From NCBI GenBank assembly GCA_020848255.1, contig JADLAJ010000111.1, forward strand, positions 1-38,388: a stretch of DNA of 38,388 nucleotides, in the 5' to 3' direction. The first letter of the stretch is position 1. Each line of letters opens with the position of its first letter. The position numbers and the translations under genes were made by a program. This document shows positions 1 through 38,388 of this stretch, piece by piece. This DNA comes from Chitinophagales bacterium (lineage in GTDB: Bacteria; Bacteroidota; Bacteroidia; Chitinophagales; JADIYW01). The notes under the pieces were generated by a model. That model made no database searches. It was given only the letters and a program-made list of their open reading frames with translations, and had not been told where the DNA came from.

Positions 1-623
1 ATTATTTTTTCAATAGCAGCTTCATCCATTTCCAGATGAAATTGCAATCCCAATACGTTTTCTTTATACAAAAAAGCCTGATTTATACAGGCCTCAGATG
101 AAGCAAGCAATACAGCATTTTCCGGTAAATCAAAGGTTTCGCCGTGCCAGTGAAATACGGTTTGGTTATCGAATAATTCTGTAAAATTTGTAGCGAGATT
201 TCTCGCTGCGCTCGAAATGACGTTGTTTTGTTGAACAGATTGCTTCACTTCGTTCGCAATGACGGTTTGCTCAACAGGAAAAAATCCGATTTCTTTATGT
301 CTGTTTTTATACACTTTTGCGCCGAGTACATTGGCTATCAGTTGTGTGCCCAGACAAATACCAATCACTGTTTTATCTGCTTCAATTGCCTTCTTTATGA
401 ATTCTTTTTCTGCTTTCAGCCAATCAATTTCATCTTCATCATTCACACTCATAGGCCCGCCCATAATCACCAGACAATCAAAATCCTGTATCTCCGGTAA
501 TGCTTCATGATTATACAAATGTGTTGCCGTGTGCTGTACATTATGTTCATGTATCCAATCTTTTATCATGCCAATACTTTCAAAAGGCACATGCTGTAAA
601 TGATGTATTCTGAGATTTTGCAT
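1..623 (-). CDS. Class I glutamine amidotransferase (GMP-synthase-like), C-terminus beyond the window
   Basis: Reading the minus strand from the ATG at 621-623 gives an open frame of 207 codons running off the left edge. It carries the class I GATase signature GICLGTQ, with the Cys nucleophile near residue 90. FHWHGETF follows, and then LQFHLE, which supplies the His and Glu of the triad. It probably hydrolyses glutamine or gamma-glutamyl compounds in the cytoplasm as a stand-alone GATase; the acceptor cannot be told. Between the EIGFFPVE segment and the FHWHGE segment the protein has about 25 residues (VIANEVKQS...VISSAARNL) that are the translation of two repeat units (see repeat at 192-264). 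The frame stays open through them. Family members normally have a shorter loop here, so this is an in-frame repeat insertion into a surface loop. The call is firm; the substrate is not known. Confidence 0.85.
   Translation of the reverse strand, partial: MQNLRIHHLQHVPFESIGMIKDWIHEHNVQHTATHLYNHEALPEIQDFDCLVIMGGPMSVNDEDEIDWLKAEKEFIKKAIEADKTVIGICLGTQLIANVLGAKVYKNRHKEIGFFPVEQTVIANEVKQSVQQNNVISSAARNLATNFTELFDNQTVFHWHGETFDLPENAVLLASSEACINQAFLYKENVLGLQFHLEMDEAAIEKI
192..264. repeat. Two directly repeated palindromic repeat units inside the amidotransferase gene
   Basis: Two related units lie in the same orientation at about 192-222 and 234-264. Each ends in AATGACG and each has palindromic arms: AGCGAGA/TCTCGCT in the first and ATTGC/GCAAT in the second. 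They resemble the abundant short repeats in Bacteroidota and other genomes that, when translated, give peptides of the VIASEAKQS and ISSAARNL type. Here they are in frame on the minus strand and encode those peptides. Confidence 0.8.
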
Positions 624-661
624 TTCTTATAATTATGTAACTATCTTATCCAAGTTAATTG

Positions 662-669
662 TAATTTTG
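662..669 (+). promoter_or_regulatory. Putative Bacteroidota -7 element for the DUF4377/META gene
   Basis: TAATTTTG matches the TAnnTTTG -7 consensus of Bacteroidota sigma factor promoters and lies 46 bases before the ATG at 716. No convincing -33 TTG is seen at the expected distance, so confidence is limited. Confidence 0.4.
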
Positions 670-715
670 GTATGATATTTTCTGTATATCATTTATAATA
701 TTAAAATAACAAGCT

Positions 716-1777
716 ATGAAAAAATATTTGTTCCTGTTGTTGATGGCGGTCACTTGTTTTTCTTTTGCACAAAAAGGAAAACCCTCTGCCAGGAAATCAA
801 GTTCAAAGAAAACCGTTGCAATTACAAAATTGCCGAAAGATGTGCAGGTTTGGACAGTTGATGCGCAACGTGCAAAATGCGAAGGCGTCATGACCATGCA
901 ATGTTTATTAGTAAAAAAGCCGGGCGACAAAGATTTCAATCTATTTTACGATACTATTGATGGTTTTGATTATCAGGAAGGATTTGTGTATACTATTTGG
1001 GTTAACATGGGCGCATTTACACCACAGACTCCTGCTGATGGTTCGTCAATCAAATATAAATTAGTTAAAGTAGTTTCAAAAAAACCAATTGCAGGCTATT
1101 CCAATACAACAACTATTGACAATAAAAAACCATTAAGAGGTATGAATGTCAATCAAACAAAAACCTTGGTTGTAAACGAAGAAGAAGGAAAATGTGAAGG
1201 CAATCCGGATGCGAAATGTTTATTAATAAAAGAAGAAGGTCAAAAAGAGTTTGAGATTTTTTATCAGAGCATTGAAGGTTTCGTTTTTGAAGAAGGCTAT
1301 CGTCAAACTATTTCGGTGAGCGAACGATATGTAGCTAATCCGATGGTAAAACAAACGGAACCAATTTACACTTTAGTTAAGGTATTGAAGAAAGAACTCA
1401 TCTTCGAACCCAAAAAATCAGTTGTTACTGAGACACCCAAAACACCTCTGGACAAAAAATGGGTTTTACTGAAAATGCAGGAAAGTGATACAACCAGTTT
1501 TGTAATTGATGACAACAGTGTTTGGATACAATTTAACAGTACTGAAAACAAACTGAATGGTAAAGCACCCTGCAATTCTTATTTTGGTGGGTTTAATTCA
1601 GATTTGGTCTCTTCCTTTCAGGCAATGGCGGTGGCAAGCACCAGAATGTATTGTGAGGCAAATATGAAGTATGAGGAGTTGTATTTTACGCTTTTACAGA
1701 ACGCTGACAGGTTTGAGATTAAAGAAGGGAAACTTATCTTATACAAGGGAAAAAGATTGCTGCTGATTTTTGAATAA
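716..1777 (+). CDS. Secreted protein with two DUF4377 domains and a C-terminal META (HslJ-like) domain
   Basis: The 353-residue product starts with a Sec signal peptide (MKKYLFLLLMAVTCFSFAQ), probably cleaved after FAQ and without a lipobox Cys. Residues about 40-120 and 145-225 are two copies of the same domain. Each has a C-EG-x-C-L(L/I)-K pattern, an F(D/V)-x-EG core and a closing YxLVKV strand, which fits DUF4377. Residues about 245-353 form a META domain (KWVLLKM... CNSYFGGF... MYCE... LILYKGKRLLLIFE). META domains occur in HslJ and in heat-shock or novobiocin-resistance proteins of the envelope. It probably acts in the periplasm or at the outer membrane in stress tolerance; no enzymatic residues are recognisable. 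It is followed 35 bases later by tspO on the same strand. The two DUF4377 copies have clearly diverged, so the duplication is old. Confidence 0.8.
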   Translation: MKKYLFLLLMAVTCFSFAQKGKPSARKSSSKKTVAITKLPKDVQVWTVDAQRAKCEGVMTMQCLLVKKPGDKDFNLFYDTIDGFDYQEGFVYTIWVNMGAFTPQTPADGSSIKYKLVKVVSKKPIAGYSNTTTIDNKKPLRGMNVNQTKTLVVNEEEGKCEGNPDAKCLLIKEEGQKEFEIFYQSIEGFVFEEGYRQTISVSERYVANPMVKQTEPIYTLVKVLKKELIFEPKKSVVTETPKTPLDKKWVLLKMQESDTTSFVIDDNSVWIQFNSTENKLNGKAPCNSYFGGFNSDLVSSFQAMAVASTRMYCEANMKYEELYFTLLQNADRFEIKEGKLILYKGKRLLLIFE

Positions 1778-1812
1778 TTGAACAAAGCTGCTATTGTTTT
1801 GTTTAAGTAAAT

Positions 1813-2283
1813 ATGAATTCATTTATAAAATTATTCATCAGTATTTTTATTTGCATGGCGGTCGGCGGAATTTCCGGCTATTTAACGGCCAGTGAAATAC
1901 CAGATTGGTATATGTCCTTGAATAAACCGGGCTTTAATCCTCCAAACTGGATTTTTGCTCCCGTTTGGACAACGCTCTACATTTTGATGGGGATTTCCTT
2001 TTGGCTGGTGTGGAAGAGCGGCACTGAAGAGGCTATAAAAAACAGAGCAATGTTGTTTTTCATGGTTCAATTAATTTTAAATTTTTTCTGGTCGATTATC
2101 TTTTTTAACTTCCACCAATTAGGTTTCGCCATGGCAGAAATTGTGCTGCTCTGGATTTTTATTCTATTTTCCATCATTTCTTTTTATCCAATTTCAAAAG
2201 CAGCTTCTTACTTACTGATACCTTATATCTGCTGGGTAAGTTTTGCGAGTATCCTGAATTTTGCCGTCTGGAGACTTAATTAA
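1813..2283 (+). CDS. tspO: TspO/MBR family tryptophan-rich membrane protein
   Basis: The 156-residue product has the usual length for TspO and five hydrophobic segments. The first loop carries the family hallmark WYxxLNKPxFNPPNWIFxPVWTTLY, and further Trp residues lie in later segments (NFFWS, ICWVSF, AVWRLN). TspO proteins bind porphyrins and related tetrapyrroles in the membrane and, in bacteria, are linked to oxygen and stress signalling. The gene follows the META-domain gene at 35 bases and could be co-transcribed with it. The start at 1813 is the only ATG giving the complete first membrane segment. The family call is secure; the ligand in this organism is unknown. Confidence 0.92.
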   Translation: MNSFIKLFISIFICMAVGGISGYLTASEIPDWYMSLNKPGFNPPNWIFAPVWTTLYILMGISFWLVWKSGTEEAIKNRAMLFFMVQLILNFFWSIIFFNFHQLGFAMAEIVLLWIFILFSIISFYPISKAASYLLIPYICWVSFASILNFAVWRLN

Positions 2284-2349
2284 GTTTTTTGAAATACAAC
2301 TTAAGTAAAATTTATTTCGGTATAGCAACATAGTTGTTATCTTTACAAC

Positions 2350-2967
2350 ATGTCGCTGATTTACGCCATAGATATTGCTGGTACATTTGTGTTCACCATT
2401 TCGGGGGCGTTAGCTGCCAGCGACAAAAAACATCACCACGATATTTTCAGTGTTTTCTTTACCGGTTTCATTACCGCTATTGGCGGCGGCACCATCCGGG
2501 ATGTTACATTAGGCGCTTATCCTGTTGCCTGGATCAGCGATATCAATTATTTACTCGCTGTTTTTGCAGGTGTCTTTTTCACGCTTATTTTCAGAAGATA
2601 TATTATTCGTTTGTCTCGCACGCTTAGTTTATTCGACACGATTGGCATGGCTATTTACGTGGTGTTAGGTGTTCAAAAAAGCATCGCATTTGAAGTTAAT
2701 TTGCTCGCTGCTGTCATACTCGGCATGATTTCCGGCATTTTCGGCGGTGTCATTCGCGATACGTTGTTAAATGAAATTCCGTTGATTTTCAGAAAAGAAA
2801 TGTATGCAACGCCATGTTTATTGGGTTCGGCATTATTTGTAGTGCTGCATTTATTACACGTGGAAGAACAGTTGAATTTTATACTTTCCGTATTATTTAT
2901 TTTTGCCTTTCGCTTATTAGCCACAAAATACAGCTGGAGTTTACCCAGATTGAATTTTAGAGAATAA
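2350..2967 (+). CDS. TRIC-type / UPF0126 membrane protein (trimeric cation channel family)
   Basis: The 205-residue polytopic protein is built from two homologous halves. Each half carries the family glycine motif followed by an RD pair: AIGGGTIRDVTLG around residue 45 and GIFGGVIRDTLLNEIP around residue 130. About seven membrane segments are visible. The family includes YicG/YadS and the prokaryotic TRIC channels, which conduct monovalent cations as trimers; other members have been proposed as amino-acid transporters, so the substrate is uncertain. A near-consensus -7 element (TATCTTTA, 2339-2346) lies directly before the ATG, which would give an almost leaderless transcript. The gene converges on the radical SAM gene with one base between the stop codons, leaving no room for a hairpin terminator. 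Confidence 0.88.
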   Translation: MSLIYAIDIAGTFVFTISGALAASDKKHHHDIFSVFFTGFITAIGGGTIRDVTLGAYPVAWISDINYLLAVFAGVFFTLIFRRYIIRLSRTLSLFDTIGMAIYVVLGVQKSIAFEVNLLAAVILGMISGIFGGVIRDTLLNEIPLIFRKEMYATPCLLGSALFVVLHLLHVEEQLNFILSVLFIFAFRLLATKYSWSLPRLNFRE

Positions 2968-2968
2968 T

Positions 2969-4027
2969 CTAAAACAACGACATCTGCCCGTTTACTTTCG
3001 GATCAAAAATATCACAGTTCATTTTCGGGAATTTATTATTGAGAGAAAACTTGTTTCTTGCCAGTTGTACTTGTTGCCGGATAGATTCTGCAAAAGCACC
3101 TTCCCCGCGCATCCGCCTACCCGTTTTCTGATCCTGAATACTGCCTCCATGTATCGAAGCCACCTGATGCAGCACCTTGTCTTTTCGCAGTGGAAATGCT
3201 TCCTCCAACCAATTGGTAAACACTTGTTCCACTTCGCCGGGCAATCTTAAAATCGTGTAATTGATATTCAATGCACCGTGCTCAGCTGCAGCCTTTGCAA
3301 TATTAAAAATCTCCGTATCATTTAAGCCCGGAATAATCGGTGCAATATTCACCATCACCGGAATGCCTGCTTTTGTTAGTGCCTCCACGGTTTCTAAACG
3401 TTTCTGTGCGGTGGAAGTGCGTGGTTCCATCTTGCGTCGCAACTCCTCGTTTAAAGTGGTGATACTAATCACCGCGCTAACCAGATTCAATGCTGCCAGT
3501 TCCTGCAGGATGTCAATATCGCGTTGTATTAAGCTGTTTTTAGTTATGATGCCCACCGGATGTTTGTGTTCCAGTAGAATTTGCAATAATTGCCGTGAAA
3601 TTTCCAGTTTCTTTTCAATGGGTTGATAGCAATCTGTGTTGCCTGAAAGCATTATCGGGCTGACCTTCCATGTTTTTTTTGAAATGGTTTTGCGCAATAA
3701 TTCCGGTGCATTTTTCTTAACCAGAATGACGCGTTCAAAATCAAGACCTGCGTTATAACCCCAGTAAGGGTGGGTGTTTCGGGCGTAACAATAAGAACAG
3801 CCGTGTTCACACCCTTCATACGGATTCATGGAATAATCCATCGGAATATCCGCACTTTTTACAGGATTAACGATTGTTTTTGGAAAGACTTCAATGTATT
3901 TTGTCTGAATGATTTTTGCACCCTCCTCTTCCAAAAACTCTTTATCATCGTAATTCAATTTTGAATAACGATTGGTGAGATTGCTTTGCGCTCCCCTGCC
4001 TTTTTGCGGAAGTGATTTGGTGTTCAT
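2969..4027 (-). CDS. PA0069-family radical SAM protein (SplB-like)
   Basis: The start is set at the ATG at 4027, giving MNTKSLPQKGRGAQSN and a 352-residue protein. An upstream ATG at 4093 would add 22 residues encoded partly by a CACAGAG-type intergenic repeat, so it is not used. The radical SAM cluster is NPYEGCEHGCSYCYAR with Cys near residues 73, 77 and 80 (Cx3Cx2C), and the TIM-barrel continues through LSGNTDCYQP and GIITKNSLIQRD. The N-terminal GRGA motif and the C-terminal GEGAFAESI segment are typical of the PA0069 family, related to spore photoproduct lyase (SplB) and often annotated as a Rv2578c-like radical SAM protein. The reaction is unknown. The protein is cytoplasmic. The neighbours do not suggest a partner. 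Confidence 0.88.
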   Translation of the reverse strand: MNTKSLPQKGRGAQSNLTNRYSKLNYDDKEFLEEEGAKIIQTKYIEVFPKTIVNPVKSADIPMDYSMNPYEGCEHGCSYCYARNTHPYWGYNAGLDFERVILVKKNAPELLRKTISKKTWKVSPIMLSGNTDCYQPIEKKLEISRQLLQILLEHKHPVGIITKNSLIQRDIDILQELAALNLVSAVISITTLNEELRRKMEPRTSTAQKRLETVEALTKAGIPVMVNIAPIIPGLNDTEIFNIAKAAAEHGALNINYTILRLPGEVEQVFTNWLEEAFPLRKDKVLHQVASIHGGSIQDQKTGRRMRGEGAFAESIRQQVQLARNKFSLNNKFPKMNCDIFDPKVNGQMSLF

Positions 4028-4051
4028 GCAATAGTTAAGGTAGAAAAATAT

Positions 4052-4081
4052 CACTGAGTCGCACAGAGAATGCCGCAGAGA
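4052..4081. repeat. CACAGAG-type intergenic repeat
   Basis: The stretch CACTGAGTCGCACAGAG, continued by GCCGCAGAG, is a string of CACAGAG-like heptamers. It is related to the longer copy at 31408-31472, where the same words appear in both orientations. It lies upstream of the chosen start of the radical SAM gene. Confidence 0.5.
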
Positions 4082-4129
4082 ATTTATAAACATTACACCT
4101 TATGTAATATTACATGCAAATTTATGAGA

Positions 4130-4170
4130 ATCCAATAATCTTAAAATCCTGTTAATCAAGATTCAGACAA
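4130..4170. repeat. Possible dispersed intergenic repeat (AATCCTGTTAATC / AAGATTCAGAC type)
   Basis: The region contains AAAATCCTGTTAATCAAGATTCAGACAA, written here as AAAATCCTGTTAATC plus AAGATTCAGACAA. It resembles a repeat I recall from Bacteroidota intergenic regions. A shorter related string (TCTGTTAATCCTTGATTT) is seen near 37512-37530. Within this window the evidence is only partial similarity between these two places. Confidence 0.35.
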
Positions 4171-4174
4171 GATA

Positions 4175-5131
4175 CTATACCAGTTCTTTACAAATTCTGG
4201 AGATAGTTTTTACGTCGCCCATCGTGTAGTAATGCAGACAAGGGACGCCAAAATTTACCAGTTCTTTGCTTTGGTTAATGCACCACTCAATGCCTAGTTC
4301 TTTTACTTCAGCATCGTCTTTGCATTTTTTGGCTTCTTTCACCAACTCTTCCGGCAAATTAATAAAGAATGCCGATGGAATACTATTGAGTTGTCCGAGT
4401 TTGGTAATAGGTTTAATTCCCGGAATAATTGGAACATTTATACCAATATTCTTACAATCCTCCACAAATTTGAAATAAGCTTTGTTATCAAAAAACATTT
4501 GCGTTACGATGTAATCGCCACCAGCGTCAATCTTTTCTTTCAAATACATTAAATCTTGCTCATAGTTGGCTGCTTCAAAATGTTTTTCAGGATAACCGGC
4601 CACACCGATGCAGAAGTCCGTTTTTACCGGATTGATTAAATCATTGTCCAGATATTTTCCGCAGTTCATATCGTTTATCTGCTGCACCAAATCTAGCGCA
4701 AAAGGATGTCCATCCGGCTCCGGCACAAATTTCTTTTCCAGTTTTCTCGCATCACCACGCAAGGCTAAAATATTCTGAATACCTAAGAAACCTAAGTCAA
4801 TCAAAGAATTCTCTGTTTCTTCCTTGCTAAAACCACCACATAAAAAATGCGGAACAGCTTCTACATTATATCTGTATTTGATGGCAGCGCAAATTCCTAC
4901 TGTACCCGGGCGTTTACGAACAGCTACTTTTTCAAAATATCCTTCTGCCGTTTGTTTGTATTCAAACTCTTCTCTGTGATAGGTTACATCTATAAATGGT
5001 GGCTGAAATTCCATCAACGGGTCCAGTACTTTAGTAATGGAATCTATGCTTTTACCCTTTAGAGGCGGTAATATTTCAAAAGAAACAAGCGTTTTTTCTT
5101 TATTGTTTGCTAATATGTCGGTTACTTTCAT
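4175..5131 (-). CDS. metF: 5,10-methylenetetrahydrofolate reductase MetF
   Basis: The 318-residue product has the full length of bacterial MetF. It opens with SFEILPPLKGKS, containing the conserved catalytic Glu of the SFEFFPP-type motif, followed by FIDVTYH. LALRGD and the FAD-binding-barrel segments QMFFDN and PIIPGIKPI follow. It reduces 5,10-methylene-THF to 5-methyl-THF using reduced FAD, in the cytoplasm. 5-Methyl-THF is the methyl donor for MetH, encoded 1.1 kb away on the opposite strand (6275-9989). The two are divergent with a lipoprotein gene between them, so they are not one operon. I see no S-box in front of metF. The start MKVTDILANN at 5131 is the natural one. Confidence 0.95.
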   Translation of the reverse strand: MKVTDILANNKEKTLVSFEILPPLKGKSIDSITKVLDPLMEFQPPFIDVTYHREEFEYKQTAEGYFEKVAVRKRPGTVGICAAIKYRYNVEAVPHFLCGGFSKEETENSLIDLGFLGIQNILALRGDARKLEKKFVPEPDGHPFALDLVQQINDMNCGKYLDNDLINPVKTDFCIGVAGYPEKHFEAANYEQDLMYLKEKIDAGGDYIVTQMFFDNKAYFKFVEDCKNIGINVPIIPGIKPITKLGQLNSIPSAFFINLPEELVKEAKKCKDDAEVKELGIEWCINQSKELVNFGVPCLHYYTMGDVKTISRICKELV

Positions 5132-5359
5132 CTTTGTCTTTTATTTTTTCAATGGTGCAGATGGAATATTCATATAACCTTAAAAAAACTGCTGAAGGTT
5201 ATTCTAATGAATATTTCATTGTATTTTTTAGAATGGACAACGAAAATAGTAAATACAACAGTAATATCATAAAAAATCCCGAATACTCATTGAAAATGCC
5301 CTCATGATAAATATCATGTACGAACTGGGTTATTCTGTTTAATCTTACAATAATAAAAA

Positions 5360-5950
5360 ATGAAAATTATGAAAAAATTAACGTTATTATTTGTTGTTAC
5401 ACTTGGGCTTTTAGTAGGTTGCAATACAGATTCTATGACGAGCACTTCAACAGAAATGCCTGTTGCCGCACTTATGAGCGACAATACACTTAGTGATATT
5501 ACACTAAACGATACTACAATAAATAGCTCTTATTATGAGTTTGGCTATGAATTTAATGTAACAAAAAATGGAAAGATTACTCAATTAGGCACTCATATAC
5601 CTGATGCTAGCACTGTTAGAGTTACCGTATGGGATTTAAGTGATACTTCAGTAATTGCCCAAGCCTCTATTTCAGCTTTAGCACATACCGCTAAATATGT
5701 AACACTTGCGACACCTGTTTCGCTAATTGTAGGAAAAAAATATGCGGTAACCATCTTATCAAATGATTGGTACTATCGTCACAGACCAGGATTTATAGAT
5801 TATGTATATCCAATTACTAAAGGAAATATTACGTTTACCAAATATGGATACAGGAGTGCTAGCTCATTAGACCCAGCAATTTATCCAATATCCTTCAATA
5901 CTGCTGATATAAATGGTATTGGTGATTTTACGTTTGAAACAGTCAACTAA
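5360..5950 (+). CDS. Small lipoprotein with a DUF4082-like beta-sandwich
   Basis: The 196-residue product begins MKIMKKLTLLFVVTLGLLVGC. The lipobox LLVGC predicts lipidation at Cys21 (or Cys18 if the ATG at 5369 is used). A Thr/Ser-rich linker follows. From about residue 58 the pattern YEFGYEF-nvtknGkitqLG, VTVWD, then VSLIVGKKYAVTI resembles the DUF4082 beta-sandwich found in carbohydrate-associated surface proteins. The resemblance is by eye and not decisive. No catalytic residues are evident. The gene sits alone between metF and the metH riboswitch and ends in its own hairpin terminator. The likely location is the periplasmic side or surface of the outer membrane. Confidence 0.65.
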   Translation: MKIMKKLTLLFVVTLGLLVGCNTDSMTSTSTEMPVAALMSDNTLSDITLNDTTINSSYYEFGYEFNVTKNGKITQLGTHIPDASTVRVTVWDLSDTSVIAQASISALAHTAKYVTLATPVSLIVGKKYAVTILSNDWYYRHRPGFIDYVYPITKGNITFTKYGYRSASSLDPAIYPISFNTADINGIGDFTFETVN

Positions 5951-5977
5951 TTTATCGACAACGTTTTAAAAAATTAT

Positions 5978-6010
5978 AAAAAGCCCTAAGTTAAACTTTG
6001 GGCTTTTTTT
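5978..6010 (+). terminator. Rho-independent terminator after the lipoprotein gene
   Basis: AAAGCCC pairs with GGGCTTT; after one mismatch the stem continues as AAG/CTT with a small AT loop and is followed by a run of T. It lies 28 bases after the stop codon at 5950 and insulates the metH promoter. Confidence 0.85.
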
Positions 6011-6025
6011 ATTGTCCTATGGCAA

Positions 6026-6056
6026 TTGTAAATCTGAATTCCAGTTTGTATCTTTG
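6026..6056 (+). promoter_or_regulatory. Putative promoter of the SAM riboswitch-metH transcript
   Basis: TATCTTTG (6049-6056) is a full match to the TAnnTTTG -7 element. A TTG at 6026-6028 lies 20 bases upstream, matching the -33 element spacing of Bacteroidota promoters. Transcription would begin near 6060-6063, about 20 bases before the 5' strand of the riboswitch P1 helix. Confidence 0.65.
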
Positions 6057-6082
6057 TAACATCATTTTGTTCTTTTATAATA

Positions 6083-6197
6083 ACTTATTTTGAAAGGCGG
6101 AGGGAATAGGCCCTGTGAAACCTTAGCAACCCTAAACGGTCAATCGTTTGGAAGGTGCTAAATCCTATCCAAATACGATTGTTTGGAAAAGATAAGT
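6083..6197 (+). promoter_or_regulatory. SAM-I (S-box) riboswitch
   Basis: The conserved S-box core is present: GGAGGGAATAGGCCC, then TGTGAAACCTTAGCAACC, then AAGGTGCTAAATCC. P1 is ACTTAT (6083-6088) with ATAAGT (6192-6197). P3 is CTAAACG with CGTTTGG, and P4 is TCCAAA with TTTGGA. It binds S-adenosylmethionine and should lower metH expression when SAM is plentiful. No terminator-like hairpin with a T-run follows. Instead ACCTC at 6215-6219 can pair with GAGGT of the metH ribosome binding site (6266-6270), which suggests control of translation initiation. Confidence 0.93.
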
Positions 6198-6264
6198 CGA
6201 GTTAAATCTCTACCACCTCAAAGTAAGTTAATAATAACAGAACGGATTTTTCATCAGAAAAAAC

Positions 6265-6270
6265 GGAGGT
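6265..6270 (+). promoter_or_regulatory. Strong Shine-Dalgarno of metH, probable target of riboswitch control
   Basis: GGAGGT lies four bases before the ATG at 6275. Such a site is unusual in this window, where other genes lack one. An upstream ACCTC (6215-6219) is complementary to it, and the overlapping CACCT (6214-6218) is also complementary to AGGTG (6153-6157) in the riboswitch core. The alternative pairings give a plausible switch. Confidence 0.6.
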
Positions 6271-6274
6271 TTAT

Positions 6275-7285
6275 ATGAGTGACTTACTTTATAAAATTGC
6301 ACAGGAACGCATCCTTATTCTAGACGGTGCAATGGGCACCATGATCCAGCGCTACAAACTGGAAGAAGAAGACTACCGCGGTGACAGATGGATAAATCAT
6401 TCACATCCATTAAAAGGAAATAACGATTTATTATCTATTACACGTCCGGAAATCATCAAAGAAATTCATCGTCAGTATTTTGAAGCAGGTGCAGATATTG
6501 TGGAAACCAACACCTTCAGCGGAACAACCATTGCACAAGCGGATTACCACCTTGAGGATGCTGTTTACGACATAAACTTTCAAAGCGCAAAAATAGCCAG
6601 AGAAGTGGCAGATGAAATGACAGCAAAAGAACCGCATAAACCGCGTTTTGTAGCGGGTGCTATGGGGCCAACTAACCGAACCTGTTCCATTTCTCCGGAT
6701 GTAAACGACCCGGGTTACCGTGCCGTTACCTTTGACCAACTGGTAGCCGCTTATTACGACCAGGCTAAAGCTTTGATTGAAGGTGGATCCGATTTATTAT
6801 TAATTGAAACCATTTTTGATACCCTGAATGCAAAAGCTGCTTTGTTTGCGGTACAGTCTTTATTTGAAGATATCGGCAGAGAGTATCCTGTTTCCATTTC
6901 TGGTACCATCACAGATGCCAGCGGCAGAACCTTAAGCGGACAAACCACGGAAGCCTTTTTAATTTCCCTGTCACACGTTCCCTTGTTTTCTATCGGCTTA
7001 AACTGTGCCTTGGGGGCAAAAGAATTGCGACCATATTTACAGATTCTGGCAAAAGAAGCACCTTTTTTTGTAAGTGCTTATCCAAACGCAGGATTGCCTA
7101 ATGAGTTTGGCGCTTATGACGAAACACCGGACATGATGGGTCAGCAAATTCGTGAGTTCTTGGAACTGGGATTAGTGAATATTTTAGGCGGATGCTGCGG
7201 TACCACACCTCCCCATATTAAACGCATTGCAGAAATAGCAAAAGAATACAAACCGAGAAAAATTGAAGAAAGCGTAATTGCATAA
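6275..7285 (+). CDS. metH: Methionine synthase, homocysteine-binding subunit (MetH N-terminal module)
   Basis: The 336-residue protein is the Zn-dependent homocysteine S-methyltransferase barrel corresponding to the first roughly 350 residues of one-piece MetH. It shows [10 protein letters not shown] at the N-terminus and the three Zn-binding Cys: GLNCALG (Cys244) and [10 protein letters not shown] (Cys307 and Cys308). These are almost the same positions as in the E. coli enzyme. It activates homocysteine for methylation from cob(III)alamin held by the partner protein encoded immediately downstream. Expression is expected to be under the S-box at 6083-6197. The stop at 7283-7285 is four bases before the next ATG, indicating translational coupling. 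The break falls exactly in the linker between modules, so this is a true gene split, not a frameshift. Confidence 0.95.
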
Positions 7286-7289
7286 TAGA

Positions 7290-9989
7290 ATGACAGCGAC
7301 AAATAATATTTTAAAATTAAGTGGTCTTGAACCGCTACTCGTTACGAAAGCATCTAACTTCATTAATATTGGCGAGCGAACCAACGTAACCGGCTCCAAA
7401 GCATTCTTAAAGATGATCAAAGAGGAACGCTTTGAAGATGCATTAGCGGTGGCGATGGATCAGGTGCGCGGCGGGGCACAGGTACTCGACGTAAACATGG
7501 ATGAAGGGATGATTGACGGCACCAAAGCGATGGTGCAATTTTTAAATCTGATTGCATCCGAACCGGAAATTTCGCGTATCCCGATTATGATTGACTCCTC
7601 CAAATGGGAGATAATCGAAGCCGGATTAAAATGTATACAAGGAAAAGGAATCGTGAATTCCATCAGCTTAAAAGGCGGTGAAGAAGATTTTATCCGTCAG
7701 GCAAAACTGATTAAAAAATATGGTGCTGCAACCGTTATCATGGCATTCGACGAAGACGGACAAGCCGACAGTTACGAACGTCGTATTGAAATCTGCCAGC
7801 GCAGTTACGATATCATGGTCAATGTGGTAAAATTCAATCCGAACGATATTATTTTCGACCCGAATATTTTTCCTGTCGCAACAGGGATGGATGAACACCG
7901 CAATAATGCACTTGATTTTTTCCGCGCCACCAAATGGATTCGCACGAATTTAAAAGGTGCGCATGTGAGCGGCGGCGTTTCCAATGTTTCCTTCTCTTTC
8001 AGAGGAAATAATATTGTGCGCGAAGCTATGCACTCGGCTTTTTTATACCACGCCATTAAAGAAGGTATGGATATGGGTATCGTAAATCCTACCATGCTGG
8101 AAGTTTACGACAACATCGAAAAAGGATTACTGGAGAGAGTGGAAGATGTTTTATTAAACAGAAGAGAAGATTCTACAGAACGCTTACTGGAATATGCGGA
8201 AACCGTAAAAGGAAGCGCCAAGAAAAAAGAAGAAGATTTATCCTGGAGAAATCAACCGGTGAACGAGCGACTGAAACACGCGCTGGTAAAAGGGATTGTA
8301 GACTTTATTGATGAAGATACGGAAGAATGCAGATTGCAGTTTGATAAACCATTAAGCGTGATTGAAGGTCCGCTGATGGATGGTATGAATGTAGTAGGTG
8401 ATTTATTCGGCGCCGGAAAAATGTTTTTACCACAAGTAGTAAAATCTGCACGTGTGATGAAAAAATCTGTCGCGTATTTATTGCCTTATATCGAAGCATC
8501 CAAGCAAGTAGGAGAGAGCAACAAGCAGGGAAAAATTTTATTGGCCACCGTAAAAGGTGACGTACACGACATTGGAAAAAATATTGTGGGTGTGGTGCTG
8601 GCTTGTAATAATTTCGAGATCATCGATTTAGGCGTGATGGTGCCTTGCGATAAAATTTTAGATGCAGCAGAAAAAGAAGACGTGGACATCATCGGCTTAA
8701 GCGGATTGATTACACCATCTTTAGATGAGATGGTTTTTGTGGCGAAAGAAATGAAACGCCGGGGCATGAAACAGCCTTTATTAATTGGTGGTGCCACAAC
8801 GTCTAAAATACATACTGCTGTAAAAATAGAACCGAACTACGACCAGCCTACGATACATGTGTTAGATGCATCGCGCAGTGTGCCGGTGGCCAGCAGTTTA
8901 CTAAATAAAGAAAGCCGCATCATTTTTGAAGCGGATATCCGTGCAGAATATGAAATGATGCGTAAACGCCACCAGGGCAAACAAATTGCGAAAGATTATA
9001 TCTCGATAGAAGAAGCGCGCAACAATAAGCTGAAATTAGATTTTACGAATTACACGCCGCCGAAGCCAACTTTTTTAGGAACAAAAGTTTTTGAAGATTA
9101 TGATTTAGCAGAACTTAGAAAATATATCGATTGGACGCCGTTTTTCTCTACCTGGGAATTGCATGGAAAATATCCGAATATTTTAGAAGACAAAGTGGTG
9201 GGCACAGAAGCCAAAAAATTATTTGCAGATGCAAATGCGTTACTGGATAAAATCATTGCGGAAAAATGGCTGACGGCAAAAGCGGTCGTTGGTTTCTTTG
9301 AAGCAAATTCTAATGTAGATGATATCGAATTAAAAAACATCGACCATCCGGAGTTATTAACGGATAAACGAAAAACCGTACTGCATCATCTGCGCCAGCA
9401 AAATAAGAAAGGCGAAGGCCTGCCGAATTATTGCCTGAGTGATTTTGTGGCACCTGCGGAAAGTGGTAAAGAGGATTATATCGGCGGATTTGCTGTCACG
9501 TCAGGTATTGGTATTGAAAAATGGCTAAAGCACTTTGAAGAAAACCACGACGATTATAATAAAATTATGCTGGCAGCTTTGGCCGACCGTTTAGCGGAAG
9601 CCTTTGCGGAACGCATGCATGAACGCGTGCGCACAGAATTCTGGAAATACACCACAGAAGAATCCCTGACCAGCGAAGAATTAATCAAAGAAAAGTATCA
9701 GGGCATCCGTCCGGCACCGGGCTATCCGGCTTGCCCTGACCATACCGAAAAACCAATGTTGTTTAAATTGCTGGATGCAGAAAAAAATGCAGGCATTAAC
9801 TTAACGGAAAGCAACGCCATGTATCCGGCATCCAGCGTGAGTGGTTGGTATTTCTCGCATCCCGACAGTAAATATTTCGGAATTGGAAAAATTGCAAAAG
9901 ACCAGGTAGAAGATTACGCTGCGCGTAAAAACATGAAAACAGAAGAAGTTGAACGATGGTTGCAGAGTGTGCTGAATTATGATGTGTAA
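7290..9989 (+). CDS. metH: Methionine synthase, pterin-, B12- and SAM-binding subunit (MetH C-terminal modules)
   Basis: The 899-residue protein starts at the ATG at 7290 ([12 protein letters not shown]); a TTG four codons upstream overlaps the preceding gene and is not needed. In order it carries the pterin-binding barrel ([16 protein letters not shown] from about residue 23), the cobalamin cap helices (about 320-410), the B12 Rossmann domain with DVHDIG at 424-429 (His426 is the lower axial ligand), and the SAM-dependent reactivation domain with [12 protein letters not shown] near residue 810. With the upstream barrel it methylates homocysteine from 5-methyl-THF. The C-terminus reads [10 protein letters not shown]. 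The last 23 bases recur exactly at 12482-12504, and weaker similarity extends further upstream (see the remnant at 12457-12504). Confidence 0.95.
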
Positions 9990-9995
9990 TAACCG

Positions 9996-11108
9996 ATGAA
10001 GTTCCGGCAACCATACATATTATTGCTTGTTACATCTTTGTTGTTATCTTTTTTTGTTTATTCCGTCTTTTCTATTGATGAAACTTTTGTCCTGAACCAA
10101 CATACCCAACTGGCAAACGATGCTGTTGATGCTAAAATAAATCATCCGCTTACGCACACTACTATTGATACCTCTAAAGAAATAAACGGTATAGAATTGC
10201 ACTTTGCAAATGCTGAGTACAGATTGTTGCTTCCTATAATTGCAAACATCTTAAACATAAACTGCAGAAAACTTATTTCCATTCAATTCTACCTGCTGCC
10301 TTTCTTTATATTTTTCATAACGCTATTTCTTTTTAAAGAGACTTCCGATATTTTATTGTCTGTTGCGCTAAGTTCTACATTCATTAGCAGCTACGTTTAT
10401 GTATGTTTTTTGCACCATTTTCCTTTTTTTGACGGATACGCTCTTTTAATGATGAGTATCCTTTTACTTATCAGAAATAAATATTTACTTTTTATTTTAT
10501 TATTAATGAGTTTCTTCTTAGATGAAAGAATGTTACTAAACAGTTTTCTGATTATCTTATTAAGAGTTTATTTACAAACTAAAAAAATTACATGTAGAAA
10601 TATTATCTCATTTATTCTACAGAATAAACTCTTCTTGTACGCCTGGATAATCTATCTTTTATTAAGATTAGTTTTAATCTTCACTTGTAATTTTTATGTT
10701 TCGCCTGCTTCTTATTTGTTCTTCAATAAAACAGCAATTATTAATAATATCAGAGGTGGAATTCTTGCTTTTTTTTACACTTATAAGTTATGGTGTGTAA
10801 TACTGTTATTCAATTTATATATCGCTATTAAAACAGAAAAGTATGAACTTTATATCATCTTATTCGGTTTGATTTTATTCATTATTGCCAGTGGCATATT
10901 CATGTTTGATTTTTCTCGAATCCAATTATATCTGTTGCCTTTTATGCTATTAAATATTTTTCTCTTCTCATCTTATTTCACAAATAAAAAAACAATAAGA
11001 TATTTAATATTAATTATCTTTTTAATTAACTTAGTGTTGCCTTCTAAAATAATTTATGGCGGGTTTAAGAATAAAACTCAAAACATTATCGCAATATGGA
11101 GCAAGTAA
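9996..11108 (+). CDS. Polytopic membrane protein of unknown function, GT-C-like in outline
   Basis: The 370-residue product is dominated by about nine or ten hydrophobic helices and is rich in Leu, Ile, Phe and Tyr, with visibly more AT than metH before it. An N-terminal signal-anchor (ILLLVTSLLLSFFVYSVF) is followed by a roughly 55-residue extracytoplasmic loop containing SIDETFVLNQH and many His and Asp residues. The arrangement of a first helix, a large acidic loop and many helices recalls GT-C glycosyltransferases or polymerases of surface glycans, but no definite motif confirms it. It begins six bases after the metH stop, and its 3' end overlaps the next gene by 13 bases, so the two are co-expressed. 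It is the first gene of the segment bounded by the duplicated metH tail. Confidence 0.6.
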   Translation: MKFRQPYILLLVTSLLLSFFVYSVFSIDETFVLNQHTQLANDAVDAKINHPLTHTTIDTSKEINGIELHFANAEYRLLLPIIANILNINCRKLISIQFYLLPFFIFFITLFLFKETSDILLSVALSSTFISSYVYVCFLHHFPFFDGYALLMMSILLLIRNKYLLFILLLMSFFLDERMLLNSFLIILLRVYLQTKKITCRNIISFILQNKLFLYAWIIYLLLRLVLIFTCNFYVSPASYLFFNKTAIINNIRGGILAFFYTYKLWCVILLFNLYIAIKTEKYELYIILFGLILFIIASGIFMFDFSRIQLYLLPFMLLNIFLFSSYFTNKKTIRYLILIIFLINLVLPSKIIYGGFKNKTQNIIAIWSK

Positions 11109-12460
11109 TAAACAAAAAGAAAGCAATATTCTATTCTTCATTTTTATTATTAATACTAAGTATTTTTATTTTCTCTTGCACTAAAGAAAGTTCTAATGCT
11201 ATCAATAGCAATGATGACAATATCAGCAATAATCCAGATACAGGTTTGGGTATTATAGGTGGAAAGCTGTGGGTATTGCATAACGATTATCTGGACCTTA
11301 CACAAAAAGGATTAAACACTGAAAATGGTACTGAACAATGGTCAAACGAAATAAATCCTAATAGTGGTATTTATAAAAGGCTACATGTAAACAATAATAA
11401 GATCTATGGTTTTAGAGAATCCATCCCGAGTAGTGGTATTTACTTGTTAAAAGCATTTTCATTTGACATTAATACAGGCACGGAGTCAGAAGTGATGACA
11501 TTTAATCAAAACTACCCAGGCAACAAGCTTGAAAAGTATTGCTTATTTGGCAGTTTTTTATACATTTATGGTTCTAAACGAGACAGCATTACCCGCCAAT
11601 ACACACATACTATCTCAAAATACTCGCTTTCCAGCAATGTTCCGATATGGACCATTACCGTTTCTCCTACTTTACCGTTAGGAACAGAACTGAGTTACAT
11701 GGCTGATATTATTGCAACAGATGATAAATTATATTGTGCAGTCAACTACACCGAAGAGACGGACACTTCTGCCAGAGAGTATGGGAAAATACATGTATAT
11801 AATATTTCAAATGGTGGCCTGGTGCTTACTTCAGAACATCATAGATTTATTGGTGAGTTTTTATATAGAAGCAGCAAACTGTACATAAATACACATAATT
11901 ATGAAGATGATAAGACGTACTATACTTGTATAAACAGTGGAAATGGCAGGCTCGTTTGGGAAAAGAACAAAGATGATTTTGCCGGCAACAATGTCCAATA
12001 TTCATCTATCGAAGGTAATACATTGGTCTTAGCTACTGTTAACCCTTATAATAGAAGTAATACTAAAATATTTGCCGTAGATAAAAATAACGGGAATACA
12101 TTATGGTCTTACAACTCACCTCGTTATAACTCACTTGTTACCATTGTAAACAACAAAGTATATTATTCCTCCGACACTACCTTATATTGCTTAAATGGCA
12201 CAAATGGAAGCGAGATTTGGAAATATAATTTCCAAATCTTGTATAGATCATATATTAGCACCGTACCAATAGTTGCAGATACAGCAGTATTTTTTGCTTC
12301 ATCAGGAATGACGTATGCTTTAAATAAAAATACAGGCCATAAAATTTGGGAGCAAGCCTATAATTATACACCTCGCAATATTTTACCGGGCACCAGGACT
12401 GTTCTTTTAACACTCCGTGATTATGTATATTTTCCCGGAGGTATTGTGGTGCATAAGTAG
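11096..12460 (+). CDS. PQQ-like beta-propeller lipoprotein (BamB-like repeats)
   Basis: The 454-residue product starts MEQVINKKKAIFYSSF and has a hydrophobic stretch ending in the lipobox-like FIFSC, predicting a lipoprotein with Cys28 as the modified residue. From about residue 55 it consists of repeated propeller blades with the PQQ/Trp-docking signature G-x-x-x-W: NTENGTEQWSNE, NSGNGRLVWEKN, DKNNGNTLWSYN, NGTNGSEIWKYN and NKNTGHKIWEQA. Such propellers act as binding scaffolds, as in BamB, or as surface proteins. No PQQ-dehydrogenase active-site residues are recognised. Its start overlaps the membrane-protein gene by 13 bases, suggesting a membrane protein-lipoprotein pair. Asn, Ser and Thr are frequent and the DNA is AT-rich. 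Confidence 0.75.
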   Translation: MEQVINKKKAIFYSSFLLLILSIFIFSCTKESSNAINSNDDNISNNPDTGLGIIGGKLWVLHNDYLDLTQKGLNTENGTEQWSNEINPNSGIYKRLHVNNNKIYGFRESIPSSGIYLLKAFSFDINTGTESEVMTFNQNYPGNKLEKYCLFGSFLYIYGSKRDSITRQYTHTISKYSLSSNVPIWTITVSPTLPLGTELSYMADIIATDDKLYCAVNYTEETDTSAREYGKIHVYNISNGGLVLTSEHHRFIGEFLYRSSKLYINTHNYEDDKTYYTCINSGNGRLVWEKNKDDFAGNNVQYSSIEGNTLVLATVNPYNRSNTKIFAVDKNNGNTLWSYNSPRYNSLVTIVNNKVYYSSDTTLYCLNGTNGSEIWKYNFQILYRSYISTVPIVADTAVFFASSGMTYALNKNTGHKIWEQAYNYTPRNILPGTRTVLLTLRDYVYFPGGIVVHK

Positions 12461-12504
12461 ATATCGAAAAATGGAAGCAGTGTGTGCTGAATTATGATGT
12501 GTAA
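12457..12504 (+). pseudogene. Remnant or second copy of a metH 3' end
   Basis: In the metH reading frame this stretch reads VDIEKWKQCVLNYDV followed by TAA. The end of MetH at 9945-9989 reads [15 protein letters not shown]. The last 23 bases (12482-12504) are identical to 9967-9989; over the 39 bases from 12466 there are five mismatches. Upstream of that only the protein level is similar, with conservative changes (Glu/Asp, Val/Ile, Arg/Lys). It has no start codon, overlaps the end of the propeller gene and is not a gene. It marks the right-hand border of the 9990-12504 segment. Confidence 0.8.
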
Positions 12505-12510
12505 AAAATT

Positions 12511-13020
12511 ATGGTAATAGATACTAATTTATTAATAAAGATATTTCCTCTATTATCTATTCCAATAGCTGGTCTAGCTGTATATTTTACTTATAAAAAC
12601 AGAGCTAGTAAGCATAGAGAATTAATCTATGATAAACAGTTTGAATTATGTTTAAGAATAAATCAAAAAATTATTGAAGCAGAAGTCGATATTACTGTAA
12701 TTGTTCAGAATCAAATATTAAATAAGGACCCTGAAGTTAAGGAAGCTCAAAATCGTTATGCAAAATCGTTACTTGAAATAGCTAATCTTTTAAATATGGA
12801 AGGAAGAATTTTTCTTCAAAATGAAATTCTCACTCAAACTTCCAATATTTTAAATGATTATTATAACCTTTTGCCTGAAATATTGAGTAATGAAAATAAC
12901 CTGCTAAACAAAGAAAATGTCTATAATAGACAATTAAATATTGTTAAATGGTTGAATGTTATACGTGAAAATTTTGGAATTGATACTTTATCAAAACAGA
13001 ATAGTAACATTATCAAATAA
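12511..13020 (+). CDS. Small membrane-anchored protein of unknown function
   Basis: I do not recognise the family. The 169-residue product has one N-terminal membrane segment (about residues 8-27, KIFPLLSIPIAGLAVYFTY) followed by a basic stop-transfer stretch (KNRASKHRE) and a mostly helical, Asn/Gln/Glu-rich cytoplasmic domain. That domain may form a coiled coil. There is no signal peptidase site, no Cys pattern and no enzymatic motif. It begins seven bases after the stop codon of the metH-tail remnant, so before the 9990-12504 segment arrived it may have lain directly downstream of metH. Base composition is as AT-rich as in the two preceding genes, so it may instead belong to the same acquired block. 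Confidence 0.55.
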   Translation: MVIDTNLLIKIFPLLSIPIAGLAVYFTYKNRASKHRELIYDKQFELCLRINQKIIEAEVDITVIVQNQILNKDPEVKEAQNRYAKSLLEIANLLNMEGRIFLQNEILTQTSNILNDYYNLLPEILSNENNLLNKENVYNRQLNIVKWLNVIRENFGIDTLSKQNSNIIK

Positions 13021-13089
13021 TCTGTTTTTATATACAGCTGCTCTGCAACTTCCAAAATCCCCTGCAATTCCTTAGTTTTACATTCCATC

Positions 13090-14376
13090 ATGTACAAAGA
13101 AATTGCTTACCAATCTGCTGAAGAAGCTTTATCCATTATAAAAAGCGGCGACCGCGTATATGTGCATGGTAGTGCCATGACACCGAATTTCCTGCTTGCT
13201 GAACTGGCAAAACAGGCTCCGCGTTTACAGAACGTAGAACTCACGTTTATTTCTGTATTGGGTGATATTGTGGTGGATCGTCCAGAATACGAAAACAATT
13301 TTCACATCAACTGTTTGTTTGTTAGCGACAGCGTGCGCCAGGCCGTTAACGATGGTCGTGCAGATTTTGTCCCGGTCTTTCTAAGTGATATTCCAGACCT
13401 TTTCAAAAACGGACAGCTTCCATTGGATGTAGCATTGATACAGGTTTCGCCGCCTGATAAACACGGCTATTGTTCTTTAGGTGTAAGTGTAGATATTGCC
13501 CGCGCTGCCGTCAGCACTGCCAGACATATTATTGCACAGGTAAATCCGAACGTACCGCGCACACTCGGCGACAGCATGATACACACCGACCGTATTCATG
13601 CGTTTGTGTATGCAGAAAACCCATTGCCTGTAGTGGACTACAGTACTAAAGTAGGAAAGGAAGAATTGCAAATTGGAAAATATATTGCAGAACTGATTGA
13701 CGATGGCAGCACTCTGCAAACCGGCATCGGAACCATTCCGGATGCAGTGCTGAAATCGTTGTACAACCATAAAAATCTAGGCATCCACACGGAAATGTGC
13801 AGCGATGGCATCATTGATTTATTTGAAAAAGACATCATCAATAATTCAAAAAAAATAATCCATCCATATAAAACGGTGACGGGTTTTGCCGTAGGCACTA
13901 AAAAGCTCTACGACTATGTTGACGACAATCCTGCCTTTGCTTTTCTGGATATTGATTTTGTTAACGACCCGCACATTATCAGTAAAAATCCGAAAGTGGT
14001 GGCCATCAACAGTGCCATTGAAGTAGATATCACGGGACAGGTTTGCGCAGACAGTATCGGTTCAAAACTGTTCAGCGGCATCGGCGGGCAAATGGATTTC
14101 ATTCGCGGCGCGGCGCTCAGTCAGGGCGGCAAACCTATCATTGCGCTTACTTCGCGCACCAAAAAAGGAGAGCCGCGTATTGTACCCTTTTTAAAACAAG
14201 GTGCAGGCGTGGTAACTACGCGCGGCCATGTACATTATATTGTAACAGAATTTGGTGTTGCTTTTTTATACGGAAAAAATCTTCGTCAGCGCGCCAAAGC
14301 ACTCATAGAAATTGCGCATCCTGATGATCGCGAACTGCTGGAAAAAGCCTATTGGGAACGTTTTATAAAATTCTGA
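13090..14376 (+). CDS. Acetyl-CoA hydrolase/transferase family CoA-transferase (4-hydroxybutyrate CoA-transferase-like)
   Basis: The 428-residue product matches the length of class I-type CoA-transferases of the Cat1/AbfT family. Visible elements are GDRVYVHGSAMTPN at the N-terminus, QVSPPDKHGYCSLG, the GIGTIPDA loop near 218, and HTEMCSDG near residue 235 with the catalytic Glu that forms the enzyme-CoA thioester. GIGGQMDFIRGA near 335 follows. It moves CoA between acetyl-CoA and another short carboxylate (acetate, butyrate, 4-hydroxybutyrate or propionate), in the cytoplasm. It stands alone between two unrelated genes. The presence of IcmF at 20420-23773 makes butyrate or isobutyrate a reasonable but unproven partner acid. 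GC content is visibly higher than in the genes just upstream. Confidence 0.88.
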   Translation: MYKEIAYQSAEEALSIIKSGDRVYVHGSAMTPNFLLAELAKQAPRLQNVELTFISVLGDIVVDRPEYENNFHINCLFVSDSVRQAVNDGRADFVPVFLSDIPDLFKNGQLPLDVALIQVSPPDKHGYCSLGVSVDIARAAVSTARHIIAQVNPNVPRTLGDSMIHTDRIHAFVYAENPLPVVDYSTKVGKEELQIGKYIAELIDDGSTLQTGIGTIPDAVLKSLYNHKNLGIHTEMCSDGIIDLFEKDIINNSKKIIHPYKTVTGFAVGTKKLYDYVDDNPAFAFLDIDFVNDPHIISKNPKVVAINSAIEVDITGQVCADSIGSKLFSGIGGQMDFIRGAALSQGGKPIIALTSRTKKGEPRIVPFLKQGAGVVTTRGHVHYIVTEFGVAFLYGKNLRQRAKALIEIAHPDDRELLEKAYWERFIKF

Positions 14377-14427
14377 CAGTTGCTGTTTCGGAATTCCGCA
14401 TCTTGAAAATTTTCCTATCTTCACTTT

Positions 14428-15522
14428 ATGTTAGACAAAGTACGCAGGATGTTTAAAATAGATATGCAGAAGTTGCGCTCTGCAGATTCATCGCATTTAT
14501 TTTGGATGGACTTAACCATGTTATTGATTGTCTTCATCAATTTGCTGTATTTGTTTTTCGGATTCTTATTTCAGTTTCAGCTTTTTAATTCATTTATACA
14601 GCACATCTCTCTTTCCTTTCATGACTGGTATGCCGCTAAAATTTATCCGGATGTTTTAAAATATGATTTGGTCTTTGTGGCCATTTACATTGCCGAACTC
14701 ATCTTCCGCTGGATACGCAGCATCTACCGTAAAAAATACGATAATTGGTGGTTTTATCCCTTTGTACACTGGTACGATGTAATTATGTGCATTCCGATTA
14801 TCAATGGGCTTAACTTTTTCGGGTTTATCCGTTTGTTTGGCTTGATATACCGCTTACAGCGTTTGGGTGTTTTTGATTTAACCAAAACGTTTGTATTCAA
14901 ACAGTCTGCTTTTGTTTCGGAAGTGGTGGTAGAAGAAGTGGCCGACCGCGTAATTGCCAAAATGATTACCATGGCACAGGAAGAGGTGCAGAAAGGTTCT
15001 CCTTTAGTGACAAAGATTGTTACCAATGTTATTAAACCTAAAGAAGATGCGATTGTAAATTACCTGACCAACCGTATCGGGGAAGCTATGAATATCTCTT
15101 ATTCGCAATACCGTTATGAATTAAAGATATACGTAGAGAAGATTATCAGCGAAGCCATTCTCGAAAACGATACGGTAGATAAGCTGAGATACATCCCGGG
15201 TTTAGGGAAGATTTTTCAGGAAACACTGGACAAAGCGGTGGCGGATGTTACCTTTAACACCATTGACAAACTGATGAAAGATATCATCGACCCGAACAAT
15301 ACCCGAGGCGTGAAAGAGGTTACGCACGGGCTGATTGAATCTTTCTTAGACAATGAACATCCTGAAGGCAAGGAGCTGAACAACATGATTGTGGGCATTG
15401 TATATGATTCGCTGGAAGAGGTAAAACATGCTGTTTTAATGAAAGAATGGAAAATAAAACAGAAACTGGAAGAAAAGCGAAAAACAGAAGAAAAGATTCG
15501 AGAAAAACAAAAAATTAACTAA
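14428..15522 (+). CDS. Membrane protein with a voltage-sensor-like N-terminal domain and long helical C-terminus
   Basis: The 364-residue product has four hydrophobic segments in the first 150 residues. The first spans about 28-50. The second (about 79-97) is VFVAIYIAELIFRWI with an embedded Glu. The third (about 112-128) is FVHWYDVIMCIPI with an Asp. The fourth is FIRLFGLIYRLQRLG with Arg at about 135, 142 and 145. This follows the S1-S4 layout of voltage-sensor domains, but no S5-pore-S6 follows. Residues about 155-330 are predicted helical and partly hydrophobic, with recurring VTKIV and VNYLTNRIGEA segments, and the last 30 residues are highly charged (KEWKIKQKLEEKRKTEEK). I do not know a named family. 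It could be a stand-alone sensor or proton-channel-like protein; this is inference from pattern only. A strong terminator follows. Confidence 0.6.
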   Translation: MLDKVRRMFKIDMQKLRSADSSHLFWMDLTMLLIVFINLLYLFFGFLFQFQLFNSFIQHISLSFHDWYAAKIYPDVLKYDLVFVAIYIAELIFRWIRSIYRKKYDNWWFYPFVHWYDVIMCIPIINGLNFFGFIRLFGLIYRLQRLGVFDLTKTFVFKQSAFVSEVVVEEVADRVIAKMITMAQEEVQKGSPLVTKIVTNVIKPKEDAIVNYLTNRIGEAMNISYSQYRYELKIYVEKIISEAILENDTVDKLRYIPGLGKIFQETLDKAVADVTFNTIDKLMKDIIDPNNTRGVKEVTHGLIESFLDNEHPEGKELNNMIVGIVYDSLEEVKHAVLMKEWKIKQKLEEKRKTEEKIREKQKIN

Positions 15523-15619
15523 TCAAAAATCACTTTGGCACGGGAATTGTTACTTAATTGATATCTTAATTGGTTTAGATAAAAGTTAAAAACATTTTCA
15601 TTTGGTTGGTTTAAAATAG

Positions 15620-15652
15620 TCCTGAGCGTGGTTGCTCAGGATTTTTATTTTT
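15620..15652. terminator. Hairpin terminator between convergent genes
   Basis: TCCTGAGC (15620-15627) pairs perfectly over eight bases with GCTCAGGA (15634-15641), with a six-base loop, and is followed by a T-rich stretch on the plus strand. It serves the gene ending at 15522. On the minus strand it lies just after the stop of the serine hydrolase and is preceded there by an A-run, so it may work both ways. Confidence 0.85.
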
Positions 15653-16895
15653 GCATTTCCAGTAAGCTATCTGAATTTAACTTCTTTGTCGTTTCGCTGC
15701 TGCCGTCGTCTTCGGTAGTACTTACTATGCCATCACCATATAAAATATCCCAGACTGCCTGAATTTTGTAAACACTTTGGCTATAGTGGTTGCTTAAAAT
15801 AATAACCGTTGTTTTATCGCTGATTTTTCGGTTAAAGACAGAATTGTAACTGTGCCACCATCCGTTATGATAAATCAAACGTGTTCCATCCGGCTGGTCG
15901 TTCATACGCCATCCCAATCCGTAATTTTTGTTACCTGCTTTTTCAAAGCTTTGCGGCGTAAAAGCCAGACCTAAAATTTCCGAGCGGATAAATTTTCCTG
16001 AATACAGTGCCTGATCCCATTTGTACAAATCCTGCACGGTACTGTAAATTCCTTTGTCGCCCATCACGCCATCCGTATAAACAATTTCATCTTCCAGCCA
16101 GCGAGAACCCTTGTAGCCCTTAGTAGCTGATGGTCGTGTACTCAGTGGGTCGTAATACCAGGTATCCAGCATACCAAGCGGAATAAAAATATTCTGATGC
16201 ATGAAATCACAAAACGGAACCCCGGAAACTTTTTCTACAATCAGCGTCAGTAAAACGAAGTTGGTATTGTTGTACCTGAAATGGGTATCCGGTGCATTCA
16301 GCGCTTTGGGTTTGAATTTATACATCATCTTCAGCACATCCTCATTCGACATAAACAGTTTTTTATTCTTCCAGTATTCTTCGGAAAAATTTAAATAGTT
16401 GGGCAAGCCTGAGCGGTGATTCAGCAGCATTCTAATGGTAATTCCCTTGTATGGGAAACCAGGGAAATATTTTTCCAGTGTATCATCCAGCGACAACATA
16501 TTTTGCTGCAGCAAAAGCATAATGGCACCGGCTGTAAATGTTTTGGAAGTAGAGGCAATCTGAAAAGAAGAACGTGGTGTCAGCCTTTCCTGTGTTGCGT
16601 AATTTTTGTAGCCATAGTAACGCTCAAAAATGGGTGTTCCTTTGTAAGAAATTAAAACTGAACCGTTAAATCCGTTGAGCTTTACTTTGTCTTCAAAATA
16701 ACAATCAAGTGCGTGTATTTTTTTTACAATATCGGTATCCTGTAAATTAATTTTTTCTTTATCGTGATTCTGATACAGCGCAGGATTTACTTCCGGCTGT
16801 ATAAATCCGGTAGGTGTTCTGTTTCCGTTATGCTGACAATACGTTAAACACAAGCCGCATAACAATATATATAACGTCAAAAATAATTTCTTCAT
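15645..16895 (-). CDS. Serine hydrolase of the class C beta-lactamase / DD-peptidase family, lipoprotein
   Basis: The start is placed at the ATG at 16895, which opens with a proper signal sequence (MKKLFLTLYILLCGLCLTYC; lipobox Cys20). An ATG 36 bases upstream would add 12 charged residues in front of the signal and is unlikely. The 416-residue protein has the three penicillin-recognising motifs: S115-T-S-K118, the Tyr-x-Asn of FRYNNTNF near residue 220, and HNG in LIYHNGWWH near 340. Members include esterases, D-amino-acid peptidases and class C beta-lactamases. With a lipid anchor and no neighbouring ampR, an envelope esterase or peptidase is more likely than a resistance enzyme. It is divergent from the DinB gene. 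Confidence 0.87.
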   Translation of the reverse strand: MKKLFLTLYILLCGLCLTYCQHNGNRTPTGFIQPEVNPALYQNHDKEKINLQDTDIVKKIHALDCYFEDKVKLNGFNGSVLISYKGTPIFERYYGYKNYATQERLTPRSSFQIASTSKTFTAGAIMLLLQQNMLSLDDTLEKYFPGFPYKGITIRMLLNHRSGLPNYLNFSEEYWKNKKLFMSNEDVLKMMYKFKPKALNAPDTHFRYNNTNFVLLTLIVEKVSGVPFCDFMHQNIFIPLGMLDTWYYDPLSTRPSATKGYKGSRWLEDEIVYTDGVMGDKGIYSTVQDLYKWDQALYSGKFIRSEILGLAFTPQSFEKAGNKNYGLGWRMNDQPDGTRLIYHNGWWHSYNSVFNRKISDKTTVIILSNHYSQSVYKIQAVWDILYGDGIVSTTEDDGSSETTKKLNSDSLLEMQK

Positions 16896-17045
16896 CTTCT
16901 TCTTTTGTTGCTTCAAATCTGCTTCTGACATGGTATCAAATCAATAGCCGTAAAAGTATGTTTTTTGTGAAAGAATGTTATCAGAGAGATATTACCATTA
17001 CGTTGAAAACAAATTTTAGTTTATTTTTACAAAAAAGAAAAGCGA

Positions 17046-17555
17046 ATGGAATTTAATATCATTAAAAGTTTGACGAATGAGTATACGCATGAATGTGCAA
17101 GTACCCGTAAATTATTAGAAAGAGTACCGATGGATAAACTATCGTGGAAGCCGCATGAAAAATCGATGACATTAGAACAACTGGCCACGCATGTGGCAGA
17201 AATACCGGAATGGGTACCTATTACTTTAGAGCAACCAGAACTGGATTTTTCAAAAGGCGGATATAAACCAAAATCCGTTGCCACAACAGAGGATTTATTA
17301 AAAATCCACGACGATTGCGTTGCAGCAGCGTTGCAATCCATACAAAATACCAGTGCTGAAATCTTGGTGAACGAAACCTGGACGATGCGTAATGGAGAAA
17401 CCATTTATTTTACCATGCCGAAAATTGCGGTATTGCGCAGCTTCACCTTTAACCATATTTACCATCACCGCGGACAGCTGACCGTATATTTGCGTTTATT
17501 AGGTGTGCCGGTACCGGGTATGTACGGACCAACTGCCGATGAGCAGGGCATGTAA
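17046..17555 (+). CDS. DinB-family protein (four-helix bundle, putative metal-dependent transferase)
   Basis: The 169-residue protein has the DinB/YfiT fold signature: LSWKPHEKSMTLEQLATHVAEIPEW near residues 35-58, with the first metal His, and the late FNHIYHHRGQLTVYLRLLGVPVP near 135-158, with the other two. DinB-type proteins include mycothiol-, bacillithiol- and glutathione-dependent transferases. The thiol cofactor in this organism cannot be deduced. The start MEFNIIKSLTNEY at 17046 is the first ATG in frame and matches the usual length. It is a single-gene transcript, ending in the bidirectional terminator just downstream. Confidence 0.88.
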   Translation: MEFNIIKSLTNEYTHECASTRKLLERVPMDKLSWKPHEKSMTLEQLATHVAEIPEWVPITLEQPELDFSKGGYKPKSVATTEDLLKIHDDCVAAALQSIQNTSAEILVNETWTMRNGETIYFTMPKIAVLRSFTFNHIYHHRGQLTVYLRLLGVPVPGMYGPTADEQGM

Positions 17556-17585
17556 TTAATGAGTTGATGAAATAACTAGATAATA

Positions 17586-17617
17586 AAAAAGCCGCAATTT
17601 TATATTGCGGTTTTTTT
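17586..17617. terminator. Bidirectional hairpin terminator
   Basis: CCGCAAT (17592-17598) pairs with ATTGCGG (17604-17610) across a five-base loop, extended by an A-run on the left and a T-run on the right. It can end both the DinB transcript and the minus-strand ferredoxin transcript, whose stop lies at 17616-17618. Confidence 0.87.
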
Positions 17618-17840
17618 ATTCTAAAATTTGTATGATATTCACCGGGCAGGCTTTGGCTGCTTTGAGATTGCTATCCAGTTCATCTTCTCTGACCTTTACG
17701 CTCCAGAATCCTTTTTTGTCTTTACTTTCCAGCAGCACACTTTTTCCATCTTTACGGCTCATGCGCCAGCGCTGCGGAGCCAGTTCCACACAATAATTGC
17801 AGCCAATGCATTTTGCTCTTTGCTGTATGATGGTAATCAC
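17616..17840 (-). CDS. Small ferredoxin, single 4Fe-4S (or 3Fe-4S) cluster
   Basis: The 74-residue protein has Cys11, Cys14 and Cys17 in CIGCNYC and Cys65 in ACPVNII. This is the CxxCxxC...CP arrangement of one-cluster ferredoxins. It carries single electrons in the cytoplasm. It begins six bases after the stop of the U32-family gene upstream on the minus strand, so the two form one transcript. The pairing suggests that the ferredoxin serves the U32 protein, which is an iron-sulfur protein in the TrhP branch. A terminator hairpin follows its stop codon. Confidence 0.9.
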   Translation of the reverse strand: MITIIQQRAKCIGCNYCVELAPQRWRMSRKDGKSVLLESKDKKGFWSVKVREDELDSNLKAAKACPVNIIQILE

Positions 17841-17846
17841 TATAAA

Positions 17847-19091
17847 TTAATTATTGCTGACGATTTTGTATAATTTATCGCTGCTACGTATTGGTGTTTC
17901 CAATTTAAATGCACAGTTATCGCCTTTTTTGGCTGTCTGAACAGCACCTGCAGAAGTATGTAATTCCGCGATGGTGGTTTCAATGGCACCCGTAGTGGGT
18001 CCGGTAATAAGAACACTGTCACCCACACTCAACTCATACGATTCCAGCTTGAATTCCGCCACCTGAATCTTATCAAAATAATTGCTGCCTTTTCCCAGAT
18101 AAATTTTGCGTGTCGTAGCTTTAGATCCCGCAGCGTCATTCCATTCACCTAACTCTTGTCCTAAATAATAACCACTCCAGAAACCGCGGTTGTACACCCG
18201 TTTCAGTCGCTCCGTCCAGTCGGCTACTTTTCCTTTTGTGTAAGAGTTAGTATAATATGCATCAATGGCTTCGCGATAACACTCGACCGTCGTTTTCACA
18301 TAATCCGCGCCTTTTCCTCTGCCTTCAATCTTCATCACCTTTACGCCACTCTCAATGACCTGATCCAGAAAATCAATCGTGCATAAATCCTGTGCCGACA
18401 TGATATATTCATTGTCGATAGCCAGTTCGTGTCCATCTTCATTATCAATCACGGTATAGCTTCTTCTGCAGTTTTGCACGCAGGCACCACGGTTGGCGGA
18501 AGCATTTGCTGTATGCAGACTTAGGTAACATTTTCCCGATACTGCCATACATAAAGCACCGTGTACAAATATTTCTATCTCTATTAATTTGCCGGATGGT
18601 CCGCAAATCTTTTCTTTTTCTATCTGGTCGCAGATTTTTTTAACCTGTATCAAACTCAACTCTCTCGACAAGACCATGGTATCGGAAAAGAGCGCATAAA
18701 ATTTCACCGTTTCAATATTCGTAATATTAACCTGCGTAGAAATATGCACTTCCAGTTGAATAGACCGCGCATAAGCAATCACCGCCTGATCACTGGCAAT
18801 TACGGCAGTGATACCGCTGGCTTTGGCTTTATCCAGTACGGTTTTAATAGCTGACAAATCATGATCGTATACGATGGTGTTCAGCGTGAGATAACTGCGC
18901 ACCTTATTTTCTTTACAGATAGCACCCACTTTTTCCAGATCTTCCAGCGTGAAATTCATGGTGGCACGTGCGCGCATATTGAACTGCTCCACTCCGAAAT
19001 ACACGGAATCACAACCGGCATGAATCGCCGCCATCAGGGCTTCGTAGCTGCCTGCCGGTGCCATCAGTTCTATTTTCTGCTGCCTGCTCAT
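17847..19091 (-). CDS. U32 (collagenase-like) family protein, probable tRNA U34 hydroxylation protein (TrhP/YegQ type)
   Basis: The start is taken at the ATG at 19091 (MSRQQKIELMAPAGSYEALMA), because the PAGS motif lies close to the N-terminus in the family. An ATG at 19154 would add 21 residues with no counterpart. The 414-residue protein has the TIM-barrel opening, DSVYFGVEQFNMRA and HISTQVNITN. It also has the Cys-containing signature FVHGALCMAVSGKCYLS, followed by NRGACVQNCRRSY, which holds the cluster-ligand candidates. E. coli TrhP uses prephenate to make 5-hydroxyuridine at position 34 of tRNAs and depends on iron-sulfur assembly. Other U32 branches act in ubiquinone or 23S rRNA modification, so the exact substrate is inferred. 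The ferredoxin gene is directly downstream. Confidence 0.85.
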   Translation of the reverse strand: MSRQQKIELMAPAGSYEALMAAIHAGCDSVYFGVEQFNMRARATMNFTLEDLEKVGAICKENKVRSYLTLNTIVYDHDLSAIKTVLDKAKASGITAVIASDQAVIAYARSIQLEVHISTQVNITNIETVKFYALFSDTMVLSRELSLIQVKKICDQIEKEKICGPSGKLIEIEIFVHGALCMAVSGKCYLSLHTANASANRGACVQNCRRSYTVIDNEDGHELAIDNEYIMSAQDLCTIDFLDQVIESGVKVMKIEGRGKGADYVKTTVECYREAIDAYYTNSYTKGKVADWTERLKRVYNRGFWSGYYLGQELGEWNDAAGSKATTRKIYLGKGSNYFDKIQVAEFKLESYELSVGDSVLITGPTTGAIETTIAELHTSAGAVQTAKKGDNCAFKLETPIRSSDKLYKIVSNN

Positions 19092-19171
19092 TGAGGTGCA
19101 AAGATACGATATTGACTGTAAACATAAAAGTAAAGCAAGCTGGCCTTTATGCAATCCTGACCAGTTTTATA

Positions 19172-19206
19172 TATAAAGAAAAAGGTACCACACATGTGAT
19201 ACCTTT
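19172..19206 (-). terminator. Hairpin terminator of the pectinacetylesterase-like gene
   Basis: AAAGGTA and TACCTTT (19181-19187 and 19200-19206) form a seven-base stem that continues, after one mismatch, with CCAC/GTGA-type pairs. On the minus strand a T-rich tail follows (19172-19181). It lies 24 bases past the stop codon at 19230. Confidence 0.7.
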
Positions 19207-19229
19207 CTATATTCTTATTAAAAACGTAC

Positions 19230-20330
19230 TTACTCTGTTATATGCATTCGCTGCCCTTTCATTAATTTATCTACCCATTCATATAAATACATGCCGTCTA
19301 CTTGTCTGTTGTATACAATATCATCTGAAACGAACATGGTATGTGAATCACCATTGATAAAGAATGTAGACCAGGTGGTTTTAGGTTTCAGGATACTATC
19401 GCGCAAATTGACTAAGGCATTTTTGAAAACATTTGCAGGAAGCTGATTACCTGGTGCTCCGGTGCAATTGTCATATCCGAAGCTCAAGAAAAAGCGGGAA
19501 GTTGCATCGTTATAGGATGACATAAAACCATAATTTGCTTTCGGATAAAATTTACTGGAATATTCATACACGTTACTTAGCCCTATATTTGGTGTTCCGC
19601 AGCAGTCTACCAAATCATCCGGTACAGGCAACCCAAAAACAGCAGAGAAGCCTAATTGCAAACAGATTGGAAATGCCTGGTCATCGTAAAACAATGGCCC
19701 GGAATCATTAATTACCGTGATTTTTGCATTCGGAAACCTTTTTACTACTTCAAGGAAATTTATATAAACACCGTATCCCCCAGCGCTCAATCCGAACAAT
19801 ACAATCTCTTCCACCTTTTTATTGTCATAATATGGTTGAATATAATTCATTGCTTTAATAAAATTAAAAGCACCAACATAGCGTTGAGTATCCGGAACTC
19901 CTAATGCAAAACCCACATCTTTAGTACCGCTATGCACATCTCCAGTGCAATACGGAACAAATACAAATGAAAAATCTTTTAGTGGATTTTTGGGATTAGA
20001 GGCATCAAAAATACCGGTACTGCCGTATTGGGTGTACAGGTCTTCCATGTCTGAACCGTTAAATGATTTTGGATTGCCATTGCAGGTTTCCGGATTAAAG
20101 CAAGCACCTCCGCCATTGATATAGATTGCCAATTTTTTTGGATTCCCCACGCGGTATCCAATGCCTGTCTGAGAACCGTCGCGACAAATCATGCCGGGTA
20201 TATCATACCAGTTTTCAGATTGAATGTTACTTTCCACATCCAGGAAAGGGTGCGAAAACTGAACGGCGCTTTCACGGCTGCACCCTAAAAGAAGAGCAGC
20301 AATAATAAAAACAAAAAAAGATCTTTTCAT
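19230..20330 (-). CDS. Pectinacetylesterase/Notum-like alpha/beta-hydrolase lipoprotein
   Basis: The 366-residue product starts MKRSFFVFIIAALLLGCSRES, with a clear lipobox (LLGC, Cys17). It shows the PAE family features: AIYINGGGACFNPETC (oxyanion loop and paired Cys near residues 70-85), PYCTGDVHSGT, then the nucleophile elbow GLSAGGYG near 180, NDSGP with a candidate Asp, and GDSHTMF near 335 with the catalytic His. Pectinacetylesterases remove acetyl groups from pectin, and animal Notum removes palmitoleate from Wnt; bacterial members are mostly uncharacterised. A lipid-anchored esterase acting on polysaccharide or acyl substrates outside the inner membrane is the reasonable call. It is transcribed alone, with its own terminator. 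Confidence 0.85.
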   Translation of the reverse strand: MKRSFFVFIIAALLLGCSRESAVQFSHPFLDVESNIQSENWYDIPGMICRDGSQTGIGYRVGNPKKLAIYINGGGACFNPETCNGNPKSFNGSDMEDLYTQYGSTGIFDASNPKNPLKDFSFVFVPYCTGDVHSGTKDVGFALGVPDTQRYVGAFNFIKAMNYIQPYYDNKKVEEIVLFGLSAGGYGVYINFLEVVKRFPNAKITVINDSGPLFYDDQAFPICLQLGFSAVFGLPVPDDLVDCCGTPNIGLSNVYEYSSKFYPKANYGFMSSYNDATSRFFLSFGYDNCTGAPGNQLPANVFKNALVNLRDSILKPKTTWSTFFINGDSHTMFVSDDIVYNRQVDGMYLYEWVDKLMKGQRMHITE

Positions 20331-20419
20331 ATTAAAGTTATTAGCAAGATGAAAATAGTAAAAAATGAATACTTTTTAGATTTTTTATCTATCAAATAAG
20401 GCAAAAAAATAAATTCCGT

Positions 20420-23400
20420 TTACATATTTCTTCTGTACTGTCCGCCCACTTCAAACAATGCATTGGTGATTTGTCCCAGACTGCAGTATTTTACAGTCTC
20501 TATCAAAACATCAAATAAGTTTTTATTTTCTAAAGCTGCTTTTTGCAGTTGCTGCAAATAATGCTGTGCTTCCTTACTATTACGAGCCTGTAAGACGCTT
20601 AAATTTGCAATTTGCAAATCTTTTTCTTCTGTCGTACTGCGTATCACTTCCATTGGTAAAATGGTGGGCGAACCTTTAGATGATAAGAATGTATTGACAC
20701 CAATTAAAGGCAACTCTCCTGTGTGTTTTTTCATTTCGTAATACATACTCTCTTCCTGTATCTTGCTACGTTGATACATAGTTTCCATTGCTCCTAATAC
20801 ACCGCCACGTTCCGTGATTTTGTCAAACTCTGCATACACTGCTTCTTCTACTAAATCTGTCAATTCTTCAATAATAAAAGAACCCTGTAATGGATTTTCA
20901 TTTTTCGCTAACCCAAGTTCTTTATTGATGATTAACTGAATCGCCATCGCTCTGCGTACACTTTCTTCAGTTGGTGTGGTGATGGCTTCGTCATAAGCAT
21001 TGGTGTGTAAAGAGTTGCAGTTGTCATAAATCGCATACAAGGCTTGCAGTGTAGTTCGGATATCATTAAAATCAATTTCCTGCGCGTGCAAACTTCTGCC
21101 GGATGTCTGAATATGGTATTTCAGTTTCTGGCTTCTGTCATTGCCTTTATACAAATACTTCATCGCTTTCGCCCATATTTTTCGGGCTACACGGCCTATT
21201 ACTGCATACTCAGGATCAATTCCGTTGGAGAAAAAGAAAGATAAATTTGGTGCAAAATCATCGATATGCATGCCACGAGAAAGATAGTATTCTACAAAAG
21301 AGAAACCATTGGACAACGTAAATGCTAATTGTGAAATTGGATTGGCACCAGCTTCTGCAATATGATAACCGCTGATGGAAACGGAATAGAAATTGCGCAC
21401 TTTATGCTGCACAAAATACTCCTGCACATCGCCCATCAATTTCAGAGAAAACTCTGTAGAAAAAATACAGGTATTTTGCGCCTGATCTTCCTTTAAAATA
21501 TCCGCCTGCACGGTTCCGCGCACCTGAGATAAAGCATGTGCCTTAATTTTCGCATACACCTCTTTATCCAACACCTGATCGCCTGTAACACCCAATAACA
21601 ACAAACCTAAGCCATCGTTGCCATCCGGCAAAGTGCCGGCATAAGCTGGTCGTTTGGCATTTTTACTTTTATAGATTTCGTCTATCTTTTTGTTGACCTC
21701 ATCCACCAGATTGTTTTCGCGGATGTATTTTTCACCTTGCTGGTCGATAGCTGCATTCATAAAGAAAGCGCAGATAGTAGCGGCCGGTCCGTTGATGGTC
21801 ATGGAAACCGAGGTATTCGGCGAGCATAAATCAAAACCGGAATACAGTTTTTTCGCGTCATCCAGTGTGCAGATGGAAACACCGGAATTGCCGATTTTAC
21901 CATATATATCCGGACGAATGGCTGGGTCTTCGCCGTATAATGTCACACTATCGAAAGCGGTTGACAATCGTTTGGCGGGCAAGCCTAAAGAAACATAATG
22001 GAATCGTTTATTAGTACGTTCCGGTCCGCCTTCGCCGGCAAACATACGCGTCGGGTCTTCGCCCTCTCTTTTAAACGGAAACACACCGGCCGTATATGGA
22101 AACTCACCGGGTACATTTTCCTGTAAGTTCCATTTCAAAATATCTCCCCAGGATTCGTATTTCGGTAGTGACACTTTTGGAATCTGCAGATGTGATAAGG
22201 ATTCTGTATGTGTTTTTATTTTTAGTTCTTTGTCACGTACTTTGAAAATATAAAACTCGTTATTATAATCCTGTTTTGTTTTTCCCCAGGTATCCAGTAT
22301 TTGCCTGCATTCCGGATGCAGCTTGAGTTGTTTTTCTTTTATTTCTTCATCCAGTTTTTCCAATGTTTTAAACGTTGGAAAAGATTTTATTCTATCTAAT
22401 GCATAAAGGTCTTGCGCAATTTCTGCTTGCTCTTTTACCCAGGTATCATAATCGCGATTAGTTTTCGTAATATCAGACAAGTAACGAACTCTGGCTGGCG
22501 GAATAATGTAAATCTTTTCAGAATTTCCGGTGCGTAAATTCAAGGTCGACTGCCAATTTAGTTTCGATTTTTCAATCACTTTCTGAATAATCGCTTTATA
22601 TAATTCATTCGTTCCCGGGTCGTTGAACTGTGCGGCAATACTGCCATACACCGGCATGTCTTCCGGATTTTTATCCCATAGATTTCGGTTGCGCTGATAT
22701 TGTTTTTTTACATCGCGCAAGGCGTCCTGCGCACCGCGTTTATCAAACTTATTAATGGCTACCACATCGGCAAAATCCAGCATATCAATTTTTTCTAACT
22801 GCGATGCTGCACCGAATTCAGGTGTCATCACGTATAAGAAAGTATCAGCTATATCTACTATTTCCGTACCGCTTTGTCCGATACCAGATGTCTCAATGAT
22901 AATCAAATCAAAATTGGCTGCTTTCAGAATCGCAATTGCATCAGTGATATTTTTAGAGATGGAAGCGTTGGTTTGTCGCGTGGCCATGGAGCGCATATAC
23001 ACGCGGGGATTGTTGATAGAATTCATACGGATTCTATCACCCAGCAAAGCACCGCCTGTTTTTCTTCTGGACGGATCAACAGAAATGATGGCAAGTGTTT
23101 TATCCGGGAAATCCAACAGAAAACGACGCACCAGTTCATCTGTAAGTGAAGATTTTCCCGCGCCGCCAGTTCCTGTAATACCGAGAATTGGAATTTGAGA
23201 TTTGAGATTTGAAATTTGAGATTCAATTATATTAAACTCCTCCGGATAGTTTTCTGCAGCAGAAATGAGTTGCGCGATATGATGTGCATTCTTTGCTTTC
23301 AGTTTTTCTGTATCCAATGCCACATCCTTACCGCAAGGGAAATCACAGATTTGCAATAAATCATTAATCATTCCTTGCAAACCTAATGCACGACCATCAT

Positions 23401-23773
23401 CTGGTGAATAGATTCTGTCAATTCCATAAGCATGCAATTCTTCAATTTCTGAAGGAAGGATGGTACCGCCACCGCCGCCGACAATTTTAATGTGACCGCA
23501 GCCTTTTTCGTGCAGCAAATCATACATGTATTTCAGAAACTCCACATGGCCGCCCTGATAGGAAGTGAACGCAATGGCATTCGCTTCTTCTTCAATCGCA
23601 CACTCCACAATTTCCTGTACAGAACGGTTATGTCCCAAATGTATTACTTCCGCACCGGAAGCCTGAATGATGCGGCGCATGATATTTATGGATGCATCGT
23701 GTCCGTCAAACAAAGATGCTGCAGTGACAATTCTAATTTTATTCTGGAGCTGGTAAGGTTTTACTTCTTGCAT
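20420..23773 (-). CDS. icmF: Fused isobutyryl-CoA mutase IcmF (B12 domain, G-protein chaperone, mutase)
   Basis: The start is placed at the ATG at 23773 ([14 protein letters not shown]), 20 codons inside the longest frame; the protein is then 1117 residues, as usual for IcmF. Residues 12-140 are the cobalamin-binding domain with [10 protein letters not shown]. Residues about 195-430 are the MeaI-type GTPase ([13 protein letters not shown]-loop at about 198-209, NKFD guanine motif). The C-terminal 560 residues are the mutase barrel. Two residues separate it from methylmalonyl-CoA mutase: Phe in RMFAGEGG in place of the mutase Tyr, and Gln in [10 protein letters not shown] in place of the succinyl-binding Arg. 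It interconverts isobutyryl-CoA and butyryl-CoA and repairs its own cofactor. The linker at residues 185-194 is encoded by an ATTTGAG-type repeat. Confidence 0.94.
23188..23224. repeat. ATTTGAGATTTGAA repeat in frame inside icmF
   Basis: Near-perfect seven-base units (ATTTGAG, ATTTGAA) run in tandem about five times, ending in GATTC. On the minus strand they encode [11 protein letters not shown], immediately before the GTPase P-loop. The same words form a common intergenic repeat in Bacteroidota as I recall; here the repeat sits in the linker between two IcmF domains without breaking the frame. Confidence 0.75.
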
Positions 23774-23877
23774 GAAATTTCTATTGTATGACAAATTTAA
23801 TCTATTCGTGGCGTTTTTTTGCTGAAAAAACAAATCATAAATAATGTAAATTTTAATCTATTCAGCCGTCATTTTCC

Positions 23878-23885
23878 TATTTTTG
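23878..23885 (+). promoter_or_regulatory. Putative -7 element of the AsmA-family gene
   Basis: TATTTTTG fits TAnnTTTG and lies 17 bases before the ATG at 23902, giving a very short leader. No clear TTG is seen at the -33 distance. Confidence 0.4.
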
Positions 23886-23901
23886 GAGAAATTGTGCTTG
23901 T

Positions 23902-26538
23902 ATGAAAAAATTTCTGATTGGATTTCTTGTTTTCTTTGTGATATTGATAGTGTCTGCTGTTGCTGTACCTTATTTCTTTAAAGATAAAATCATTGCTAAA
24001 GCAAAAGAAGAAATCAGCAAACAGGTAAATGCAAAAGTGGACTTTAGTGATATTGACCTATCCCTGTTAAAAAACATCCGCAATTTCCCAAATATAGCTT
24101 TAGGCATTGAAGATTTAACCATCACCGGCATTGCCCCGTTTGAAGGCGATACACTTTTAAATATCGGTTCTACCAACGCTTCTCTGGATTTAATGAGTGT
24201 GATTAAGGGTGAACAATACAAAATTGAAGCCATCTCCTTAGAAGATGCCACCCTCAACGCCATTGTGAACAAAGAGGGTTTTGCGAACTGGAATATCTTA
24301 AAACCATCCATAGATACAACTGCAAGCAAACCATTTGCACTGGCATTAAATAGACTGACTTTAGATAATATCAATCTCTACTACGACGATTTAAAAGGCG
24401 GTACTTCTTTAAAAATCATGAACCTTAACCACAAAGGAAAAGGCGATTTTGCTTCCGAAATTTTAGATTACACATCCAGTACGGCTATCGAAAAAGTTTC
24501 GTTTTCTCAGGGGCTTATCACCTACTTAAAAGAAGCGACATTAAACCTGGAAAGTTCCGTAAATATTGATCAGACACAACACAAATATGCATTCAAAGAA
24601 AATAAATTGATTTTAAACAGACTGGGACTCTTGCTTAACGGGTTCATCCAGATACCGGATTCTACCAAAACGGTGATGGATATTTCCTTTAATGCAGACA
24701 AGACAGACTTTAAGTCTTTGCTATCGCTCATTCCTGCCGTTTATTCTAAAGATTTTAAAGACATCGTTGCATCCGGAATCTTGAAATTAGACGGCATGGC
24801 CAAAGGTACCTTAGAGGGAGATTCTTATCCTGCATTTGCCCTGAATCTGAAAGTAGACAACGGCAAATTTCAATATCCGAAATTGCCAACTGCAGTTACA
24901 GATGTTTTTATTGATGCACATATAAACAACCCAGGGGGAAGTTTGGATAAAACCCTGATAAACGTACCTGACTTACGCCTGAGATTGGCCAATGAACCTA
25001 TTGTCGCCAAGTTAAAAGTAGCCACACCCATTTCAGACCCTAACGTCGATTTGTCTGCCAAAGGGAAAATCAATTTGGCGGATGTTCAGAAATTCTATCC
25101 CCTGGAAGGTGTGCAGAAACTGACGGGTAACGCTAATGTGGATTTAACGGTAAAAGCCAAAAAGTCGGATGTGGATGCAAAGCGTTATCAAAATATACAA
25201 GCTGCGGGAAACATCTCCGCTAACGGCATTGAATATGCCTCGAAAGAGGTGCCGAAACCAGTTTCCGTCAGTAACCTGCTGCTGAATTTTACACCTCAAT
25301 ACGTGGATGTTCCGCAATGTATCGCTAAAATCGGTAACAGTGATTTTGACATCAAGGGAAAACTGGAAAATGTGATTGGATATGTGTTGTCAAAAGATGC
25401 CGTAATTACCGGAAATGTAAACATCGTATCCAATAAGATAGATGCCAACGAATTTTTACCGGACTCCTCTTCCGCATCAAAATCAAAGGCGCAACAGGCA
25501 AAAGAAGTGGTGCGTGTTCCTAAAAACATAGACTTTACTGGTATTGCCACTGTTGGAGAATTGGTGTATGACAAACTGAACATCAAAAACCTGAACGGCA
25601 AAATCAATCTGAAAGATGAACAACTGAACTTAAATAACCTGACGGCAAACCTGTTGGGCGGCAGTGCTACTGTGAGTGGTTTTTATAACACTAAAACAGA
25701 TATCCCGACAGGAAACCTGGCCTACAACATCCAAAATTTTGACGTGCAGGAAGTGTACAAGTTTGTCGGCACCATGCAAAAAGCGGCTCCTATCATGAAA
25801 TATGTGAACGGTACATTTGGTTCCAATATGAATATGCAAATGGCTATCCTGCCGGATTTATCGCCGGACTTGAAGACGCTCAACGGAACCGCCGGATTTA
25901 AGATGCCGCTGGCAAACATCAAAGGTGTTCCTGCTTTACAAAAGATTGTAGAACAAACCAAGCTGAAACAACTGGAAAACCTGCGTATTGAAAACCTGGA
26001 TATCAAAACCACGGTGGCCAACGGAAGAATTTTGGTGGCACCTTTTGAAACCAAAGTGAACAACCTGAAAATGGTGGTGAGCGGTTCACAGGGCATCGCC
26101 GACCAAAGTATGGATTATACCGTTGCCATTGATGTTCCATGGAAAGAACTCGGACAAGCCAGCAGTTTTGCGCAAGGCTTGCTGGCAAAAAATCCCATTC
26201 CGAAATTGAATAACATGGTACCGGAAATCATCCGCATCAACTTAAAAGTGGGCGGCACCTTCAATAAACCAACCGTGAATGTAGGCAAACCGGATGCCAC
26301 AGCCGGCAATGCTACCCTGAAAGATGCGGTGAAAGAGCAGGCACAACAACAGATTGAACAGGTAAAAGAACAAGCAAAACAAACGCTGGATACGATTAAA
26401 ACACAAGTAAAAGAAGAAGTAAAAAATAAAATTCAGGAAGTTTTGCAAGGCAAAAATCCGAATGATACGACGCCCAAAAAATCAATTCAGGAAAATGTGA
26501 AAGACCAATTGAAGAATAAATTCGGATGGCCGAAGTGA
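23902..26538 (+). CDS. AsmA-family protein (inner-membrane-anchored, periplasmic lipid-transfer-like)
   Basis: The 878-residue protein has a single N-terminal membrane helix (FLIGFLVFFVILIVSAVAV) and a long beta-rich periplasmic region. It opens with the family pattern seen in AsmA relatives: NIRNFPNIALGIEDLTI, then GTTL-like DTLLNIGSTNASLDL, and EDATLNAIVNKEGFANWNIL. An AsmA C-terminal-type segment is present at about 620-770. AsmA-like proteins form hydrophobic grooves and are implicated in phospholipid transport to the outer membrane and in its assembly. The last 85 residues differ: a Lys/Glu/Gln-rich helix with KEQAQQQIEQVKEQAKQ and repeats of that kind, ending FGWPK, is probably a coiled coil. 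It is divergent from icmF and ahead of the transketolase genes. Confidence 0.85.
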   Translation: MKKFLIGFLVFFVILIVSAVAVPYFFKDKIIAKAKEEISKQVNAKVDFSDIDLSLLKNIRNFPNIALGIEDLTITGIAPFEGDTLLNIGSTNASLDLMSVIKGEQYKIEAISLEDATLNAIVNKEGFANWNILKPSIDTTASKPFALALNRLTLDNINLYYDDLKGGTSLKIMNLNHKGKGDFASEILDYTSSTAIEKVSFSQGLITYLKEATLNLESSVNIDQTQHKYAFKENKLILNRLGLLLNGFIQIPDSTKTVMDISFNADKTDFKSLLSLIPAVYSKDFKDIVASGILKLDGMAKGTLEGDSYPAFALNLKVDNGKFQYPKLPTAVTDVFIDAHINNPGGSLDKTLINVPDLRLRLANEPIVAKLKVATPISDPNVDLSAKGKINLADVQKFYPLEGVQKLTGNANVDLTVKAKKSDVDAKRYQNIQAAGNISANGIEYASKEVPKPVSVSNLLLNFTPQYVDVPQCIAKIGNSDFDIKGKLENVIGYVLSKDAVITGNVNIVSNKIDANEFLPDSSSASKSKAQQAKEVVRVPKNIDFTGIATVGELVYDKLNIKNLNGKINLKDEQLNLNNLTANLLGGSATVSGFYNTKTDIPTGNLAYNIQNFDVQEVYKFVGTMQKAAPIMKYVNGTFGSNMNMQMAILPDLSPDLKTLNGTAGFKMPLANIKGVPALQKIVEQTKLKQLENLRIENLDIKTTVANGRILVAPFETKVNNLKMVVSGSQGIADQSMDYTVAIDVPWKELGQASSFAQGLLAKNPIPKLNNMVPEIIRINLKVGGTFNKPTVNVGKPDATAGNATLKDAVKEQAQQQIEQVKEQAKQTLDTIKTQVKEEVKNKIQEVLQGKNPNDTTPKKSIQENVKDQLKNKFGWPK

Positions 26539-26588
26539 TAAAGGATACATTGTATAAAACTTTTATGTTTTACAATCTTTTATTTTAA

Positions 26589-26596
26589 TATTTTTG
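26589..26596 (+). promoter_or_regulatory. Putative -7 element of the transketolase operon
   Basis: TATTTTTG matches TAnnTTTG, 50 bases before the ATG at 26647. The region between the AsmA stop and this point has no hairpin terminator, so read-through is also possible. Confidence 0.4.
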
Positions 26597-26646
26597 TACG
26601 AATACAAATACGGTACTACTTACTACTCATTACTTACGACTAACAT

Positions 26647-27486
26647 ATGCAAATAGCCGAACTCAACAAAACAGCCACACAAGTCCGCCGCGATATTGTG
26701 CGCATGGTACATCAATGTAAATCGGGTCATCCGGGTGGCTCGCTTGGTTGCGCCGATTTTCTGACCGCACTTTATTTTGAAATCATGCACGTCAACACCG
26801 ATTTCAAGATGGACGGTATTGGAGAAGATTTATTTTTCTTATCAAACGGTCATATTTCTCCTTTGTTCTATAGTGTTCTGGCACGTCGTGGATTTTTTGA
26901 GGTGAAAGAACTCGGCACCTTCCGTCATATTAATTCAAGATTACAAGGGCATCCAACGACACACGAAGGCTTACCTGGAATCAGAATTGCCAGCGGATCT
27001 TTAGGTCAAGGCATTTCGGTAGCAATTGGTGCAGCATTAGCAAAAAAATTAAACGGCGATGACAAACTCGTTTATGCGTTAACCGGTGATGGCGAGTTAC
27101 AGGAAGGACAAATATGGGAAGCTGCCATTTTTGCAGCGGCTAAAAAAGTAGATAATTTAATTGTTACTGTCGACTGGAACAATGCACAAATTGATGGTTC
27201 CACTCAACAGGTGTGCGATTTGGGCGATTTGCATGCGAAGTTCAAGGCGTTTGGATGGGAAGTGTTGGAAATGAAAGGCAATGTGATGGAAGACGTAGTG
27301 TTTACGCTGACACAGGCACAACTGAAAGCGAAACAAGGCAAACCAATCGTTATTTTAATGCATACCGAAATGGGCTTTGGCGTTGACTTTATGATGGGCA
27401 CCCACAAATGGCACGGCAGTGCACCAAACGATGCACAATTGGAGAGCGCCTTATCACAACTGGAAGAAACCTTGGGTGATTATTAG
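26647..27486 (+). CDS. Transketolase, N-terminal (TPP-binding) subunit
   Basis: The 279-residue protein corresponds to the PP domain of transketolase. It carries KSGHPGGSLGCADFLTALYF near residue 26, GHPTTHEGLPGI and ASGSLGQGISVAIGAALA. The TPP motif GDGELQEGQIWEA continues to the metal-binding Asn in VDWNNAQIDG (about residues 140-180). It works with the next gene product to transfer two-carbon units between ketose and aldose phosphates in the pentose phosphate pathway. The split into roughly 280- and 320-residue subunits is well known in bacteria and archaea. The 50-base gap and intact domain ends argue against a frameshift. It starts at MQIAELNKTA. Confidence 0.94.
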   Translation: MQIAELNKTATQVRRDIVRMVHQCKSGHPGGSLGCADFLTALYFEIMHVNTDFKMDGIGEDLFFLSNGHISPLFYSVLARRGFFEVKELGTFRHINSRLQGHPTTHEGLPGIRIASGSLGQGISVAIGAALAKKLNGDDKLVYALTGDGELQEGQIWEAAIFAAAKKVDNLIVTVDWNNAQIDGSTQQVCDLGDLHAKFKAFGWEVLEMKGNVMEDVVFTLTQAQLKAKQGKPIVILMHTEMGFGVDFMMGTHKWHGSAPNDAQLESALSQLEETLGDY

Positions 27487-27536
27487 AATAGGATAATTTT
27501 GCAATCAGCAAATTTCAAAAAATTAAGAAGAACAAC

Positions 27537-28499
27537 ATGAGTTTACAAGACATCACATTCACCGATAAAAAAGATACACGCTCAGGATTTGGCGTGGGTA
27601 TTCATGAAGCAGGAAAAGCCAACCCGAACGTGGTAGCCATGTGCGCCGACCTCGTAGGTTCTTTAAAACTGGAAAAATTTATCGAAGACTTTCCGGAACG
27701 CTTCGTGCAAACCGGTATCGCGGAAGCCAATATGATTGGCATTGCGGCCGGCCTGACCATCGGCGGTAAAATTCCGGTAGCTACTACTTTCGCCAATTTC
27801 GGGACTGGCCGTGTATACGACCAGATCCGTCAAAGCGTGGCGTATTCAGATAAGAATGTAAAAATTTGTTGCTCACATGCCGGACTTACTTTAGGTGAAG
27901 ACGGAGCCACCCATCAGATTTTAGAAGATATCGGATTGATGAAAATGTTGCCGCATATGACGGTAGTCGTGCCTTGCGATTACAATCAAACGCGTTTGGC
28001 AACGAAAGCAATTATTGAACGAGTTGGACCAACCTATCTGCGTTTCGGTCGTCCCGTATGGCCAATATTTACGGCTGCTGAAGATTCAGGTTTTGAAATC
28101 GGCAAAGCACAATTTTTGTCTGAAGGAACGGATATAACGATTATTGCATGCGGTCATTTGGTATGGCATGCGGTGATGGCCGGACAAGAATTAGAAAAGC
28201 GTGGAATTTCTGTTGAGGTGATTAATATGCACACGATAAAACCGTTGGATGTAGATGCTATTTTAAAATCTGTTGGAAAAACAAAATGTGTAGTAACCGC
28301 TGAAGAACATCAACGCAATGGTGGTTTAGGCGATGCTGTAGCGCAGGTATTAATTCAAAATACACCCTATCCTCAGGAATATGTAGCGGTGAATGATTCT
28401 TTCGGTGAAAGCGGAACACCAGATCAACTATTAGAAAAATATGGTTTGATGCCGAAAGATATTATCGCGGCCGTAGAAAAAGTGATGGCGAGAAAATAA
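27537..28499 (+). CDS. Transketolase, C-terminal (pyrimidine-binding) subunit
   Basis: The 320-residue protein has the Pyr and C-terminal domains of transketolase. The catalytic Glu that activates TPP is in FVQTGIAEANMIGIAAGL (about residues 55-75). TFANFGTGRVYDQIRQSVAY and GLTLGEDGATHQILEDIGLM follow, and the regulatory-type C-terminal domain begins near residue 185 (GTDITIIACGHLV). It needs the preceding gene product to form an active enzyme; the 50-base spacing fits one transcript. Its product pool (xylulose-5-phosphate) may link it to the sugar-kinase/aldolase operon at 31478-35041, but only if that pathway ends in a pentulose phosphate. Confidence 0.94.
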   Translation: MSLQDITFTDKKDTRSGFGVGIHEAGKANPNVVAMCADLVGSLKLEKFIEDFPERFVQTGIAEANMIGIAAGLTIGGKIPVATTFANFGTGRVYDQIRQSVAYSDKNVKICCSHAGLTLGEDGATHQILEDIGLMKMLPHMTVVVPCDYNQTRLATKAIIERVGPTYLRFGRPVWPIFTAAEDSGFEIGKAQFLSEGTDITIIACGHLVWHAVMAGQELEKRGISVEVINMHTIKPLDVDAILKSVGKTKCVVTAEEHQRNGGLGDAVAQVLIQNTPYPQEYVAVNDSFGESGTPDQLLEKYGLMPKDIIAAVEKVMARK

Positions 28500-28500
28500 G

Positions 28501-28535
28501 ATCACTGATTTAGCTGATTATTTTGATTTACATGA
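28501..28535. repeat. Possible dispersed repeat (GATTTAGCTGATTAT / GATTTACATGATTT)
   Basis: The string ATCACTGATTTAGCTGATT, followed by ATTTTGATTTACATGATTTC, has the TGATT-rich quasi-repeat pattern I recall from intergenic repeats in Bacteroidota. There is no second full copy in this window. Confidence 0.3.
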
Positions 28536-28542
28536 TTTCTGC

Positions 28543-29169
28543 ATGAAAAAAATTACATTTCTCATCTTATTCATCTTCTCATGTATTTTATGCAAATCAA
28601 ATGAGATTGCAACTGATTATTTTATCGGAAAAATATATTTGAAGAACGGCGACACCCTAACTACGAAAATTCACTTAAGCTATTATCGTTCTAATTTTAT
28701 CAGAAATTCATACATGGATAATTTTGGCCATTATTTAGATAAAAAGAATACGGTACGAGGTTTAAATCCAAATAAAATAAATGGTTTTGAAGTAATGCTA
28801 GATAGTGTAAAGTATATTTTCTTATCAAAAAACATCTCAAATAAAAATGATAAGAAAGAATTTTACCATTTACTGAATGATATAAACAGCACTGTAAAGT
28901 TATACGAATTCTACGACAAAAAAATAATGGCAGCTGGATTGGTGGTTGGTGTTTTAACCGCTCCGCAATTAGCGGATGTAGCTTACATGATTGAATACAA
29001 CAACAATACTTTATATATCCCAAAACGAAAGGATTTCAGATATGATAAACTTGCTTTTATTTTATCTGATAATAAAGAAATCGAAAAAAAGATAGAAGAT
29101 CAAACCTATAAATACGACGATATTCCACAACTTATTGCAGCATATAATAAATGGTATGCTGCAAAATAA
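28543..29169 (+). CDS. Secreted protein of unknown function
   Basis: I do not recognise a named domain. The 208-residue product starts with a signal peptide (MKKITFLILFIFSCILCKSNE), probably cleaved around CKS; a lipobox is possible but imperfect (CILC). The segment YFIGKIYLKNGDTLTTKIHL at about 27-46, followed later by INGFEVMLDSVKYIFLSK, resembles a Bacteroidota secreted-protein pattern with a GDTL strand and an Ikgf-like strand, usually annotated as hypothetical. A hydrophobic stretch (AAGLVVGVLTAPQLADVAYMI) occurs near 130-150. It is AT-rich relative to the transketolase genes, 43 bases downstream of them and converging on the M19 dipeptidase gene with a nine-base gap. Confidence 0.55.
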   Translation: MKKITFLILFIFSCILCKSNEIATDYFIGKIYLKNGDTLTTKIHLSYYRSNFIRNSYMDNFGHYLDKKNTVRGLNPNKINGFEVMLDSVKYIFLSKNISNKNDKKEFYHLLNDINSTVKLYEFYDKKIMAAGLVVGVLTAPQLADVAYMIEYNNNTLYIPKRKDFRYDKLAFILSDNKEIEKKIEDQTYKYDDIPQLIAAYNKWYAAK

Positions 29170-29178
29170 TGTCAAAAG

Positions 29179-30609
29179 CTATACAAAAAACTTCTTGTAA
29201 AAATCTATGGCGTTTTTGTAGAATATCTTTTCTATGATTTGTACTGGTGTATAGCTAAACCAAAGGTCTTTCTGGTATTTATGCTTTTCCAGATAATCCA
29301 ATAAGTCCTGCTGCAGCAAAGGCATCTTCACGGCGGATTCATACGGATCGATGTGTGTAATCGAACCGTCAAAGTCGGTGCCGATGGCAATCATATCCCA
29401 GCCAGATTTTTTACCAACCGCTTTCACCAGCTGGAATGCATTATCCAGAAATAATTGCGCAAACTCAGCACGCTGTTTTTCTGCATCCTTGTGTTCGCTA
29501 ATAGATTTGATTAAATCAATGCCACCCAGATTGCCTTTATCCATCATCAATCCAATCAACCCTTCCGAATCATGTATAATGCGTGCTTCCTCATCAGAAA
29601 TATTGATGCTCCATTTATACAATCTTCCTTTTCTCGCTTTTAAAATAATGTCATTTTGACGAATGGATGAATCCAGTGTTTTAAATCCGTTTGCACAGGC
29701 ATGACTGCTGATGACCGGAATTTTTTGTTTAGGATTTAAATAATTATGGTTGCCGATAAATGCATAATATTCTTTTCGTGCAGCCACACTCATATGTTTC
29801 GTATCTATTAAAATACGCTTACCATTATTGGAACTAAGTAATTCTCTTACCACATGCCAGCCGGCTTCGGTAATGCCTTTGTTTTTTCCTTTATTCTGAT
29901 TAATTAGTCCGTTAATAGGACGCTTAAAACTCGTTGCATGTCCGCACAAATGATTCCAGAAATGATGCGCCAGATTTATAACAAATGGCGGGTATTCCCA
30001 GCTTTTTATAGTTTGTATGTTGGCTGTCAGATGTTGTATCAGCGCCTCTTTTGTCAGCTTATCCGTTTCAGGAGCACCGGTACCCAGCACATGTGTTCCT
30101 TCTATGGTTACAATACCAATGAGTGTGTTTTCTTTTTTAAGCGCCTGTTCCAGTTCCTTATAATTATTCACCAGTACAAATTCGCTTTTACCGTCAGGAC
30201 TTTTGCCTTGCTGATTTTTTACGTATTCGTACTCTGCCTGCAAGTCTTCAAAATAATGATAATGTTTTTTCTGATGAGCAATAGAGCTTGCCGCATAGCC
30301 GGTAATTACTTCCTGTGCAATATTTATTCTTCTTTTTCCCACTAAAATTTTCGGCAGGTTGCGTAAATGCAAAAATCCTCTTTCCGTTGGATATAAGGAC
30401 AATTGAAACACGCGCACATTTCCTGCTGCCATGGCATCCAGGTTGCACTGCGACTCCATATGGATATGCGCTACGAGTTCGCTGATAGACTGTGCTGTTT
30501 TTCCGTCAATTTTATGATGTATGGAATCCCACATATTTGCAGCCGGCTCGGGATATCCGGAATTAAACGATTTTAAATTGGGATGACAATGGAGGTCGAT
30601 GGTAATCAT
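29179..30609 (-). CDS. Peptidase M19 family (membrane dipeptidase-like) zinc hydrolase
   Basis: The 476-residue protein has the amidohydrolase metal ligands of M19. DLHCHPN (first His pair) is at about residues 5-11, GIVTIEGTHVLG near 170 supplies the bridging Glu, VINLAHHFWNHLCGHATSF near 210-228 is the His-rich loop, ISSHACANGFK near 300 follows, and the late GTDFDGSI near 420 carries the Asp. M19 enzymes cleave dipeptides, including those with D-amino acids. This one is longer than the typical 350-400 residues, with an insertion around residues 90-160 (RINIAQEVITG... YEYVKNQQGKSPDGKSEF). No signal peptide is seen, so it is likely cytoplasmic. It has its own transcript; the downstream gene on this strand is unclear. 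Confidence 0.85.
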   Translation of the reverse strand: MITIDLHCHPNLKSFNSGYPEPAANMWDSIHHKIDGKTAQSISELVAHIHMESQCNLDAMAAGNVRVFQLSLYPTERGFLHLRNLPKILVGKRRINIAQEVITGYAASSIAHQKKHYHYFEDLQAEYEYVKNQQGKSPDGKSEFVLVNNYKELEQALKKENTLIGIVTIEGTHVLGTGAPETDKLTKEALIQHLTANIQTIKSWEYPPFVINLAHHFWNHLCGHATSFKRPINGLINQNKGKNKGITEAGWHVVRELLSSNNGKRILIDTKHMSVAARKEYYAFIGNHNYLNPKQKIPVISSHACANGFKTLDSSIRQNDIILKARKGRLYKWSINISDEEARIIHDSEGLIGLMMDKGNLGGIDLIKSISEHKDAEKQRAEFAQLFLDNAFQLVKAVGKKSGWDMIAIGTDFDGSITHIDPYESAVKMPLLQQDLLDYLEKHKYQKDLWFSYTPVQIIEKIFYKNAIDFYKKFFV

Positions 30610-30793
30610 TTTCTGTACATAAATATTGATTAAAGAATACTACTAAAAGTAAGCATACCTAAACAAAAAATAACATCCAAATTCTTAAAATTATGGTAAA
30701 AATATAATTGCCGTATTTAACGGGCAAGTACAATTATATCTCAACTCTACATGCTTTATCTTGCTATATTGCGAGGGAGAGAAATAATGCAGA

Positions 30794-31393
30794 TTACTTG
30801 TTTTTCTTGGCTTCTTTGGAATATTTGAACTGATAAAATTGCTGCATTAGCCAGGCTTCTATTTTATTGATGGATTTTGCGCCACCTAAATATTTCGCTT
30901 CTACAAATGCTTTGGATGTTTTCTCTAAAAGTTGTGCAGCCACATAAGCATCATCTATACTGTTGCCTAAACAAATACTTTTTCCATTTAATAAAACAGC
31001 AGCATATCTTCCATTCAAAGCATGTAGAATATCATCCTCATTTTTTGCGATACGAACGGTAACACCTAATAGTTGTGCCTGATCATCTAATATCGGTGGA
31101 ATTTCTTCTTTAACCTGTGATGCAAATTCCTGCTGCGTGATTAAAATAACCTGTACTTTTTTCCTTTTTGAAAAGATTTTGTAAAAGACAGAATCGTTGT
31201 TTGCTACAAGAATATCTTCTGCCGTAAGCAATGAAAGTGCCTTATTTTTTTGTGTGTAAATGATTTCGTCATTCTCTAATCGTATGGAAATCTGCAAGAC
31301 CTCCACCTTTCCCCAGCTTTTATACCCGGCACTTTGCTGCTCGAAAAAACCGGCAGCATTTAATAGTATTTGTATGGCTTCTTTTTTGTTCAT
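30794..31393 (-). CDS. Degenerate class II aldolase-like protein without metal ligands
   Basis: The 199-residue protein aligns by eye to the neighbouring class II aldolase (31478-32056). ILITQQEFASQV takes the place of VIHTHQLYASIV, so the His-x-His zinc ligands are lost. AAVLLNGKSICLGNSIDDAYVAAQLLEK takes the place of AALMSNHGVVCIGNDLEDTFEVARTLEK, so the third His is lost too. The PSSE Glu is also missing. The fold-determining core is kept while catalysis is not. It is therefore a likely pseudoenzyme, perhaps a binding or regulatory subunit of the aldolase encoded upstream. The frame is fully open, so it is not a decaying pseudogene in the simple sense. It is separated from the aldolase by 84 bases containing an inverted repeat. 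Confidence 0.75.
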   Translation of the reverse strand: MNKKEAIQILLNAAGFFEQQSAGYKSWGKVEVLQISIRLENDEIIYTQKNKALSLLTAEDILVANNDSVFYKIFSKRKKVQVILITQQEFASQVKEEIPPILDDQAQLLGVTVRIAKNEDDILHALNGRYAAVLLNGKSICLGNSIDDAYVAAQLLEKTSKAFVEAKYLGGAKSINKIEAWLMQQFYQFKYSKEAKKNK

Positions 31394-31407
31394 ATGGTTG
31401 TTTAATA

Positions 31408-31472
31408 TATCACAGAGTTACACCAAACTATCTCAGTGGACTCTGTGTTTATCTTTGAGTTCCTCTGTGATA
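31408..31472. repeat. CACAGAG-type inverted repeat between aldolase and pseudo-aldolase genes
   Basis: TATCACAGAG (31408-31417) and CTCTGTGATA (31463-31472) are a perfect ten-base inverted pair; between them CTCAGTGGACTCTGTG repeats the words. It could form a hairpin in the operon mRNA. It resembles the shorter copy at 4052-4081. Confidence 0.7.
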
Positions 31473-31477
31473 CTATA

Positions 31478-32056
31478 TTAAGCAGTTTGTTTTTTAGACG
31501 CGATAAATAGTTCACACGCTTTTTCTAAGGTTCGTGCTACTTCAAAAGTGTCTTCCAAATCATTTCCTATACAAACAACACCATGGTTCGACATTAATGC
31601 CGCATTGGATTGCTCAATCGCTCTGGCTGTTTCTACCGTTATTTTTTTTGTATTAGGCAACGCGTACGGTGCTGCTTTTATCGTCTTCGCTCCCAGTATT
31701 TTCTGATGCTCTACATTCAACACCACCACATCTTTCTGCGCCGCTGCTACTATGGATGCATACAACTGATGAGTATGGATAACCGCATTGATGTGCGGTC
31801 GTGTTTTATATACTTCGCAATGCAGTTTCAGTTCTGATGAAGGTTTCAGTTTGCCTTCGTGTTTCAATGTATAAATATCCACCAGCACCATTTCTTCGGG
31901 TGTCAGTTCATCGTACTTTCTGCCACTGGGTGTAATGACCATTTGCGTATCACTCACCTTGATGCTGACATTGCCCCAGGTGCGCGCCACCAGCCCTTCT
32001 TTTAATAGTTGCAAGCCCGCAGCACATACCTTATTTTTCGCTTCCTGAATATCCAT
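31478..32056 (-). CDS. Class II aldolase/epimerase (fuculose-, rhamnulose- or ribulose-phosphate type)
   Basis: The 192-residue protein has all the class II aldolase/adducin features. WGNVSIK is near residue 28 (phosphate binding) and TPSGRKYDELTPEEMVLVDI near 42-61. KPSSELKLH holds the acid Glu75, VIHTHQLYAS carries zinc ligands His94 and His96, and MSNHGVVCIG carries His158. Members are either aldolases that cleave a ketose-1-phosphate to DHAP and an aldehyde, or 4-epimerases that convert ribulose-5-phosphate to xylulose-5-phosphate. Which applies cannot be decided from motifs. It begins two bases after the kinase stop, so it is co-translated with the sugar kinase (32059-33588). The kinase would make its phosphorylated substrate. 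Confidence 0.9.
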   Translation of the reverse strand: MDIQEAKNKVCAAGLQLLKEGLVARTWGNVSIKVSDTQMVITPSGRKYDELTPEEMVLVDIYTLKHEGKLKPSSELKLHCEVYKTRPHINAVIHTHQLYASIVAAAQKDVVVLNVEHQKILGAKTIKAAPYALPNTKKITVETARAIEQSNAALMSNHGVVCIGNDLEDTFEVARTLEKACELFIASKKQTA

Positions 32057-32058
32057 GA

Positions 32059-33588
32059 TTATAATTCAAATCTTGTTTTATTAATTGTCTGATAGGCTTT
32101 ACTAAGCTGATGGAACACCCGCTGATAGATTCCGAAAAGTTCGTTGTATATTTTGTGGTGATTTGGATTCGGAATAAAGGTATCTACCTGTTGAATAAGT
32201 TTATGAATCTCAGAGAAATCATCTAAGGCTCCCGAACCCACCATCGCACACATCGCGGCACCGAAAGCACCTGCATTTACTGGCTGCGAAGTGGTGATGA
32301 TTTTCCTGTTGGTTACATCCGCTATCAATTGCATCCAGGATTTATTCTTACTGCCACCTCCTGTAATCTTCAAAGTATCAATCTTAAAACCATAATCTTT
32401 TTCCAGATTATGGATGGTCCAGCGTAAATTATAAGCAATGCCTTCAAAGTTAGCGCGCGCAATATGTGCTCTTGTATGTTGGTGCGTGAGATTAAATAAG
32501 GTGGAGCGTGTGGTGGTGGTACTGACCGGACAACGTTCCCCTAAAAACCAGGGCGTCATAATTAAGTAATCAGCACCCGGATTGGTTGCATTGATTTCTT
32601 GTTCAATTAATAAAAACAAATCTTGTTCAGATAGTATTTCTTTTTCTTTTTGATAATAGGTATTGACCATCCATTGCGTGTTAATGCCGGCAGATTCTGT
32701 GATACCCACTACAATATTTTTTGTAGGATCAGCACTTTGCAAACAAAACGTGGCATTCTTAAACTTAAGATTTCTGGCGGTAGATACACCTACCCAGGCG
32801 GATGTTCCAACATAAATATGGGCTTCGCCTTCACCGATGGCGGTGGTGCCTATTGCTGCACTTTGTGTATCATCACACCCGCCGTAAACGCCTGTGTTTA
32901 CAGATAATCCCAATTGTTCTGCTGCTTCTTTTGTAAGGGTGCCCACCAAATCGACAGAGCGAACTAAATCCGGCAGTTTATTTAAATCGATTTTACACAA
33001 TTTAAAAAACAAACGTTCCCAGTCTTTCTTTTTTACATCAAATGCATAAGAACAGGCACCGGACCATTCCGCCACCATCTTGCCAGTACATTTATATTTT
33101 AGATATCCGTTTACATCCAGGATTTTATAAGTGTTGTTGTAAATTTCGGGCTGCTTATCCTTTAACCATATAATTTTAGGAATGACATCTTTTCCCGTCA
33201 ACTCCGTACCTGCTACCAATTTGAACATTCGTTTCCCGCCAAAATAATTCATGGCTTTTCTGGCTTGCTCCTCCGCTCTGCCATCTACCCAGGAAATGTT
33301 CCGATGCAGCACGGTTCCGTTCTTATCTACCGGAATAACACCCTGTGCCTGTGTAGAAAAAGCGATTCCTTTTATATCTTCTTTTGAGATGCTGATTGAT
33401 TGGATAATCTTGTTCGTCGCCTTACAAATGGCATTCCAGTAATCCAGAGGTTCCTGTTCCACCCAACCCGGATTGGGAGTAAACAAAGGATATTCTTCTA
33501 TCGCAGTTGCCAGTACATTTCCGTTCGTATCTATTAAAATAGATTTTACGCTACTGGTACCAACATCGTATGATAGAAAATATTGCAA
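32059..33588 (-). CDS. FGGY-family carbohydrate kinase (xylulokinase-like), TTG start
   Basis: The 509-residue protein has the ATPase-fold motifs of FGGY kinases. FLSYDVGTSSVKSILID is at the very N-terminus and GVYGGCDDTQSAAIGT near residue 235, where the Asp is the likely catalytic base. IYVGTSAWVGVS follows near 260, and the FGGY signature region runs from LKITGGGSKNKSWMQLIADV to NAGAFGAAMCA near 400-445. The only start that keeps the first motif is a TTG at 33586-33588, since a stop lies in frame just upstream and the next ATG is about 100 codons in. It is one base after the stop of the aminotransferase gene, so translation is coupled. The substrate may be a ketose or alditol; similarity to xylulokinases is by eye. 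Confidence 0.9.
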   Translation of the reverse strand: MQYFLSYDVGTSSVKSILIDTNGNVLATAIEEYPLFTPNPGWVEQEPLDYWNAICKATNKIIQSISISKEDIKGIAFSTQAQGVIPVDKNGTVLHRNISWVDGRAEEQARKAMNYFGGKRMFKLVAGTELTGKDVIPKIIWLKDKQPEIYNNTYKILDVNGYLKYKCTGKMVAEWSGACSYAFDVKKKDWERLFFKLCKIDLNKLPDLVRSVDLVGTLTKEAAEQLGLSVNTGVYGGCDDTQSAAIGTTAIGEGEAHIYVGTSAWVGVSTARNLKFKNATFCLQSADPTKNIVVGITESAGINTQWMVNTYYQKEKEILSEQDLFLLIEQEINATNPGADYLIMTPWFLGERCPVSTTTTRSTLFNLTHQHTRAHIARANFEGIAYNLRWTIHNLEKDYGFKIDTLKITGGGSKNKSWMQLIADVTNRKIITTSQPVNAGAFGAAMCAMVGSGALDDFSEIHKLIQQVDTFIPNPNHHKIYNELFGIYQRVFHQLSKAYQTINKTRFEL

Positions 33589-33589
33589 G

Positions 33590-35041
33590 TTAATTTTTTA
33601 CATTTTTAAAGACATTTTCAAATCTGTTTAGCGCATCGTCAATTACATCATCGCTATCGGCCATACTGCAATACAAACGGCTTCCTGCTAAAGTTACGAT
33701 TCCTTCTGCCATGTAGGCTGCTCCATACTCTTCCATCAGCTTTTTTCGTTCGTTGATTTCAGCCAGTACAGATTTTATTTTCAGCAGTTTAATCTTTACA
33801 TATAATGTTCCCGCTGCTTCCAAATGACAAATAGAACCTTGGTTAAATGCCACGAATGGTAAGCCATATTTATCAATCAACTGATTTAATCCGGTCGTAA
33901 TTCTGTCACCTGCTTTTCCTGCTTTCTCGCAGGCATTGGTTCTTTCTATTTCCAATAACGTATGATATCCGGCACAGCAACTTAATGGATTTGCAGCCAT
34001 AGTTCCGCCTACTTTTACTTTTTTGCCACCTTGCAAACCAGCCGCTAAACCATCCATGTATTCTGCTTTACCGCCAATGCCGCCTGCTGAAGGATAGCCA
34101 CCAGCCACGACTTTACCAAAAATAGTTAAATCCGGTTTTACATTAAAGTATCCCTGCGCACCACTCATACCCACACGGAATGCTGTTACTACTTCATCAA
34201 AAATCAACAAGGCACCGTATTTATCGCATAACTCGCGCGCTTGCTGCGCAAATTCTTTATACACCGGATAGGTTCCGCTTTCCGGACCGAGCGGTTCTAA
34301 AATAACAGCAGCAGTTCCGCCTCGCAATCTGTTCCATTTCAGTTTGCTTTCCAAAGCGTCAATATCATTTGGCGGTACGGCTTGTGTATGCCAGTGCATC
34401 ATGAACGGAATGCCTTTGGCATCAAAGAATCTGGTTCCGGGAATTCGCAAGTCGTATATCATCTGGTCACTCCATCCGTGATACGCCCCTCCAATTTTTA
34501 TTATTTTTGATTTGCCGGTTTTGATACGTGCCAGACGCAAAGCACCCATCACCGCTTCCGTGCCGCTGCCTAACATTCTGAATCGTTCTACAGACGGGAT
34601 ATTTTTGCAAATCAATTCTGCCAGTTTGTATTCGTATTCGTGCAGTAAGCCTGTAGACGGACCGCATTCATTAATCAATTCAATGGCTTTTTCTCTTACG
34701 GATGGATAATTGCTACCCAATACCGTTGGCCCGCCGGCCTGTAAGAAATCAATGTATTTATTGCCGTCTGCATCATATAAATAAGCTCCTTCCGCTTTTG
34801 TAAAGGTTAGCGGAAACGGGTAATTGAAGGCTAAATTATGCTGTACACCGCCCGGAATGTATTGCTGTGCTTTCTCGTATATTTCTCTGGATTTTGTGCA
34901 CTTTGTTTTATAGAAATCCAGATAGCTTTCCATGGCTTTAGGTTCAATATGCTGCAAGGGTAAGGAAACCAACTTATCCAGTTTTTGATAAATCGGTTTT
35001 ATATCATGGTATTCGCTGATGGAAAATCCTGTTGAGCTCAT
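33590..35041 (-). CDS. Class III PLP aminotransferase, glutamate-1-semialdehyde aminomutase-like
   Basis: The 483-residue protein has the fold-type I class III motifs. IPGGVQHN is near 62 and GSGTEAVMGALRLAR at 158-172 binds the PLP phosphate. GGAYHGWSDQM follows near 184-194, ILEPLGPESG near 247, and FDEVVTAFRVG at 281-291 holds the Asp that contacts the PLP nitrogen. The Schiff-base Lys310 is in IFGKVVAGGYPSAG. True HemL proteins have about 430 residues; this one has an extra N-terminal 45-50 residues and heads an operon with sugar genes. It is therefore more likely an aminotransferase or aminomutase for a sugar-derived keto compound than a haem-pathway enzyme. A substrate cannot be read off the sequence. 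It starts at MSSTGFSISEYHD. Confidence 0.85.
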   Translation of the reverse strand: MSSTGFSISEYHDIKPIYQKLDKLVSLPLQHIEPKAMESYLDFYKTKCTKSREIYEKAQQYIPGGVQHNLAFNYPFPLTFTKAEGAYLYDADGNKYIDFLQAGGPTVLGSNYPSVREKAIELINECGPSTGLLHEYEYKLAELICKNIPSVERFRMLGSGTEAVMGALRLARIKTGKSKIIKIGGAYHGWSDQMIYDLRIPGTRFFDAKGIPFMMHWHTQAVPPNDIDALESKLKWNRLRGGTAAVILEPLGPESGTYPVYKEFAQQARELCDKYGALLIFDEVVTAFRVGMSGAQGYFNVKPDLTIFGKVVAGGYPSAGGIGGKAEYMDGLAAGLQGGKKVKVGGTMAANPLSCCAGYHTLLEIERTNACEKAGKAGDRITTGLNQLIDKYGLPFVAFNQGSICHLEAAGTLYVKIKLLKIKSVLAEINERKKLMEEYGAAYMAEGIVTLAGSRLYCSMADSDDVIDDALNRFENVFKNVKN

Positions 35042-35129
35042 TTTTTTATTTTTGTTTATCTTTATAAAATTGCCTTACAAAGTTGCAGTATAAATAAACC
35101 TGATTTTTTGATAATAGTCAAATAAAAAA

Positions 35130-35711
35130 TTGAGCAAGAACCAACATCAGTCGTTTTACACTTTTCTTTCCCAATTCGGCACCCTGCCTATGGAAGTCAT
35201 TACGGCCATAGAACAGGTTTTGCAATATATGGAATATCCTAAAAAACACATCTTACTGAAGAAAGGAAAACCCTGTAATTATTTATACTTTATTGAAAAA
35301 GGGCTTGCCAGGAATTTTTTTGAAGAGGACAATAAAGAATTGACGAACGATATTGTACTGGAAGGAGAATTGCTGGTATCGTTTGCCAGTTTCATTTCCA
35401 GACAGCCGTCTATGGAAACCATTGAACTGCTGGAAGACAGCGTGTTGTATGCCATCCATTATGACGATTTACAAAAATTGTATAACACCTATCCGCTTAT
35501 GGAACGCACCGGCAGAATGATTGCAGAACATTATTACAATTCTCTGGCAGCAAAAAACTACCGCTTGAAATTCAGCAATACGACAGAGCGTTACGAACAG
35601 TTGTTTAATACCAAAATTGAAATCGTGAAACGGGTGCCAATCGGCATTATCGCCTCCTATTTAGGCATGAGTATTGAAACATTAAGCAGAATCAGAAGTA
35701 AACAGGATTAA
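35130..35711 (+). CDS. Crp/Fnr-family transcription regulator, probable TTG start
   Basis: The 193-residue product has a cyclic-nucleotide-type jelly roll (HILLKKGKPCNYLYFIEKGLARNFF at about 40-65, then LEDSVLYAIHYDDL) and a C-terminal winged-helix segment (GIIASYLGMSIETLSRIRSKQ). The first in-frame ATG lies 20 codons in; the TTG at 35130, just after an in-frame TAG (35115-35117), restores the expected N-terminal FYTFLSQFGTLP helix. Bacteroidota Crp/Fnr proteins of this size usually lack the residues for cAMP and bind unknown ligands. It is divergent from the aminotransferase operon (88 bases between starts) and 32 bases ahead of the ECF sigma gene, so it may regulate either side. Confidence 0.85.
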   Translation: MSKNQHQSFYTFLSQFGTLPMEVITAIEQVLQYMEYPKKHILLKKGKPCNYLYFIEKGLARNFFEEDNKELTNDIVLEGELLVSFASFISRQPSMETIELLEDSVLYAIHYDDLQKLYNTYPLMERTGRMIAEHYYNSLAAKNYRLKFSNTTERYEQLFNTKIEIVKRVPIGIIASYLGMSIETLSRIRSKQD

Positions 35712-35743
35712 ACCTTTCTGTATTTTTATAGTCTAACCTAACA

Positions 35744-36277
35744 ATGAAATTGACCGACGAGGAAATTTTACTGCAATTTAAAGACCCTGCATCGAAAGAA
35801 AAGGCGTTTCGTAACCTGCTGAGTGCATATCAGGAGCGATTATATTATCATGTGCGCCGCTATGTACACAACCACGAGGACGCCAATGATATTCTGCAAA
35901 ACACCTGCATTAAAGTATGGAATGCCATCGATAATTTTCGCGGGGAAGCTGCCTTGTACACCTGGCTGTATCGTATCGCGGGCAACGAGGCGATTACCTT
36001 CCTCAATAAAAACAAAAAAAGAAATGAAGTAGATATTGAGCAGACTTCGGCGCAGTATCGTGGAGCATCAGACGGCATTGGTGCGGATGAAATGACGCTA
36101 AAACTGGAACGTGCGATTGCCTCTTTGCCAGACAAACAAAAGCAGGTCTTCATTATGCGCTATTACGATGAAATGCCTTATGAGAAGATGGCTGAAATTT
36201 CAGAAACATCCGTTGGTGCGCTGAAAGCATCCTATCATCACGCAGTAAAAAAAATTGAGGAAATATTGACCGCTTAA
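35744..36277 (+). CDS. ECF-type sigma-70 factor
   Basis: The 177-residue protein has region 2 with HNHEDANDILQNTCIKVW and the DNA-melting FRGEAALYTWLYRIAGNEAI (about residues 40-85). After an acidic linker comes region 4, SLPDKQKQVFIMRYYDEMPYEKMAEISETSVGALKASYHHAVKKIEE. There is no region 1.1 or 3, as expected for ECF sigma factors. It directs RNA polymerase to envelope-stress promoters, and probably to its own. The following gene (36313) encodes a single-pass membrane protein fit to be its anti-sigma factor, and the one after that an Spy-like periplasmic protein. It starts at the ATG at 35744; spacing to both neighbours fits an operon. Confidence 0.92.
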   Translation: MKLTDEEILLQFKDPASKEKAFRNLLSAYQERLYYHVRRYVHNHEDANDILQNTCIKVWNAIDNFRGEAALYTWLYRIAGNEAITFLNKNKKRNEVDIEQTSAQYRGASDGIGADEMTLKLERAIASLPDKQKQVFIMRYYDEMPYEKMAEISETSVGALKASYHHAVKKIEEILTA

Positions 36278-36312
36278 TTAAACCTTTATAAACTATCATC
36301 GTCTAATTAGAA

Positions 36313-36930
36313 ATGAACAACAAAACAGACATATTGAACGAATTGAAAGAACTTTCTCCTTTTCTTTTACAAGTAAAAGAAACCGAAAAGCCTTTGTCTG
36401 TTCCTGCACATTATTTTGAAGATTTTTTCGATACCATTATCGCTGAAATAAAAATAGAAAGAGGCTTTCTGGCAACGCTTCAAAAAGAAAAGATAGCGGT
36501 TCCGCCGGCTTATTTTAATACGTTTGCCGACAATATAATTGCCAAAATAAAAGCAGAAGAAGCATTGGTAGAGAAAGGTAAAATAAAAGCACTACCCAAG
36601 CAACAAAATAAGGTATTTCCGTTGTTTACGCGTGTTGCTTTTGCAGCCTCCGTTATTGGTGCCATGTTCTTTATAAAACACATACAGAAATATGAATTGC
36701 CGGTAAACAATTGTGCGGATGGTATTGCCTGTCTGACGCAAGAGGAGATTTATAATTACATGAATGCTAATAGCCACGAGTTTGATGTACAGCAGATACA
36801 GGAAGTGGTAAAACCGGTAGTGGATACTATTGAAACAAAAATAGATATTGAGTCGAAAGATGCAACAAGGTATATTGAAGAAAACAAATTGAATTTAGAG
36901 TTTGACGACAGCTCAACAGATATCTTTTAA
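36313..36930 (+). CDS. Putative anti-sigma factor, single-pass membrane protein with a duplicated N-terminal motif
   Basis: The 205-residue protein has a cytoplasmic N-terminal half of about 103 residues, one membrane helix (FTRVAFAASVIGAMFFIKHI, about 105-124) and a periplasmic C-terminus rich in acidic residues. There is no zinc-binding HxxxCxxC motif. Position after an ECF sigma gene and topology support an anti-sigma role; sequence alone does not. The cytoplasmic part has the same motif twice: VPAHYFEDFFDTIIAEIK at about 30-47 and VPPAYFNTFADNIIAKIK at about 63-80. The two copies share the pattern VPxxYFxxFxDxIIAxIK. They are 33 residues apart and may form the sigma-contacting surface. 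Confidence 0.7.
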   Translation: MNNKTDILNELKELSPFLLQVKETEKPLSVPAHYFEDFFDTIIAEIKIERGFLATLQKEKIAVPPAYFNTFADNIIAKIKAEEALVEKGKIKALPKQQNKVFPLFTRVAFAASVIGAMFFIKHIQKYELPVNNCADGIACLTQEEIYNYMNANSHEFDVQQIQEVVKPVVDTIETKIDIESKDATRYIEENKLNLEFDDSSTDIF

Positions 36931-36953
36931 TACCAACTAAAAAATTAAACATT

Positions 36954-37448
36954 ATGAAAAAAATACTTACATTATTAGCAGGCATTTTCTTACTGATGAA
37001 CAGTATGATTGCGCAGCCACCACCGCCACCAGATGGTCCCGGAAATGAAAAAATAGAAGCACTGAAAATCGGCTTCATCACCAAACGTTTAAATTTAACG
37101 CCTGAAGAATCTCAGAAATTCTGGCCGGTTTACAATCAGTATGAAGCAGAAAAGAAACAAATCCGCCAGACAACTATTGGCACAGTGAAAGAGCTGAAAG
37201 AAGATGGTGATTTTACGAATGCAGAAGCGGAACAGGCGATTGCGAAGCACATTGAATTTAAATCGAGAGACTTGGACTTGACAAAAAAATATGTGCTGGA
37301 ATTCAAAAAAATATTGCCGGCCACAAAAGTTGCCAAACTTATAACAGCAGAAGAGCAATTCAAAAAAATGCTGATGAAACAGGCACAGCAAGGCGGACCG
37401 AAACCAAACGGACAAGGCGGAAAACCATGGAAAGGGCAAGGAAAATAG
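36954..37448 (+). CDS. Spy/CpxP-like periplasmic protein
   Basis: The 164-residue product starts with a signal peptide (MKKILTLLAGIFLLMNSMIAQ), then a Pro-rich segment (PPPPPDGPGNE). The domain that follows opens FITKRLNLTPEESQKFWPVYNQYEAEK, the LTxEE-x-x-FWPVYNxY pattern of the Bacteroidota Spy/CpxP-like group. The rest is helical and charged and ends in a Gly/Lys-rich tail (GGPKPNGQGGKPWKGQGK). Spy is a periplasmic chaperone induced by envelope stress in E. coli. Here the protein follows ECF sigma and putative anti-sigma genes and may be the regulon member or the periplasmic sensor (compare CnrX-like proteins). It ends the operon at the terminator 37469-37496. Confidence 0.8.
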   Translation: MKKILTLLAGIFLLMNSMIAQPPPPPDGPGNEKIEALKIGFITKRLNLTPEESQKFWPVYNQYEAEKKQIRQTTIGTVKELKEDGDFTNAEAEQAIAKHIEFKSRDLDLTKKYVLEFKKILPATKVAKLITAEEQFKKMLMKQAQQGGPKPNGQGGKPWKGQGK

Positions 37449-37468
37449 ATATTTAGAGTCAAGATAAA

Positions 37469-37496
37469 AAGCCGGACAAAATTGTTCGGCTTTTTT
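37469..37496. terminator. Bidirectional terminator between the stress operon and recQ
   Basis: AAGCCGGACAA pairs with TTGTTCGGCTT (37469-37492) with one G-T wobble, preceded by an A-run and followed by a T-run. It lies 20 bases after the stop at 37448 and 32 bases past the stop of recQ (37529), so it fits both convergent transcripts. Confidence 0.88.
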
Positions 37497-37528
37497 ATTA
37501 TTTTCTGTGTAGTCTGTTAATCCTTGAT

Positions 37529-38388
37529 TTAATTCGCCACCTCACTCAAAAACTTCAAACGCACCAGTTGTATTTCGCGCAATTCGATATCTTCTTCTTT
37601 TAGTTTTTTATACGCCACATCCACATTATCACTTTCCGCCTGCATGAAGTAATCGTAAATTTCTTCCTGTATATCTTCATCTACCGCATCCTCCAGATAA
37701 TAATTGATATTTACTTTTGTGCCTGAATTTACTATCGTATCCAATTCCGTAATCAGGTCTTCCATTTGTAACCCAAACGAACTGGCAATATGTTCCAGCG
37801 GCATTTTCTTATCAATGGATTTGATGATGTTCACTTTTACATTGGAGTTTTTATCAGCGGTTTTAATAATAGAAAAATCGGCAGAACGTTCAATGTTATT
37901 GTCCTCCACGTATTTCTTAATCGCTTTCAAAAATGGTTCGCCAAATTTTTGTGCTTTCGCGGTATTCACCCCGTGCATTTTTGCTAATTCCTCTTTATCA
38001 AACGGGAAAAAAGTTGCCATTTCTTCCAGAGATTGCTCTGAGAAAATAGCATAGGGCGGCAATTTTAATCTAGCTCCTTCTGTTTTACGGATGCCCGTTA
38101 AAATCGACATCAAGGCTGGCTCCAGCACACTGCCTGATTTTCCGTTTAGCGTCACTTCTTCATCATCTTCTCCATCTTCAAATTTATGGTTCAATACAAT
38201 TTTTGAGGACACTGGTTTTTTCACGAATCTTTTACCTTCTTCCGTCAGTTTCAGTACACCATATTGTTCAATATCTTTTTCCAGTAAATTCAATAATATC
38301 GCTTTGCGCACTACCGAATTCCAGAACACCATGTCGTGGTCAGTGCCTTTGCCGAATATTTTTATCTTATCTAAATTATTCGCCGTAA
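37529..38388 (-). CDS. recQ: RecQ-family DNA helicase, C-terminal part (RQC end, HRDC, C-terminal domain)
   Basis: The frame is open to the right edge of the window; the helicase core and N-terminus lie outside. Reading from the edge, the RQC winged-helix end is IKIFGKGTDHDMVFWNSVVR, followed by QYGVLKLTEEGKRFV. The HRDC domain is ARLKLPPYAIFSEQSLEEMATFFPFDKEELAKMHGVNTAKAQKFGEPFLKAI, given here by its ends ARLKLPPYAIF and KFGEPFLKAI. The C-terminus, as in many Bacteroidota RecQ, has an extra helical region (about 110 residues: KNSNVKVNIIKSIDKKMPLE and onwards) of helix-turn-helix type. RecQ unwinds recombination and replication intermediates. It is the last gene in the window and converges on the stress operon. 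Confidence 0.9.
   Translation of the reverse strand, partial: TANNLDKIKIFGKGTDHDMVFWNSVVRKAILLNLLEKDIEQYGVLKLTEEGKRFVKKPVSSKIVLNHKFEDGEDDEEVTLNGKSGSVLEPALMSILTGIRKTEGARLKLPPYAIFSEQSLEEMATFFPFDKEELAKMHGVNTAKAQKFGEPFLKAIKKYVEDNNIERSADFSIIKTADKNSNVKVNIIKSIDKKMPLEHIASSFGLQMEDLITELDTIVNSGTKVNINYYLEDAVDEDIQEEIYDYFMQAESDNVDVAYKKLKEEDIELREIQLVRLKFLSEVAN

Follow-up and report, generated by a model that had tools for sequence, protein, structure and literature searches.

Why does an intact housekeeping gene have a second copy of its own 3′ end lying downstream of it, and did the DNA between the two copies arrive by integration at that gene end? The locus lies in the window analysed here, the whole 38,388-nt stretch (positions 1-38,388 of contig JADLAJ010000111.1, GCA_020848255.1) from a Chitinophagales bacterium (JADIYW01) whose assembly is fragmented (3.13 Mb in 381 contigs, 86.6% complete). 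The gene is metH (7278-9989, + strand), encoding an intact cobalamin-dependent methionine synthase with pterin-binding, B12-binding and activation domains (Pfam Pterin_bind, B12-binding and Met_synt_B12, the last at 3.2e-129); its C-terminal 199 aa are 82-88% identical in six of seven congeners. Individual congener genomes are given below by G numbers.

A second metH tail within a foreign block

The final 23 nt of metH (9967-9989) recur exactly at 12482-12504, both ending in TAA, and the final 39 nt of the repeat hold five mismatches, as originally noted. Similarity reaches 52 nt at 81% identity (9941-9992 against 12456-12507). About 1.4e-9 chance copies of the 23-mer are expected on one strand of the window, and a search of the 3.13-Mb assembly allowing up to three mismatches returned just two occurrences. 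Copy 1 (9941-9989, + strand) is the functional metH 3′ end, and copy 2 (12456-12504, + strand) is the detached one, identified by the repeat alignment and the assembly-wide 23-mer search.

Two genes on the + strand lie between the copies. The first (9996-11108, 370 aa, GC 0.28) encodes a membrane protein, as judged from its sequence, with no match in Pfam, NCBIfam or PADLOC. It has no orthologue in the seven congeners, the one homologue there (23% identity, G007) being on a different contig, and is matched in two of 59 relatives overall. The second (11096-12460, 454 aa, GC 0.34) encodes a PQQ/BamB-type propeller protein (Pfam PQQ_2, 3.7e-15); it is absent from all seven congeners and matches weakly in 7 of the 59 relatives, while a search of 395 other genomes in the order found nothing at E ≤ 1e-12. 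Its TAG stop (12458-12460) falls within the opening bases of the metH repeat; the upstream similarity between the copies stops at this gene's end, leaving about 49 nt.

Copy 2 does not mark the end of the unusual DNA. An orphan gene, g12511 (12511-13020, + strand, 169 aa, GC 0.25), begins 6 nt past it, with no family above curated cut-offs in Pfam, NCBIfam or PADLOC, no match in the 59 relatives and three weak partial matches (32-33%) among the 395 other genomes. It was the sole gene of the block tried against phage and plasmid collections, which gave nothing, and viral contigs, where no match was confirmed. It is followed on the same strand by an acetyl-CoA hydrolase/transferase-like gene (13090-14376, GC 0.45; Pfam and congener comparison) and by a gene without Pfam family (14428-15522) that sits directly behind metH in G002. 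Colinearity with G007 starts at 13960 and takes in the end of the hydrolase-like gene and the genes beyond. The two enclosed genes are indeed more AT-rich than metH (GC 0.42) and are framed by a second metH tail, but the AT-rich, orthologue-free stretch runs on to 13020. Both cargo genes and g12511 are AT-rich and lack an orthologue in any of the seven congeners, which places copy 2 within the foreign block.

All nine differences between the metH copies fall within the first 25 of 48 positions (hypergeometric P = 0.0012). At seven of these nine sites the congener majority (n = 6) agrees with copy 1. The changes in copy 2 had been described as mostly conservative and the copy as a functional tail. 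Instead, none of its changed codons is synonymous and six are nonsynonymous, including E>V, L>K and S>C, so that it resembles a drifting copy.

Integration that restores the gene end had been proposed, with metH as a recurrent site. No downstream copy of the metH tail was found in six congeners and ten further relatives, the 16 of 52 relatives with a metH match whose flanks were inspected (about 1.8 kb of sequence in G003 and 3.3 kb in G007), nor in 76 other metH loci (80 less one without a C-terminus, one running off its contig and two with <300 nt downstream). We therefore reject metH as an integration hot spot in the form proposed. The predicted empty site, with the metH TAA directly followed by g12511, was not seen, g12511 matching none of the 59 relatives. 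What stands of the proposal is an intact metH with a foreign block behind it and a second tail framing that block.

The same anatomy behind four other genes

The arrangement recurs behind four further genes in two congeners. In G006, a fadJ-like gene is followed by DUF4160 and DUF2442 genes and a 45-nt tail copy with two differences, and lpd by HicA- and HicB-like genes and a 45-nt copy with eight. In G005, an M20 peptidase gene is followed by DUF4258 and MqsA-like genes and a 57-nt copy with four differences, and mfd by a small ORF, a PIN gene and a 72-nt copy with none. Each of these four copies terminates at the stop codon. With metH, the tails show 0-9 differences in 45-72 nt as delimited (28-77 nt by a stricter repeat scan) and the two copies encode nearly the same 15-24 residues. 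Cargo is on the host gene's strand in all five cases. It starts 6-29 nt past the gene's stop in four of them (216 nt for mfd), and the last cargo stop is 0-25 nt ahead of copy 2 in all five. The junction looks continuous on the gene side and abrupt between cargo and copy 2. We saw no motif shared by the five tails on inspection by eye, and no transposase among the scanned cargo proteins.

The native flank follows copy 2 directly at fadJ, lpd and M20, and at mfd after a second PIN gene. The fadJ flank is found behind the gene from 121 nt in G004 (77%) and from 519 nt in G005 (74%). The lpd flank starts at 7 nt in G004 (70%) and in G005 lies beyond that genome's own HicAB-like genes, which have no tail copy. 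The M20 flank, dnaG, is shared by five of six congeners and is within 30 nt of the gene in G003 and G001. At mfd the flank is a SIMPL-domain gene, directly after mfd in G006 and G003. Empty sites, with the flank directly behind the gene, are thus present in G004 (fadJ, lpd), G003 and G001 (M20), and G006 and G003 (mfd). Several congeners have a quite different flank, with no match in the available downstream sequence at five of seven fadJ loci and four of six lpd loci. As candidates for a native fadJ terminator, hairpins fold within 80 nt behind the gene in G003, in G004 and in each of the two G000 copies, and in G006 one folds behind copy 2. Terminator scans for fadJ listed none on the gene's strand and further genes match only in G004 and G005, so the fadJ flank argument leans on these two genomes. 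Eight distant lpd-like matches (41-46% identity) and one truncated M20 match at a contig end (L281) were left out of these comparisons.

A survey of 1549 ORFs (1.90 Mb) in the genus gave five clean tail copies, a status judged after seeing the matches, against one gene-start match, spaced 53 nt, and two mid-gene matches (one tandem paralogue, one repeat-rich). The excess over other Bacteroidota (5/1549 against 0/1165) is not significant (P = 0.07; 4/1548 and P = 0.14 without the window case). Rejected in the genus were L166 (paralogues in tandem, with 36% identity), G006 565499-566476 (where mid-gene sequence is duplicated as well) and two G006 matches at 202-205 kb (repeat-rich region); two doubtful matches at G005 L237, with GH5-type cargo, a repeat extending about 40 nt past the stop and N runs in the contig, were kept apart. 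Rejected in other Bacteroidota were L122 (tandem copy), L110 (59-nt spacing), L136 (the downstream ORF itself ends in the copy) and L143 (the duplicated stretch, in our reading, resembles a tRNA).

How the tails may have been duplicated

Given these duplications and empty sites, we infer, with a probability of about one half, recurrent gene-end insertion by recombination-driven displacement in this Chitinophagales genus, with the metH block as one case. Cargo would enter after the stop codon and ahead of the flank native to that gene, leaving the last few dozen nucleotides of the gene in two copies; the upstream copy would keep the gene intact and the downstream one would be a leftover that drifts. 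Entry would be by RecA-type recombination with no dedicated integrase. A DNA circle bearing gene tail and cargo might enter by a single crossover within the tail, or a linear fragment might recombine by homology within the gene at one end while its other end is attached by illegitimate joining close to the old tail, which would be pushed downstream.

In four of five cases the tail nearest to copy 2 is that of the host gene itself, ahead of every congener, at metH barely so (9 against 10 differences). The exception is lpd, whose copy 2 shows 8 differences from its own gene and 6 and 7 from G004 and G005, and metH copy 1 is closer to G002 and G007 (5 and 6) than to copy 2 (9); we count both relationships against displacement. 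The congener majority favours copy 1 by 7:2 at metH and copy 2 by 6:2 at lpd, so that these sites give no general decision on which copy is older. The shortness of the copies also counts against displacement, because overlaps produced by random fragment ends or RecA crossovers should be longer and vary more, and so do the spacing between cargo and tail, which is more precise than random joining predicts, and the unlike flanks at several fadJ and lpd loci. Nor did we see a donor, a circle or a strain series. The G005 HicAB-like genes without a tail copy imply that copies are lost fast or added later.

A bolder version of the idea, which we regard as doubtful, is that bacteria of this genus harbour integrase-free cassettes, each directed to the 3′ end of a housekeeping gene by the copy of its tail that the cassette carries. 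They would ride on the host transcript and could be excised without a scar between the tails, with toxin-antitoxin-like pairs as the main passengers.

It is unlikely that insertion machinery encoded outside the cargo and indifferent to sequence chose gene ends and made target-site duplications of a few dozen nucleotides, identical at first and then drifting. The fairly narrow range of copy lengths would fit, as would tails without a common motif by eye and compact cargo on the gene's strand, and the mfd copies are identical over 72 nt, a stretch in which G006 and G003 show 12-13 differences. We know of no bacterial machinery making such long target-site duplications at gene ends, however; random target choice hardly explains why the right edge falls at the stop codon, although selection to keep the gene intact could account for part of this; and there are only five cases.

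That copy 2 is the last remnant of a deleted second or older metH, in tandem or replaced, rather than an insertion product, is quite improbable. G005 does have two metH loci, one intact and one on a contig ending inside the gene, the latter matching the window protein at 97% identity across residues 7-723, but that contig could be a binning contaminant. Moreover, so short a remnant ending at the PQQ gene speaks against it, and fadJ, lpd, mfd and M20 would be left unexplained.

We consider a classical tyrosine recombinase element at the metH 3′ end very unlikely. Copies 1 and 2 would be attL and attR, with the integrase lost or acting in trans; the topology fits, with a restored gene end and a direct repeat around the cargo, and the identical 23-nt block could serve as the crossover core. 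Such an element should use one gene end repeatedly, leave empty sites in relatives and carry a recombinase gene, yet metH showed no repeated use in the 16 relatives and 76 other loci inspected and no metH-g12511 empty site in the 59 relatives, and the three ORFs at 9996-13020 include no integrase by Pfam, NCBIfam or PADLOC, in line with what was originally noted. Five unrelated gene tails with one anatomy and no common core by eye also argue against it.

Chance similarity, at an expectation near 1e-9, or a chimeric assembly of two strains is extremely unlikely: assembly with short k-mers can go astray at a repeat of 23 nt and the window assembly is fragmented, but the fadJ and lpd sites share a 980-kb G006 contig, mfd is on a 106-kb G005 contig, and congeners have the matching empty sites.

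Related systems and significance

Some integrase elements insert at the 3′ end of a gene and rebuild it, leaving a direct repeat around the cargo. Our cases share the gene-end repeat and the restored reading frame, but the block lacks an integrase, several genes are used with no common core by eye, and the cargo is small. Integron gene cassettes are also compact, with one or two genes, often toxin-antitoxin, as here, but ours are single insertions behind different genes, with no array.

At the Rhs loci described by Jackson et al. 2009 (PMC2935791), an intact gene has behind it acquired sequence and a detached piece of its own 3′ end, for which those authors propose homologous recombination with circular intermediates. 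At metH, fadJ, lpd, mfd and M20 a 3′ fragment is likewise split from the intact gene by cargo. In the Rhs account a variable gene has tips that differ in kind between the attached and the displaced C-terminus, whereas here both tails are homologous, the host gene encodes a housekeeping enzyme, and the cargo forms a module of its own behind that gene. At Vibrio cholerae T6SS effector loci (PMC5361080), displacement, perhaps by homology-facilitated illegitimate recombination, is described, with an upstream homology anchor, non-homologous cargo, the old 3′ end moved downstream and events repeated in series at a single site; a new effector takes the place of the old one, whose immunity gene is retained. 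Our loci may share the anchor, the non-homologous cargo, the shifted 3′ end and the serial events, but the host gene is unchanged and a short tail alone remains. By analogy, displacement as proposed for the Rhs and T6SS loci may operate here at housekeeping genes. The titles and abstracts of the open-licence literature searched held no description of cargo with, behind it, a duplicate of the tail of the housekeeping gene that precedes it.

The five cases suggest that foreign blocks, often toxin-antitoxin-like, have repeatedly slipped in behind ordinary genes without breaking them. To our knowledge, how chromosomal toxin-antitoxin modules and single orphan genes reach precise positions between core genes with no visible mobile element is an open question. 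Where the divergence of a tail copy can be measured and close relatives have the empty site, an individual insertion can be read for its entry point, its rough age, the copy that is under constraint and the way the insertion decays. Should the pattern extend to other lineages, it would amount to a general way of gaining genes on a small scale.

Tail copy and foreign block behind metH

The 3′ end of intact metH (7278-9989, plus strand), copy 1 at 9941-9989, recurs as copy 2 at 12456-12504 with the same TAA end. The two form a repeat of 52 nt at 81% identity whose final 23 nt are identical, as the original prediction had claimed. We looked for the 23-mer as a genome-wide repeat and found it at only two places in the 3.13 Mb assembly, permitting up to 3 mismatches; its chance expectation in the window is ~1e-9. 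Over 48 nt the copies show 9 differences, all within the first 25 positions (P = 0.0012). Because none of the six codon changes is synonymous, and the majority base among six congeners (genomes of the same genus; labels such as G002 denote genomes of it) is that of copy 1 at seven of these sites, copy 2 looks like a detached copy that is drifting, rather than the conservatively evolving tail first proposed. Recombination either took place in its constant 3′ block, or the block was retained because it adjoins the start of the next gene.

Between the copies lie genes for a membrane protein without family match (9996-11108, GC 0.28) and a PQQ/BamB-type propeller protein (11096-12460, GC 0.34), both more AT-rich than metH (0.42), as had been predicted. 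Copy 2 is followed by a 169-aa orphan gene (12511-13020, GC 0.25); the gene after it (13090-14376, acetyl-CoA hydrolase/transferase-like) has GC 0.45. Among 59 relatives, a set that includes incomplete genomes (G007, 85%), the membrane protein has matches in two (23-26% identity; one is congener G007, on a different contig), the PQQ protein has weak matches in seven and none in the seven congeners, and the orphan has none. The next gene after metH is the 14428 gene (14428-15522, no Pfam family) in G002 and the 15645 gene in G001; a G007 contig starts within the acetyl-CoA hydrolase gene and runs colinear with the window beyond 13960, the metH of G007 being located elsewhere. Composition, missing matches and these flanks place the foreign stretch at about 9990-13020 with copy 2 inside, as if there had been two serial insertions.

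The PQQ gene stop, TAG, sits in the first bases of the metH repeat (12456-12461), and G002 and G007 carry AAAGTAGAA near the site matching these positions. Since this stop may derive from the metH tail in another frame, the propeller protein may have been truncated at the junction.

Recurrent integration at metH itself, also predicted, did not hold. No tail copy was found downstream in six congeners and 10 further relatives (these 16 are a subset of 52 with a metH match), nor in the 76 testable of 80 other metH loci, where the best match was 24/36 vs 31/36 for the window. By eye, a 676-aa gene of opposite strand directly follows metH in G005 (comparison of loci L036 and L038), and in G006 a 334-aa gene separates metH from apparently the same 676-aa gene, so within the genus the metH flank differs even where no tail copy is present. 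The G005 bin also holds a second metH on a 6,781-nt contig (C59, JAGNZZ010000060.1; locus L156, the same as L075) that ends inside the gene. Its protein is 97% identical to the window protein over residues 7-723; either G005 has two copies of the gene, or the contig is contamination from a species close to that of the window.

Survey of gene tails

A background count of gene tails that recur downstream revealed the G005 mfd case. The genus sample comprised 1.90 Mb (G000, G006, G005, G002 and pieces of G001, G003 and G007), in which ORFs of at least 100 aa were flagged when their last 30 nt recurred (at least 25/30) within 12 kb downstream. This gave 11 hits among 1549 ORFs, of which five were judged clean by inspection (metH, a fadJ-like gene, lpd, an M20 peptidase and mfd); two others belong to one doubtful case in G005 (L237), two are tandem paralogues and two fall in a repeat-rich region. 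For the same ORFs, gene starts compared with upstream sequence gave one hit (53 nt apart), and mid-gene segments compared with downstream sequence gave two (a tandem paralogue and a repeat-rich case). A family sample (94 kb, 71 ORFs) had no tail, start or mid-gene hits; other Bacteroidota (1.46 Mb, 1094 ORFs) had four tail hits, none clean, three start and two mid-gene hits. Lineage specificity is not demonstrated, since 5/1549 clean tails vs 0/1165 gives P = 0.07, rising to 0.14 once the window case is removed. A direct-repeat scan of a portion of the sampled sequence recovered the same gene-end repeats, with a single pair at a gene start in the genus (L183, 207 nt, 231 nt apart). Gene starts and gene ends were involved at similar frequency in other Bacteroidota.

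At L237 (contig C2, ~14096-17710) a 69-nt repeat lies across the stop of a 507-aa gene and again 2086 nt further on, the interval holding a GH5-type glycosidase gene; nearby N runs make the assembly doubtful. Short palindromic repeats (GGTTCGTG..CACGAACC type) are clustered on contig C13 of G006 at ~178.9-180.4, 201.9-203.1 and 256.8-257.1 kb; one cluster contains an ORF (202154-202714) that by eye looks like a REP-associated transposase.

Cargo, empty sites and age

The genes between stop and tail copy are DUF4160 and DUF2442 behind the G006 fadJ-like gene (522 nt; NCBIfam FadJ/FadB models match the host gene below their cut-offs), HicA and HicB-like behind G006 lpd (536 nt; TIGR01350 exceeds its cut-off), and DUF4258 and MqsA-like behind the G005 M20 peptidase (604 nt; the MqsA match is 19.9 bits, Pfam cut-off 30). 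In G005, the last 72 nt of mfd repeat exactly 874 nt downstream, past a cargo of 874 nt, a small ORF without family and then a PIN-domain gene (Pfam). Cargo is on the host gene strand in all five clean cases, begins 6-29 nt from the stop (216 nt at mfd, the exception) and ends 0-25 nt before copy 2. At the mfd locus (L038, contig C44, ~13870-15164, contig minus strand) a second PIN gene, on the opposite strand, follows the 72-nt copy; this is two modules placed serially at one gene end.

Among genus orthologues only the owner genome has the tail copy (fadJ 1/8; lpd, mfd and M20 1/7 each; downstream sequence is short for G004 lpd, 266 nt, and G002 mfd, 32 nt). The flank that follows copy 2 was also sought behind the congener orthologues. 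The fadJ flank is present from 121 nt past the stop in G004 and from 519 nt in G005, and has no match within 1.5 kb in the remaining five loci. A 199-aa gene (no Pfam family) after the lpd copy in G006 directly follows lpd in G004; in G005 it is preceded by HicAB-like genes, and no tail copy is present there. By eye, only a HicB remnant is left in G003, and four of six congener loci lack a match to the flank. The dnaG gene (Pfam) after the M20 copy lies at most 30 nt from M20 in G003 and G001 and farther away in G006 (by eye with a DUF4258 remnant between), G002 and G000; G007 has no dnaG within 839 nt. The SIMPL-domain gene after the second PIN gene directly follows mfd in G006 and G003, and a PIN-like stretch (47% over 62 aa) comes after mfd in G004. 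These flanks at four genes indicate that cargo is gained and lost at a single junction, whose native side copy 2 borders.

Tail differences are 0/72 (mfd), 2/45 (fadJ), 4/57 (M20), 8/45 (lpd) and 9/48 (metH), in alignments without gaps in which congeners of other tail length appear too distant. The second tails of mfd, fadJ and M20 are clearly closer to their own gene than to any congener's. For metH this is only just so (9 vs 10), the nearest congeners of copy 1 differing from it at 5 and 6 sites, closer than copy 2; the lpd copy has 8 differences from its own gene but only 6 from G004 and 7 from G005, and a cross-species origin is possible for it. Because of these counts the copies seem to have originated in or near the host species, at differing times.

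Possible mechanisms

We give recombination-driven displacement at gene ends a probability of roughly one half. Either a tail-carrying circle would integrate through one crossover, or a fragment would find its anchor in homology to the gene and be illegitimately joined near the old tail. Ideas of both kinds have been put forward for toxin loci, namely Rhs C-terminal displacement through circular intermediates (PMC2935791) and the displacement of T6SS effectors, for which homology-facilitated illegitimate recombination may be responsible (PMC5361080). In E. coli and two other species, illegitimate recombination has been named as the main source of small variable segments, and direct repeats border 10-18% of these (PMC2884548). 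Counted against recombination are overlaps that are short and fairly even and edges that are precise, which would suit a target-duplicating insertion process, a possible but distinctly less probable source. That copy 2 is a metH remnant, peculiar to this locus, is unlikely, an integrase slightly more so, and an artefact very improbable.

The predicted repeat stands and its interpretation is to be altered; a recurrent pattern of gene-end insertion is the more interesting framing than a metH integration site.

Follow-up and report, generated by a model that had tools for sequence, protein, structure and literature searches.

We propose that two adjacent genes of a Chitinophagales bacterium, encoding a class II aldolase-fold protein devoid of the metal site (PSE) and a FucA-like class II aldolase (ALD), specify the two subunits of one heteromeric FucA-type class II aldolase that would have arisen by duplication and complementary loss. 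Judging from the sequences, we put the probability of this reading at about three in four. Both genes lie on the minus strand of the window, the 38,388-nucleotide stretch of DNA analysed here. Only slightly less probable is the fuller version, in which one composite active site has been split over paralogous genes by reciprocal loss, the products form an obligate alternating heterotetramer, and the undivided form persists in relatives. We infer a heteromer because PSE, having no metal site, conserves residues acting on the metal site of a neighbouring subunit, and because ALD has a metal site without the donor residues, in a genome where no further protein of the fold was detected.

PSE has a class II aldolase fold without the metal site

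The PSE frame runs over 199 codons with zero internal stops, in agreement with the intact frame given in the preliminary description.

30794..31393, minus strand: PSE, 199 aa, class II aldolase fold lacking the metal site, predicted to be the donor subunit of the heteromer (Pfam, AF2 model, 22 orthologues)

Pfam Aldolase_II matched PSE above the gathering score (E = 2.1e-6) and, at 0.01, also matched 11 of 13 PSE orthologues. The AlphaFold2 model of PSE has a mean pLDDT of 83 and resembles E. coli FucA with a VIA Z of about 18, superposed over about 177 residues, its C-terminal arm following FucA to about residue 206-210. Both HMM and fold place PSE in the class II aldolase/adducin fold family (PF00596). 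ALD and PSE of the window share an overall identity of 20%, and profile-profile alignment of their orthologue sets joined the two families (hhalign 98.4%, E = 7.5e-15). This alignment reproduced the C-terminal match between PSE and ALD (AAVLLNGKSICLGN / AALMSNHGVVCIGN) that had been noticed earlier as a shared core of the fold. A PDB sequence search with one PSE sequence found no relatives and the PSE profile gave only a weak match; the viral contigs searched held no relatives of PSE.

Residues were mapped by sequence alignment, backed by the predicted monomers, onto FucA of E. coli MG1655, the catalytic numbering of which was checked. At the positions of the FucA zinc ligands His92, His94 and His155 and of Glu73, the window PSE carries I, Q, G and N, respectively, and at those of the phosphate-site residues Asn29, Thr43, Gly44, Ser71 and Ser72 it carries K, K, N, A and N. 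The loss of the FucA-type acceptor residues is common to all 22 PSE orthologues, and histidine is wholly absent from several of them. The replacement of the His-x-His pair, the third His and the Glu, originally proposed from the window, thus recurs in each of the 22 orthologues gathered. With the zinc His triad and the catalytic Glu kept in 0/22 orthologues, PSE is not a class II aldolase enzyme; it is a class II aldolase-fold pseudoenzyme.

ALD retains the metal site and ends where the arm begins

The gene next to PSE encodes a protein with the complementary set of residues.

31478..32056, minus strand: ALD, FucA-like class II aldolase, 192 aa, predicted acceptor subunit (Pfam E 2.3e-49; AF2 model)
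31832..31840, minus strand: ALD Ser-Ser-Glu (aa 73-75), covering phosphate-site residues and the catalytic Glu, unchanged across 21 ALD
31769..31777, minus strand: ALD His-Thr-His (aa 94-96), contributing two of three zinc ligands, unchanged across 21 ALD and 18 S (the single-gene form described below)
31583..31585, minus strand: ALD His158, the third zinc ligand, likewise unchanged across 21 ALD and 18 S

Pfam Aldolase_II matched ALD above the gathering score with the E value listed. The AF2 model (pLDDT 91) aligns with FucA residues 1-189 at a VIA Z of 28-29 and ends at FucA 189, where the arm begins. All 21 ALD proteins carry the three zinc His, the catalytic Glu and the phosphate pocket of PF00596, and ALD is classified as a class II aldolase by its predicted fold and metal site. 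The trans-acting residues of FucA, those of the 113 loop and the C-terminal arm, occur in 0/21, and ALD is not a homomeric FucA-type enzyme with a complete site. The preliminary description of a pseudoenzyme beside an active paralogue therefore stands for PSE but has to be revised for its neighbour, as ALD has lost the trans-acting half of the canonical site. The best matches of the aldolase to the NCBIfam equivalogs (fucA, araD, mtnB and others) fall well under the curated cut-off, and for this reason the specific aldolase cannot be named.

Its sequence makes it probable that ALD is not complete on its own. Among the class II aldolase families, some models are naturally short (179-189 positions), so the loss of the arm need not inactivate ALD, which could have residual activity alone. 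Moreover, ALD has its own conserved loop, including for instance His117. Both the armless models and this loop would suit an arrangement in which ALD is an independent homomeric aldolase with changed specificity and PSE an independent homomer that has taken on a new function, so that only common descent would account for their adjacency. We regard this as quite unlikely, since PSE conserves trans-acting residues without a metal site of its own as their target, the pairing is strict, and the genome has no other detected gene of the fold.

The residues of the inter-subunit active site are partitioned between the two genes

FucA of E. coli (PDB 1fua/4fua) is a homotetramer arranged as a tetrameric ring, in which each subunit is both acceptor and donor. 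The acceptor subunit provides the zinc, held by three His, the phosphate pocket and Glu73, and the next subunit provides Tyr113' and an arm with Phe206' and Tyr209'. Published work places the FucA active site between adjacent subunits with Tyr113' from the neighbour (PMC11841055), and describes the shared two-subunit site as lined by Tyr113', Val202' and Phe206' (PMC11274987). Tyr209 was proposed as the catalytic acid for epimerisation, and the homologous epimerase AraD uses Asp120/Tyr229 (PMC5434028).

We aligned 21 ALD, 22 PSE and 18 S proteins, most of them from metagenome-assembled genomes, to these positions. All 21 ALD preserve FucA positions 29, 44, 71, 72, 73, 92, 94 and 155 and have Ser or Thr at position 43. 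The 18 S keep this acceptor set with no more than conservative changes; in 22/22 PSE it is scrambled, and 0/22 retain the metal site. The donor positions follow the opposite distribution: FucA 113, 206 and 209 correspond to Asp, Tyr and Tyr in every S (18/18) and every PSE (22/22). The ALD proteins vary at position 113 (Glu, Pro, Thr and others), and in 21/21 a gap covers positions 206 and 209. Two segments of PSE hold the donor positions.

31064..31099, minus strand: PSE donor loop PPILDDQAQLLG (aa 99-110), Asp103 at the FucA Tyr113' position (alignment)
30797..30892, minus strand: PSE C-terminal arm (aa 168-199), Tyr187/Tyr191 at the FucA Phe206/Tyr209 positions (alignment and model)

Within the loop, P99, D103, D104, Q107 and G110 are shared by all 22 PSE and by 17-18 of the 18 S proteins; ALD keeps G110 alone. 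As S and PSE have Asp where FucA has Tyr, the exact chemistry of the donor loop can be described only by analogy. Among 55 columns invariant in S, 19 are shared with ALD only, 11 with PSE only and nine with both. The donor segments hold 9/11 of the PSE-only columns versus 0/19 of the ALD-only columns (Fisher p = 4e-6, a descriptive value, because the segments, though taken from FucA, were picked after the pattern had been seen). Each paralogue has thus kept only half of the shared site, and therefore the two probably must assemble as a mixed enzyme.

That loop and arm are so strongly conserved might also be read as new catalysis by PSE itself, around the invariant Asp-Asp-Gln loop and the C-terminal Tyr residues. 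We hold this to be very improbable: nothing newly conserved in PSE forms an obvious site, and the conservation of loop and arm is inherited, because the same residues are conserved in single-gene S.

In one clade (L056:8925-9455, and also L057, L058 and L074), PSE has been shortened to 177 aa by a deletion within the ex-metal half, with both loop and arm intact. The PSE of genome G010 (L059:9057-9677) has a very long branch (1.28) and an insertion after the donor loop, with the Asp, Tyr and Tyr kept; this one pair has diverged faster.

A single-gene form combines both halves

A search with the PSE profile over one genome per species (84,980 species) gave, besides PSE, five S proteins of 219-223 aa from Flavobacteriaceae (Sediminicola luteus and two MAGs) and Chlorobiota-type MAGs. 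The S proteins are 46-55% identical to the ALD core and contain the PSE loop inside and the PSE tail at the end. All five of these genomes have one copy each, with neither a separate PSE nor a second PSE-profile copy. A second search found S also in 16/100 relatives of one Chlorobiota-type genome. Among 299 Sediminicola-family genomes, no further S was found beyond that of the Sediminicola genome itself, and a sample of 395 genomes of the phylum gave only weaker FucA-like proteins, apart from the window genome's own genes.

In Flavobacteriaceae the gene order is kinase, S, TetR regulator, aminotransferase, and S hence occupies the place of ALD-PSE in the Chitinophagales cluster. Neither a cassette-type aminotransferase nor a kinase was found near S in the Chlorobiota-type genomes.

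Gene surroundings

On the minus strand of the window, the order is class III aminotransferase, FGGY kinase, ALD and PSE.

33590..35041, minus strand: class III aminotransferase, first operon gene, related to glutamate-1-semialdehyde aminomutase
32059..33588, minus strand: FGGY sugar kinase, XylB-like, same operon as ALD-PSE (profile matches)

The aminotransferase is in the cluster at 20/20 comparison loci with a complete ALD-PSE pair and is 65-93% identical there. The FGGY kinase is present in the family of the window, represented by a distant one in another group, and adjacent in none of a third. As the aminotransferase is constant and the kinase is not, aminotransferase-ALD-PSE forms the constant core of the cassette. 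The aminotransferase is also related to guanitoxin GntE, carries an N-terminal extension and is better conserved than any other cassette gene. From gene content, we guess that the substrate is probably a ketose 1-phosphate supplied by the neighbouring FGGY kinase. A common pathway read from the neighbours was considered and rejected, as the flanking genes vary (sulfatase, amidase, M19 peptidase, PLP decarboxylase, acyl-CoA dehydrogenase, kinase).

Over 21 pairs, ALD and PSE overlap by 1 or 4 bases in 11 and are separated by a gap of 2-23 bases in nine; the spacing of 84 bases occurs in the window only. The spacer region (31394-31480) folds on itself through an 11-bp stem; this hairpin (-21.6 kcal/mol, z -4.2) is single copy in the window genome and looks like a small inserted palindromic element.

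Further along the window, a transketolase is encoded as two genes for the N-terminal and C-terminal halves (26647-28499), near the cassette in several relatives too. Downstream of PSE lies a distant M19 membrane-dipeptidase-like protein (29179-30609, E 6e-17) with no NCBIfam match; at one locus (L049), a sulfatase, a second M19 protein and an amidase stand between PSE and this gene.

Distribution, selection and phylogeny

Of the 398 Chitinophagales genomes searched, 22 have PSE and 22 have ALD; 21 have both. PSE follows ALD wherever the contig extends far enough, and the two unpaired cases sit where a contig breaks off: PSE of G559 at 3128-3724 of a 3871-base contig, and ALD of G008 at the very end of a 7923-base contig, into which it runs. 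PF00596 matched no genes of the window genome other than ALD and PSE. Two genomes of the same genus (G001 and G002) lack ALD, PSE and any class II aldolase-fold gene.

For unsaturated pairs, pairwise dN/dS is about 0.03-0.22 for PSE and 0.04-0.10 for ALD; constraint within PSE is strongest in the loop and arm and weakest in the ex-metal half. A decaying pseudogene might have been suspected from the lost catalytic residues and from the 84-base hairpin-forming spacer peculiar to the window. Open PSE frames in 22 genomes and the dN/dS values speak against decay, which we consider practically ruled out by the selection data and the orthologues. The preliminary description, which had favoured retention over decay and named the absence of orthologues with the same losses or a dN/dS near one as grounds for abandoning that view, is borne out here: the orthologues exist, share the losses, remain paired with ALD and evolve under purifying selection.

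Maximum-likelihood analysis of 70 proteins gave one clade each for ALD and PSE (100/100), both nested in a paraphyletic S family. The best free tree places ALD and PSE with different S groups at modest support. Holding them together, as expected for a single duplication, gave an AU p of 0.32, by which this topology is neither shown nor rejected. Mirror-tree analysis of ALD and PSE distances gave an r of 0.87, with a partial correlation of 0.72 given the aminotransferase; this hint of linkage is suggestive only.

Proposed assembly of ALD and PSE

The pair shows genomic features expected of enzyme-pseudoenzyme heteromers of the prozyme type, namely two paralogues, one of them catalytically dead, constantly paired and under selection. 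We propose that the gene of an S-type homotetramer was duplicated, after which one copy would have lost the donor elements and the other the acceptor elements. Each loss would have been tolerated because the other copy complemented it, so that both copies would now be needed. ALD and PSE would alternate in a ring, probably of alpha2-beta2 stoichiometry, so that PSE would complete an ALD-zinc site at two of the interfaces and the other two would be dead. In such a ring, ALD would bind metal and substrate, and PSE would insert Asp103 and Tyr187/Tyr191 from the neighbouring position. The physical assembly, the stoichiometry and the catalytic contribution of PSE are all inferred.

Alternatively, PSE may be a regulatory or stabilising partner of a complete ALD, acting as a prozyme-like allosteric activator through residues that are non-catalytic. 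Pairing, operon and purifying selection fit any obligate partner, and a dead paralogue activates trypanosomatid deoxyhypusine synthase 3000-fold (PMC3663545). However, this explanation predicts neither the invariance of the PSE residues that in FucA lie at the neighbour's site nor their loss in ALD, and we deem it unlikely. The preliminary description had suggested a structural or allosteric role, for example in a hetero-oligomer. A hetero-oligomer is indeed the best explanation, but a merely structural or allosteric role does not fit a protein that conserves the trans-acting residues lost by ALD.

Relation to known systems and implications

FucA and the other PF00596 aldolases share with the pair the fold, the metal, phosphate and Glu residues of ALD, and the two-subunit site. 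They differ in that FucA is a homotetramer with both roles in each subunit, whereas here the roles would fall on two genes. As proposed for ALD-PSE, trypanosomatid deoxyhypusine synthase, with its sites at monomer interfaces, and AdoMetDC each combine with a dead paralogue, the prozyme, into an obligate heteromer (PMC3663545). They belong to unrelated eukaryotic folds, and the arrangement is described for them as an activation mechanism; the present pair is bacterial, with a complementary partition of a composite site and an undivided form surviving in relatives. The archaeal tRNA splicing endonuclease similarly went from alpha4 to alpha2-beta2 after duplication, with catalytic and structural subunits (PMC4090602); its fold and reaction are different, and one of its subunits is described as structural, whereas PSE is predicted to bring catalytic residues. 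Adducin heads (PDB 8iah), a known non-catalytic branch of the class II aldolases, also lost the metal site and work as oligomers (PMC12599920). Unlike PSE, which is paired with an aldolase in an operon, adducin is cytoskeletal and has no catalytic partner.

The open-access literature searched gave no description of a class II aldolase encoded by two genes. From the sequences, we would place the ALD-PSE pair among the enzyme-pseudoenzyme heteromers, with complementary loss as a new feature. How homomeric enzymes become obligate heteromers is still debated. To our knowledge, few natural cases combine a surviving undivided relative, a known inter-subunit site and residue-by-residue reciprocal loss. 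Duplication models ask whether heteromers can replace homomers without initial benefit (PMC11066126). If true, our reading would make the pair a natural example of subfunctionalisation within a single active site, with each step testable and with S, ALD and PSE as three states all open to expression and recombination. A further consequence would be that a gene annotated as an "aldolase" may depend on the "dead" one beside it, and that it would be a mistake to dismiss PSE-like genes as decayed.
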